In this document: piece by piece, positions 1 to 64,000 of the stretch
Position numbering within the stretch: the stretch's first letter is position 1
How the letters are laid out: every line of letters begins with the position of its first letter
Assembly (NCBI GenBank): GCA_003327435.1
Contig: QOQV01000005.1
Span: 1 to 64,000, forward strand
Source of the DNA: Ignavibacteriota bacterium
GTDB taxonomy: Bacteria; Bacteroidota; Ignavibacteria; UBA10030; BY39
Reading direction: 5' to 3'
Length of the DNA stretch: 64,000 bases
The notes under the pieces: generated by a model
Told to the model about the DNA's origin: nothing
Databases searched by the model: none
What the model saw: only the letters and a program-made list of their open reading frames with translations
Position numbers and translations under genes: made by a program

Positions 1-180
1 GTTGTTAAAGCTTTACCCAATCTTTTCCATTACATAGATGATCCAAAGATAGCTCGTTCTACTAATGCATTAGAAGGCTATTTCAGTCGTGTCAAAGAAC
101 ATTACCGCTTACATCGCGGTTTATCTAATAGGAACAAAATAAATTATTTTAAATGGTACTTTTTCTTAAAACCTAAATAA
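1..180 (+). pseudogene. Transposase C-terminal fragment (5' end outside window; may be an intact element cut by the window edge)
   Basis: Frame 1 is open from base 1 to a stop at 178-180: VVKALPNLFHYIDDPKIARSTNALEGYFSRVKEHYRLHRGLSNRNKINYFKWYFFLKPK*, resembling transposase C-termini with a TNALEGxFSRxK...LHRGLS motif. Confidence 0.65.
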
Positions 181-204
181 CTTTTAGCAACACTAAATGA
201 CTAT

Positions 205-480
205 TATACCCAGGATGACATTTTGCCCTTGTCTTTCTGAGTGAGTACGTTGGTAGACGGACGAACGAAGAATCTGACAAAGTATAATCAGATCCTTCAC
301 TTCGTTCAGGATGACAATGACCGTGTAGTCAGATGTTTCGCTTCGCTCAACATGACAATGACCGCGAAGTCAGATCCTTCTCCCCCAAAGGCGGACAGGT
401 CCGCCAGAGGCGGATCAGGATGACATTAGAGGCGGAGCGGATGACAATAACCGTGTTGTCAGATGTTTCGCTCAACAAGG
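205..480. repeat. Degenerate tandem hairpin repeat cluster (about 41-nt units containing 'cagatcc...aggatgacaatgaccg')
   Basis: Units start at 289, 330, 371 and 460. Unit 1 is cagatccttcacttcgttcaggatgacaatgaccgtgtagt; unit 2 is cagatgtttcgcttcgctcaacatgacaatgaccgcgaagt. Unit 3 has a loop insertion containing ggcggac-ag-gtccgcc. Confidence 0.8.
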
Positions 481-507
481 AAGGAAACGAAAAAAATGAA
501 ATCACTT

Positions 508-3174
508 CTAAACTTCAATAATCTCTGGTGATATCTTTTCAAACTCAATTAATCCTCTCTTATCAAGGTGAACTTCGATCGTATCACCGGGTAAAAATTT
601 CCCAGATAAAATTCCTTCAGACAAATTATTAACTATATATTTCTGAATTGTTCGTTTCAATGGTCGAGCACCAAAACTTGGATCATATCCTAATTTTGCT
701 AACCAATCCTTGGCTTCATCAGTTACAACAAGTTTGATATCGTTCTTCTGTAACATTGCCTTTACTCTATTCAATTGTATATCCACAATCTTTCGAATGT
801 CTTCGATAGCAAGAGGTTTGAATAGAATGATATCATCAATTCTGTTCAAAAATTCTGGACGAATTGTTTGTCGGAGCAAATCAAACAGTCGTGCTTTAAG
901 TTGACCAAATATTTCATCCCTTTTATCACTATTCAACAGATGCATATTATCCTGAATCAGTGGTGTACCGATATTGGAAGTCATAATAATGATTGTATTC
1001 TTGAAATTCACAGTTTTGCCTTTGCTATCAGTCAACCTGCCATCATCTAACAATTGTAATAACAAATCAAAAACTTCGGGATGGGCTTTTTCAATTTCAT
1101 CTAACAGCACAACTGAATATGGTCTACGACGAACCGCCTCAGTGAGTTGTCCACCTTCTTCATAACCAACATATCCAGGTGGAGCACCAATCAGACGAGA
1201 TACGGAGAATTTTTCCATATACTCGCTCATATCTATTCGTATCAAAGCGTTTTCATCATTGAACAAAACCTCAGCAAGTGCTCTTGCAAGTTCGGTTTTC
1301 CCAACACCAGTTGTACCCAAGAAAATGAACGAACCAATTGGGCGTTTTTCATCCTGAAGACCAGCCCGACTCCGTCGGATAGCTTCGCTGACAGCACGAA
1401 CAGCCTCTTCCTGACCTACAACTCTCTGATGCAACCTTTCCTCAAGATGCAATAATTTTTGTCGTTCGCTTTCCACAAGTCGAGTTACTGGTATACCAGT
1501 CCACTTTGCAACAACCTGAGCAATATCTTCAGAGTCGACTTCTTCGCGAAGCATTTTCCTATCTTTTTGTATTTCCTGTAATTTTTGAGTTGCAATCTTT
1601 AACTCTTTTTCCAGAGTTGTGATTACACCATATTTCAGTTCTGCTACTCTTGCAAGATCACCTTCACGTTCCTTCTCTTCAATCTCCTGCTTTGCGTTTT
1701 TAATTTCTTCCTTCATTTTGCGAATTGATTGAATCAACTCCTTTTCATTCTGCCAGTGAGCCCTTAACTCATTACGCTTATCATTCAATTCCGCAAGTTC
1801 TTTTTCTATTAAATTTAATCTTTCCTCAATACTTTCCTTTTGAGTTTCGTTTTTATAATCAATCAATTCTCGTTTAATTGCTTCACGTTCAATTTCCAGC
1901 TGTTTAATTTTTCTTTCAACTTCATCAAGTTCTTCTGGCATTGAATCAATTTCAATTCTTAATCTTGAAGCAGCTTCATCAACTAAGTCGATTGCTTTAT
2001 CAGGTAAGAATCTATCAGTTATATACCTGTGGCTGAGTTCAGCTGCGCTGATGAGCGCACCATCTGTAATTCTTACTCCATGATGAACTTCATACCGCTC
2101 TTTTAATCCGCGTAAGATGGAAATTGTTTCTTCGACCGATGGCTCATCGATTAAGACGGGCTGGAAGCGTCTTTCGAGAGCAGCATCTTTTTCTATATAT
2201 TTCCTATATTCGTCGATTGTAGTTGCACCAATCGCTCTTAATTCACCTTTTGCAAGAGCAGGTTTCAGCATATTGGCTGCATCAACAGCACCCTGAGCTG
2301 CACCTGCACCCACGAGGGTATGAAGTTCATCTATGAATAAAATTACTTCACCATTGGATTCAGTAACTTCTTTTAAAACAGCTTTGAGGCGCTCTTCAAA
2401 TTGACCTCTAAAGCTTGTACCTGCAACCAGAGCACCCATATCAAGTGCAATGATGCGTTTTGTTTTTAAATTTTCCGGAACATCACCTTGAACAATTCTG
2501 GAAGCAATTCCCTCTGCAATTGCTGTTTTACCTACACCTGGTTCACCAATTAATACTGGATTATTCTTAGTTCTACGAGACAGCACCTGTAAAACACGCC
2601 TGATTTCTTCATCTCTACCAATAACTGGATCAAGTTTGCCTTTTCGGGCAAGTTCATTTAAATCCCTTCCAAATCTCTGCAGCGCCTGATATTTTTCCTC
2701 TGGTGTCTGGTCTGTAACGCGTTGTGTACCGCGTATATCCTTCAACGCTTTATAAACCAAATCTTTGGTTACACCCTGAGCTTGCAAGATTTTTGCTGCA
2801 TTAGATTGTTTTGTTTCAAGCAAACCAAGAAGTAAATGTTCAGTGCTGATGTATTCATCTTTCAACTGGGAAGCTTCCTTCACAGCGTTATCGAACAATT
2901 GCAATAAGTTCTGACTTATATATTGATTACCAACACCAGCACCGGAAACCTTTGGAAGTTTTTCGATAGCTTCGTTTACCTTGATTTGAATGTATTTCAG
3001 ATTAGTTCCGATTTTTTGTAGAATCGAAACGACAATGCCCTCAGTATCCTGAACTAAAGCTGCAAGCAGGTGTTCGGGCTCGATTGCCTGATTACTATAA
3101 CTTGCAGCGATTTCCTGTGCAGCTTGAACCGCTTCCTGAGATTTTATTGTAAATTTCTGAAAGTTCATAGGCAT
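508..3174 (-). CDS. clpB: ATP-dependent chaperone ClpB
   Basis: 888 aa; two AAA+ Walker A motifs ([16 protein letters not shown]), Clp N domain and coiled-coil middle domain. Confidence 0.97.
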
Positions 3175-3195
3175 AATATTCCGAATTTATTATTT

Positions 3196-5112
3196 TTATT
3201 TATCATCCACTACTTCATAATCTGCATCTTCGACCGGTTTATCTTTCTTGGGTTCAGTTTCAGGTTGAGCATGGGTTTCAGTTTTGAATCCACCACCGGG
3301 TTGCCCCTTTACCGATTCATACATCCTTGTTGAAGCTTCGTTCCAGGCATTGTTCAATTCTTCCATTTTGCGTTTAATTTCGTTTATATTCCCACCTTTT
3401 ACAGCGGTATCAAGAGCATCAGCAGCAGATTCAACTTTTGCTTTAAGATCCGAAGGAATCTTATCACCCAAATCTTTCAACTGTTTACGTGTTTGAAATA
3501 CTAAATTATCTGCCTGGTTCTTTGTATCCACTTCCTCTTTTTTCCGCTTATCTTCAGCAGCATGGGCAGCTGCGTCAGCTTTCATTTTTTCAATTTCTTC
3601 CTTTGTTAAACCACTGGAGGAAGTGATACGGATGCTTTGTTCTTTATTTGTAGCTTTGTCTTTAGCGGTAACATGTAAGATTCCATTAGCATCTATATCG
3701 AAAGTGACTTCAATTTGTGGAACACCACGAGGTGCAGGTGGAATACCATCAAGGTGGAAGCGCCCGAGTGTTCTATTATCAATTGCCATTGGTCTTTCAC
3801 CCTGTAACACATGAATTTCAACAGAAGTCTGATTATCTGAAGCTGTAGAGAATATCTCGCTTTTGCGAGTTGGTATTGTGGTGTTTGCAGGAATGAGCAC
3901 AGTCATCACACCTCCTAATGTTTCGATACCGAGTGAAAGAGGAGTAACATCCAGCAAAAGAACATCTGTAACATCACCACTTAAGACACCACCCTGTATA
4001 GCAGCACCAACAGCAACAACTTCGTCAGGATTAACACCTTTATGACCTTCTTTACCAAATATTTCTTTTACAAGCTGTTGAATTCTTGGCATGCGTGTCA
4101 TACCACCTACAAGAATCACCTCGTCGATCTGGCTTGGTGAAAGTCCAGCATCCTTGAGTGCTTTTTCAACTGGTGGAATACAGCGCTGTACTAAATCTTC
4201 AACCAGCTGTTCAAACTTTGCTCTTGTTATCGTCATATTCAGGTGTTTTGGGCCTTCAGCAGTAGCGGTAATGAAAGGTAAGTTAATTTCAGTTTGCATA
4301 AGTTGTGAAAGTTCCATCTTAGCTTTTTCAGCAGCTTCCCTAAGGCGCTGTAACGCCATTGGATCTTTTCTGAGATCAATACCTTCCGCTTTTTTGAATT
4401 CTTCTGCAAGATAATCAACAAGTCGCTGATCAAAATTATCACCACCAAGGTGAGTGTCGCCATTTGTGGATTTCACTTCGAACACTCCATCCCCCAATTC
4501 AAGAATTGAGATGTCGAATGTTCCACCACCTAAATCGAAAACGGCTACTTTTAAATCTTTGTGTTTTTTATCAAGCCCATAAGCAAGTGCAGCTGCGGTT
4601 GGTTCGTTAATAATACGGCGAACATTCAAACCAGCAATTTCACCTGCTTCTTTCGTTGCCTGTCGTTGTGCATCGTTGAAATAAGCAGGAACGGTGATAA
4701 CGGCATCAGTGACTTTTTGACCGAGATAATCTTCGGCAGTTTGTTTCATTTTCTGTAAAATCATTGCGCTGATTTCTGGAGGAGAGTAAACCCTATCACC
4801 AATTTGAACGCGGGCAGTATTGTTATCACCTCTAATTACTTTATATGGCACAAGTTTCATTTCCTCAGTTACTTCATCGTAAAATCTGCCCATAAATCTT
4901 TTGATTGAAAAAACAGTATTTTGAGAGTTTGTAACCGCCTGGCGTTTAGCCGCCTGACCAACAAGCCGTTCACCAGTTTTTGTAAATGCCACCACTGATG
5001 GTGTTGTTCTTGAACCCTCAGCATTCGCAATAACAATCGGGTCTTTACCTTCCATTACTGCAACTACTGAGTTTGTTGTACCTAAATCAATTCCAATTAT
5101 TTTTCCAGCCAT
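3196..5112 (-). CDS. dnaK: Molecular chaperone DnaK (Hsp70)
   Basis: 638 aa beginning [22 protein letters not shown] and ending [10 protein letters not shown]. Confidence 0.98.
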
Positions 5113-5152
5113 TTTTAAAGTCCTTATAATTTGTTCTACATAATAATAAATT

Positions 5153-5181
5153 GAGTTAGGAAGTTGAAAACCTCCTAACTC
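5153..5181 (-). terminator. Hairpin between hsp20 and dnaK (terminator or attenuator candidate)
   Basis: Perfect 9-bp inverted repeat gagttagga / tcctaactc with 11-nt loop. The downstream tract on the minus strand is AT-rich but not a clean T run. Confidence 0.5.
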
Positions 5182-5201
5182 ACTTTTGAATTAAATTTTA
5201 T

Positions 5202-5639
5202 TTACTTAATTTCAATTGTCTTTGAAATATCTTTCGGGTTCGATTTCGGCAATTGAATTTTCAATATTCCGTTCTTGAAACTTGCTTCAACCTTATCAGA
5301 ATCCACCTCTACAGGAAGAGTTATCGAACGGTTAAATGCACCGTAGCACATTTCGAGATGATAGTAGTTCTCATTCTCTTTCTTCTCTTCTCTCTTCCTT
5401 TCACCACTGATTGTCAGGACATCGTTGTGGAGAGAAATTTTTATATCATCTTTCTCGATTCCTGGCAATTCAGCAGTGATGTAGAGGTTCTTGTCATCTT
5501 CGTGCATATCAATTGCCGGGATAAACGAACCACTTACACGACGAGAAAATGGAAATTCACTTAACATTCTCTGTATTTGATTCTCGAAAGCTTCAAGCTC
5601 TCGGAATGGTGAAAATTTTATTAGTGTCATATTTATCAC
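5202..5639 (-). CDS. Small heat shock protein, Hsp20/alpha-crystallin family
   Basis: 145 aa; DDKNLYITAELPGIEKDDIKISLHNDVLTISGERK and C-terminal FKNGILKIQLPK. Confidence 0.95.
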   Translation of the reverse strand: MINMTLIKFSPFRELEAFENQIQRMLSEFPFSRRVSGSFIPAIDMHEDDKNLYITAELPGIEKDDIKISLHNDVLTISGERKREEKKENENYYHLEMCYGAFNRSITLPVEVDSDKVEASFKNGILKIQLPKSNPKDISKTIEIK

Positions 5640-5688
5640 TCCTTTCTTTTTGTTTGTTTTACATCTTTAAAACTCTGCCATCATTATT

Positions 5689-5704
5689 TACAAGCACTGT
5701 GCCA
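5689..5704 (-). promoter_or_regulatory. Candidate sigma-54 (-24/-12) promoter upstream of hsp20
   Basis: Minus strand reads TGGCACAGTGCTTGTA; sigma-54 consensus is TGGCACRNNNNTTGCW. One mismatch, at the C of the -12 GC. It lies about 50 bp upstream of the hsp20 ATG. Confidence 0.45.
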
Positions 5705-5924
5705 GAAATACAAAAACAGAATAATATATCCCTTATCTTGTTGATATTTAATAAATTATACATAATCTTATTCAAAAATGTATAAATCCTCCAATTCAAT
5801 TACAACTGCCATAAAGTCATACCAACTCTTAAATTTTCACACCAGAACATATTTTTGTCAGCCAATTATGAAAATTTTTCACCCACTTGTATTTGTTTTT
5901 TGATTTTACTAAATTGAATCGCTT

Positions 5925-6701
5925 ATGAATATCGATAAGATTAAAAATCTTTTAAAAACAAAATATATTGGTAAAGCTATCTTATTTCTTGAACAAATTG
6001 ATTCTACCAATAATTATTTGAAAAATCTCGAAGTTGCAGAAAATTCTGATGGTTTAGTAGTAATTGCTGAAAATCAGACAAAAGGTAGAGGAAGATATGA
6101 TAGAAAATGGTACTCACAACCGGGAAAAAACCTGACTTTTTCTGTATTAATGACACCAACAAAAACAAATTTAGAAACAAAGATTCTACCAATTATTACC
6201 GCCTCGGCAATTTGCAAGGCAGTAGAAAATTACACCGGAATCCATATCCATACAAAATGGCCCAATGATTTGATTTTGAATGGTAAAAAATTAGGCGGAA
6301 TACTTATAGAGACAACTTTTGAGACCCATTTAAAAAAAATAATTATTGGTATTGGATTAAATGTAAATCAATCTTCTTTTGATAATGAGGTTAAATTAAT
6401 TGCCACCTCGCTTTATTTAAATAACGGAAGGGAATATGATAGAGAAGTGCTCTTATCACACATTTTGAATTCATTGGACGAGATGTATCATAAATTAATT
6501 CTGAATGATTATTTAGATTATATAGAAGATTGGAAAATGAGATGTAACCACTTTAAGAAAACAATAATTTTTGAATATAATGGAGAAAGTTATAAAGGCA
6601 TTGCGCGGGAGCTTACTAAAGATGGATGCCTGATAGTAAACTCTGATGGTAAAGATATTAAAATATTTTCAGGTGAAATTTTTATCAATAAAGAAGGATA
6701 A
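5925..6701 (+). CDS. birA: Biotin--[acetyl-CoA-carboxylase] ligase
   Basis: 258 aa; QTKGRGRYDRKWYSQPGKNLTFSVL and KWPNDLILNGKKLGGIL motifs; no N-terminal HTH. Confidence 0.93.
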   Translation: MNIDKIKNLLKTKYIGKAILFLEQIDSTNNYLKNLEVAENSDGLVVIAENQTKGRGRYDRKWYSQPGKNLTFSVLMTPTKTNLETKILPIITASAICKAVENYTGIHIHTKWPNDLILNGKKLGGILIETTFETHLKKIIIGIGLNVNQSSFDNEVKLIATSLYLNNGREYDREVLLSHILNSLDEMYHKLILNDYLDYIEDWKMRCNHFKKTIIFEYNGESYKGIARELTKDGCLIVNSDGKDIKIFSGEIFINKEG

Positions 6702-6706
6702 AATTT

Positions 6707-7471
6707 ATGTTATTAGCAGTTGATATTGGCAATACGCACATAGTTATTGGTGTATTTAAAAATGAAAAATTATTATCTCACTGGCGACTCTCCAGTAACA
6801 TCACAAGAACAGAAGACGAAAGTTTTTTAGTTGTTAAATTGCTTTTTGATCAAATTAATATAACACCAAGAGATATCAGTGGAGTTGTTATTTCATCTGT
6901 TGTGCCAAATTTTACAAATGTATACAGATTACTTTCTATAAAATATTTTAACACAAGACCTATTATTATATCTTCGGATTTAAAACTCGGAATAAAAATC
7001 AAATATGATAATCCCAAAGCCGTTGGTGCTGATAGATTATGCAATGCTGTCGCTACATATAGAAAATATGGAGGTCCTTCGATTGTTGTTGATTTTGGTA
7101 CTGCCACAACCTTTGATGTGATTTCAAAAAAAGGTGAATACCTTGGTGGTGTGATTGCACCAGGAATAGAAACAGCGGGTGGAGAACTTCACAGGCGTGC
7201 AGCACAATTGCCCAAGATTGAACTGAAGTTTCCTAAAAATATTATAGGTAAAAACACTATCGAAAGTATGCAAGCAGGTATTCTCTATGGTGCACTTGAT
7301 GCTATGGAAGGTATAATTAAGAGAATCGAAACTGAACTTGGCAGTAAAGCAAAGTTGATTGCTACAGGTGGTTATTCAAAACTGATGTGTATGGAAAGTA
7401 AATTGAAACTAAATTGTGAACCATCGCTAGTACTTGAAGGAGCTAAACTAATCTATGAGTTGAATAGATAA
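6707..7471 (+). CDS. coaX: Type III pantothenate kinase
   Basis: 254 aa; MLLAVDIGNTHIVIGVF, GADRLCNAVA, VVDFGTATTFDV. Confidence 0.95.
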   Translation: MLLAVDIGNTHIVIGVFKNEKLLSHWRLSSNITRTEDESFLVVKLLFDQINITPRDISGVVISSVVPNFTNVYRLLSIKYFNTRPIIISSDLKLGIKIKYDNPKAVGADRLCNAVATYRKYGGPSIVVDFGTATTFDVISKKGEYLGGVIAPGIETAGGELHRRAAQLPKIELKFPKNIIGKNTIESMQAGILYGALDAMEGIIKRIETELGSKAKLIATGGYSKLMCMESKLKLNCEPSLVLEGAKLIYELNR

Positions 7472-7485
7472 AACCCTTAATCTGA

Positions 7486-8118
7486 TTATTTATTTCTCCA
7501 ACTTTGGAATACTTTCATAACTGCTTCAGTGCGTGAGTGTACCTGTAATTTTGAGTAAATATTTTTTATATGATACCTCACTGTTTCAACGCTAATAAAA
7601 AGTTTCTCTGCAATTTCGTCGTAAGTTAATCCGTTTGCTAACTCACATACAATTTCATATTCTCTCTCTGAAAGATTATTTGTTTTTTCTACGGGAGCTA
7701 TTTGAAATGCCTGTATAACTTTTCGAGCTATTTGACTCGACATCGGTGAACCACCCTGTTTTAACTCCTTTATAGATCTCAAAATTTCCTTCATAGATGT
7801 ATTCTTGAGTATGTAACCAGTTGCGCCTGCCATCAAGGATTGGAAAATTTTATCTGGTTCTTCATGAATCGTTAACATCATTATATCAATGTTTTCCCTT
7901 TTTTGCTTAAGAATGCGTGCACATTCGATTCCGTTCATACCAGGTAAATTAATGTCCATCAATACAACATCTACATTTTCAACATCAAGATTGTTTAATG
8001 CCTCCTCTGCGGTAACAAACACACCGATACAATCAAAACCTTTTGAATTTTTTAATATATACTCCAATCCATCTCTTATTATTTGATCATCTTCAACGAT
8101 TGCAACTTTAATTTTCAT
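7486..8118 (-). CDS. NarL/LuxR-family response regulator
   Basis: 210 aa; receiver (VDVVLMDINLPGMNGIE) plus LuxR HTH (LSEREYEIVCELANGLTYDEIAEKLFISVETVRYHIKNIYSKL). Confidence 0.95.
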   Translation of the reverse strand: MKIKVAIVEDDQIIRDGLEYILKNSKGFDCIGVFVTAEEALNNLDVENVDVVLMDINLPGMNGIECARILKQKRENIDIMMLTIHEEPDKIFQSLMAGATGYILKNTSMKEILRSIKELKQGGSPMSSQIARKVIQAFQIAPVEKTNNLSEREYEIVCELANGLTYDEIAEKLFISVETVRYHIKNIYSKLQVHSRTEAVMKVFQSWRNK

Positions 8119-8170
8119 GGTGTTAATATAATTAATATTTTTACCGATTAAAACCCATATTTATGTAGTT

Positions 8171-9193
8171 TCAGATAATATGCATTTCTATTTCAGGAAC
8201 ATTTAGAAAGATTTCTGTTCCTTTCCCACTTTCAGATTTTATGATAAGATTTCCATCCAATGCTTTTGCCCGAGCATATATATTCGTTATCCCTTTTTGA
8301 GTTCTTGAATTCTCAAATTGTAAATGAGAATCGAATCCTACACCATCATCTTGAATCCTGAGTTTAAATTCCTTTGCATTCATATCGATCCATATGTTAA
8401 CATTGTTAGCTCTGGAATGTTTGCATATATTAGTTAATACTTCTTTTATGATAAAAAATACATTTCTTCTAAATTCTGATGTTAACTTAAATTCTTTTGC
8501 CTGGGGAGTTATATTTGTTTCAAACTTCAAATTTTTACCTTTAAGAAAGCCTGTGGAATAATTTTTAAAAAAGATCACCACTTCCTGAACACTATTATTG
8601 TTAGGATCCAAAGACCATATAATATCTCTCAACAACTCATCTAAGTTTTTTATTATATCAGCGATCAAAGTAAGATCGCTACAGGCTTTTTCAATTTCTC
8701 CATTTTTTATCTTTTCTTTTGCCACTTCTGTGAGTATTAGAGATTGCACAAGTGAACTTCCGGCTCCGTCGTGAAAATCGCGAGCAATTCTTATACGTTC
8801 ATTTTCCACAACTTTACGCTTTTCAAGTAAAGCTTTTTTCGAAATGTATTTATTTTTTATTTCATATCGCCGAATTAACCAGAATAAAAATAAAAACACA
8901 ATAATATGAAGCCACCAGAAACTAATTCTCTCCCAGAAAAATTTTGGAATCTCAATAGAAAAATCGCTAATATGTCTGGTTTCACCACTATTTCTATTTA
9001 TACTACGGATTTGGACATTATAACGACCTCCAGAAATACCTGACCCAAGTTGTTGATTTAAACTATCTAAACTCCTCCAAATCGTATCTACTTCCAATAT
9101 TCTATATTGTAAATATAAATCCCCCGGTTGATTTTCATCCTGAGATAACACAGATGTTACATAGAACACGCACATTAATAATAATACATTCAT
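8171..9193 (-). CDS. Sensor histidine kinase (HisKA_3/HATPase) with N-terminal Y_Y_Y-like domain
   Basis: 340 aa; signal peptide, YRILEVDTIWRSL...GRYNVQIRSINRNSG...FSIEIPKFFWE, TM, then ERIRIARDFHDGAGSSLVQ and ATPase motif IQDDGVGFD. Confidence 0.88.
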   Translation of the reverse strand: MNVLLLMCVFYVTSVLSQDENQPGDLYLQYRILEVDTIWRSLDSLNQQLGSGISGGRYNVQIRSINRNSGETRHISDFSIEIPKFFWERISFWWLHIIVFLFLFWLIRRYEIKNKYISKKALLEKRKVVENERIRIARDFHDGAGSSLVQSLILTEVAKEKIKNGEIEKACSDLTLIADIIKNLDELLRDIIWSLDPNNNSVQEVVIFFKNYSTGFLKGKNLKFETNITPQAKEFKLTSEFRRNVFFIIKEVLTNICKHSRANNVNIWIDMNAKEFKLRIQDDGVGFDSHLQFENSRTQKGITNIYARAKALDGNLIIKSESGKGTEIFLNVPEIEMHII

Positions 9194-9207
9194 GTGATTA
9201 AAATATA

Positions 9208-9228
9208 TTTGATATAAATTATATCAAA
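9208..9228. promoter_or_regulatory. Perfect inverted repeat upstream of the histidine kinase (operator candidate)
   Basis: TTTGATATAA-A-TTATATCAAA: 10-bp perfect arms, 1-nt centre, 15 bp upstream of the start codon. Confidence 0.5.
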
Positions 9229-9316
9229 AATAAATATTTCAAAAATCAAAAACAAACCGTTGATTTTTAAAATACTTAAATTTAAATATTTTAGAACGAG
9301 ATGATAATTCCTAAAA

Positions 9317-10837
9317 TTACTTTAGACCAAGAATGGAAACAGAAGCTTGTGCGAGATTCACAAGTGGACTGAAATATAAACCAAAAACAAGTGTTGGAAT
9401 AACAAGTAAAAGAGCCACTATTATTTGTGGAGCATTAAATTTAATTTCATTATGCTGTTCATCTATGTTCTTGAGAAACATATTTCTAAATACTTTTACA
9501 TAGTAATACAAAGATACTACGCTATTGAGAACTCCAACAATTGCTAACCAGATCCACTGATGATTAATAAGGGCTGCAAATAAATACAGTTTCCCAATAA
9601 AACCCGCAGTTGGTGGTAAACCAGTCAATGAAATCAAAAATATTGATAGGACAACAGCCATAAAAGGTGTTTTGTACCCTAAACCTTTATAAGATTCAAT
9701 ATCTTCACTCCCAATCTTATCAGCAATTAGCATTACGATATAAAAAGCACCTAAATTCATAAACAAATAAACAGCAAAGTAAATAAGTATAGCAGCAATT
9801 CCTTCGTTGCTGAGTACAACGATTCCCATCAACATATATCCTGCATGGGCTATACTTGAGTAAGCAAGCAGCCGTTTTAAGTTTGTTTGCCAGATTGCTA
9901 TAAAATTTCCGATGGTCATCGTAGCGACTGATATTATTGCGATTATAATATTCCAATCGAAACCGGATAGTGTAGCTATTGAGCCACTCAGTGCAGATGC
10001 AACTGGATTGTAATAAGCGGTGAAGAAATATCTCATTAACACAGCAAAGCCAGCCGCTTTGGAAGCAACTGATAAAAATGCTGTGATTGTAATCGGCGCT
10101 CCTTCGTATACATCCGGTGTCCAGAAATGAAATGGAACTGCGGATATTTTAAAACCAAAACCAACTAACATCAAAATATTCGCTGCAACCAAAGGAAGGA
10201 AACTTACCTCGCTTACCTGGAATGCCTTATTAATGTTAATAAAATCGAGTGAACCGGTAAGCCCATAAATTATTGATATTCCATACAGCATCATTCCAGA
10301 CGAAACAGCGCCATAAATTAAATACTTTAACGAAGCTTCATTTGAATCTGGCACTTCCTTTTTATAACCAGAGAGTATATAAAAACTTAATGAAGTTAAT
10401 TCAATTGCAAGGTACATCATCAAAAGATTACCAGCACCAGACATTAAAAACATTCCCAAGGTTGCGGAGGCAACGAATATATAATATTCCCCAAGTTTTC
10501 TTTTTCCATTATATAATTCGCCCGACATCATTGAAAACATTACAATAAAAATAGAAGTTAAAATAATAAGCATTCTGAAATAAACCGAAAAGGGATCCAC
10601 CAAAAACATATTTTCAAATGCTGAAATTGTCAAACCATTTGTTTGTTGAATTAGGAAATACCCTGTAATCAACAATCCTACAAATAAACTCCAGGCAATA
10701 ATTTTTGGGCGATTTTTCAAAATGAGATCCAGAATCAAAATTAAACACAGAACAACTGTTAATGTGATTTCTGGTTGAAAAACTTTTAAACTATTTAATA
10801 TTCCATCTAATGTCGATTGCAGCATAATTTTATACAA
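9317..10837 (-). CDS. nuoN: NADH-quinone oxidoreductase subunit N
   Basis: 506 aa proton-antiporter-like membrane protein in nuo order. Confidence 0.95.
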   Translation of the reverse strand: MYKIMLQSTLDGILNSLKVFQPEITLTVVLCLILILDLILKNRPKIIAWSLFVGLLITGYFLIQQTNGLTISAFENMFLVDPFSVYFRMLIILTSIFIVMFSMMSGELYNGKRKLGEYYIFVASATLGMFLMSGAGNLLMMYLAIELTSLSFYILSGYKKEVPDSNEASLKYLIYGAVSSGMMLYGISIIYGLTGSLDFININKAFQVSEVSFLPLVAANILMLVGFGFKISAVPFHFWTPDVYEGAPITITAFLSVASKAAGFAVLMRYFFTAYYNPVASALSGSIATLSGFDWNIIIAIISVATMTIGNFIAIWQTNLKRLLAYSSIAHAGYMLMGIVVLSNEGIAAILIYFAVYLFMNLGAFYIVMLIADKIGSEDIESYKGLGYKTPFMAVVLSIFLISLTGLPPTAGFIGKLYLFAALINHQWIWLAIVGVLNSVVSLYYYVKVFRNMFLKNIDEQHNEIKFNAPQIIVALLLVIPTLVFGLYFSPLVNLAQASVSILGLK

Positions 10838-10855
10838 TTTTTAATTTAAGAATAT

Positions 10856-12460
10856 TTACGGTTTTGGCATTGGTATTCCTGCACCATTGCTCACAAAATT
10901 TACAAGATGATTAATAGAAGAATTCATAAGCTCAATTAACGGACTTGGATATATTCCAAGGAAAATAACAATTATTGCAAGAGGAACCAGAGTAAACAAT
11001 TCTCTGCCGTTTATATCGGGTAAGTTTTTCCATTTTTCAGGAAGTGATCCGAGAAAAACTCTCTGTAATGTCCAAAGCATATAAGCTGCAGTAATTACTA
11101 TTCCAAGAGTTGATGCAATTGTGATCCATCGAAATACCTGGAAAGCTCCAAGGAATGCAAATGCTTCGCTAATGAATCCACTTAACCCAGGCAAACCAAG
11201 CGCTGCAAAAAAAGCAACTGTAACAATTCCTGTATACTTCGGCATTTGATTTGCTATCCCACCAAATTCGTTCAGACCTCTTGTATGTGCTCTATCATAT
11301 AAAACTCCAACAATTAAAAATAGCATTGCTGTTATAGTCCCATGGTTGAACATCTGCATTACAGCACCTGTAACACCCTGAGTATTCAATGCTGCCATAC
11401 CCAATACAACAATTCCCATATGACTTATACTCGAATATGCAATGAGTTTCTTGAAGTCGGTTTGTGCCATAGCCACAAGAGCACCATAAACGATATTTAT
11501 AAATCCAAGAATTGCAAGAGGTATGGCAAAATAGACCATTGCATCAGGAAACATTGGGAAGGAAATCCTGAGCAAACCATAAGTACCCATCTTCAATAAA
11601 ACACCTGCCAGTATTACGCTTATTGCAGTAGGTGCTTCAACATGCGCATCGGGTAACCAGGTGTGGAACGGAAAGATTGGAACTTTGATTGCAAAACCAA
11701 TGAACAAACCAATGTAAGCAATGTATCTCCAGAATGTATGTAATCCGGCAAGCAATGAATTAGGTTCATAGTTAGCAGGATCCATCATGAGAAGCATATT
11801 AAAGGTATGAACTTTTTCACCTGTAGCAGGATCAACATAGGTAACACTAAAGTAAAGTGCCAGCATAACCAATAGCATCAGAACACTTCCAAATAAAGTA
11901 TACAGGAAGAACTTAATTGCTGCATATTCTCTTCTTGGACCGCCCCAGATTCCAATAAGGAAGTACATTGGAAGTAACATAACTTCCCAGAAAACATAGA
12001 ACAGGAAGAAATCAAGAGCAACAAACACACCCATCATTCCTGTATCAAGCAGCAGCAATAGAGCAAAATATCCTTTGACTGCCTTATCGATATTCCATGA
12101 AGCAAACACAGCGATGAAAGAAATAAGTGCAGTTAACAAGACCATTGCAACACTTAATCCGTCGATTCCAACAAAATAGTCAATATCAACCTTACCTACC
12201 CAGGGGAAACTCTGGACAGTAATCCAGTTTACTTTTTCTACAAACTGGAATGAGTTAATATCGTTGACACCTGGAAGAGCTCTGTTGTAATTTGCAAAAA
12301 TAACAACTGCCAGGACAACCTGAATCCCAGTAAAGATTGCGGATGTCCATCTGATTGCATTCCATTTATTTTTTGGAAGCATCAGAACTATAATCATTCC
12401 AACAATAGGTAGGAAAGTTATCCAGCTTAATATCCCGATATTTAAAAATTGTAGTTCCAT
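10856..12460 (-). CDS. nuoM: NADH-quinone oxidoreductase subunit M
   Basis: 534 aa; VPIFPFHTWLPDAHVEAPTAISVILAGVLLKMGTYGLLR. Confidence 0.97.
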   Translation of the reverse strand: MELQFLNIGILSWITFLPIVGMIIVLMLPKNKWNAIRWTSAIFTGIQVVLAVVIFANYNRALPGVNDINSFQFVEKVNWITVQSFPWVGKVDIDYFVGIDGLSVAMVLLTALISFIAVFASWNIDKAVKGYFALLLLLDTGMMGVFVALDFFLFYVFWEVMLLPMYFLIGIWGGPRREYAAIKFFLYTLFGSVLMLLVMLALYFSVTYVDPATGEKVHTFNMLLMMDPANYEPNSLLAGLHTFWRYIAYIGLFIGFAIKVPIFPFHTWLPDAHVEAPTAISVILAGVLLKMGTYGLLRISFPMFPDAMVYFAIPLAILGFINIVYGALVAMAQTDFKKLIAYSSISHMGIVVLGMAALNTQGVTGAVMQMFNHGTITAMLFLIVGVLYDRAHTRGLNEFGGIANQMPKYTGIVTVAFFAALGLPGLSGFISEAFAFLGAFQVFRWITIASTLGIVITAAYMLWTLQRVFLGSLPEKWKNLPDINGRELFTLVPLAIIVIFLGIYPSPLIELMNSSINHLVNFVSNGAGIPMPKP

Positions 12461-12502
12461 TGAATCTTATCTACTCCATAATTTTTTAATTAAAATTCGT
12501 TT

Positions 12503-14782
12503 TTATAAAAATCTGAAAATGAAATACAATACAATAAAACCTAACATAACGAAAATCAGATAAGTTTGAATTCTGCCAGTTTGAAACTTTCTGAGAACCA
12601 AACCAATAAATCCAGAAAAATACGCTACACCATTTACCAGACCATCAACTATATATTTATCGAATCCGCCCGTACCCGACCAGAAACCAAAAAATGTTAA
12701 TGAACCAGCAACTATACCAGTTATTATAGCTAAAAGATAATTTATAAATGATGTGGTTTCAGGCCATAATGCGGATATCGAAAAGAATGTTACAAGAAGA
12801 GAAACTATGGTGGCGAATGTCAGATATACTGTTCCACTCAATGTTTTATTTTTCCATTGTTCACGATAACCAAGTGTAAAAGCAACAGTCCAATTTCCAA
12901 CATTATTAACGAAACCATCAACAATGTTATTATCAAACCATCTTAAAACTCGTGTAAGAGCATGTGTGCCTGCAACAAAAATTTTACCGTACAGCTCGTC
13001 GAAGTACCATTTATTGAGTAAAAATTCATAAACTGGTTTAAATTTTTCAGCCATTAAATCAGCATTAATTTTTTTCCACTGGTAGGTCATAAAAGCGATT
13101 AATATACCTAAGCCAGCAACCACGAGTGATAAAATCATAGCGGTATAATGAAAATGGTGAACAGTTTCATTAAATATCTCTGTACTTGCTGCCTGTAAAT
13201 TTTGAGGTACAACTGATTCTGGACGAGGAAGCAGTTTATATATCCAGCCAGACGCGGCATCAATAGGATTGAAAGAATAGAAAGCAAAGAAAGAGAGAAC
13301 CGCAAATATTATAAGCGGAATTGTCATAACGGCAGGTGATTCGTGAATTAATTCGAACCGCTCTTTATCCTTATGCTCACCCAAAAATGTTATGATGACA
13401 AGTCGGAACATATAAAAAGCAGTGAGTCCTGCGACTAAAAATCCGATCACTGGAATAAGATAGTGACCACTTAAATTCCCGAAAGCAAGCGTACCAGCAA
13501 GGATCGAATCCTTACTCAAGAATCCTGAAGTTAACGGAATACCAGAAATAGCAAGTGTGTAAATTAAAAATGTCCAGAATGTGATGGGCATTTTCGCTTT
13601 TAAGCCGCCCATATTTCGTATGTCCTGAGGGTCTGTATGATGATCATGCTTATGATGAAGAGCGTGATGCATTGCATGAATTACCGAACCTGAACCAAGG
13701 AATAATCCAGCTTTGAACATTGCATGAGTAGTGAGGTGGAAAAATCCAGCTGTGTAAGCACCAACACCAAGACCCATAATCATATAACCAAGCTGGGAGA
13801 TTGTCGAATACGCAAGCACTTTCTTTATATCATTTTGTGCAATTGCAATTGTGGCAGAAATAAAAGCAGTAATTGCACCAATATAAGCAATGAAAACCAG
13901 AGCATCAGCCGTAAACATCACAAATACTCTCGCAACTAAATAGACACCAGCAGCAACCATTGTTGCAGCATGAATCAATGCACTAACTGGTGTTGGACCT
14001 TCCATTGCATCAGGTAACCATACATGTAGTGGGAATTGTGCTGATTTACCAATTGCTCCGCAGAAAATCAATATCCCTGCTGCAGTTAACCAATTTTCAC
14101 TTCCCATTGGAATGTTTCCGTTTGCAATCGATGTAAAAATTTGATCAAAACTAAATGTTCGAAAAGTGAAGAATATAATCATAACACCGGCAAACATTCC
14201 GAGGTCGCCTACCCTGTTCACAATAAATGCTTTTATTGCTGCATCGGAGGCAGATTTTTTCTCATACCAGTGGCCAATGAGCAGATATGAACTGATTCCC
14301 ACCAACTCCCAACCAACATACATTGTAAAGAAATTGTTTGTAAGAACAATTACTGACATCGAAAAAGTAAAAAATCCTAAGAAAGCAAAATATCTTGAAT
14401 ACCGTACATCATCTTTCATATAACCAATCGAAAATAGATGCACAAGAGAACTCACTATCGCAACAACTGCGAGCATAATCACCGAAAGATTATCCAGGAC
14501 AATCCCAAGATGAATATCAAGTGGACCTATAAAAGGAACATTTCCAAAAGATACCCACTTGAATGAAGCTTGAATAATATCACCCGGGTAGTAAACAAGT
14601 TTTTGAAACATTACAAAAAGAGAAGATGCCAGAACCACAAATAGCAAAGTTGTAGCAATAAAATCTCCACCTCGAGGCAATCGCTTCCCAAAAAATAAAA
14701 GAATTAAAAATGACGCCAGTGGAATTAATAAATTAGAAATCGATAATATTATCAACGAATCGTGGTTCATATTTTCTATCAC
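12503..14782 (-). CDS. nuoL: NADH-quinone oxidoreductase subunit L
   Basis: 759 aa; GKSAQFPLHVWLPDAMEGPTPVSALIHAATMVAAGVYLVAR. Confidence 0.97.
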   Translation of the reverse strand: MIENMNHDSLIILSISNLLIPLASFLILLFFGKRLPRGGDFIATTLLFVVLASSLFVMFQKLVYYPGDIIQASFKWVSFGNVPFIGPLDIHLGIVLDNLSVIMLAVVAIVSSLVHLFSIGYMKDDVRYSRYFAFLGFFTFSMSVIVLTNNFFTMYVGWELVGISSYLLIGHWYEKKSASDAAIKAFIVNRVGDLGMFAGVMIIFFTFRTFSFDQIFTSIANGNIPMGSENWLTAAGILIFCGAIGKSAQFPLHVWLPDAMEGPTPVSALIHAATMVAAGVYLVARVFVMFTADALVFIAYIGAITAFISATIAIAQNDIKKVLAYSTISQLGYMIMGLGVGAYTAGFFHLTTHAMFKAGLFLGSGSVIHAMHHALHHKHDHHTDPQDIRNMGGLKAKMPITFWTFLIYTLAISGIPLTSGFLSKDSILAGTLAFGNLSGHYLIPVIGFLVAGLTAFYMFRLVIITFLGEHKDKERFELIHESPAVMTIPLIIFAVLSFFAFYSFNPIDAASGWIYKLLPRPESVVPQNLQAASTEIFNETVHHFHYTAMILSLVVAGLGILIAFMTYQWKKINADLMAEKFKPVYEFLLNKWYFDELYGKIFVAGTHALTRVLRWFDNNIVDGFVNNVGNWTVAFTLGYREQWKNKTLSGTVYLTFATIVSLLVTFFSISALWPETTSFINYLLAIITGIVAGSLTFFGFWSGTGGFDKYIVDGLVNGVAYFSGFIGLVLRKFQTGRIQTYLIFVMLGFIVLYFIFRFL

Positions 14783-15090
14783 TCTTTCAACTTATTTATT
14801 TCATCAACATTTACAGTTTGGAAAGTTTTGTAGATATTCAGGACTATAGCAAGAGCCACAGCAGCTTCAGCAGCTGCAAGGATAATCACAAAAACTGCAG
14901 CAAGTTGTCCATCAATATTTAAATTCCCATAATGGGAGAAAGCTATAAAATTAATATTTGCTGAATTTAGAATTAATTCAACACCCATCAAAACGAGAAT
15001 TGCGTTTCTTCTTGTTACTACTCCAAATAAACCCAGGGAGAACAAGATTGCACTCAAAACTAAATAATGTGTTAATCCGACAGTCAACAT
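14779..15090 (-). CDS. nuoK: NADH-quinone oxidoreductase subunit K (start revised from ORF track to MLTVGLTHYLVLSAILF)
   Basis: GVVTRRNAILVLMGVELILNSANINFIAF; first 31 residues of the ORF-track model overlap nuoJ and are not NuoK-like. Confidence 0.93.
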   Translation of the reverse strand: MLTVGLTHYLVLSAILFSLGLFGVVTRRNAILVLMGVELILNSANINFIAFSHYGNLNIDGQLAAVFVIILAAAEAAVALAIVLNIYKTFQTVNVDEINKLKE

Positions 15091-15097
15091 AATAACC

Positions 15098-15616
15098 TTA
15101 AACTTTGTTTTTTGTTTTTTCTCTTCTTGCAAGTAAAGCAGCACCAACAAGAGCAACCAACAAAACCACGGACGCAACTTCAAACGGTAAAAGGTATGTA
15201 GTCATAAATGACTTACCGATAATATCTGTGGTCGTTCTTAACTGATTAGCATCAAAATTAACTTCTGTTTTCCATTGTGTTGTTGAAAAGATTCCGATAA
15301 GTGTTCCTGCGATCATTGCGGTGATAATTGAAGCAGGCAATAATTTTAATGGCTTTGCTTTAATATCAACACTAATGAGCTTATGCGTTAACATCACACC
15401 GAAAAGCATAAGTACGAGTATACCTCCGACATAAATCAGAAGTTGTGTGACTGCTAAAAAATCTGCTGTCAATAAGACATAAATTGCCGCCACACCAAAG
15501 AATGTGAATAACAGAGCAAATGCCGAATACACAATATTTTTTGAAAAAACAACCACCCCTGCTGAAATGACAATTAACACAGCAAAGAAATAAAATATCA
15601 AATCCATAAGTTGCAT
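15098..15616 (-). CDS. nuoJ: NADH-quinone oxidoreductase subunit J (start revised to MQLMDLIFYFFAVL)
   Basis: VYSAFALLFTFFGVAAIYVLLTADFLAVTQLLIYVGGILVLMLFGVML; the first 40 residues of the ORF-track model are an alternate frame of nuoI. Confidence 0.93.
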   Translation of the reverse strand: MQLMDLIFYFFAVLIVISAGVVVFSKNIVYSAFALLFTFFGVAAIYVLLTADFLAVTQLLIYVGGILVLMLFGVMLTHKLISVDIKAKPLKLLPASIITAMIAGTLIGIFSTTQWKTEVNFDANQLRTTTDIIGKSFMTTYLLPFEVASVVLLVALVGAALLARREKTKNKV

Positions 15617-15617
15617 A

Positions 15618-16187
15618 TTAATTTTCACTCTTTTTTGTTTCTGGATTAGTTGGAGTAGCCGTAGCTGGTTTAGGAGCAGCTTTCTTCGCAGCAGCTTCTT
15701 TTTCAGCTTCAGCAGCACGTGCCTTAACTTCAGCAATTTCCTGCTCAGTCATTGTACTGAAATTGTATATCAAATCGCGACGATTATATTCTGAAAATTC
15801 ATATTTATCAGTCATAAAAATACATTCTGTTGGACAAGGTGGAACACACAAACCACAATAACAACATTTCGCAATATCAATTGTAAATTTTGTTACATAT
15901 AAGCGCTTTTTTGTCCCCTTTGAAGTAAGTCCCAGATCTTCCGTCGGTAACGATTTAACAGTTTCAATTTCAATACAATCAACCGGACATGCATTTGAAC
16001 ATTGCAAACAACCAATACAATCATCCATATTAACATACAATCTGTTTCTTGCTCGTTCGGGGAGGTTTAACTTAACATCGGGATATTGTATTGTAACTGC
16101 GGGTACGAAAAGATGCTTGAAAGTAATTTTCATCCCAATTAATACTGTCCAAATGGCTTTAAATATATCTATAAAATATTTTTTCAT
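15618..16187 (-). CDS. nuoI: NADH-quinone oxidoreductase subunit I (2x[4Fe-4S])
   Basis: CIGCLQCSNACPVDCIEI and CCYCGLCVPPCPTECIFM ferredoxin motifs; Ala/Lys/Pro-rich C-terminal tail. Confidence 0.96.
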   Translation of the reverse strand: MKKYFIDIFKAIWTVLIGMKITFKHLFVPAVTIQYPDVKLNLPERARNRLYVNMDDCIGCLQCSNACPVDCIEIETVKSLPTEDLGLTSKGTKKRLYVTKFTIDIAKCCYCGLCVPPCPTECIFMTDKYEFSEYNRRDLIYNFSTMTEQEIAEVKARAAEAEKEAAAKKAAPKPATATPTNPETKKSEN

Positions 16188-16206
16188 CTTAGTTGCTCAT
16201 AAATTT

Positions 16207-17226
16207 TTATAACATCAACCATATACCAATTGCAAATATACAGAAGAAAGCAAAAGGAGTAAGAACTTTCCAGGAAACATACATTAATTGATCAACCCGG
16301 GTTCTCGGAAGTGTCCATCTCAACCACATTTGAACAAAGATGAAAAACATTCCTTTTGCAACAAACCAAAAAACACCCCAGATTGGTCCGCTCATAAAAT
16401 CTCCAAATGGACTATTCCATCCACCAAGGAAGACAGCTGAAGCAATTGCAGAGACCGCAAACATATTAGCATATTCAGCAAGAAAAAACATAGCGAATTT
16501 CATTCCTGTGTATTCTGTATGATATCCTGCAACGAGTTCAGATTCTGCTTCCGGAATATCGAATGGAGTGCGATTTACTTCTGCAAGAGAAGCCACGAAA
16601 TAAATTAGAAATGCTATGAATACAAAAGGAAACTTTGAGAAGATAAACCAATTCCAGAACCAGCCACTTTGCATTTTATTAATTTCTTGAAGATTTAAAG
16701 TTCCAGCTATCATAACAACTGCAAGTAGAGAAAGTGCTGTTGGAATTTCATAGCTCACTATTTGAGCGGCTGAACGCATTGCGCCGAAAAGCGACCATTT
16801 GTTGTTGGATGACCAGCCAGCCATCAACAAACCAACAACTACAAGTGAAGAAACCGCAATAATATAAAAAATTCCAAGATTTAGATGGCTTCCAATATAT
16901 TCACTGCTAAACGGAATAGCAGCGAAGGCAGCATATGAACCTATAAAAACAATATATGGTGCAAGTAAATGTAATTTTTTATCAGCAGCTGCAGGTACAA
17001 TATCTTCTTTTTGAAGCAGTTTAATAATATCTGCAATTGTTTGTGCCCAGCCATGCCAGCCACCAGTATACATTGGTCCGAGTCGGTCCTGCATATGAGC
17101 TGAAACTTTTCGCTCAAGCCAGACAGCGAATAACGCATATGGTACAATAAATATAAGAGGTATAATTGCTATAATTATATACGCTGTAATTTCGCTTCCA
17201 AAGATGTCAACTAAAAACTTTTCCAT
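16207..17226 (-). CDS. nuoH: NADH-quinone oxidoreductase subunit H
   Basis: 339 aa; [62 protein letters not shown]. Confidence 0.97.
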
Positions 17227-17253
17227 TTCGATATATTCAGATTGTTTAAATTT

Positions 17254-18399
17254 TTATCTATCTATTTCACCTAAAACAATATCTATACTTCCTAATATTG
17301 CAATTAAATCAGCGATCATATATCCACGAGAGATTTCGGGCAGGACCGATAGATTCACAAAGCATGAAGAACGTCCTTTGACTCTGTATGGTGAATTTGT
17401 TCCATCACTCACAATATAAAAGCCAAGTTCACCGCGAGGTGCTTCAGTCCGTACATAAATTTCACCAGGATTTGGCCTGATCCTTTTAGGTATTGCTGAT
17501 TGAACATCACCAGGTGGAATTTGTTCAACTGCCTGTTCAATAATTTTTAAACTCTGTTCCATTTCACGACATCGAACCATATATCTATCCCAGCAATCAC
17601 CAACTGTTCCCATTTCACCTTTTCCAACCTGAACTTCCCAATCAAAGCGATCATAAATGCTGTAAGGATCATCTCTTCTCAAATCCCATTTTACACCCGA
17701 GCCACGAAGTACGGGACCTGAAGTTGCATAGTTAATTGCTACATCTGCCGGTAAGATTCCAACATTTGCTGTTCGCTTAATGAAAATTTCGTTATAGGAT
17801 AAAAGATTATTTACTTCAACAATTGTTTTCTTAAATTGCTTTACAAATTCACGCACTTTGTCTACAAACTCTGGTGGAATATCGTGAGATAATCCTCCAA
17901 TCCAGAAGTAATTATATAGTAGTCTTGCACCGCAGGTACGTTCAAAAATATCAAGAATAAGTTCTCTATCTCTAAATAAATACAGGAAAGGTGTAAAAGC
18001 ACCCAGATCAAGACCATAAGTTCCTATTGCAATAATGTGTGAGGCGATTCTTTGTAATTCAGCCATTATCACACGGATGTATTCAACCCTTTCAGGAACT
18101 TGAATTCCAAGCATTCTTTCCATTCCAAGAACATAACTCCATTCCATCGCCATAGCTGCAACATAATCCATCCTATCAACATAGGGAATCACCTGTTGAT
18201 AATTAGTCATTTGCTCACAGTGCTTTTCAAAACATCTGTGTAAATATCCTATAATCGGTTTAACATCAGTAACAACTTCACCTTCTGTTGTAACTTCGAG
18301 TCTGAGCACACCATGTGTTGATGGATGCTGTGGACCCATCTGGACAACCATTTCCTCTGTCTTGAGGTCTCTCTCTTTTTTTGTTATAATTGCTTCCAT
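17254..18399 (-). CDS. nuoD: NADH-quinone oxidoreductase subunit D
   Basis: 381 aa; [21 protein letters not shown] and C-terminal [19 protein letters not shown]. Confidence 0.97.
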
Positions 18400-18400
18400 A

Positions 18401-18880
18401 TTAATAAGGGACTTTCATTCCGTGATAAAATTCCTGAACCTGATAATCTTTTCTTAATGGATGACCTTCCCAATCATCAGGTAAAAGCATCCTTCTCAAG
18501 TCGGGATGATCAATAAAAATTATTCCGAACATATCATATGCTTCTCTTTCGTGCCAGTTTGCTGTTTTCCAGATTGACTCAATAGATGGAACATTAGGCG
18601 CATCAGAAGCAACTTCAACTTTTAATGTAAATTTATGTTTGTGTTTTATTGAATTTAAATTATAAACAACTCCAAGCACTCCTTTGCCATAATCCATACC
18701 ACTCAGACACATTAAGTAATCAAAATTTAGTTCCTCGTCATCGCGCATAAACTGACAAACTTCTTTTATTAATTCAGGTTTGATTTTTGCATATGGTTCA
18801 ATAACACCTTCGACTTTTGCATCAAGGATTGCATCCGGAAATTTACTTTTTAATTTTTCTAAAATTTGGATTGCGTTCAT
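18401..18880 (-). CDS. nuoC: NADH-quinone oxidoreductase subunit C
   Basis: 159 aa; [38 protein letters not shown]. Confidence 0.96.
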
Positions 18881-18886
18881 AAAAAT

Positions 18887-19378
18887 TTAAACCTTCTTTT
18901 CTACTAAACTTTGTCTTCTTATCTTTTCCTGAAGTTTAAGAATACCCTCAAGAAGTGCTTCTGGCCTCGGGGGGCAACCGGGCACATAAACATCGACTGG
19001 AATAACTCTATCGACACCTTTCAGTACATGATAGCCATGTTCCCAGTATGGTCCACCACAATTAGAGCAACTACCCATCGAAATCACATATCTCGGTTCT
19101 GCCATCTGGTCATAAAGTCGTTTTACTCGCTCAGCCATTTTGATAGTAACTGTTCCTGCAACAATCATCACATCTGCCTGACGAGGAGTAGCACGCGGCA
19201 TAACACCGAAACGATCCAAGTCATAATGCGATGCACCAGTCGCCATCATTTCTATTGCACAGCAAGCAAGTCCAAACTGCATAAACCAGAGTGAGGATAA
19301 CCTTGCCCAGTTTAGCAAGTCATCCATTGTGGTAATAACTATATTTTCGCTTTCAAATCTTTTATCTAATAATCCCAT
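18887..19378 (-). CDS. nuoB: NADH-quinone oxidoreductase subunit B
   Basis: 163 aa; [39 protein letters not shown]. Confidence 0.97.
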
Positions 19379-19417
19379 AAAATTTTTCCTTTAGAAATAT
19401 TTTGGTAAGGGTAACCT

Positions 19418-19831
19418 TCACAGAATTGTCACATCTGTTTTTTGGAATTTTAGTGATGGTATTTGTGGTTCTGGTTTATCCCAATCCAGATCCCCGTTTA
19501 CCCATACATATGCGTAACCTACGAGCAGAATTACAAGAAATATAACCATTTCTATAAAGGCGAAGAGTCCTAAATCTTTGAATACAATAGCCCAGGGAAA
19601 GAGGAAGACGGTTTCAACTTCAAATATTAGAAATATTAATGCAACCACATAAAATCTGATATTGTATTTAATCCAGGATGAGCCAACTGGTTCTTCCCCG
19701 CACTCGTATGTTGTTAATTTATCTGGATACCACTTTTTAGGCCTTAGAAGGTATGCGACAAAAAGTCCTGCAGCTACAAAAACAGCAGCAATAATAAAAA
19801 ATAAGAGAACTCTACCGAAATCTGTTAGCAT
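19418..19831 (-). CDS. nuoA: NADH-quinone oxidoreductase subunit A
   Basis: 137 aa; TYECGEEPVGSSWIKYNIRFYVVALIFLIFEVETVFLFPWA. Confidence 0.96.
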   Translation of the reverse strand: MLTDFGRVLLFFIIAAVFVAAGLFVAYLLRPKKWYPDKLTTYECGEEPVGSSWIKYNIRFYVVALIFLIFEVETVFLFPWAIVFKDLGLFAFIEMVIFLVILLVGYAYVWVNGDLDWDKPEPQIPSLKFQKTDVTIL

Positions 19832-19946
19832 TATATTTCCTGATTAATTTTTTCTATTATCAAAGGTTTTATTATAAAACTCGATAAATATAGAAAAATT
19901 TGAAATTAATTGCAATTTTATAAGAATTGTTTTAGATTTTTTTAAA

Positions 19947-20060
19947 ATGAATACAAACAAAATAGTCCCCTGCTTGTGTTTCGACTCAAACGCTGAAGAA
20001 GGAGTTAGCTATTATAGGCTTCTAATTAGTAATCGGTTTCTAAAAACATTCAATCTTTAA
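19947..20060 (+). pseudogene. N-terminal remnant of a PhnB-like/VOC-family protein
   Basis: Frame reads MNTNKIVPCLCFDSNAEEGVSYYRLLISNRFLKTFNL*. The first 23 residues resemble PhnB-like starts (KIxPCLWFDxNAEEAVxFY); similarity ends at YY and a stop follows. Confidence 0.6.
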
Positions 20061-20505
20061 ACCAATTTTGAATATCTAAATTGGTAAAGCCAAGCGATTT
20101 TGCATAATCTACAACTTCTTTAAATTCGGCTTTAGTTATTCCACGGGAAATCTCTTTATACTCGAAAGCTTTATACATTGGTCGATACTGCGACATGAGG
20201 TTGATGTATGTGTCTTTGGGCAAATTATCCGCAATCCACTTAAGGATTTTATTACTCCCTCCAACTCGATTTGGCATCACAAGATGTCTAATCATTAAAC
20301 CCCTATACATTAAACCATCTTCAGCTGGTTTTGCAACACCAACCTGCCTGTGCATTTCGAGTATTGCAGCTTTTGTAAACTCGGGATAAGAATAAGCATC
20401 TGATGAATACTTTGCAGCCATATCCCCATCAGCATATTTAAAATCTGGCAAATATATATCTACAATTCCATCCAGATACTTGAGTATTTCAACTTTTTCC
20501 CATAA
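20050..20505 (-). pseudogene. C-terminal remnant of a PflX-like radical SAM protein (COG1313-like)
   Basis: Homologous frame extends upstream of the ORF-track start: VEILKYLDGIVDIYLPDFKYADGDMAAKYSSDAYSYPEFTKAAILEMHRQVG...GLMIRHLVMPN...YINLMSQYRP. The CxxxCxxC radical SAM portion is absent. Confidence 0.7.
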
Positions 20506-20744
20506 CCGATTGGTAACGGATGATCTGCATACGCCTGAGATATGTATTTTTTTGAAACAAACTCGTGCCGTGGAACAGTTAACATTGCCTTTATGACATT
20601 TGTATCACGAATTCCCCTCTGCTGAATTTGATACTTTACCATATCATTTCTTTGGTTAAAATACTCATCCTGAAAAACAATTTTTAATCCATAAACAATG
20701 AAACCAAAGCCAATCAATAATAAAAGTTTTATATTAACTTTCAT
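20460..20744 (-). pseudogene. N-terminal remnant of protein-L-isoaspartate O-methyltransferase, fused out of frame into the PflX-like remnant
   Basis: MVKYQIQQRGIRDTNVIKAMLTVPRHEFVSKKYISQAYADHPLPIGYG matches the Pcm N-terminus; after GYG it becomes KKLKYSSIWMEL* instead of QTISQPY, and the SAM-binding fold is missing. Confidence 0.75.
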
Positions 20745-20875
20745 ATTAATTCTCTCGTTCTTATATTTAAATTAAGACTAATTACTATCAAAATCCAATT
20801 TTTTTTAGAGTATGGAACCTTTCTTTTAGACACTCGTAATATCGCCAGATTTTTCAATAATAAAAGGAGAAGATT

Positions 20876-21397
20876 ATGCATAATATTATTGGATTTATTA
20901 TTGCATATTTCATATTTGTAATTGTACACGAAGGAATGCATATTCTTATGGCTATTCCTTTTAATGAATATCAAAGTTTCGTATTCAAACTCATCGGACC
21001 TGAGGTAATTTTTAAAACACCAATTGGTGAACGGGAAGGATTAAAATGGAGTTTTATCTCGGGTGTTCCAAACATTATTACTCTAATAATTGGATACATA
21101 TTATATTACTTCCGAGAAATTTTAAATCAGACCCCAAAGCCATTAAAATCTTTATTATTTTATTTAACTGTATTCTTTCTGCTTTTTGATGCTTTCAACC
21201 TTTCGTTGGGTCCATTCATATATGGTGGTGACATTGTAGGGATTTCCATAGGCTTGGGCATAAACCAAATAATCATTCAATTTGTCTTCTTTATATTATT
21301 GGTAATCAACCGAGAAATAATTATTCAAAAAATCTTCCCTGTTTATCAGGTGAAAACAAAACATTTTCTATTCAGACCTTTAATAAAATCGAAATAG
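20876..21397 (+). CDS. Putative integral-membrane zinc metalloprotease-like protein (DUF3267/M50-like)
   Basis: 173 aa, several TM segments, HEGMH (HExxH) in TM1 and a distal FDAFNLSLGPFIYGGD segment. Confidence 0.6.
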   Translation: MHNIIGFIIAYFIFVIVHEGMHILMAIPFNEYQSFVFKLIGPEVIFKTPIGEREGLKWSFISGVPNIITLIIGYILYYFREILNQTPKPLKSLLFYLTVFFLLFDAFNLSLGPFIYGGDIVGISIGLGINQIIIQFVFFILLVINREIIIQKIFPVYQVKTKHFLFRPLIKSK

Positions 21398-21478
21398 CAT
21401 ATATATAATCAAAACACAATTGTAACTATCCAATTTTGAGCTCACGATGTAATATTTTATATTTCAAATAAAATATTA

Positions 21479-23539
21479 ATGAAAAAACAAAATAAATTTA
21501 TCAATAAACTTATCAACGAAAAAAGTCCTTACCTGCTTCAACACGCACACAATCCAGTCGATTGGTATCCATGGAATGAAGAAGCTTTTACAAGAGCTAA
21601 ATTAGAAAATAAACCAATCTTCCTCTCGATTGGATACTCAACCTGTCACTGGTGCCATGTAATGGAAAAAGAAAGTTTTGAAGATGAAAATGTCGCAAAT
21701 ATTCTAAACAAGTATTTTATCTCCATCAAGGTTGACCGCGAGGAAAGACCCGATATCGATATGATATATATGAATTTCTGTATGATGTTAACTGGTTCAG
21801 GTGGTTGGCCCTTAACAATTTTTATGACGCCTGACAAAAAACCATTTTACGCTGGCACATATTTTCCAAAAGAAAACAAATACGGCAGGATTGGATTAGT
21901 AGAACTTCTCCTGAAAATTGTCGACCTGTGGAAAAATGATCATAAATCTATTATTGATTCATCCGAACAAATTTTCAATCTTCTAAATCAACCAACTACA
22001 AAACAAGTCAAAGAAGAAAACCTGAATCCACAAATTCTTAAAGAGGCATACCATACTTTTAAAAATAGATACGACAGCATCAACGGCGGCTTCGGTACAA
22101 GTCCTAAATTCCCAACACCACATAATTATATTTTCCTTCTTCGATATTATCACCACACGGGCGATAAATTGGCTTTACAAATGGTGGAACATTCTGCAAC
22201 AAAAATGAGATTAGGAGGGATATTTGATCAAATAGGTTATGGATTTCATAGATATTCAACTGATGAAAACTGGCTTGTGCCTCACTTTGAAAAAATGCTA
22301 TATGATCAGGCATTAATGGCATATATGTATATTGAGTTATATCAAATAACCAAAAATAATTTTTATAAAAATGTAGTAGAAGAAATTTTCGAATATGTAC
22401 TGAGAGATATGACGGGTGAAAATGGTGGTTTTTTTTCAGCAGAAGACGCAGACAGCGAAGGAAAAGAAGGAAAATTCTATCTCTGGAAATATGAAGAATT
22501 AAAAAGTATTTTAGGAAATGAGGCAAATATCTTTATTGATGTATTCAATGTAACTGAAAACGGAAATTTTCATAGTGAATTACATTCACATGGGGAAAAC
22601 ATCTTATATCTGAAAAAAACATTGCATGAAATAGCGTCTGAAAAAAAGATCACAGAATCTAAAATTGAAAAAATTCGCAAGATATTATTTGATTACAGGA
22701 AAAAACGGATTCCACCATTAAAAGATGATAAAATACTAACTGATTGGAATGGATTAATGATTGCAGCGATGGCATATGCTGCACGGGTTTTTAAATCGGA
22801 AAAATATCTTCAAACAGCATCTAATGCTACAAAGTTTATATTGGATAATATGATAAAACAAAATGGATGCCTTTACCATAGATATCGCGATAAAGATATT
22901 AGTTTCGAGGGTAATTTAGATGATTATGCATTTTTGATATGGGGACTATTGGAATTATATCAGTCCAGTTTTGAAGTGAAATACTTAAAGGAAGCAATTA
23001 CTCTGCAGGATACGCAAATTAAAAAATTCTGGGATGATACTGATGGGGGTTTTTTCTTTACAGAAAAGAAACAAACTGAAGATTTAATTCAAAGGCACAA
23101 AGTTTGTCATGATAGCGCTATTCCCTCTGGAAATTCAATATCACTAAATAATTTGTTAAAACTTTACTATATCACTGGAAATACAGTTTATCTTGAGTAC
23201 TCACATAAATTAATTAAATATTGTGCGGGTGAGGTAAATTCATCTCCATATTACTATACAATGTTACTATCGGCTTATTTATATTTAAATTCTCCATCAC
23301 AGGAAATTGTAATTGTTGGCAACAAGAATGAAGCAGAAGCAATCATAAACATTATAAATCAAAAGTATAATCCATATCGGATTATAATTTTAAAATCTGA
23401 AGAAGAAGGTTTCGATGAAATTGCTCCATTCACAACGGAGATGAAAAAAATCCAGAACAAACCGACGGTTTATATTTGTGAAAACTTTACCTGCAAATTA
23501 CCAGTCAATACAATTGAGGAAGTGGAGAAGATTATATAA
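21479..23539 (+). CDS. Thioredoxin domain-containing protein, DUF255/YyaL (SSP411) family
   Basis: 686 aa; [69 protein letters not shown]. Confidence 0.95.
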
Positions 23540-23540
23540 A

Positions 23541-25283
23541 TTATTTTGCTTTCGTTGGTGCTAATTTGAACGGCATATGCGGTGTCAGTTTAAACTTTAT
23601 CGTATGATTTCGCTCTCCAAAATAACTAATATCACCAGTTGATATAATTTCCTGTTCCTCAATACCTTCCACAGCACCGTTTATCTTCCGCGAAACTGGA
23701 TTATAACAAAATTCAAGACCTTTTGCTTCTCCCTTGGATAAATCAAGCCAGCTATTAAAAACCATAGTACCAATCTTATAATTTTGTTTAATTGAAATTG
23801 TAATTGGAATACTCAAAGAACTCATCATAGGAATTTTCAATTTTACTGGTGATTCAATTATGCCATCCTTATTCCAATCGGCAATTTTTTCAACAAAATT
23901 CTGTCCACCAGCATCCACAAAAATCTCAAAACTTAAAGGAGAAACATTATTTTTTTCATTCCTCGCTGTATAATTAGTTATTCCATTAATTCTTGTAATT
24001 TCTAAATATAATTCTCTATCCCTTCTTGATGGTTGGGTAATGTTCGCTGAAAATAGATTATTCCTTACATTAAAACCTTTTTCATTATTATAAAATACCA
24101 GCAGGAATTTTTTCGTGCCAATAAGATAATCGATGTTTAAATATGCGTAGATTCTACCTTTCAAGGATTCGATTAATTTATTATATGCATTAGCTTTGTA
24201 AATATAATAACTGTTTTTATCGTTGCCTATCAATTCAATTTCTCTAAATATGGATAAAGTATCATCAACAAATTTTATTTTACCATCTATACCGGCTTCT
24301 ACAATTTCAAAATCCACATTCAACGAACCTGATAAAACCAGATATATATTGGGAATCAATTTCTCGTGTAATTTTAGATTATCAGGCGTAAAAGTTTTAT
24401 CCATCCCGACATTACCTGTTATACTAAATGTACCACTAACATCAAATGGTCCAAGGGAAAATTCAATTCCCGTTTCCCACTCTAAATTTTTATAATATTT
24501 TTTCTGAACACTGCTTTTAAAGTTATCATCAATTACTTTTTCATTGAACAAAAACAAGTCCATTTGATTTTGAAAAGGTTTATTAAAAATCCTGTCCTGA
24601 AAATAAAGTGCAGGTATGTTCTCTTTAAAAATTCTAACTTTAACCTCAAATTTTGATAATGTTGAAACATAAAGAGCAGAATTTTTTTCCTCTGCATTAA
24701 GCTCCGTATTTGATAAAATCTCCAAACCAAGATTATCATCCCCAAAAGATTCAGACCACTCTTTATTATTTTTAATTGGCCATGGCTCCTGCGGTGTTCC
24801 TGATTTTAATGCAGATTGAATTTCGTCATCTGTTAAAATACCACAGGGAGTAATTCTGAGCTCTTGAGGCATAATCTTATCACTCGAAAGTTCAAGTATT
24901 TTAGTTTGCTTCTCGATAAGTTCGTATGGATAATTAAGTTCACCAATTATTATTTCATTTTGATCATCTTTCAATGAATATCCCCATTCATTTAATTTCC
25001 TTTCGATCTCATTAACATCCTTTAAAAACTTTTCAGCAGGTATTGTTCTCCCATTCTTCAATTTTATATTATCATTGGAATTAACACGAAAATCTTCAAA
25101 CGAAAAAGGAATAAACGGTATTGGTTTCAACTTTCGGAATTTAAATTCTTTGCTATGCAAACTTATAACTTGCCTATTCTTAAATTTAACAACATCCTGA
25201 AGTTTTAACTGAGGTTGAAGAGGTTGGGCATAAATCAATGCTTCAAAAAATAAAAAGAGGAAAATTAATATTCGATTTATCAT
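23541..25283 (-). CDS. Secreted protein of unknown function
   Basis: 580 aa with N-terminal signal peptide (MINRILIFLFLFFEALIYAQPL); no family recognised. Confidence 0.75.
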   Translation of the reverse strand: MINRILIFLFLFFEALIYAQPLQPQLKLQDVVKFKNRQVISLHSKEFKFRKLKPIPFIPFSFEDFRVNSNDNIKLKNGRTIPAEKFLKDVNEIERKLNEWGYSLKDDQNEIIIGELNYPYELIEKQTKILELSSDKIMPQELRITPCGILTDDEIQSALKSGTPQEPWPIKNNKEWSESFGDDNLGLEILSNTELNAEEKNSALYVSTLSKFEVKVRIFKENIPALYFQDRIFNKPFQNQMDLFLFNEKVIDDNFKSSVQKKYYKNLEWETGIEFSLGPFDVSGTFSITGNVGMDKTFTPDNLKLHEKLIPNIYLVLSGSLNVDFEIVEAGIDGKIKFVDDTLSIFREIELIGNDKNSYYIYKANAYNKLIESLKGRIYAYLNIDYLIGTKKFLLVFYNNEKGFNVRNNLFSANITQPSRRDRELYLEITRINGITNYTARNEKNNVSPLSFEIFVDAGGQNFVEKIADWNKDGIIESPVKLKIPMMSSLSIPITISIKQNYKIGTMVFNSWLDLSKGEAKGLEFCYNPVSRKINGAVEGIEEQEIISTGDISYFGERNHTIKFKLTPHMPFKLAPTKAK

Positions 25284-25463
25284 ATATTCAACCCTTAAAT
25301 TATTAAAAATTTACACGAATACAGGGATAAAATTAATAAAAATTTTGAAATTTTAAAACATACATAGAATTGAAAGCGTAACGGTCGATGATTGAATAAA
25401 ATTGTTAATTTTGTTTTAAGAGTTCATTTTATTAAATTAATTTCAACAAATTTATTGCCTGAA

Positions 25464-26396
25464 ATGAAAATTAAAATAACATTATTTATATTCGTCTTAT
25501 ACACAAACTTATTTGCGACTAACAACAAGACATTTAATTTTTTATTGAATGATGCGGGAGCGAGATCCGCTGCTTTAGGTGGAAACACCATTATACTTGA
25601 AGATGATCCAAATGTTACTTTTTATAATCCTGCATCGATTGTACGAATTTCTAATCAGCAAATATCTTTCGGATACTTCAAACACTTACTCGATATTAAC
25701 GCTGGCCATGCAAGTTATGTAAGATACATTGAAGATTTTGGATATGTTGGAGCAGGAATCCTTTACACTAATTACGGTGAATTTGATAGACGAAATGAAT
25801 TTGGAGATATTTTAGGAAACTTTTCTGCTTATGATTTTTCCCTATCGGTTGCTTATGCTAATGCTTTAACTGAAAATATCTCATATGGCGGTGGATTAAA
25901 ATTTATATACTCAAAAATTGATAGATACTCTTCCACAGCTATGGCTGTTGATCTGGGGGCTCTGTACACAATCACACCAGGTAAATTTTATATTGCCGCA
26001 AGTTTAACGAACTTAGGTACACAATTAAACCCATATGTTCACACGCGAGAAAATTTACCAACAGATTTTACAATAGGAGCAACTATTAAACCAGAGCATC
26101 TACCACTTGTACTAAATATCAGTTTTAGTAAATTATTTACTACTCGTGACAATTTTATTTCTCATTTCAAAGCATTCAGTTTGGGTGGAGAATTTACAGT
26201 AAGTCCAAATGTTTTTTTACGCTTTGGGTACAACAATGAGAAAAGACAGGAGCTTAAAATTGGTAATACATCTGGATTGGCTGGTTTTTCAGCTGGATTG
26301 GGTTTTAAACTGGAACAGTATAAACTGGATTACGCTTACAACTCTCTTGGGAAAGTCGGGGGATATCATAGAATAACTTTGGGATTATTTTTTTAA
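25464..26396 (+). CDS. PorQ/UPF0164-like outer-membrane beta-barrel protein (start revised to MKIKITLFIFVLYTNLFA)
   Basis: FLLNDAGARSAALGGNTIILEDDPNVTFYNPASI and repeated beta-strand pattern ending in GGYHRITLGLFF. Confidence 0.75.
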   Translation: MKIKITLFIFVLYTNLFATNNKTFNFLLNDAGARSAALGGNTIILEDDPNVTFYNPASIVRISNQQISFGYFKHLLDINAGHASYVRYIEDFGYVGAGILYTNYGEFDRRNEFGDILGNFSAYDFSLSVAYANALTENISYGGGLKFIYSKIDRYSSTAMAVDLGALYTITPGKFYIAASLTNLGTQLNPYVHTRENLPTDFTIGATIKPEHLPLVLNISFSKLFTTRDNFISHFKAFSLGGEFTVSPNVFLRFGYNNEKRQELKIGNTSGLAGFSAGLGFKLEQYKLDYAYNSLGKVGGYHRITLGLFF

Positions 26397-26401
26397 ATAA
26401 C

Positions 26402-28621
26402 TTACTTTAGAATTATCTGACCATCCTGATAAACTTTTACCCAATATCCTTTACCAGGAAGAATTATAGTTGTTGGCAAATATCCACTTTCATATCCATA
26501 AAAACTGCTACTTAATAAATTTTCTGGAATTGTCCGAATATCAACCACATTAATTTGATGATTTAAACCACCAATTAAATTCCATCCAGTTTTTACACTT
26601 ATTATGATGCTATCCATTTCCAAACCATTAATATTGTATGTTCTGGCTGAATTAAATTTCAACCAGTATCCGAGTCCATTGTAAATACTATCAGATTGTA
26701 CATATCCGTTATCGTATCTAAAAGCGTTCGATGTTGCATCTGGGAACAAGAAAGTTTTCCTATTGTCGATTACATTAACTGGTAAAGATATCAGATTCCA
26801 TCCTGTATTTACATTAACTGTTGCGGTATATTGTTGTGAACTTTTTGCAAATGATAAAATTTGTAGGTCATCAACATAAAATCCATCTGCAGTAGTTGAA
26901 CCATCACTCTTAAAATAAAATCTTAATTGAATATTTTTATTTTGAAGATTACTTATATCGATTTCCTCATTTACCCAGGAGTTTTGGATTCCATTGTAAA
27001 CGGGTTGGTTTATTGGCTGGAATGTCCCAAAACTATTTATGGTATATTTACCTGATAATGGTATCCAGCTTGCACCATAATTTGTACTTGCCATTACCTG
27101 GACATAGTCGTAACCAAGTTCCAGGTTCCATTTTGCAGAAAATCTCAGCAATGAACCAAGCTGATCAGGCAATTGAATCGTATCTTTAAGTGTAAGTGTA
27201 TTCGTTACACTATTAGGATAATTACCACCTGGTGAATCAGTCATTGAGAATGGTGCTGACACATAGCTGCTGCTTGTTAAACCCCATAAGGAATTTGAAA
27301 TCCAGTGAGAATTGTTGGAAAAATCATCTGAGAAAATGGCGGTTTGATTTGCTATAAAATAACGGAAATATTCTGATGGTGGAACTGTTCCGGGTGGATT
27401 AATCCCGCTTCCGCCAGCAGGCAATGTTTCAATCACTTTGCCTTCTTCATCTTGTACAGCAATGTAATATTCCACAATACTACCTAATTGTTGAGAAGGA
27501 ATGATAAATTGATATTGTTGTCCGGATGGACCATCTGCATCGATAGCGAAAGCAAAATTACCAAAACCCTGACCTGTATTCACACGATAATATAAACGTG
27601 GTTGTGCAATACCGGTTCCTATTCCAGAATTGCTCTGAATATTAACATTAATAGTATCAGGTAAAGTATTACTTTTTGAGGATACAGGATTATGAGTAAA
27701 TTGGATTTTTAAATTCATAGCATATTTTGCTGTGGTAATTATTGCCGATTTAGCTAACTTAAAAAAGTAATTCTGATTTATGTATTGAAATCGGTCGTTA
27801 GATGTGTGATAATTTGGATTAAAATCAAATTCATCGTCTTCAATAACAAGGATTGCACCATAATTTTTATTAAGAAAGGATTGTTGATCACTATTTGCCT
27901 GCATATTTACAAGGACCGGAATGAGATCAATATTATAGAGATAAAGGTTCTGAATAAAATCATTTGCAATTTGATTTGTATTTGCGATATTTGAGGTATA
28001 GACAGTAATCAATTTATCATTATCACTATCGTAACCAATCATATCCAGATTTATCACACCTAAAATTGAATCTCCTCTGGTTCTGGCTTGAGTCGCATAA
28101 TAATTACTTCCTACAAGTCCCTGTTCTTCTTCATCAAATGTTATAAATTTTAGAGTATAGAACAAATTATATTTCGAAAGCACCCTTGCACACTCGATCA
28201 CTGCAGCAGTACCACTTGCGTTATCATCGGCACCCGGAGCATTAGAACTTGCAGGCAAATCGTCATAATGAGAAGAAATAATATAATATCTATTTGGATA
28301 CACAGAACCAGTTTTTGTGCCGATCACATTTGTACCTGTTGAACTGAAATTTTCATAAGTGGTAGTTAAACCAAATGAATTAAACTTTTCATAAATGTAT
28401 TCAGCAGCCTTTTGATTCCCTGATTGCGTTTTATATCGAGAAGTGATTGTATACGGTGATCCTCCTATGACACAACTTGTATCTCCAGACAATTGCCTGA
28501 TATATAATTTTAAACTATCTAAAGATACATCGTTTGCGATTTGTTGTACAATAGAATATTGGCTTAAGCTAAAGCTTTTAACAAAAACTAATATTAAAAT
28601 AAATTTTATAATATTTTTCAT
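26402..28621 (-). CDS. Secreted M28-family aminopeptidase with C-terminal double GWNL/GYW module
   Basis: 739 aa; YYIISSHYDDLPASSNAPGADDNASGTAAVIECARVL and TFDEEEQGLVGSNYYA (M28 zinc ligands); no NYPNPFN domain. Confidence 0.88.
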   Translation of the reverse strand: MKNIIKFILILVFVKSFSLSQYSIVQQIANDVSLDSLKLYIRQLSGDTSCVIGGSPYTITSRYKTQSGNQKAAEYIYEKFNSFGLTTTYENFSSTGTNVIGTKTGSVYPNRYYIISSHYDDLPASSNAPGADDNASGTAAVIECARVLSKYNLFYTLKFITFDEEEQGLVGSNYYATQARTRGDSILGVINLDMIGYDSDNDKLITVYTSNIANTNQIANDFIQNLYLYNIDLIPVLVNMQANSDQQSFLNKNYGAILVIEDDEFDFNPNYHTSNDRFQYINQNYFFKLAKSAIITTAKYAMNLKIQFTHNPVSSKSNTLPDTINVNIQSNSGIGTGIAQPRLYYRVNTGQGFGNFAFAIDADGPSGQQYQFIIPSQQLGSIVEYYIAVQDEEGKVIETLPAGGSGINPPGTVPPSEYFRYFIANQTAIFSDDFSNNSHWISNSLWGLTSSSYVSAPFSMTDSPGGNYPNSVTNTLTLKDTIQLPDQLGSLLRFSAKWNLELGYDYVQVMASTNYGASWIPLSGKYTINSFGTFQPINQPVYNGIQNSWVNEEIDISNLQNKNIQLRFYFKSDGSTTADGFYVDDLQILSFAKSSQQYTATVNVNTGWNLISLPVNVIDNRKTFLFPDATSNAFRYDNGYVQSDSIYNGLGYWLKFNSARTYNINGLEMDSIIISVKTGWNLIGGLNHQINVVDIRTIPENLLSSSFYGYESGYLPTTIILPGKGYWVKVYQDGQIILK

Positions 28622-28675
28622 TCATTTGCCTTTCAAGTAGAAAAGAACTATATAATTGATAAATTGCTGATGAAA

Positions 28676-31600
28676 CTATTTGATTAGTATAAGTTTCCTC
28701 ACATTTGTGTATTCAGATGTTGACATCTTACAAAAATATATACCAGAGGGCAACCCGGCAGATTCAAACGAAACAGAATGGTATCCCTCCTGTTTAAATT
28801 CATTAACCAATGTAACTAACTCTTCGCCAAGAGGATTATAAATTTTAATTGTAACAAAATCGGGTTTTGGTAATTCATACTTTATTAGTGTAATTGAGTT
28901 AAACGGATTAGGATAATTTTGATGCAATAAAAATTTTTCTGGTATCGATTTTTCCTTTTCCAGATAAATTGGATTTATATGCAACAAACCTGATGGAATT
29001 TGATTTATAATTGCGGTACCACTTTTACCTTCTAAAAGTGCTACCAACGACTTTGAATCATCATATATTTCATATTTTAAGTTTTCTGGATTATCCCACG
29101 AAAGTTTTATTGGATAACTTGCATTTGTAATAATAATCATATCTTTTTTAGTATCTACTGAGCTGAAAAGATAACCACCATTACTAAATCTTACATCAAA
29201 AGCATCAGATGGTGGCAAGGGTGGTGCTGATAAATATTCCCTGATAGTTTCATCTACCTTCAAATCTGTAAAGTATAAAATTTGAACATTGCCATCGTTA
29301 TCATTGATTTGCAATTTATTAATATTGTTTAAGATTTCTTCAACGGTTTCATTTTTTGTAAAAGTTAAATTTGTTTTAATCTTCAACTTACCATTTTGAT
29401 TTACCTTAACCCAATAACCCTGCGCAGGTTTGAGAGAATCACTCATGAAATAGCCGTTTTTATACCCATAAAATGCAGATGTTATTATGCCAGGTGGTTG
29501 AGATATAACTGAGGTTGTTCTTACAGGATAACTAATATTTCCAATTAAATTCCATCCACTTTTTACCTCGACACTGTCTTCATTAAAAATTGTACCAGCG
29601 ATCCAGATTGTATGAGGAACTGTGAATTTTAACCAGTAACCTTGCATATAATTTAGCGTATCTTTTGCAATGTAACCATTATCAAACGCAAATGCAGAGG
29701 AGGCTGCACTCCCAAATATTGTAGATTTACGCCGATCATTTACTCTTAACGGAACTGACATAAGATTCCATCTTCCATCAACTTGATAATTAACCGCATT
29801 AGATGAATAATTTCCAAAATCAAGTACTCCACTCAGGTTACCTGAATTTATATATATAGAATAATTACTAATAGGCATCGTTTGTATCCAACCAGATTTT
29901 AACACCTGACTCACATTATACAATCCAAATGGTATATTTTGAAAAACATACTTGCCACTTGAATCAGTTATAGCGGAATCTTTTTTTGCACCAGTTATCA
30001 TTACTTTCCATCCAGCAAGTGGAAGATCAGTTTGATCCTTGATACCATTATTATTTACATCAAAAAATACAGTTCCCGAAATATAAGTTGACTGTTTATA
30101 CATAATAGTGACTATATCCGAATAATCCAGTGAGTCATATTCAACACCCGTAACAAATATATCTCCCAGATCATCAACTGCAATAGCCATTACCTCACCT
30201 GATGTACTGTAGGAATCATAATAATAGACAACCCATTGTAAGGTACCTGTTGAGTTGTATTTAAGAGTGACATAATTATTTTTTCCAGTCGGGTTTTCAA
30301 CTGTACCGGAAACATAGGAATTTCCCCATTGATCAACATACAAATCTTCGAGATAATCATAATCATTATAAATTCCGTTATATTTTGCTTCCCATAATTT
30401 TACTCCACCTGCCGAATATTTCAATAATAACATATCACAGAAGGAAGAACCATTTTCAGTCCAAGCACCTAAATAAATATCGCCATTTGGGATCACAGAA
30501 ATTTTTTTCGGGTAGTCATATCCATTTGACGAATTATTGTATGTCTGGATCCAGCTTTGAATACCCGAAGAATTATATTTTATCAAAACAATATCTATCC
30601 CGGTTCCAAAATTAGCACTGGCAACACTCATTATAACATTACCAAATGTATCAGCAACAACTGAGGTTGGTATATCGTTATCATTATTGGGTCCATTATA
30701 ATATTTAACCCATTCCTGAGTTCCAGCAGTATTATATTTGATTAACGCAGCATCATATTTCCCGTTGCTATTAAATACTTGCGCTGCAATAAATATATTT
30801 CCATTTTTATCCAGACAAACCGCTGTGGGGAAATCATCAAAATTATTCGAACTATTAAAATATCTTGTCCAGAGTTGTTGCCCCTGATTATTATACTTTA
30901 TTGTTACAATATCGTACTGCCCTGTTGTTGTATAACTGTAACCAACGATAATAATATTGGAAAGAGAATCAACCATTAGTTTCAACGGTCGGTCAACACT
31001 ATCGGCAGAACCATTAAATTTGGTTTGCCAAATTAAATTGCCGTTTTCACTATATTTGAGAGTTACAATATCGTCATCAGAGTTATTTGAATAACTTCTA
31101 CCTGTAACATATACATTCTTTTGCTTATCCACTCCCACGGCGATTGCTTCATCATTATCGTGATAGTCCCCATCATATCGAGCGCTCCATAAAATGCTTC
31201 CAGTGTTGCTATATTTTATGGTTATAAAATCGTACAAAGTTCCGTTATCATAACTTGTCCCAACTACATAAAGATTACCTGAATTATCAACTTTAATATC
31301 ATAAGGATAATCTTCAAACGACTCATCGTCAAAGAAATTGATATTTGCTGACCACTGTTGAACGCCAGATGTATTATATTTCAAAATCACGCCATCGTTT
31401 GCATTCTGTAAACTAAAGGCATATCCTCCAATAACCAACCCACCCAAATTATCTAATTTTAATCCAACAGCTTCAGCAGGAAATTCATTTGAGAGTGTGT
31501 AACGAATAACCCACTGTTGAGCTCCAAATGCATTGTACTTTATTGTAGTTATCTCACTATTTCCATAGATATTAAAAGATGAGCCCGTAATATACACATT

Positions 31601-32692
31601 TTCAGAAGGGTCTGTTGCAATTCCATAAGCTAAATCATCGTAGTTACCACTACCATCATATTTGGATGCCCATTCTATATTTCCATTCGAATTAACTTTT
31701 ACAGTTAAAAAGTCATAGGAGCTTAAAAAATCGTATGTATAACCAGTTATGTAAACAGCACCGGCATTTGTAACTCTAAATGCAGTTGGGATGTCTTCCA
31801 TATTTAAAGGTGAATTATACCTTGCTGCCCATTGCTGAGATCCTGAATTATTATATTTAACTACTGCAAAATCAATATCAGTTGTATCTCCATAACTCGA
31901 ACCAAGTACATAGATGTTATTAAAATTATCCAATCCGATAGTCACAGGAATATCCTCATCGAAACCGGTTCCATCATAATAAACCTTCCAGTGGGTAAAA
32001 CCGGTAGAGTCGAATTTTATCGTCATAAAATCGATAAACGAATTTGGATTATAGCTTTGACCTGTCACAAAGATATTATTATTAGCATCAATAATGACTG
32101 CGCTGGCAAAGTCGTCATCGTTTCCAATCCCGTTTTCTCTTCTCATCCACTGTAATGCTCCAGTAGAGTTATATTTTATTAGAATAAAATCACTTTTTGT
32201 CAAAGTGCTATATTGATATCCTGCTACATAAACATTTCCACGAGAATCAATCGCAATTCCGACAGATGTTTCTTCAGTTCTCGTTCCTTTGAACCTTGCA
32301 ATCCATTCTCGACTTCCTAAACTGTTATATTTTATTGTGACAATATCATAGGTTGTATCAGGACCTAACACATTTGCTGTAATATAAACATTCCCCAAAG
32401 CATCAACTTTTAAACCCCCAAGAAAATCATCTTCGTCTATGTTTTCATAATAGGTGTTGGACCACCTTAATTCACCAAATGAATTATATTTTGAAACAAA
32501 GAACTTTGTATTAGTAAGTCCTGCGACATAAATATTTCTTGAATTATCAACTTCAAGAAAGTTAATAATATCTTCAGAGCTCGATTTGTGGCTATATTTT
32601 GCTAACCATTGTTGTGTAACCTGCGACAAAGTTATGGTTGACAAAATACCAATACAAATTAGAATTTTTATATAGTTTAGTACTTTTTTCAT
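28676..32692 (-). CDS. SBBP/beta-propeller-repeat secreted protein with SdrD-B-like domain and T9SS type A sorting domain
   Basis: 1338 aa; many repeats of the form 'DxxGNVYVTGxSxxxxxxYDFxTIKYNSxGxxxWxxxYxGxxxxDD', a Cna_B/SdrD segment (ISGTVFFDVNNNGIKDQTDLPLAGW), and HQNYPNPFNSITLIKYELPKPDFVTIKIYNPLGEELVTL. Confidence 0.92.
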   Translation of the reverse strand: MKKVLNYIKILICIGILSTITLSQVTQQWLAKYSHKSSSEDIINFLEVDNSRNIYVAGLTNTKFFVSKYNSFGELRWSNTYYENIDEDDFLGGLKVDALGNVYITANVLGPDTTYDIVTIKYNSLGSREWIARFKGTRTEETSVGIAIDSRGNVYVAGYQYSTLTKSDFILIKYNSTGALQWMRRENGIGNDDDFASAVIIDANNNIFVTGQSYNPNSFIDFMTIKFDSTGFTHWKVYYDGTGFDEDIPVTIGLDNFNNIYVLGSSYGDTTDIDFAVVKYNNSGSQQWAARYNSPLNMEDIPTAFRVTNAGAVYITGYTYDFLSSYDFLTVKVNSNGNIEWASKYDGSGNYDDLAYGIATDPSENVYITGSSFNIYGNSEITTIKYNAFGAQQWVIRYTLSNEFPAEAVGLKLDNLGGLVIGGYAFSLQNANDGVILKYNTSGVQQWSANINFFDDESFEDYPYDIKVDNSGNLYVVGTSYDNGTLYDFITIKYSNTGSILWSARYDGDYHDNDEAIAVGVDKQKNVYVTGRSYSNNSDDDIVTLKYSENGNLIWQTKFNGSADSVDRPLKLMVDSLSNIIIVGYSYTTTGQYDIVTIKYNNQGQQLWTRYFNSSNNFDDFPTAVCLDKNGNIFIAAQVFNSNGKYDAALIKYNTAGTQEWVKYYNGPNNDNDIPTSVVADTFGNVIMSVASANFGTGIDIVLIKYNSSGIQSWIQTYNNSSNGYDYPKKISVIPNGDIYLGAWTENGSSFCDMLLLKYSAGGVKLWEAKYNGIYNDYDYLEDLYVDQWGNSYVSGTVENPTGKNNYVTLKYNSTGTLQWVVYYYDSYSTSGEVMAIAVDDLGDIFVTGVEYDSLDYSDIVTIMYKQSTYISGTVFFDVNNNGIKDQTDLPLAGWKVMITGAKKDSAITDSSGKYVFQNIPFGLYNVSQVLKSGWIQTMPISNYSIYINSGNLSGVLDFGNYSSNAVNYQVDGRWNLMSVPLRVNDRRKSTIFGSAASSAFAFDNGYIAKDTLNYMQGYWLKFTVPHTIWIAGTIFNEDSVEVKSGWNLIGNISYPVRTTSVISQPPGIITSAFYGYKNGYFMSDSLKPAQGYWVKVNQNGKLKIKTNLTFTKNETVEEILNNINKLQINDNDGNVQILYFTDLKVDETIREYLSAPPLPPSDAFDVRFSNGGYLFSSVDTKKDMIIITNASYPIKLSWDNPENLKYEIYDDSKSLVALLEGKSGTAIINQIPSGLLHINPIYLEKEKSIPEKFLLHQNYPNPFNSITLIKYELPKPDFVTIKIYNPLGEELVTLVNEFKQEGYHSVSFESAGLPSGIYFCKMSTSEYTNVRKLILIK

Positions 32693-32730
32693 TATTAAAA
32701 CCTTAGTTTATTTAATATACACAAAATAAT

Positions 32731-33585
32731 TTAATAATTCTTGAGAGCAGCTTTTGCGAGCTGAATCACAAGTTTTTTCAATTCTGGAGGTTCAATAACT
32801 TTAACGCCGTACCCACGGCTCACAATCCAGGCAGCTATTTCATTCAGCGAATTAACTGTAGTTTCGATAATCATCGAACCATCAGAATTCTCTTTAATTT
32901 TTTGACTTTCCATTAATAGATTGGGTTTCAGGCGCTCAGCCCATGTTTTTGAAAATCTAATTCTGACATGATATTGTTCCTTACCTATCCAACTCCTGAA
33001 TGAATTTTTAAACAATTCTGCTATTTCATCCTGTGACGTTGGGTGAAACTTTTCTGATGTTGGTTTAACAGAATTAATTTTATTTAGAATAAATTGGCGA
33101 TAAGAGTTTTCATGAATACAGAGCAAGCGCCAGTAGTTATCAGCTTTAAAGATCAGCAATGGTGATACTAACAAATTCTTTTCTTTTATTAATTCAGTTT
33201 TATCATAATCGATTATTATTTTACATTTTTTTTCGATACAGCGTTGAATAGAAACAATATTTGAGAGTGCTGTATGATTAAGTTTTTTTACAATTAAATT
33301 AGTAGCTTTATCTAAGGTAGAATTTGTAACACAGAAGCCCAGGTATTGTAAGATAAAATCTTTGATTTTGTGTAATGAAACATTTGATTCAACTACAACA
33401 CCTTTATTTTTTCTTGAGTGAATGTCTACACCATTTTTTCTGAGTTCTGATAGATCTCTTTTTATAGTAATTTCATCACAATTAAATATTTCAGCAAGAT
33501 CGAATGTATCGAATTTTGAGTTTGAATTGAGTACAAGACCCAAAATTTCGATTTGTCTTTTAATTTTAATTAAGTCAAGATGCAT
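32731..33585 (-). CDS. WYL-domain HTH transcriptional regulator
   Basis: 284 aa; N-terminal HTH (FDTFDLAEIFNCDEITIKRDLSELRKNGVDI) and WYL region. Confidence 0.85.
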   Translation of the reverse strand: MHLDLIKIKRQIEILGLVLNSNSKFDTFDLAEIFNCDEITIKRDLSELRKNGVDIHSRKNKGVVVESNVSLHKIKDFILQYLGFCVTNSTLDKATNLIVKKLNHTALSNIVSIQRCIEKKCKIIIDYDKTELIKEKNLLVSPLLIFKADNYWRLLCIHENSYRQFILNKINSVKPTSEKFHPTSQDEIAELFKNSFRSWIGKEQYHVRIRFSKTWAERLKPNLLMESQKIKENSDGSMIIETTVNSLNEIAAWIVSRGYGVKVIEPPELKKLVIQLAKAALKNY

Positions 33586-33631
33586 ATTTGTTGTAAAATA
33601 TAAAAAATAATCTATAAAGTCAATAAAACAA

Positions 33632-33659
33632 AAAACCCGTTTCTATAGGAAACGGGTTT
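33632..33659 (-). terminator. Rho-independent terminator after the rRNA operon
   Basis: Minus strand: AAACCCGTTTC-CTATA-GAAACGGGTTT followed by TTTTGTTTTAT. Confidence 0.85.
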
Positions 33660-33670
33660 AAAAAATTAAT

Positions 33671-33784
<114 letters not shown>

Positions 33785-33897
33785 GAATATAAAAAATCCA
33801 AATGAGAAGAGATTCCAAAAATCACAAGGAACAAGCTTATCAAAAGTCTGCTTGAGTATAGTGACAGGTAAGAAAGAAAGGGATCAATAAAAATACT

Positions 33898-36922
<3,025 letters not shown>

Positions 36923-36951
36923 AAAATCTTTATTGATCCACAGATATTCTA

Positions 36952-36992
36952 AAACCTATCAGGTCTACATCAAGCAGACTTCTGATAAGTTT
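36952..36992 (-). other. Stem-loop in 23S 5' flank (pre-rRNA processing/structure candidate)
   Basis: aaacctatcag-gtct ... agac-tt-ctgataagttt: about 15 paired positions with one mismatch/GU and a 2-nt bulge. Confidence 0.45.
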
Positions 36993-37117
36993 TGCTCTTG
37001 TGAATAATTTGGACTTTTGAGGTCTACTCCTTTAATGCTTTTGTTCATCTGGCGGTTTACTTATTCAAGTAAACACAGACAACTACTTGCATTTGGAGTA
37101 GATTTTCTCTTCTCATT

Positions 37118-37128
37118 TTTCAAAGAAC
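37118..37128 (-). promoter_or_regulatory. boxA-like antitermination element before 23S
   Basis: Minus strand TGTTCTTTGAAAAATGAG; same core GTTCTTTGAAA as upstream of 16S. Confidence 0.55.
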
Positions 37129-37142
37129 ACTTCTCACTTTTG

Positions 37143-37216
37143 TGGAGCTAACCGGGATCGAACCGGTAACCTCCTGGTTGCAAACCAGGCGCTCTCCCAA
37201 TTGAGCTATAGCCCCA
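37143..37216 (-). tRNA. tRNA-Ala (TGC)
   Basis: Minus strand GGGGCTATAGCTCAATTGGGAGAGCGCCTGGTTTGCAACCAGGAGGTTACCGGTTCGATCCCGGTTAGCTCC; anticodon TGC. Confidence 0.96.
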
Positions 37217-37249
37217 TAGTTCAGAGGTTTATCGCACCCCTGATAATGT

Positions 37250-37323
37250 GGGCCTGGGTGGAGTTGAACCACCGACCTCACGCTTATCAGGCGTGCGCTC
37301 TCACCACCTGAGCTACAGGCCCC
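37250..37323 (-). tRNA. tRNA-Ile (GAT)
   Basis: Minus strand GGGCCTGTAGCTCAGGTGGTGAGAGCGCACGCCTGATAAGCGTGAGGTCGGTGGTTCAACTCCACCCAGGCCC; anticodon GAT. Confidence 0.96.
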
Positions 37324-37344
37324 CTTTTTACTGCATAGTATCTT

Positions 37345-37845
37345 CTAATTCGGATTATATGGTTCACAACTACCATCTGGAGCACCATACCACTCACATC
37401 TACACTTAGGTTTTGAGCCATCTGGACAGGTTATCTCACATGAACCAAACAAACAACTGACTTTACAAGAACCTACCGGAACTTTAGTCTCATCAAATTC
37501 TGGAGGAACAAGAGTTTTGAAAAATTCTAAAATTTCGTCTTTTTGTTTTCTGCTTAATTTCTCTAATATTTCACCAACTCGTTTATTGTAAATTACATAC
37601 TTATCATAATCATTCTCTTTCATAGCAACAAATGCAATCACATATGCATTCTTTATACTATCCTTTATCAATTTGAATGATTCCTGCTGATCAAGAAACT
37701 TTATAAAATTATTAAAATTCTCTTCCTGTTGCTTCGAAACTGTCAATCTCACATTCTCAGGTTTAATACTCTGTATTGTTTGACCAATGACCGAGCAACT
37801 CATAAAGCATATAATCGATGGAATAATTATAAAAATTAATCTCAT
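37345..37845 (-). CDS. Small secreted/lipoprotein with Cys-rich C-terminus, encoded within the 16S-23S spacer
   Basis: 166 aa; hydrophobic N-terminal signal (MRLIFIIIPSIICFMSCSVIGQ), helical middle, C-terminal CKVSCLFGSCEITCPDGSKPKCRCEWYGAPDGSC (7 Cys). Sense orientation with the rRNA operon. Confidence 0.75.
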   Translation of the reverse strand: MRLIFIIIPSIICFMSCSVIGQTIQSIKPENVRLTVSKQQEENFNNFIKFLDQQESFKLIKDSIKNAYVIAFVAMKENDYDKYVIYNKRVGEILEKLSRKQKDEILEFFKTLVPPEFDETKVPVGSCKVSCLFGSCEITCPDGSKPKCRCEWYGAPDGSCEPYNPN

Positions 37846-37904
37846 ATTAAGTGTCTTGTAGTTTATTTTTCACTCTCCGGTTATATTACCTATGCAGTGA
37901 ATTA

Positions 37905-37915
37905 TTTAAAAGAAC
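37905..37915 (-). promoter_or_regulatory. boxA-like element between 16S and the spacer ORF
   Basis: Minus strand TTGTTCTTTTAAATAATT; GTTCTTTTAAA differs by one base from GTTCTTTGAAA at the other two sites. Confidence 0.4.
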
Positions 37916-38017
37916 AAATTAAAAAACTTTTTTATAAGATATAGTGTGTATGCCGCAAACCGAATTTGCTTTGAGGTTCTCGAAGTTGTCATTTCAAACT
38001 TACGTTTGAGTATGACT

Positions 38018-39586
<1,569 letters not shown>

Positions 39587-39675
39587 TAAAGTTTAAACTC
39601 TATAACTTCGAGCCTGATCTCTTGTTTTTTCAGGTTGATCCTCAAAAACAAATTGATCTTTGGCCATACACACTA

Positions 39676-39686
39676 TTTCAAAGAAC
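39676..39686 (-). promoter_or_regulatory. boxA-like antitermination element in 16S leader
   Basis: Minus strand AAAGTTCTTTGAAATAGTG, resembling the Bacillus rrn boxA (TGTTCTTTGAAAA). Confidence 0.55.
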
Positions 39687-39710
39687 TTTCATTTTTAATT
39701 TCGGGCTTAT

Positions 39711-39739
39711 AATATACAAACTTTTTTGGTTGAAGTCAA
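39711..39739 (-). promoter_or_regulatory. Sigma-70-type rRNA promoter
   Basis: Minus strand TTGACT - 17 nt - TATATT, upstream of the 16S leader. Confidence 0.7.
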
Positions 39740-39898
39740 GTCTGTGAACTTAAATTCATCCAAGTCGCTGTTTATTATAGGGTTTCAATTATAATACTTT
39801 TTTCTGAAAAAAACAAATTTCTAAAAATTAAAAATAAAACAACCTATTTTGGATTAATTTCACATTTTATATATATTTCGAAAAAAAACAAAATTTAA

Positions 39899-42814
<2,916 letters not shown>

Positions 42815-42825
<11 letters not shown>

Positions 42826-43297
42826 TACAATGGAAAATATTATAATTCGTAAAGCAACTTTAAATGACATCGAATCAATTGCTGAATTTAATTATAATTT
42901 AGCTTTAGAGACTGAAAATAAAACATTAAACAGACAAATTCTAACCAAAGGTGTCGAGAGTATTTTAATAGACGACAACAAGGGCTTTTATGTACTCGCA
43001 TTATTAAACAACAAAGTGATCGGACAATTGATGATAACATATGAATGGAGTGACTGGAGAAATGCAAATTTCTGGTGGATTCAAAGTGTGTATGTTGTAC
43101 CTGAATATAGAAATTCTGGAGTATTCAAAACCTTATTTGAATATATAAAAAAACTTGCTGAAGAACATAAAGATGTATGTGGTTTAAGATTATACACTGA
43201 GCAAAACAATACAAACGCAATCATTGCTTATAAAAAATTAGGAATGTATCAATCAAATTATTTAATGTTTGAACTGGAATTTAATAACAAAGATTAG
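42815..43297 (+). CDS. GNAT-family N-acetyltransferase (exact start uncertain: 42815 or 42830)
   Basis: IIIRKATLNDIESIAEFNYNLALETE...WWIQSVYVVPEYRNSGVFKTLFEYIKKLAEE. Confidence 0.88.
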
Positions 43298-43764
43298 AGT
43301 ATTTCTGGATTAACTAAAAATTGTAATGTTGCATTCTTTGGATCAAAATTTTTATTAACTTCAATACAAACCAGCGTTGATTTATTAATTCTCAAAGTAT
43401 AGTTCCTACCAAAAATTAAAATACTTACTAAGCTACCAATAAGTGGTTGATGAGTTACTAATAATACTGAACTATAATCAATTTGTGATAAATAACTTAA
43501 CACCTCATCAGGTTTGCTCTCGGGTAATAATAAATCTAACTCCACAATATCATCATTAAAATTAATTTCCTTACCTATAATCATAGCTGATTGGTATGCT
43601 CTGAATAACGGACTTGAATAAATTTTATCAATCAGAACATTTCCTTTTTTTAAAAACTCCCCAATTTTTCTAATTTCCTTTATTCCATTATCACTTAAAG
43701 GTCTTGTTCGATCGCTTTCGTAGCGCTCTACTGCTTCTCCATGTCTTAATAAATAAATTTTCAT
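43294..43764 (-). CDS. Phosphohistidine phosphatase SixA-like
   Basis: 156 aa; MKIYLLRHGEAV and SSPLFRAYQSAMII, LLVTHQPLIGSLV. Confidence 0.9.
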   Translation of the reverse strand: MKIYLLRHGEAVERYESDRTRPLSDNGIKEIRKIGEFLKKGNVLIDKIYSSPLFRAYQSAMIIGKEINFNDDIVELDLLLPESKPDEVLSYLSQIDYSSVLLVTHQPLIGSLVSILIFGRNYTLRINKSTLVCIEVNKNFDPKNATLQFLVNPEIL

Positions 43765-43769
43765 ATACC

Positions 43770-44822
43770 CTATTTTTTAATTTTGCTTAAAATACTTCCA
43801 TCGGGCAATGGTTCTGTCTCACCATTTTCTCTTATAAAATTAACTCCTTTTGAACTTTCGACAATTCTACCCAATATTGTAACATCAGGGGTCAAATTTT
43901 CGAGTATTTCATATTCAGCATCATTTAGAGTAAAAAGCATTTCATATTCTTCGCCGCCAAATAATGCATAATCTATTACATTTTCTGAAAATTCATCTGC
44001 AATTTTCTGGGTTATGTTAGCAATAGGAATATTGTGTTCCCAGATTTCTACACCGACATTACTTTCTCTACAAATTTTATGAACATCGGATGCAAGTCCA
44101 TCACTAACATCTATCATAGAATTTATCTGAACATTATTAACAATTAAATTTAATATGTCGGTTCTTGGTCGTGGCATAAGATATTTTTCAATTGCAGCTT
44201 TATATGGTTCAAGATTTGGTTTAAAGTTCTCTCTTTTTTCGAGGTAACTTTTTTTCTCTCTTTGTAAAATTCTCAATCCAGCATGTGATGCACCAAGATG
44301 TCCGCTTACACAAATCAAATCTTTGACTTTGGCTCCGCTACGGTAATAAATTTTTTCGGGATTAGCAATTCCGTATGAGGAAACAGAAACTACAAAATTA
44401 CCTGCAGTTGCAACCGAATCCCCACCAATTATTTTGCATCCATAATGTGTACAAGCTTGATTAGCACCTTTATAAAATTCCTCAATCATTTCAATAGAAA
44501 TTTTCTGAGGGATACAAATATTAATTAGGAGATACATAGGGGTTCCCCCCATTGCTAAAATGTCGCTAATTGTCGCAACAACTACTTTCCAACCAAGATG
44601 TCCCAGCGAAGTAAATGTTAAATCAAAATGAACCCCTTCAACAAAACTATCGCTTGTTAAAAGTTGAACTTTGCCAGGTATAATTTTAAAAACAGCTGAA
44701 TCATCGGAGATCCCTTTAATCAAATTATCATTAATTTCCTCCGATATAAATTCAGAATCAATAAGGTTTTTAATTCTTTTTATTAAACCCTCTTCGCCAA
44801 TATTTTGGATTGGTGTGTGCAA
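43770..44822 (-). CDS. thiL: Thiamine-monophosphate kinase
   Basis: 350 aa; GEEGLIKRI, GISDDSAVF, GWKVVVATISDILAMGGTPMYLL, DVSDGLASDVHKI, FGGEEYEMLFT. Confidence 0.93.
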   Translation of the reverse strand: MHTPIQNIGEEGLIKRIKNLIDSEFISEEINDNLIKGISDDSAVFKIIPGKVQLLTSDSFVEGVHFDLTFTSLGHLGWKVVVATISDILAMGGTPMYLLINICIPQKISIEMIEEFYKGANQACTHYGCKIIGGDSVATAGNFVVSVSSYGIANPEKIYYRSGAKVKDLICVSGHLGASHAGLRILQREKKSYLEKRENFKPNLEPYKAAIEKYLMPRPRTDILNLIVNNVQINSMIDVSDGLASDVHKICRESNVGVEIWEHNIPIANITQKIADEFSENVIDYALFGGEEYEMLFTLNDAEYEILENLTPDVTILGRIVESSKGVNFIRENGETEPLPDGSILSKIKK

Positions 44823-44824
44823 TA

Positions 44825-45385
44825 TTATTTAATGATTTCTTCTATTTGTGAAATAAAGAACTCTTTTGTTCTAATTCCTAAAAACTTTCTTACCACATTT
44901 CTCTTTTCATCAATTAGAAATGTTGTTGGCAAACCGCGAACATTACCATATGCTTCTGCCAGTTTCCCATTATCGATTACAATTGGATAATCAATGTTAT
45001 TCTCCCTAACAAATTCATCAACATCTGAAATTACATTTGCACCTTTATCGGTTGAAACACCTATTACCTTAACACCTTTGGGAGCCATTTCTCTGTTTAT
45101 TGCGATTAAATCTGGAATTTCTCTTCTGCAAGGACTGCACCAGGTAGCCCAAAAATTCACAATTGTAATTTTATTATGAACATTATCAAACGCTTGTAAC
45201 CTTCCAGAAGAATCTTTCCAATAAAAATTCGGAGCCAATCCTTCTCTGACCTCAATTGAATCTATGAAAGATATCTTAAATTTTGTAACATTGCTTTCAT
45301 TTTTCTTCTCTTCTTGCTTTTCTTTTTGAGTACAAGCCGATAAAGCAAATAATATTAAAACAAATGAAATAATATTTTTTAACAT
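44825..45385 (-). CDS. TlpA/ResA-like thioredoxin-fold lipoprotein
   Basis: 186 aa; lipobox ALSAC, NFWATWCSPCRREIPDL, GLPTTFLIDEK. Confidence 0.92.
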   Translation of the reverse strand: MLKNIISFVLILFALSACTQKEKQEEKKNESNVTKFKISFIDSIEVREGLAPNFYWKDSSGRLQAFDNVHNKITIVNFWATWCSPCRREIPDLIAINREMAPKGVKVIGVSTDKGANVISDVDEFVRENNIDYPIVIDNGKLAEAYGNVRGLPTTFLIDEKRNVVRKFLGIRTKEFFISQIEEIIK

Positions 45386-45389
45386 TATG

Positions 45390-46205
45390 TTATCTCCTTT
45401 CAGGCAAATGTGAAAGTAATGTGTTTGTATCCATTTCCGCTGTAATTACATAAAGTTGACTATTATTAAGCCATAAAATAACAGAGCAACATTCAAAATC
45501 CTTATGAATATATTTACCACTTTCTTTCAATTTTTCAACAATCTTATGCTCTAAATATAATTGAGTATCTTTAAGTAAATCATTAAAATTAATCTGGGAA
45601 CAGTAAATGAGTTCATCCTTGTCTTTATAAAGAGTATGAATAATTTTCTTTCCATATTCCTCTGTTGTCCAGCCACCAATTAACTCACAATTATTTAGAT
45701 GTGGTATGGAAATATTCCCATCATAATTCTCTTGTAATTTCGTTTCTAAAAATGCCGGGTTTGATGTTTCCACAGCGATTTCCTGATTCCCTGCCAGTAT
45801 TTCATCAAAATGGGTATAATTAACTCTGATTAAGTTATTTTCTGATAGGTTTTTTACGAGATGATTATGTTCGGATTTTGAGGAAAAAATCAATATCACT
45901 ATAATAATTGAAATTGGTAAAATTAAATACCAATACATTTTTTTCGGATTTAAAAAAGGAATATTAAAAATACTTTGAGATTTAAAATTATTTATCTGGA
46001 AGACAATTTTTTCTTTTAGACTGTCCGGGGGATAAACTGGATGACACACAGAACTTACGAAGCTCTTAGTAACTCGTTCAAGTTCATATTCTCTTTTACA
46101 TCTCGGACAAACTTTTAAGTGTTCGTTAAATATTAATTTTTCATTTTCATTAAGTTGATTGTCGACGGCAGAACTTATAAGTTCTAAAAAATCCTTACAT
46201 TTCAC
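45390..46205 (-). CDS. Zinc-finger anti-sigma factor (putative), membrane anchored
   Basis: 271 aa; MKCKDFLELISSAVDNQLNENEKLIFNEHLKVCPRCKREYE (HxxxCxxC) plus a TM; immediately downstream of the sigma factor. Confidence 0.82.
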   Translation of the reverse strand: MKCKDFLELISSAVDNQLNENEKLIFNEHLKVCPRCKREYELERVTKSFVSSVCHPVYPPDSLKEKIVFQINNFKSQSIFNIPFLNPKKMYWYLILPISIIIVILIFSSKSEHNHLVKNLSENNLIRVNYTHFDEILAGNQEIAVETSNPAFLETKLQENYDGNISIPHLNNCELIGGWTTEEYGKKIIHTLYKDKDELIYCSQINFNDLLKDTQLYLEHKIVEKLKESGKYIHKDFECCSVILWLNNSQLYVITAEMDTNTLLSHLPERR

Positions 46206-46258
46206 TTTTTACCTATATATTGTGTAACAAATTGACAATAAAAATTCCTTTCTAAAAT

Positions 46259-46837
46259 TTATTTAATTATACCTTTTTTCTTTGCGTATTCAACAAGTTT
46301 TGATTGCAGCATTTTTCGTGCTCGATGCAGGCGCGAGCGGACGGTACCAATTGGTATGTCTAAGAACTCGGCAATCTCTTCGTAGGTAAAACCTTCAATA
46401 TCACATAGAATGATCACAGTTTTAAAATCTATTGGTAACTCATCAATAGCTCTTTGAACCTCATCTTCAAACAGATTACTGAAGATTTTTTTTGCGAGAT
46501 CGTCTTCTGTTGCTATTTCTGTTTGGGATGATGTAAAAAATTCTTCTATCTCATCGAAATCAACAACTTCTGGTTCCTTTGAATCTTTCCTGTACTTGTT
46601 TATATAAGAATTTTTCATTATACGAAACAACCATGCCCTGATATTGGTTCCTTTTTCGTAGCTATCCCAGAACCGGTACGCTTTAAGAAATGTATCCTGA
46701 AGCAGGTCGTCGGCATCATCAGCATTACCCGTAAGATGGCGTGCAAAATTGTATAGCAAATTCATGTTTGGAATTGCTTCATCCAAAAATTCTTTTTGCT
46801 TTTTATCCTGCTGTGCTTTACGGGATAAAAATTTCAT
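46259..46837 (-). CDS. ECF (RpoE-like) RNA polymerase sigma factor
   Basis: 192 aa; DADDLLQDTFLKAYRFWDSYEKGTNIRAWLFRIMKNSYINKYRK and region 4 CDIEGFTYEEIAEFLDIPIGTVRSRLHRARKML. Confidence 0.96.
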   Translation of the reverse strand: MKFLSRKAQQDKKQKEFLDEAIPNMNLLYNFARHLTGNADDADDLLQDTFLKAYRFWDSYEKGTNIRAWLFRIMKNSYINKYRKDSKEPEVVDFDEIEEFFTSSQTEIATEDDLAKKIFSNLFEDEVQRAIDELPIDFKTVIILCDIEGFTYEEIAEFLDIPIGTVRSRLHRARKMLQSKLVEYAKKKGIIK

Positions 46838-46987
46838 TAAAACTCCACATATATCAATATTTCATTCATTTCAAATTAACAATTTAAATGTAATTATACA
46901 AAAATCGTGATTGAACACAAAATTTGATTTTATTTATCATTTTGATTATTTTCAGAATAAGAAAAATGTATAATTAAAGGAATTTAT

Positions 46988-48619
46988 ATGGTATCGGAAA
47001 AAAAGGGGAATCCCTTAGAAAATTTTGTACTTTTCCATAATGTCCCAAATGAATTAATCAATAAACTAGATATTCAACTGAAAGAATCTTTCTTCGAAAA
47101 AGATAGCACGATCTTCAAAGAAGGTAGCGAAGGGGATAATTTATACCTTATCAAATCCGGTTCAGTTAAATTATCAAAAAGCACAAAACAATCCATAGAT
47201 TCCGTTATAGGAATTCTGCACGAAGGTGATTTTTTCGGAGAATTAGAACTCATTGACGGATTACCCAGATCAGCAACAGCTGTTGCTACAACCGATTCAC
47301 ACCTTTTGATGATTTCCAAATCAGATTTTTATAAACTACTGTCTAATTCAATTGAGTTAGTTGAAAATGTTTTAAAAACTCTCTCTATAAGATTGAGATC
47401 CATTAACGAAACCTTTGTAATGGAATTTCAAAGATACATTGAATCAGTAAACTCAAAAATAGAAAAATTCAATCAACTGATAGAAGCTACAAAAGTTGTT
47501 AATTCCTCACTTGATTTAGATGAGATCCTGTCGACAGTGTTATCTAATGCAGTGGTTGCCACAAATGCAGATAGAGGAACAGTTTACTTAATTGATGAGG
47601 ATAAACAAGAACTCTGGTCAAAAGTAATTCAGGGCGAGAAAACAATTGAAATTAGAATGCCAATAGGTAAAGGAATCGCCGGACAGGTCGCGATTACTGG
47701 GGAAACTGTTAACATATCAGATCCATATAATAACCCAATGTTTAATCCAGAAATTGACAAACTAACTGGTTACGAAACAAAATCAATTCTCTGTATGCCT
47801 CTAAAAAACCGAGAGGGAAAAATAATTGGAGTTTTTCAGTTATTAAATAAACATAAGGGTTCTTTCAATCAAGAAGATGAAAATTTTATTAGCGCTTTTT
47901 CGATTCATGCTGCAATTGCAATTGAAAACGCAAAATTAGTTGAGAATATGTTGATTAACGAACGCCTCGCCACAGTTGGTAAAATGGCAAGTACCATCAT
48001 TCATGACATCAAGAATCCTTTATCCACAATGAGATTATATACACAGGTCCTGAGAAATAAAGTTGGAACCGAAGAAACAACCAAAATGGCGGACGAGATC
48101 ATCAGACAGATCGACCGTTTTATTTCGATGACACAGGAAATTTTGGATTTCGCAAGAGGTGAACAAATAACAAATATTCAAGAGGTTAAGATTGATGAAT
48201 ATTTCGATCAACTTTTAAACTACATTGAAAAGGATTATCAGAACAGAAATATTGTTCTTACAAGAAACATTCAGTACAAAGGAACTATTAAATTTGATCC
48301 GGACAGAATATCCAGAGTAATGTATAATTTAGCAGGTAATGCAGCCGATGCAATGCCACAAGGCGGAAAAGTTGATATCAATGTATTTCAAGATGATAAT
48401 TTCTTGAAAATCGAGTTTGTTGATACAGGTAAAGGTATTCCAGCAGATATTAAAAATAAATTGTTTACACCCTTTTTTACATACGGTAAGAAACACGGTA
48501 CAGGACTTGGTTTAGCAATTGTTAAAAAAATTATCGATGAACACAAAGGTACAATAAATTTAGAAAGTGAATTAGATAAAGGCACAAAAATTACTATAAG
48601 ATTGCCTATTATCGCATGA
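46988..48619 (+). CDS. Histidine kinase with cyclic-nucleotide-binding and GAF domains
   Basis: 543 aa; cNMP domain (GDFFGELELIDGLPRSATAVA), GAF (ADRGTVYLIDEDKQELWSKV), H-box IIHDIKNPLSTMRLYTQVLR, HATPase GTGLGLAIVKKII. Confidence 0.93.
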   Translation: MVSEKKGNPLENFVLFHNVPNELINKLDIQLKESFFEKDSTIFKEGSEGDNLYLIKSGSVKLSKSTKQSIDSVIGILHEGDFFGELELIDGLPRSATAVATTDSHLLMISKSDFYKLLSNSIELVENVLKTLSIRLRSINETFVMEFQRYIESVNSKIEKFNQLIEATKVVNSSLDLDEILSTVLSNAVVATNADRGTVYLIDEDKQELWSKVIQGEKTIEIRMPIGKGIAGQVAITGETVNISDPYNNPMFNPEIDKLTGYETKSILCMPLKNREGKIIGVFQLLNKHKGSFNQEDENFISAFSIHAAIAIENAKLVENMLINERLATVGKMASTIIHDIKNPLSTMRLYTQVLRNKVGTEETTKMADEIIRQIDRFISMTQEILDFARGEQITNIQEVKIDEYFDQLLNYIEKDYQNRNIVLTRNIQYKGTIKFDPDRISRVMYNLAGNAADAMPQGGKVDINVFQDDNFLKIEFVDTGKGIPADIKNKLFTPFFTYGKKHGTGLGLAIVKKIIDEHKGTINLESELDKGTKITIRLPIIA

Positions 48620-49155
48620 AGATAAATATTGACAAAAAAATAATAGAAATTATTCAGGGCGATATTACAGAACAGGATACCGAAGCAATAGTCAACGCAG
48701 CTAACAATCACCTCTGGATGGGCAGCGGTGTAGCAGGTGCAATTAAACGCAAGGGAGGTCAGGAGATTGAAACAGAAGCTATGATGCATGGTCCTATAGA
48801 AGTCGGTTCAGCTGTAATCACTTCAGCTGGAAAACTTAAAGCAAAATATGTAATCCATGCTGCCGGGATGGGACAGGATTTAAAAACAGATGCTGAAAAA
48901 GTAAAAAATGCAACTCGAAATTCACTTTTGCTTGCCGAAGAAAAAAACATAAACTCTATAAGCTTTCCAGCAATCGGAACGGGTGTTGGTGGTTTCTCAA
49001 TCTACGAATGCGCTAAAGTTATGCTCGAAGTCGTGATCGATTTCTTACAAAAAGCTCAAAAAATTAAATTAGTCCGCTTTGTGTTGTTTGAAAAGGAAAT
49101 TTATGAGGCTTTCGAAAATGAATTGAAATTACAATTTTCTTCCAAAAGACATTAA
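48616..49155 (+). CDS. Macro domain protein (ADP-ribose-binding/deacetylase-like)
   Basis: 179 aa; IIQGDITEQDTEAIVNAANNHLWMGSGVAGAIKRKGG and FPAIGTGVGGF; ATGA overlap with the upstream kinase. Confidence 0.94.
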   Translation: MKINIDKKIIEIIQGDITEQDTEAIVNAANNHLWMGSGVAGAIKRKGGQEIETEAMMHGPIEVGSAVITSAGKLKAKYVIHAAGMGQDLKTDAEKVKNATRNSLLLAEEKNINSISFPAIGTGVGGFSIYECAKVMLEVVIDFLQKAQKIKLVRFVLFEKEIYEAFENELKLQFSSKRH

Positions 49156-49251
49156 GAAAAAAGTGACATTCAAAAATCAGCCTCTTATTTCAATTTTTAC
49201 AAGTTAACCTCAAAATACAATTCGTCGGAAAAATTTTTCTTAAGGTTCCAA

Positions 49252-50073
49252 TTAATAACAATTCGTTCGGAGTTTATTTATTTCATATAAAAATATTGCA
49301 CTAGCACTTGCAACATTTAAAGAATCAATTTTCTGGCTTATAGGGATATTTACCCTTTCATTACAAATAGCAATTATATCTTCTCTAATTCCAAAACCCT
49401 CACTCCCGAATACGATACAAATATTTTTACGATAACCTATTTTTTCAGATATTATCTTTTCACCATGTGGATCAGCGGCAATGATTTCAAAATCATAAAC
49501 CTGTGAGATTTTTCTTATATCTTCGTAAAGGTTATCGGATTCAAAAATTTTTAATTCGAAGACAGCTCCCATAGATTGCCGTATTGCTCGTCGCAAATAT
49601 GGGCTGCTTGAAGTTTCGCCCACAATCAGAGCATCAACATTAAAAGCAACACAATTTCTTACTATCACACCAAGATTGTCTGAATTAGTCAGTCCATCGA
49701 CTGCCACAAAAAAATGAGAAGAACAATTATCATCGATTAGCTCGTCCAGTGCAATTGGTTCGGGAATTTTCCCAACAGCCATTATTCCTTGATGCAAGTT
49801 AAAACCGACTATAGATTCAAGCATTTTTTTTGTACCGATGTAAACCGGAATATCTGAGTTACATCTATTTGTAATAAAATTCTTTAAAACTTCATACCAA
49901 TCTTCTGTTAATAAAAACGATTCGATAGATAGATTACTCTCAAGTAATCTCCTCACGACTTTTTCACCTTCGGCAACGAAAATCCTTTTTTTAATATGCT
50001 CGATAGCCCTTCTTAATGTTCGATAAGGATAGAGATCGGGATTGTCAAGTGATTCAATTTTTATAATCTTCAT
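49252..50073 (-). CDS. SpoU/TrmH-family RNA 2'-O-ribose methyltransferase
   Basis: 273 aa; DGLTNSDNLGVIVRNCVAFNVDALIV, FGSEGFGI, VNIPISQKIDSLNVASASAIFLYE. Confidence 0.94.
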   Translation of the reverse strand: MKIIKIESLDNPDLYPYRTLRRAIEHIKKRIFVAEGEKVVRRLLESNLSIESFLLTEDWYEVLKNFITNRCNSDIPVYIGTKKMLESIVGFNLHQGIMAVGKIPEPIALDELIDDNCSSHFFVAVDGLTNSDNLGVIVRNCVAFNVDALIVGETSSSPYLRRAIRQSMGAVFELKIFESDNLYEDIRKISQVYDFEIIAADPHGEKIISEKIGYRKNICIVFGSEGFGIREDIIAICNERVNIPISQKIDSLNVASASAIFLYEINKLRTNCY

Positions 50074-50078
50074 AATTT

Positions 50079-51296
50079 TTAAGATGGATATACCAACTTT
50101 CCGATAAAAACTATACTGTTTGTATTTTTTTCCTTTATCATAAACAAGAATGGTCTATCACACCGAACCACAATACGATCCCTGATTGAAGTTATTCCAA
50201 TTGTAATGGATGTCACAGCTGCAGCTTCAGTTCCCTCTTCATTAACTTCCACAAAAGTTGAATGTGCAACATTTGTAATATATGCTCTTTCGGGACCTTC
50301 GTAAATTTTTGTGAAATCAGCATTTTCTGGATCAAATGCTATACTCATCCCAAGGGATTTCAACACTGGACTCAAATCAATTTTATACTTTATCTGAAAT
50401 TTTGGTAAAAATAATTTTACTTCTCTAGCTTCCATTTGATCAAAACACTGCTTTAAACTTTCTTCTGAAAGATTTTTAATGATTTGATCGATATTTTGAC
50501 CAATTTTAGGCAGAATAATTCCCATACTATAAGCCCCATTGGAATACGGAAGCTCAATAACCTGAAAATTATCATTCTCAAAATATCCCGCATTAATCTC
50601 CTGGGTCATCATTTTACAAGCAACACTATCTTTTATTGATTTTTTAAACCAATCATCCCTTGTCATCGATTTATCAAAAGGTAACTTCCAATCAGCTTTG
50701 AAGTAAACAGCATTTAACAAAAACATTATTTCGTTTTCAGATATCCTTTCGACTATTATTGGAATTTTACCTTCAGTATTTTCATTTGCCCATTTATTAA
50801 TTTTATTGACTGAAGCAGGTGTAGCAAAATCTAATCCTTCAATTAAAGCATTAAAATACTTTTTATTCTCATCGAAAAAATTGTTTTTGATAGTGATATT
50901 GTTTCTATAAAATATTGCATTGGCTATTTTAAACTTTACTTTAGGATCAACACCAAGCAATAAATCAGTTAGCGACTTATAAGATTGATTAATCTCAGTT
51001 TGTGATAAGTCGGTAACGAAAAGTGTTTTTTTGATGGAGTCATAAGTTTGTGAACCAGCACCGTTTAAGACCATTCCAATCGCAAACGACACACTCAAAG
51101 GTGAGATAAAAATATTTTTATCCTTATCCCGCTCATTTATTCTTTTAAATAATTCCAGCCCAAAAATGTAATTTGATTGAATTAAATTTTTCTCAATCGT
51201 TGTAAGTTGTCGTATTTCCTGATTTACACTATCAACTGGTGCCACTTTACAACTGCCCAAAATTATAAGAATAATCGATAAATAACGACTTAACAT
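50079..51296 (-). CDS. Serpin (putative inhibitory, lipoprotein)
   Basis: 405 aa; lipobox ILGSC, NIFISPLSVSFAIGMVLNGAGSQT, hinge VEVNEEGTEAAAVTSITI, and RCDRPFLFMIKEKNTNSIVFIGKLVYPS. Confidence 0.96.
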   Translation of the reverse strand: MLSRYLSIILIILGSCKVAPVDSVNQEIRQLTTIEKNLIQSNYIFGLELFKRINERDKDKNIFISPLSVSFAIGMVLNGAGSQTYDSIKKTLFVTDLSQTEINQSYKSLTDLLLGVDPKVKFKIANAIFYRNNITIKNNFFDENKKYFNALIEGLDFATPASVNKINKWANENTEGKIPIIVERISENEIMFLLNAVYFKADWKLPFDKSMTRDDWFKKSIKDSVACKMMTQEINAGYFENDNFQVIELPYSNGAYSMGIILPKIGQNIDQIIKNLSEESLKQCFDQMEAREVKLFLPKFQIKYKIDLSPVLKSLGMSIAFDPENADFTKIYEGPERAYITNVAHSTFVEVNEEGTEAAAVTSITIGITSIRDRIVVRCDRPFLFMIKEKNTNSIVFIGKLVYPS

Positions 51297-51351
51297 ATTT
51301 GTTTCCTTTCATAATTTTTTTCCTACACATTAGATAAACCATTTTAAACAA

Positions 51352-53370
51352 CTAAGAGTTTTCAAGTTGCTCAAAACTTGGTGGGCTTAAAAGTTCAAAT
51401 GCTTTATCAATTTGTGCATGGGTGCCGATTATAACCAAGATATCACCTGCTTCTATTTTATAACTGCTTGGTGGATTTGTTAATGGTTTATTGTCTCTTA
51501 GCACCGCAATTATAGTAGCACCTGATAAATACCGTAAATTTAGTTCAGCGATAGTTTTTCCATTTGCAGGTGAATCTTTCAGGACAAGAAAATTATCTAT
51601 CGTACCGGCGGATAGAATTGCTTCAAGTTGCTCAGCAGTTGCATCTGGAAGTTTCAATCCACGCAGGATTCCATATCCGGACCTTCTTATAAGCTCAACC
51701 TGTGTTAAGATCACATTTCTTGGAATATGGTATTGTCGTAAAACTCTGGTAAATATTTCAATTGAGGTTTCAAATTCTTCCGGTATTACTTCATTTGCAC
51801 CTAATTTGTACAGATCATCCAGTTCCTGAACTGATCTTGTACGGGCAATTATATACAAATCCTTGTTAAGTTTTCTTGCAAATTTCAAGATTCTCCTCAT
51901 CGCATCGTTATCCGATATTGCCAGAACAAGCACTCTTGCATTTTCGATTCCCAGCGAATTTAGCATTTCACCACGAGTTGCATCTCCAAAAACAATATTT
52001 TCACCTAATTTTTTTGCTTCCTTCACCAGCTCACCATCCGAATCAATTATCACATAATTAATTCCAGTTTCCTTTAATACAGTGGCTAAATTCCTACCAT
52101 TCAATCCATATCCCACAATAATTACATGATTTTTGTAAGGTATATTGCTGATTGTTTCAACTTCTTGCTGAGTTGATTTGACTCTAATTAATTTTTTCCA
52201 CGGATTCATTTTATCTAAAACTGGAACGATTGCTTTTGAAAAATCAAAAAATATGGGTGTAAGCATCATAGTAAAAATTGTTACACCTAAGAATAATTGA
52301 TAGTTGTTGTTTTGAATTACTCCATTTTCCAAACCGTTAATTGCAAGTATGAACGAAAACTCACCAATCTGCGAAAGCGAGAGCCCTACAATAATTGCTG
52401 TTCTAACCGGAAAAGATAATATCATCACAACAATAGAAATTATAATATATTTTAACACAATTACTAAAATTGAAACAGCGATAAACAAGAAAAGATTATC
52501 GAAGATAAATTTAGTGCTTACAAGCATTCCGATAGAGATAAAAAATAAACTACTCAAAGCATCTCTAAATGGAAGCGAAGTTGCTACAATTTCGTGAGAA
52601 TATTCTGATTCCGAGAGTACTAAGCCTGCTATAAATGCCCCTAAAGCTAAAGATAATCCTGCATAGGATGTTAAAATTGCTGTTCCAATACTTATAAAAA
52701 CAATTCCAATAACAAAGATTTCCCTACTTTTCATTAAAACAAGATAATCGATGATTTTAGGCATCAGATAGGTTGAGATTAAGATAAGTGCTAAAATTCC
52801 CACCGAACCTAAAAACAATCTTGAAACCACATCGAATAGACTTGTAATTTGAGTTGGAGACAAGATTGGAATAAACAACATCATTGGGATTATACAAAGG
52901 TCCTGAAACAAAAGTATTCCAAGTGATATTTTACCGTGAGGTGAGTAAGTTTCTTCTCGATCTGAGAGCAACTTCATCACAATCGCAGTACTGCTAAGAG
53001 AAATAAGAAATCCAACAAATACCGCCTCGTTTACAGGCACATTAATTAAAAGAGCTAAAATTGAGGTCACTCCAATTGTAATTATAACCTGAAGTCCGCC
53101 ACCCAAAAGCACAATTCTTTTAATTTTCTTTAACCGAGTTAACGAAAATTCAAGGCCAATAGTAAAAAGTAACAGGATAACTCCCACTTCAGCAAGAACA
53201 TTAATTGCTTCAATATTTTTTATAATTCCAAAACCATAAGGACCAATAACTAATCCGCCTATTAAAAATCCAACAAGTGGTGGAATCTTAATTTTTCTGA
53301 AAAGGGATATGATAACTATTATAATTGCTAATATTATAACTAATTCATTCAATATGTAGATGTTATTCAT
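51352..53370 (-). CDS. CPA2 cation:proton antiporter (KefB-like) with TrkA-N and TrkA-C domains
   Basis: 672 aa; LVGFLIGGLVIGPYGFG, FTIGLEFSL, TrkA-N HVIIVGYGLNGRNLATVLKE, C-terminal TrkA-C. Confidence 0.94.
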   Translation of the reverse strand: MNNIYILNELVIILAIIIVIISLFRKIKIPPLVGFLIGGLVIGPYGFGIIKNIEAINVLAEVGVILLLFTIGLEFSLTRLKKIKRIVLLGGGLQVIITIGVTSILALLINVPVNEAVFVGFLISLSSTAIVMKLLSDREETYSPHGKISLGILLFQDLCIIPMMLFIPILSPTQITSLFDVVSRLFLGSVGILALILISTYLMPKIIDYLVLMKSREIFVIGIVFISIGTAILTSYAGLSLALGAFIAGLVLSESEYSHEIVATSLPFRDALSSLFFISIGMLVSTKFIFDNLFLFIAVSILVIVLKYIIISIVVMILSFPVRTAIIVGLSLSQIGEFSFILAINGLENGVIQNNNYQLFLGVTIFTMMLTPIFFDFSKAIVPVLDKMNPWKKLIRVKSTQQEVETISNIPYKNHVIIVGYGLNGRNLATVLKETGINYVIIDSDGELVKEAKKLGENIVFGDATRGEMLNSLGIENARVLVLAISDNDAMRRILKFARKLNKDLYIIARTRSVQELDDLYKLGANEVIPEEFETSIEIFTRVLRQYHIPRNVILTQVELIRRSGYGILRGLKLPDATAEQLEAILSAGTIDNFLVLKDSPANGKTIAELNLRYLSGATIIAVLRDNKPLTNPPSSYKIEAGDILVIIGTHAQIDKAFELLSPPSFEQLENS

Positions 53371-53448
53371 TTCCCAAAATCATTTATTTAGTGTGAAGTT
53401 AGAAAAATTTTTTTTAAATGCAAAATATATGTGTATATTTGAATCAAT

Positions 53449-54402
53449 ATGAGTGATATTATTTTAGAAACGATAAATTTAACCAAAGCTTTCGGTAAAC
53501 TTGTTGCGGTAAATAATCTTAATCTTCAAGTATTGAAAGGCGATGTGTTTGGCTTTTTAGGTCCTAACGGAGCTGGGAAAAGTACAACTATCAGAATGAT
53601 TCTCTCCTTAATTAAACCTACCAACGGCAAAACTCAGATATTTGGTAAAGATTCAAACAAATTTCGTTCGGAGGTTCTAAAAAAGGTTGGGAGTTTGGTC
53701 GAAAAACCAGACTTCTACGGTCATCTATCAGCAATTGATAATCTTAGATTTATTGGAGCATTAAATGGAGGAGTATCCGATCAACAAATAGAGAAAGTTT
53801 TAGAGATTGTGAATCTAAGAGATCGAATGAACGACAAGGTAAAAAAATACTCTCATGGTATGAAGCAACGGTTAGGTATAGCGCAGGCACTCCTGAATGA
53901 TCCTGAATTGCTTATTCTTGATGAACCAACATCAGGACTTGATCCAAACGGTATGCGTGAAGTTCGTGAGTTAATTAAAAAACTTTCTAAAGAGCATAAC
54001 AAAACAATCTTTTTATCTTCACATTTGCTTTCTGAAGTTGAACAGGTTGCAACTCGGATGGCAATTATTAATTTTGGAAACTTAATTGTACAGGGAAAAG
54101 TAGACGATTTACTACGAAGTGGTGAACAATATATTCAAATTGGTGCAGATAATTTAGAACGAGCATTTGAAATCATCAAAAAAGAAAAATTTATCTCAGA
54201 CATTCTCATCGAGAATGGATTTTTGAAAATCAAGACCTCAATCGATAAATCATCCGAGATAAACGAATTACTTGTAAAAAATGGAATCAAAGTAAGTTCA
54301 CTTATCCCGAAAAGAACACTCGAGGATTTTTATTTAGAGCTCACTGAATCCTCATATACAAAATATAAAAACGGAAATATTTCTCGAGCCGGTGATGTTT
54401 AA
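53449..54402 (+). CDS. ABC transporter ATP-binding protein
   Basis: 317 aa; GPNGAGKSTT, YSHGMKQRLGIAQALLNDPELLILDEPTSGLDP. Confidence 0.96.
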   Translation: MSDIILETINLTKAFGKLVAVNNLNLQVLKGDVFGFLGPNGAGKSTTIRMILSLIKPTNGKTQIFGKDSNKFRSEVLKKVGSLVEKPDFYGHLSAIDNLRFIGALNGGVSDQQIEKVLEIVNLRDRMNDKVKKYSHGMKQRLGIAQALLNDPELLILDEPTSGLDPNGMREVRELIKKLSKEHNKTIFLSSHLLSEVEQVATRMAIINFGNLIVQGKVDDLLRSGEQYIQIGADNLERAFEIIKKEKFISDILIENGFLKIKTSIDKSSEINELLVKNGIKVSSLIPKRTLEDFYLELTESSYTKYKNGNISRAGDV

Positions 54403-55231
54403 ACTTTTGATTCTCGAAATACTTAAAACTTTTAAAAAATGGCGTACTTATATAGGTTTTTTAACAATTGGGATAATTGTTCCGCTCATAGCATCTGCAA
54501 TAAAATTTAGTGGAGCTGATTTAGAAAAAGGTATGATGCGGCAATTTGAAAGCGAGTTTTTAATTGTTGGTAATTTGTTTAATGGATGGTTCTTCAGTCA
54601 TATGATAATGAACAGTTTGTTCATTCACATCCCGTTCCTGATAACCCTTGTGGCAGGAGATATACTTGCTGGTGAGGCAACTGCTGGAACATACAGAATT
54701 TTACTAACACATTCTATTTCAAGAACAAAAATTTTAATAATCAAGTACATTACTGCACTATTTTATTCATTTTTGCTAATCTTATTCCTGGCATTATTAA
54801 GTTTAGGATTCGGACATCTATTTTTTGGTGGTGGAGATCTGTTGATATTCGGAAAAGAAATTTTGTTACTACCACCTGATGAGTTGTTGTTTAGATTTAT
54901 TGGAGCATATCTTTGTGCAGTGATTGCGATGTGGACCATTTCGTCGCTTGCGTTCTTTTTTTCATCCTTTGTTGAAAATGCGATTGGACCGATTATTGGA
55001 ACGATGTCGGTGTTAATAATTTTTTTAATAATATCCGAGTTACCTATAGAATTTTTTGAAAATATCAAACCATATCTTTTTACAACATATACATCTGTGT
55101 GGATGAAAGTGTTTGAAGAACCAATAAATATAAAAGAAATTTTCGCTTCAATTACCTACCTAATAATTTATTCAGCAAGTTTCTTTGCAATCACTTTATA
55201 TTATTTCAAAAGAAAGGATATTCTATCTTGA
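54395..55231 (+). CDS. ABC-2 type transporter permease
   Basis: Multi-TM; VAGDILAGEATAGTYRILLTHSISRTKILIIKY; overlaps the ATPase gene. Confidence 0.9.
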   Translation: MFKLLILEILKTFKKWRTYIGFLTIGIIVPLIASAIKFSGADLEKGMMRQFESEFLIVGNLFNGWFFSHMIMNSLFIHIPFLITLVAGDILAGEATAGTYRILLTHSISRTKILIIKYITALFYSFLLILFLALLSLGFGHLFFGGGDLLIFGKEILLLPPDELLFRFIGAYLCAVIAMWTISSLAFFFSSFVENAIGPIIGTMSVLIIFLIISELPIEFFENIKPYLFTTYTSVWMKVFEEPINIKEIFASITYLIIYSASFFAITLYYFKRKDILS

Positions 55232-55914
55232 GGTTAACATTAATAATAGTTTTATACACTATTGCCAATTTTCTTTTTTCACAGGATGATAGTTTATTTT
55301 TGAGGATAGAAAAAAATTATCAAGGTATACAGAGCTTCACTGCGGAAGCTCAGATAACAGTCGAGATGGAGCGACTTAGAATTCCGAGGAAGAAGTTCAC
55401 ATTATATTACAAGCATCCAGATAAATTTAAAATTGAATCTGATGGTTTTGCGATGATTCCACGAATTGGGCTCCTTATATTTCCAAATCAATTGAATTCA
55501 GAAAAGTATGAACTCGAATTTACATCACCTGATACAATTGGTGAATATATTACAGAAAAATATTTATTGAAGATAAAGAGCGTTGATAAGAGTCGTTTAC
55601 CTTCTGCGCAACAGTTCTTTGTTTGGATAGATAGAAAACATTCATTACTTAGAAAAATAGAATCATTAAATTTCAGAGGCAGAACAAGTCGGGTAAATAT
55701 TGAATATGGCAAGCTTAAGGAGGGATATTATATGCCATCGAGAATTGGGGTTACATTTGAAAATATTGCAGATAGCAGAGTCGACACACTTGAATTTCCT
55801 TTGCGAGAGCGGTTTCCATCTCGAATTCCTCGTTCAGGCAGCGTAACGATTGTATTCACAAAATATTCGATAAATGAAACATTAGAGGACAAGCTTTTTG
55901 AGAAGGAAAGGTAA
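55228..55914 (+). CDS. LolA-like outer-membrane lipoprotein-sorting protein (TTG start)
   Basis: 228 aa; signal peptide, QSFTAEAQITVEMERLRIPRKKFTLYYKHPDKFKIES; overlaps the permease stop. Confidence 0.75.
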   Translation: MRLTLIIVLYTIANFLFSQDDSLFLRIEKNYQGIQSFTAEAQITVEMERLRIPRKKFTLYYKHPDKFKIESDGFAMIPRIGLLIFPNQLNSEKYELEFTSPDTIGEYITEKYLLKIKSVDKSRLPSAQQFFVWIDRKHSLLRKIESLNFRGRTSRVNIEYGKLKEGYYMPSRIGVTFENIADSRVDTLEFPLRERFPSRIPRSGSVTIVFTKYSINETLEDKLFEKER

Positions 55915-55993
55915 AGAAATCTAAAGATTTTTTGGTTAAAACCGAAAAACAACTTAATAATTTGCGATTTAAACCGAAAATTATATAAAAAAA

Positions 55994-56024
55994 GAGGGTA
56001 ATCTCTAAATTCAAGATTACCCTC
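55994..56024. terminator. Bidirectional intrinsic terminator between convergent genes
   Basis: 11-bp stem gagggtaatct / agattaccctc with 9-nt loop, A run on the left and T run (ccaattttttt) on the right. Confidence 0.88.
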
Positions 56025-56035
56025 CAATTTTTTTC

Positions 56036-59000
56036 TTATTTAATTAACAAAAGTTTCTTGGTCTCAGTATAAGTTTTACCTGAGTTTTGTTCGACTGCGT
56101 GAATGCGGTAAAAATATACTCCACTTGGTAATACTGATGCATCAAATGTTACTTCATGGTACCCTGCATCCTTCTTTTCATCTATCAAAATTGCAACTTT
56201 TTGTCCGAGTGTATTGTAAACACTTAAATTAACCTGCGATGCATTTGGCAATGAATATTTAATCGTAGTTAATGAATTGAATGGATTGGGGTAATTTTGG
56301 TAAAGGGAGTATTTTTCTGGTAAATTTGATTTCCCGATTAGTTTTAATAATAACTGAAAATTAGAATCAATACACTTTATTTGACCATTTCCATGTAACA
56401 ATATCTCTTTATCACCAATTTTTAAGAAAGTCGAAATATTCGACTTGATTTCCCACTTTATTGTTAGAGGAAATTGAGCAGAAGAAATTCGAATTGGATA
56501 TTCACCTGATATATTCTCGTCAATTACTTCGACAATTCTATTTGAAGCAAAACGTACATCAAAAATACCCATAGGTGGAGTTGGTGGAAGGTCAAATTTT
56601 TCTGAAATGAATTGCCTATCTAACTTTTTATCAAAATATATTATTCGCTCTTGACCATCCGATGTTGTAAATATTAACTTGTTGAAATTACTAAAGTCAA
56701 CAGAGGAATATACTTTTGATGATTTCACAATTGTCTCAAAAGATAATAAAAGCTTACCTGATTCACTTACCTTCACCCAGTATCCTTTACCTGGTTTAAT
56801 AGTATCGGATATAAAATAACCAGAATTATAACCATAAAAATAACTATCTATAATAGTGGAAGGCTCAGATATTATTGATACAACTGGAACTGCATAACTT
56901 ATAGAACCTATTAAATTCCAACCCTCAGATAGATAAAAAGTATCAGCATTAATAAAAGATCCTCTAATGTCATTAGTTTGATCATCAGAAAATTTTAACC
57001 AATACCCTAATTTATTTTCTAATGTATCTTCCAAAATATAACCGTTTTGAAATTTAAATGCTGATGAAGATGAACTCGGAAATAATTTGTCTTTATAGTA
57101 ATCTTTTACTTTCATAGGTACTGATACGATATTCCAACCTTTACTGGTTGGAATCGTAACCTGTGAAAGAGTTGTAAAGATACTCGCCTCAGAAAAACTG
57201 CTTTGCAATCCTCTATGTAACGCTTTTACTCTCCAAAAATATTGTTTATCAAATTCAAGACCTATAATTTGTATAAAAGTATCAGTGATAGTATTTTGAT
57301 AAATAATATGAACCGGATCAAAATCATTTGAAGTGGATAATTGAACCTCATAATTAATAGCACCATAAACTTTGTTCCAAATCATTACAGGATTTACAGA
57401 TACCTCTAACGAGCTATCTACAGGATAAATAATGTTCGGTGGATCGAGATGCGTAAGAACTTCAACTGGAACGAAAGACAAATTATTTATTTCGTCCATT
57501 TCAAAAACTTGGTTATTGGCATCTACATAAACATAAAAATTTCTTAAACCTTGTTCATTTATATTAGGTATTACAATTTTAGTTTTAATGGAATCTCTTC
57601 CTAATGCAGGAAGATTTATAAAAAAATCGTTTCCTATTTGATTACCATTAGCTCTTGGCCATTCATCATAAAACCTGACTAAAATATCCGTTGAGGGGAT
57701 TGAATCAATTTTCTGAAAATATGCATATACATTTATTGTATCACCTGGATATGTAATATTTGGTTGTACACAAAAATTATCTACTAGCAAATCCATGCGA
57801 GAAGCAATAATATTTGTATACGCAGTTCCAGAATCACCGTATGTATCAAAAACACGTAAACCTATAATTCCGTGATAAACATAATTATAACATATTGTAA
57901 GAGTTTCATTAATTGCGTCTGTAAAAATTCCATCTCCATTTAGATCCCACTTATATTGAATAATCGAATCACCTTCATCAGGATCATATGATGCACGACC
58001 ATCGAGAAATATGCATCCAGGTATAGAAGTCGTATAGAAAAAACCTCTTACAGGAGGAATAGGTACAGCTACTGGTGGATGATTCCCTAATGTAACAAAA
58101 ATCGTTATATTCTCTTCATCGTATTTTGGAGGGTTACTATTATCTTTTACGCGTAGTCTAATTTGATATATGCCAGTATCAGGATACCCAGGATTAATAG
58201 GTCTAGGTCCATATGCATCAGGAGAATTCCAATCAATTCCATCTGATGTATTAAAGTCCCATCGCCATTCTATAATAGCACGAGTTGGATCAGTGTGCCA
58301 TGACCGAGAACCATCTACTTGAAATGCATAATTAGGTGGTACGGAGCCAATAGGTTCAATTTTTGCCACTGGCACAGATTGAACAACTCCGGGTGTTAGT
58401 GTAAGAATCGCAAAAGCTGTAGAAAGTGGTGGTGAATTTGCATAGCTTGAGCTTAAAACATAACTACCATTCCAAGAACCATCAGGTTTCTGGCCCCAAG
58501 TTGCATTTGTCAATAAATGTGTAATATATTCCCTATACCAGTCATGAGCTCCAACGCTATCAATTCCTTTTCGATTATTAATAAGACGCATTCCTTTCAT
58601 TATTGCATATAAAGCATAAGTATTTCCTGTAAATTGGCCAGTTATTTCTGGATGAGAAAAACTGTTAGCATACCAATAATTATTTAGGTAATTTAGGGCA
58701 TTAATAATCTTTGAACTATCTGTGGTGTAACCTAGGAATGCATATGTACTTATACCCGCTCCTGTTTTTGCAAGATCAATATATTCCGAAGAAGTTGTAT
58801 ATCCGAATCCACCATTAGATGAATTCTGGCTATTATTCAACCACACTTTTAATTCATTTTTTACAAATGTAGGTATATTCATTCCCCATACATTTTGGGC
58901 TACTTCTAAAACCAATACGGGCCATTGTACTGCAGAGTTATCACTTGATCCATAACTTGCACAATTTACACAATACCTCCAACCACCACGACCTCCTCCA

Positions 59001-60439
59001 GCATCAGTTTGAGAATAATAAATCATATCAAGTGCGTCAACAATAAAGTCATAGTATGTTTGACCAATAAAAGGAGCGACTTTAATCGTATCCATTTGTG
59101 CGCTTTCGATATTTCTATGTGCACCTAAAACTGCTAAAAGTGCGATACCATTTGCATACTGCTCTTTTGATGAATTTGAGGTAAAATAAACCCCAATTCC
59201 ATCGCCATCTGTATCTGGATTACCGTATGTTTGCATACTTATAAAATTTCTTGATGCTTTCTGGCTAAACAAATAATTCAATCCATTTGTAACCGGTTCA
59301 GCGTAAATGTCGTATGAGGGTTTATTCGTCGGCAAATGTCCATTTTCTTCGAATGCTAAAATTGACATCCCCGTTGCCCCAGTATTTCCATACGCATCAT
59401 ACCAATATCCACTTGGATATTGGTTTTTATACAGATAAAGAAGTCCTTTTTCTATTGCGATATTCACTCTAATAGTCGTGTCAGCATTTGCAGGTGAAAA
59501 TACTAATATTTGTGATTGACTGCTTGCGGAATTCCCTAATGAATCCCAAACTGTAAGTGTTATAAGTTTTAACCCACTTGTATTGTATGTATGCGTTGTA
59601 CCAATAAACCTTGGATTTGTAACAATACCTGTAGTATCAGTGTCATCACCAAATTCTAATTTAAAACTAAATTTCCAATCACCGCCCGACGCACTTCCCC
59701 AAACTGTAATTGGTTCACCAACAACAGCATTAGCATAACTTTCACTTATGTAATAACTTGGCATTGTTCTTACCTCAAGTGGAAGATAAACCGGATATAA
59801 TTGACTCTTAGGAACAATGGTTTTAATAGTAGACGGACTACTCCAATATAATCTAGCTGTAGCACTTCCTGTGGCTTCATAAGATTCAATTTTAATTTTA
59901 TACCTTTTTCCTGCGATCAATCTTATGCTGTTGTTATATTCTCCTGTAGTCCCCCATTTATCAATTAATAAATTATTATCGATCCATAATCTCATACCAT
60001 CATCTACATTAACATAAAAAGTATAAATTTCTGAATATTGAGCTTCAATTTCACCAATCCATCGGACACTAAAGTTGTCAGCATTAATTCCAGGTCCTGG
60101 TGACCCTGACCATGTAAAATTTATTACTGTATCAATACGAGTTAATAGAGGATTACCATTTAGATTTGTATTATTATAATAAAAACCGAATAAACCAGTA
60201 CCAGATGAACTTTTAGGGTAAATCTCATAGCTATTTTTTTCACGTTTTTCTTTAAAAAACTTTTGCCAGGCATCTTCTGGGGTTTCTAAAGGATCATTGA
60301 ACTGCCCTTGTGGAGGTGAATAATTTTTTAACAAATCCTCTGCCTTTTCAATGATTCTATCTTGTGAAAAAGTAAAATTAATCATAATAAAAAATATGAA
60401 CACACTTAATTTTAAAAAAATTGTTATCAAGTTTTTCAT
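56036..60439 (-). CDS. Large T9SS-secreted protein: PA14, squalene-cyclase-like toroid repeats, PKD, CARDB-like, double GWNL module, sorting domain
   Basis: 1467 aa; PA14 (GLFGFYYNNTNLNG...WIGEIEAQYSEIYTFYVNVDDGMRLWIDNNLLIDKW), toroid repeats (AIEKGLLYLYKNQYPSGYWYDAYGNTGATGMSILAFEENGH), PKD segments, NYPNPFNSLTTIKYSLPNASQVNLSVYNTLGQKVAIL. Confidence 0.88.
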   Translation of the reverse strand: MKNLITIFLKLSVFIFFIMINFTFSQDRIIEKAEDLLKNYSPPQGQFNDPLETPEDAWQKFFKEKREKNSYEIYPKSSSGTGLFGFYYNNTNLNGNPLLTRIDTVINFTWSGSPGPGINADNFSVRWIGEIEAQYSEIYTFYVNVDDGMRLWIDNNLLIDKWGTTGEYNNSIRLIAGKRYKIKIESYEATGSATARLYWSSPSTIKTIVPKSQLYPVYLPLEVRTMPSYYISESYANAVVGEPITVWGSASGGDWKFSFKLEFGDDTDTTGIVTNPRFIGTTHTYNTSGLKLITLTVWDSLGNSASSQSQILVFSPANADTTIRVNIAIEKGLLYLYKNQYPSGYWYDAYGNTGATGMSILAFEENGHLPTNKPSYDIYAEPVTNGLNYLFSQKASRNFISMQTYGNPDTDGDGIGVYFTSNSSKEQYANGIALLAVLGAHRNIESAQMDTIKVAPFIGQTYYDFIVDALDMIYYSQTDAGGGRGGWRYCVNCASYGSSDNSAVQWPVLVLEVAQNVWGMNIPTFVKNELKVWLNNSQNSSNGGFGYTTSSEYIDLAKTGAGISTYAFLGYTTDSSKIINALNYLNNYWYANSFSHPEITGQFTGNTYALYAIMKGMRLINNRKGIDSVGAHDWYREYITHLLTNATWGQKPDGSWNGSYVLSSSYANSPPLSTAFAILTLTPGVVQSVPVAKIEPIGSVPPNYAFQVDGSRSWHTDPTRAIIEWRWDFNTSDGIDWNSPDAYGPRPINPGYPDTGIYQIRLRVKDNSNPPKYDEENITIFVTLGNHPPVAVPIPPVRGFFYTTSIPGCIFLDGRASYDPDEGDSIIQYKWDLNGDGIFTDAINETLTICYNYVYHGIIGLRVFDTYGDSGTAYTNIIASRMDLLVDNFCVQPNITYPGDTINVYAYFQKIDSIPSTDILVRFYDEWPRANGNQIGNDFFINLPALGRDSIKTKIVIPNINEQGLRNFYVYVDANNQVFEMDEINNLSFVPVEVLTHLDPPNIIYPVDSSLEVSVNPVMIWNKVYGAINYEVQLSTSNDFDPVHIIYQNTITDTFIQIIGLEFDKQYFWRVKALHRGLQSSFSEASIFTTLSQVTIPTSKGWNIVSVPMKVKDYYKDKLFPSSSSSAFKFQNGYILEDTLENKLGYWLKFSDDQTNDIRGSFINADTFYLSEGWNLIGSISYAVPVVSIISEPSTIIDSYFYGYNSGYFISDTIKPGKGYWVKVSESGKLLLSFETIVKSSKVYSSVDFSNFNKLIFTTSDGQERIIYFDKKLDRQFISEKFDLPPTPPMGIFDVRFASNRIVEVIDENISGEYPIRISSAQFPLTIKWEIKSNISTFLKIGDKEILLHGNGQIKCIDSNFQLLLKLIGKSNLPEKYSLYQNYPNPFNSLTTIKYSLPNASQVNLSVYNTLGQKVAILIDEKKDAGYHEVTFDASVLPSGVYFYRIHAVEQNSGKTYTETKKLLLIK

Positions 60440-60460
60440 ATATCACCTACCATATTATTG

Positions 60461-61600
60461 TTATTTACTATTTAAGACATGTTCCATTGCTAAAATTGTG
60501 TAAGCTGTAACTAACTCTTTTTTATTTTCCCACCAGCGGTTGTTTTTATTTTGCCAAAAACCTTCACCATCCTGCAAGCTAATTAATTTCTCTAAAAGCT
60601 CTTTACGCCAGTTTCTTTTTGTACCTGTTGTGTCTACTATAAAATCCTCACCGTAAGCCGTCAAAGCTTTTGCCATAGTGTGGTAGTAGTAAAACAAACC
60701 CTGCTCGCCAAGTTGAGGATTTTTTTCCACAGTAAAATTCTTTCGAATCCAATTATAAGCAGCTTGCACACGTTTGTCTTTATTGTCAACTCCTGCATAT
60801 ATGAAACTCTTCATTCCTGCATATGTCATACTACCATACGATGTATAATTACCAGCTTTACTTTCACTTGGACTATAAATAAATCCACCGTCATCACCAG
60901 CCCATTCTTGGTCATTTGAGGTTTTTAGATTCTGGCATCTTTGTAAAAATATAATCGCACGATCCCAAAACAGTTCTTTACTTGATGCAACCGCAACACT
61001 CTTACCTGTACCAGAATGTTGATGAGGTTTTCCGTTTTCTTCACCAACTTTACGATACTTCTCTGATTCCTTCAGAGCCTCGATAGCCCATTGTAAATTT
61101 GAAAGATCTGGTCGCTCTTTATCTTTATACCCTATACCACCATAATTAATATTATTTCTTTCTATCCCAGAAGTTTCATCAAATTGAAGTGATAATAGAA
61201 AATCACGAGCGCGTCTTATTTCATCATCATAATCAGGGTTATTTGTAGCAACTAATGCCATAATACAAATAGCTGTGTTATATCCTGCAAGGTCATCAAT
61301 ATAAAAACCCCCATCTTCTTGTTGGCATCTTAAAATAAACTCAACGCCTCTTGCGACTGTAATGCTATTAATCTCTGAATACCCTTGAGCACTTTTCAAA
61401 AAAGCCGTTACCACTAAAGCAGTAACAGCTGGATAATGAATCCAGGAACCATCTTCCTCTTGATGTCGCTCTAACCACTTTAATCCAAACCGAATTGAAT
61501 GTTCAGCTTCCTTACGTAATGAAATATCAATAATTTCTTGACTATACCCAGTTAGATTAATCAATAATAATAGTATTAGTATTGAAATTAATGTTTTCAT
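60461..61600 (-). CDS. Prenyltransferase/squalene-oxidase repeat protein, secreted
   Basis: 379 aa; signal peptide and repeats IRFGLKWLERHQEEDGSWIHYPAVTALVVTAFL / GVEFILRCQQEDGGFYIDDLAGYNTAICIMALV. Confidence 0.88.
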   Translation of the reverse strand: MKTLISILILLLLINLTGYSQEIIDISLRKEAEHSIRFGLKWLERHQEEDGSWIHYPAVTALVVTAFLKSAQGYSEINSITVARGVEFILRCQQEDGGFYIDDLAGYNTAICIMALVATNNPDYDDEIRRARDFLLSLQFDETSGIERNNINYGGIGYKDKERPDLSNLQWAIEALKESEKYRKVGEENGKPHQHSGTGKSVAVASSKELFWDRAIIFLQRCQNLKTSNDQEWAGDDGGFIYSPSESKAGNYTSYGSMTYAGMKSFIYAGVDNKDKRVQAAYNWIRKNFTVEKNPQLGEQGLFYYYHTMAKALTAYGEDFIVDTTGTKRNWRKELLEKLISLQDGEGFWQNKNNRWWENKKELVTAYTILAMEHVLNSK

Positions 61601-61871
61601 AATTTTTTCATTTTTATTTTTTATATTTTTACCTAAAAATATTTTAATTATCTTTAATCTTACGTAATCTCTAATAGAGATTTTGCATAAATTGTTAGGT
61701 TCTATAAGGGATTTAATCTTTAATAGCTATATTTAGATTTTCACTTCAAGGAATACAATCTCATTTAATTCGTATATTTTCATTCTATTTTTAAAGTGAC
61801 ATTTTCAGGTAAATTATTTATAATGATATCTATACAACATAATAAAATAATATTCTGCATAACCAGCTATT

Positions 61872-62603
61872 TCATTTGTATTTTTTTAATATTAATTTTA
61901 CTGCGGTACCTTTAGATGGAACAAGTTTATCATTTATTCTATATACTTCATCATCGGAACCAGTAGAAAGAGGATTATCTATAATTGTATATGGATCATG
62001 ATATGTTGTAATAATTGATCTTTCAACATCAGCCATATATTTTCCATTAATAATTTTAGAACCACTGAATATCCAACAAGTATGTTGCATCGTTTGATTA
62101 TTTTTTATATCCCATATACAATCCTCAAGCCGCACAACTGTGTCTAGGCCATTATACTTCCACATTACATATATTTCTAAAGAATCACCCTGAGGAGTCG
62201 TTGAATCACCCTGATACTCTACTCCTCCTTTATAATCCAAACCAATTAGTAAAAGTGCCACATGTAAATAATATGGAACTATATTTAACAGGAAAATACT
62301 TTCATGTAATTTCCCACCATCTGCACAAGCAGCTAATTCAATCATTCCTCTTTGTAAATTAACAATTCCTGGAATATGAATTTCTTTTGTCTCACTATTA
62401 ATATATATATTATCCAATAAATATATATTATCAGAAATTTTAATTAAAGGAGATGAATTCGAATCTTTTTTCGTATGTATATGTTCCAGAAAGTTTAAAG
62501 TTTCATACAAATTAAGCTTATTACTAGTAAAATATTCTGATTGGAAAATTAAAATATTACCTCCAATTAATACAAACATATATATTTTCTTTTTAAACCC
62601 CAT
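61872..62603 (-). CDS. YdjY-domain-like protein, membrane/secreted
   Basis: 243 aa; IHIPGIVNLQRGMIELAACADGGKLHESIFLLNIVPYYLHVALLLIGLDYKGG...CWIFSGSKIINGKYMADVERSIITTYHDPYTIIDNPLSTGSDDEVYRIN. Confidence 0.65.
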   Translation of the reverse strand: MGFKKKIYMFVLIGGNILIFQSEYFTSNKLNLYETLNFLEHIHTKKDSNSSPLIKISDNIYLLDNIYINSETKEIHIPGIVNLQRGMIELAACADGGKLHESIFLLNIVPYYLHVALLLIGLDYKGGVEYQGDSTTPQGDSLEIYVMWKYNGLDTVVRLEDCIWDIKNNQTMQHTCWIFSGSKIINGKYMADVERSIITTYHDPYTIIDNPLSTGSDDEVYRINDKLVPSKGTAVKLILKKYK

Positions 62604-62739
62604 GAGCTTTTTTTAAACATTTGGTTAATTATCTATAATACATATTCCCACAATCCATACCTTTACCAGAATATTTTAGGAAAAATTTTGTATTAATAAT
62701 CACATAAAAAATCGCAAAATACTATTTATTTTCTTATTT

Positions 62740-64000
62740 TTACCTATTCTTAAATAATTCTGATGGATCTAATTTACCATATAAAATCCTGGTCATTTCT
62801 ACTGGTTTTACTCCTTTTTTAATTACAAAATCTTCACTAAATTTAACCTCTCTTTTAGTTTCTATTAATATATCTGCACCATACCTAAATAATATTAAAG
62901 CAACAGGTAAATTATTATTGAATATACTCCAATGTAATGGTGTCCAACCATTGTCATCTTGTTCATTAATATTTGCACCCGTTGTTAATTTATACCTTAT
63001 AATATTACCATAGTGTGGAATGTACAGACAAATATTAGATAATGTTAATTGTACATTTTTCATAATATTGCTATTTACAGTATCTAATAAACTCTTGATC
63101 ACAAGGGAATCATTATTGTAAGTAGCCAGGTGTAGTGGAGTTAATCCATCACTTGTTTTTATATTTGGCGATTCTCCACTTCGTAACAATGATTGTACAA
63201 CACTACTATTACCTGAATATGCAGCAATATGAATGGGTTTCCATCCAGTAGAATAGTTATTTGCAAATAATAAATATAAGGCTTGAAAACCTGCAATAAT
63301 GTCTGGTGTATTGAAGGAATTTAAACTTCTTATTCTTTCATACCTATCCCACAATTTAATTTTTGCATCAAGTTGTTTTGCTCCAAATCTCAATAATAAT
63401 TCTACTACATCTACTTTTCCAAATAATGATGCAATATGTAACGGTGTTAAGTCATACGTATTCTCTTTTACATCTATATTGGCACCATATTCAATTAATA
63501 TTTTAACAATCTCTGTATCCCCAGTAGCAGCTGCTATATGTAGTGGAGTCAAATTTGCATTTTTAAATAATGGTAAATTGAACAAATTCGATTCATTACA
63601 AGTGTACACATCTAATTTAGCCCCATTGTTTAATAGTAACTTTACATTTTTTCTATCACAATTCAATGTAACAAGATGTATAGGACGAATGCATTTATTG
63701 CTATAATTGCAATCAACATTTTTTGTTTTCAATAATAGTTCTAAAATGTTTTCATCTTTCATATATGCAGCATAATATATATGCCTTCCTGTTACTTTTG
63801 CTCCATTTTTAAGCAATAGGTCAACCATCTGTATATCTTTTTTAATCACAGCAATCTCCAATGGGGTAAAATCGCCAACAGCTTCCAATTCATACTCCGA
63901 ACCAAATAAAAAGAATTTTCCTACAATGTTACCTGTTCTATAATAAAATGTATAAGAACGAGCTGTTTCATCAGGCTTATTCTTGATTATATATTGAATT
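62740..64000 (-). CDS. Ankyrin-repeat protein, partial (5' end beyond the window)
   Basis: Multiple ankyrin repeats (TPLHIAAATGDTEIVKILIEYGANIDVKENTYDLTPLHIASLFGKVDVVELLLRFGA). The frame stays open upstream of the listed TTG start to the window edge: NSIYIIKNKPDETARSYTFYYRTGNIVGKFFLFGSEYELEAVGDFT. Confidence 0.9.
   Translation of the reverse strand, partial: IQYIIKNKPDETARSYTFYYRTGNIVGKFFLFGSEYELEAVGDFTPLEIAVIKKDIQMVDLLLKNGAKVTGRHIYYAAYMKDENILELLLKTKNVDCNYSNKCIRPIHLVTLNCDRKNVKLLLNNGAKLDVYTCNESNLFNLPLFKNANLTPLHIAAATGDTEIVKILIEYGANIDVKENTYDLTPLHIASLFGKVDVVELLLRFGAKQLDAKIKLWDRYERIRSLNSFNTPDIIAGFQALYLLFANNYSTGWKPIHIAAYSGNSSVVQSLLRSGESPNIKTSDGLTPLHLATYNNDSLVIKSLLDTVNSNIMKNVQLTLSNICLYIPHYGNIIRYKLTTGANINEQDDNGWTPLHWSIFNNNLPVALILFRYGADILIETKREVKFSEDFVIKKGVKPVEMTRILYGKLDPSELFKNR

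Follow-up and report, generated by a model that had tools for sequence, protein, structure and literature searches.

A conserved gene for a predicted exported, cysteine-rich protein within an Ignavibacteriota rRNA operon

Background

The rRNA operon of an Ignavibacteriota bacterium (assembly GCA_003327435.1, contig QOQV01000005.1) contains a gene for a predicted exported, cysteine-rich protein, which the comparison of related spacers shows to have been inserted past the 16S processing stem, between the spacer boxA and tRNA-Ile. Because the gene lies inside an rRNA operon, the protein is probably made in step with the ribosomes. In the reading that we favour, with a probability of roughly 0.6, the rRNA promoter drives transcription of an inserted gene kept by selection, rRNA and tRNA processing sets its message free, and the protein is translated and exported, so that its output follows rRNA synthesis. 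Ribosomal RNA operons are usually regarded as closed to protein genes, and their spacers serve as neutral typing markers. The window, i.e., the whole stretch of DNA analysed here, comprises 64,000 nucleotides and belongs to a genome of 2.6 Mb in 23 contigs (98.6% complete), in which one 16S gene was detected, inside a 197-kb contig.

Results

A gene in the 16S-tRNA-Ile spacer

The preliminary description had placed a 166-codon open reading frame (ORF) in the spacer, in the sense direction of the operon, and both its coordinates and its orientation proved correct (Table 1). The distances, first put at about 180 nt after the 16S and about 21 nt before tRNA-Ile, measured 178 nt from the 16S 3′ end to the ATG of the ORF and 22 nt from its stop codon to the tRNA. 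The leader and the spacer pair into the 16S processing stem, the 3′ arm of which ends at 37941, before the ORF, so the gene lies outside the pre-16S. The leader motif at 39676..39687 we take to be boxA-like. No sense-strand site resembling a consensus promoter was found between the 16S and the ORF, and the promoter upstream of the 16S is the likely source of the ORF transcript. The co-transcription with rRNA that had been proposed at the outset is thus strongly implied, rather than demonstrated, by the sense orientation, the promoter before the 16S, the boxA before the ORF and the lack of a promoter-like site in between.

Table 1 Features of the rRNA operon in the window, in the direction of transcription
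Feature	Position	Strand	Basis or remark
Promoter, consensus-like, TTGACT-17-TATATT	39711..39739	-	Upstream of 16S
Leader boxA-like motif AGTTCTTTGAAA	39676..39687	-	Sequence
Pre-16S processing stem, 5′ arm TAGTGTGTATGGC	39663..39675	-	Leader/spacer duplex, -65 kcal/mol
16S rRNA	38024..39587	-	Rfam RF00177
Pre-16S processing stem, 3′ arm GCGGCATACACACTAT	37941..37956	-	Leader/spacer duplex
Spacer boxA-like motif TTTGTTCTTTTAAA, immediately 5′ of the inserted gene	37905..37918	-	
Shine-Dalgarno-like GGAGAG, 6 nt 5′ of in-frame ATA (37866-37864)	37873..37878	-	
Gene for the 166-aa predicted exported protein	37345..37845	-	
tRNA-Ile(GAU)	37248..37322	-	
tRNA-Ala(UGC)	37142..37215	-	
Second spacer boxA-like motif TGTTCTTTGAAA, upstream of 23S	37118..37129	-	Sequence
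23S rRNA	33897..36921	-	Rfam RF02541
5S rRNA	33670..33786	-	Rfam RF00001

The sister species (G001, contig CALCJK010000015.1, locus L008), the one further species sampled in the genus, has the gene in this spacer too, and the two proteins are 56% identical over 164 residues. Positions 1-210 of that locus, upstream of the 16S, are G+C-rich and unlike the remainder, and are probably a chimeric contig end. Differences between the two genes fall on the first, second and third codon positions in the numbers 40/35/79, and the Ka/Ks comparison suggested beforehand indicated purifying selection, with a dN/dS of 0.28/1.47 (about 0.2) for the whole gene and 0.05/0.79 for the cysteine tail. In the core of this tail all 32 residues are identical, its 32 codons having accumulated 10 synonymous changes and no amino-acid change. 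None of 2000 dinucleotide-shuffled spacers contained an ORF of at least 166 codons, the longest having 99. By these comparisons the ORF is a real gene, conserved in the genus pair under purifying selection. Misassembly, the flaw that was to have undone the claim, is very unlikely, as a separate metagenome-assembled genome (MAG) has the identical arrangement. Nothing beyond the fact that the genomes are draft assemblies, in part metagenome-derived, speaks for a chance ORF or an assembly artefact, and we regard this explanation as already refuted by the homologues, the codon-position pattern, the agreement of two assemblies and the shuffled spacers.

The start of translation differs within the pair. 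In the sister species a good Shine-Dalgarno sequence, GGAGGG, stands 7 nt before the ATG, which aligns in the window to the in-frame ATA at 37864-37866, 6 nt after GGAGAG, while the first ATG of the window follows seven codons past this ATA and has no Shine-Dalgarno sequence. Judging from this alignment, either the ATA is used as a start or translation begins at the later ATG, and the ATA itself could represent an ATA start or the loss of a start codon. A start at the later ATG still leaves a usable signal peptide. Since the ATG in the window lacks a Shine-Dalgarno sequence and the start of the sister gene aligns to an ATA, translation may be weaker here.

Empty sites in related genomes

That the gene might have been inserted, raised earlier as an alternative, is established by the gene-free spacers of 39 relatives, 20 from its own order, 11 from another (including G275, a congener of genome G332 discussed below) and 8 from a third. 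Without the gene, the distance from 16S to tRNA-Ile is 54-281 nt in these relatives; with it, the spacer measures 702 nt in the genome of the window, 690 nt in the sister species and 630 nt in G332. In G002, a member of the same family with an empty site, the 16S and the stem are followed by the boxA-like GCACACTATTTTTAATTTTGTTCTTTGAAG, about 30 nt and tRNA-Ile, and TTTGTTCTTTGAAG is found where the window has the spacer boxA-like motif TTTGTTCTTTTAAA. We conclude from this alignment of spacers that the gene was inserted between the spacer boxA and tRNA-Ile, past the 16S processing stem.

A two-module protein family

The 166-aa protein begins with a signal peptide or lipobox-like N-terminus (about residues 1-22), as had been noticed before, and continues with a four-helix module (38-109) and a cysteine-rich four-strand module (126-162). 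The seven C-terminal cysteines already counted (127, 131, 136, 140, 148, 150 and 160) lie within the last 40 residues, and CLFGSCEITCPDGSKPK is a stretch of this tail. Confident AlphaFold models from two starting sequences (pLDDT 84.7 and 85.9, pTM 0.74 and 0.73) agree on four helices and a four-strand cysteine module, and the exported protein is therefore modelled as probably folding into a four-helix bundle and a four-strand module with several disulfides. Foldseek found nothing significant for the first model (best E 3.2 in PDB and 0.95 in BFVD) or, against PDB, for the second (best E 1.2), and a sequence profile search of PDB gave no significant match (best E 0.79). In Pfam, NCBIfam, PHROGs and PADLOC, where a protein counted as a member if it passed the curated cut-off or, in libraries that have none, reached a convincing E-value, only sub-threshold or weak matches to the protein were obtained. 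One candidate, ABC2_membrane_3 (best 9.5e-5, with the window protein below the cut-off), was rejected as compositional, since the match spans the signal peptide and the first helices. By eye, possible lipoboxes can be seen in the genus pair (FMSC and FNC) and in G257 (LLSC), but the proteins of G147 and G103 have no cysteine there and fit a signal peptidase I site.

The search for homologues that had been called for, which was fruitless in the curated libraries, recovered the sister species and further members of the class. A class-wide search, repeated with a better profile, added seven clear members to the genus pair, so that the family occurs in 9 of 391 genomes; it is present in 4/20 and 4/123 genomes of two orders, the latter including one weak tail-only match, and was found in 2 of 396 genomes in a phylum-wide sample. 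No homologues were found in viral contigs and plasmids. Eight full-length members align along the entire protein (alignment A2), with invariant columns at N43, F44, C127, C131, C136, C140, P141, K145-C148, C150, C160 and E161. Their tail follows the pattern C-x3-C-x4-C-x3-CP-x2-[ST]-KPKC-x-C-x5-9-CE, usually with 8 cysteines. The window protein has the export signal, the N-F-helix module and the tail pattern of the family, with 7 of the usual 8 cysteines; at residues 158-159 it reads GS in place of the CG of the sister and other members, one tail cysteine having been lost. The ninth member, in G052 (L062 7946-8206), is a 5′-truncated remnant 61 nt upstream of tRNA-Arg; this remnant and the rRNA cases have in common that they lie in sense just before a tRNA, in three lineages. 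Taken together, this is a rare, previously undescribed family of two-module, exported, cysteine-rich proteins, for which structural relatives were not found. Exported proteins of G162, G387 and G028 (loci L070, L164 and L165) have a similar cysteine module first and a helical module second (E 5e-5 to 8e-3 for the helical module in a three-sequence search), which weakly suggests that the two modules are separable.

Other loci, duplication and transfer

Outside rRNA operons, the gene lies upstream of the rimP-nusA-infB region in G142 and probably in G147, beside a lipoprotein gene in G103 (neighbours named by eye) and at further, unrelated loci in G031 and G257. In G103, G142 and G147 it is flanked by direct repeats of 84-100 bp that cover the 5′ flank and the signal peptide, and G103 retains a remnant tail upstream of the gene; these are traces of tandem duplication. 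At L063 7027-7717 and L065 3621-4290 the gene is followed by one for a small lysine-rich exported protein, the two genes having the 5′ flank and the signal peptide in common as a direct repeat of 94-100 bp.

In G332 an intact copy, on a contig of 300 kb, occupies the 16S-tRNA-Ile spacer in sense and with a gap of 37 nt to tRNA-Ile. Its G+C content is 0.45 in a locus of 0.61, and the copy is 70% identical to that of G142, from another order, versus 42% to that of its congener G257. A second, broken copy lies at C2:131298-131621, next to a neighbour resembling one beside the gene of G257. Resolution of the gene tree is weak, and the branches of G031 and G257 are long, so the case for transfer rests on identity, G+C content and the decayed native copy; by these sequence features, G332 probably lost its native copy, and the one that it gained in the rRNA spacer is foreign. 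The idea that the G332 insert carries a piece of donor rRNA spacer, GCGGTACGCACACACATCATT, was dropped for want of a significant match.

The earlier suggestion of a small mobile gene holds at the level of the gene, given the sporadic occurrence, the varied loci, the apparent transfer to G332 and the tandem duplications; it does not extend to an element, as no transposase or integrase ORF and no convincing element ends were found in the spacer. Inverted repeats considered as element ends in G103, G142 and G147 are explained by the direct repeats in tandem and by hairpins resembling terminators, and a 12-nt inverted repeat flanking the ORF in the window is short and was not seen in the sister species.

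Discussion

We propose that the ancestor of this genus acquired a complete gene by insertion into the spacer and that purifying selection has kept it since. Polymerase modified at boxA (antitermination) would read through from the rRNA promoter, after which cleavage of the 16S stem by RNase III would make the 5′ end of the mRNA, and RNase P cleavage at the 5′ side of tRNA-Ile, 22 nt past the stop codon, its 3′ end. The mRNA would then be translated and the protein exported by Sec, with formation of its disulfides. Being cut from the rRNA precursor before translation and export, the message would make the output of the exported protein follow rRNA synthesis. The family member of G332, in a second lineage and in the same spacer and orientation, speaks for the proposal. 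As a counterpoint, most family members elsewhere sit outside rRNA operons, so coupling to rRNA is not required for function, and a comparable ORF on an rRNA transcript, in the 23S insert of Coxiella, is apparently untranslated (PMC4990558).

The gene could instead be a passenger at a permissive site, spread horizontally to many places, of which the rRNA spacer is a tolerated one whose conserved flanks aid recombination, with selection acting on the protein and not on rRNA-linked expression. Members at several unrelated loci, the low G+C content and foreign affinity of the G332 copy and the traces of duplication in three genomes fit such a history, which we nevertheless consider less likely: the gene reached the same spacer of roughly 100 nt at least twice independently, each time in sense and just before tRNA-Ile, and this looks non-random in this small sample and is hard to obtain by random insertion, few as the known loci are. 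Much less probable is a selfish element of the rRNA operon like the S23-ORF intervening sequences of 23S genes, which are excised from the precursor and mostly untranslated. The similar size (about 550 nt), the place in an rRNA transcript and the horizontal spread (compare PMC4990558) recall such elements, yet the gene lies in a spacer and not in a mature rRNA, its protein is conserved and carries an export signal, and it has relatives outside rRNA operons. Beyond expression from the rRNA promoter, exported accessory genes might even land repeatedly in the 16S-tRNA-Ile spacer and be expressed there, with selection putting this protein under rRNA control time and again; we advance this tentatively, as a possibility well short of even odds, and if true it would mean that mRNA ends are supplied by rRNA and tRNA processing and that a secreted product is coupled to growth rate.

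The preliminary description stated that such spacers as a rule contain nothing but tRNAs and processing signals, to which exceptions are known. In Borrelia, housekeeping genes (purB, purA, mag, hpt and a HAD hydrolase) fill a 5.7-kb gap of the rrs-rrlA spacer, between tRNA-Ile and 23S (PMC2991353). Protein-coding genes thus lie between 16S and 23S in both cases; here, however, the operon is compact, and its single protein gene, for an exported protein, stands between boxA and tRNA-Ile. The Coxiella intervening sequence holds an S23p ORF inside the 23S, is excised by RNase III and appears untranslated (PMC4990558). It resembles the present case as a small, horizontally acquired, ORF-bearing insert on an rRNA transcript, whereas the gene described here encodes a conserved exported protein unrelated in sequence to S23p and lies in the spacer; S23 elements are inserted within the 23S, and the 23S model matched the window at full length (1-2925). 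Searches of the open-licence literature turned up no description of a conserved gene for an exported protein in this position, between boxA and tRNA-Ile.

Homing endonucleases of rRNA introns are also encoded within rRNA operons. They share this location with the present gene; in contrast to them, neither an intron nor an endonuclease domain was found here, and the protein is predicted to be exported. The position of this gene between boxA and tRNA-Ile, together with the case in a distant lineage, suggests that cells can use rRNA transcription as an expression platform and obtain an mRNA through rRNA and tRNA processing; the gene also reveals a new two-module secreted family. From the sporadic, duplicated and transferred distribution of this family, our guess is that the exported protein acts in extracytoplasmic binding or antagonism. 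Among the other proteins of the window, C-termini of the T9SS type ('NYPNPFNS'), suggestive of the Ignavibacteria/Bacteroidota side, also occur.
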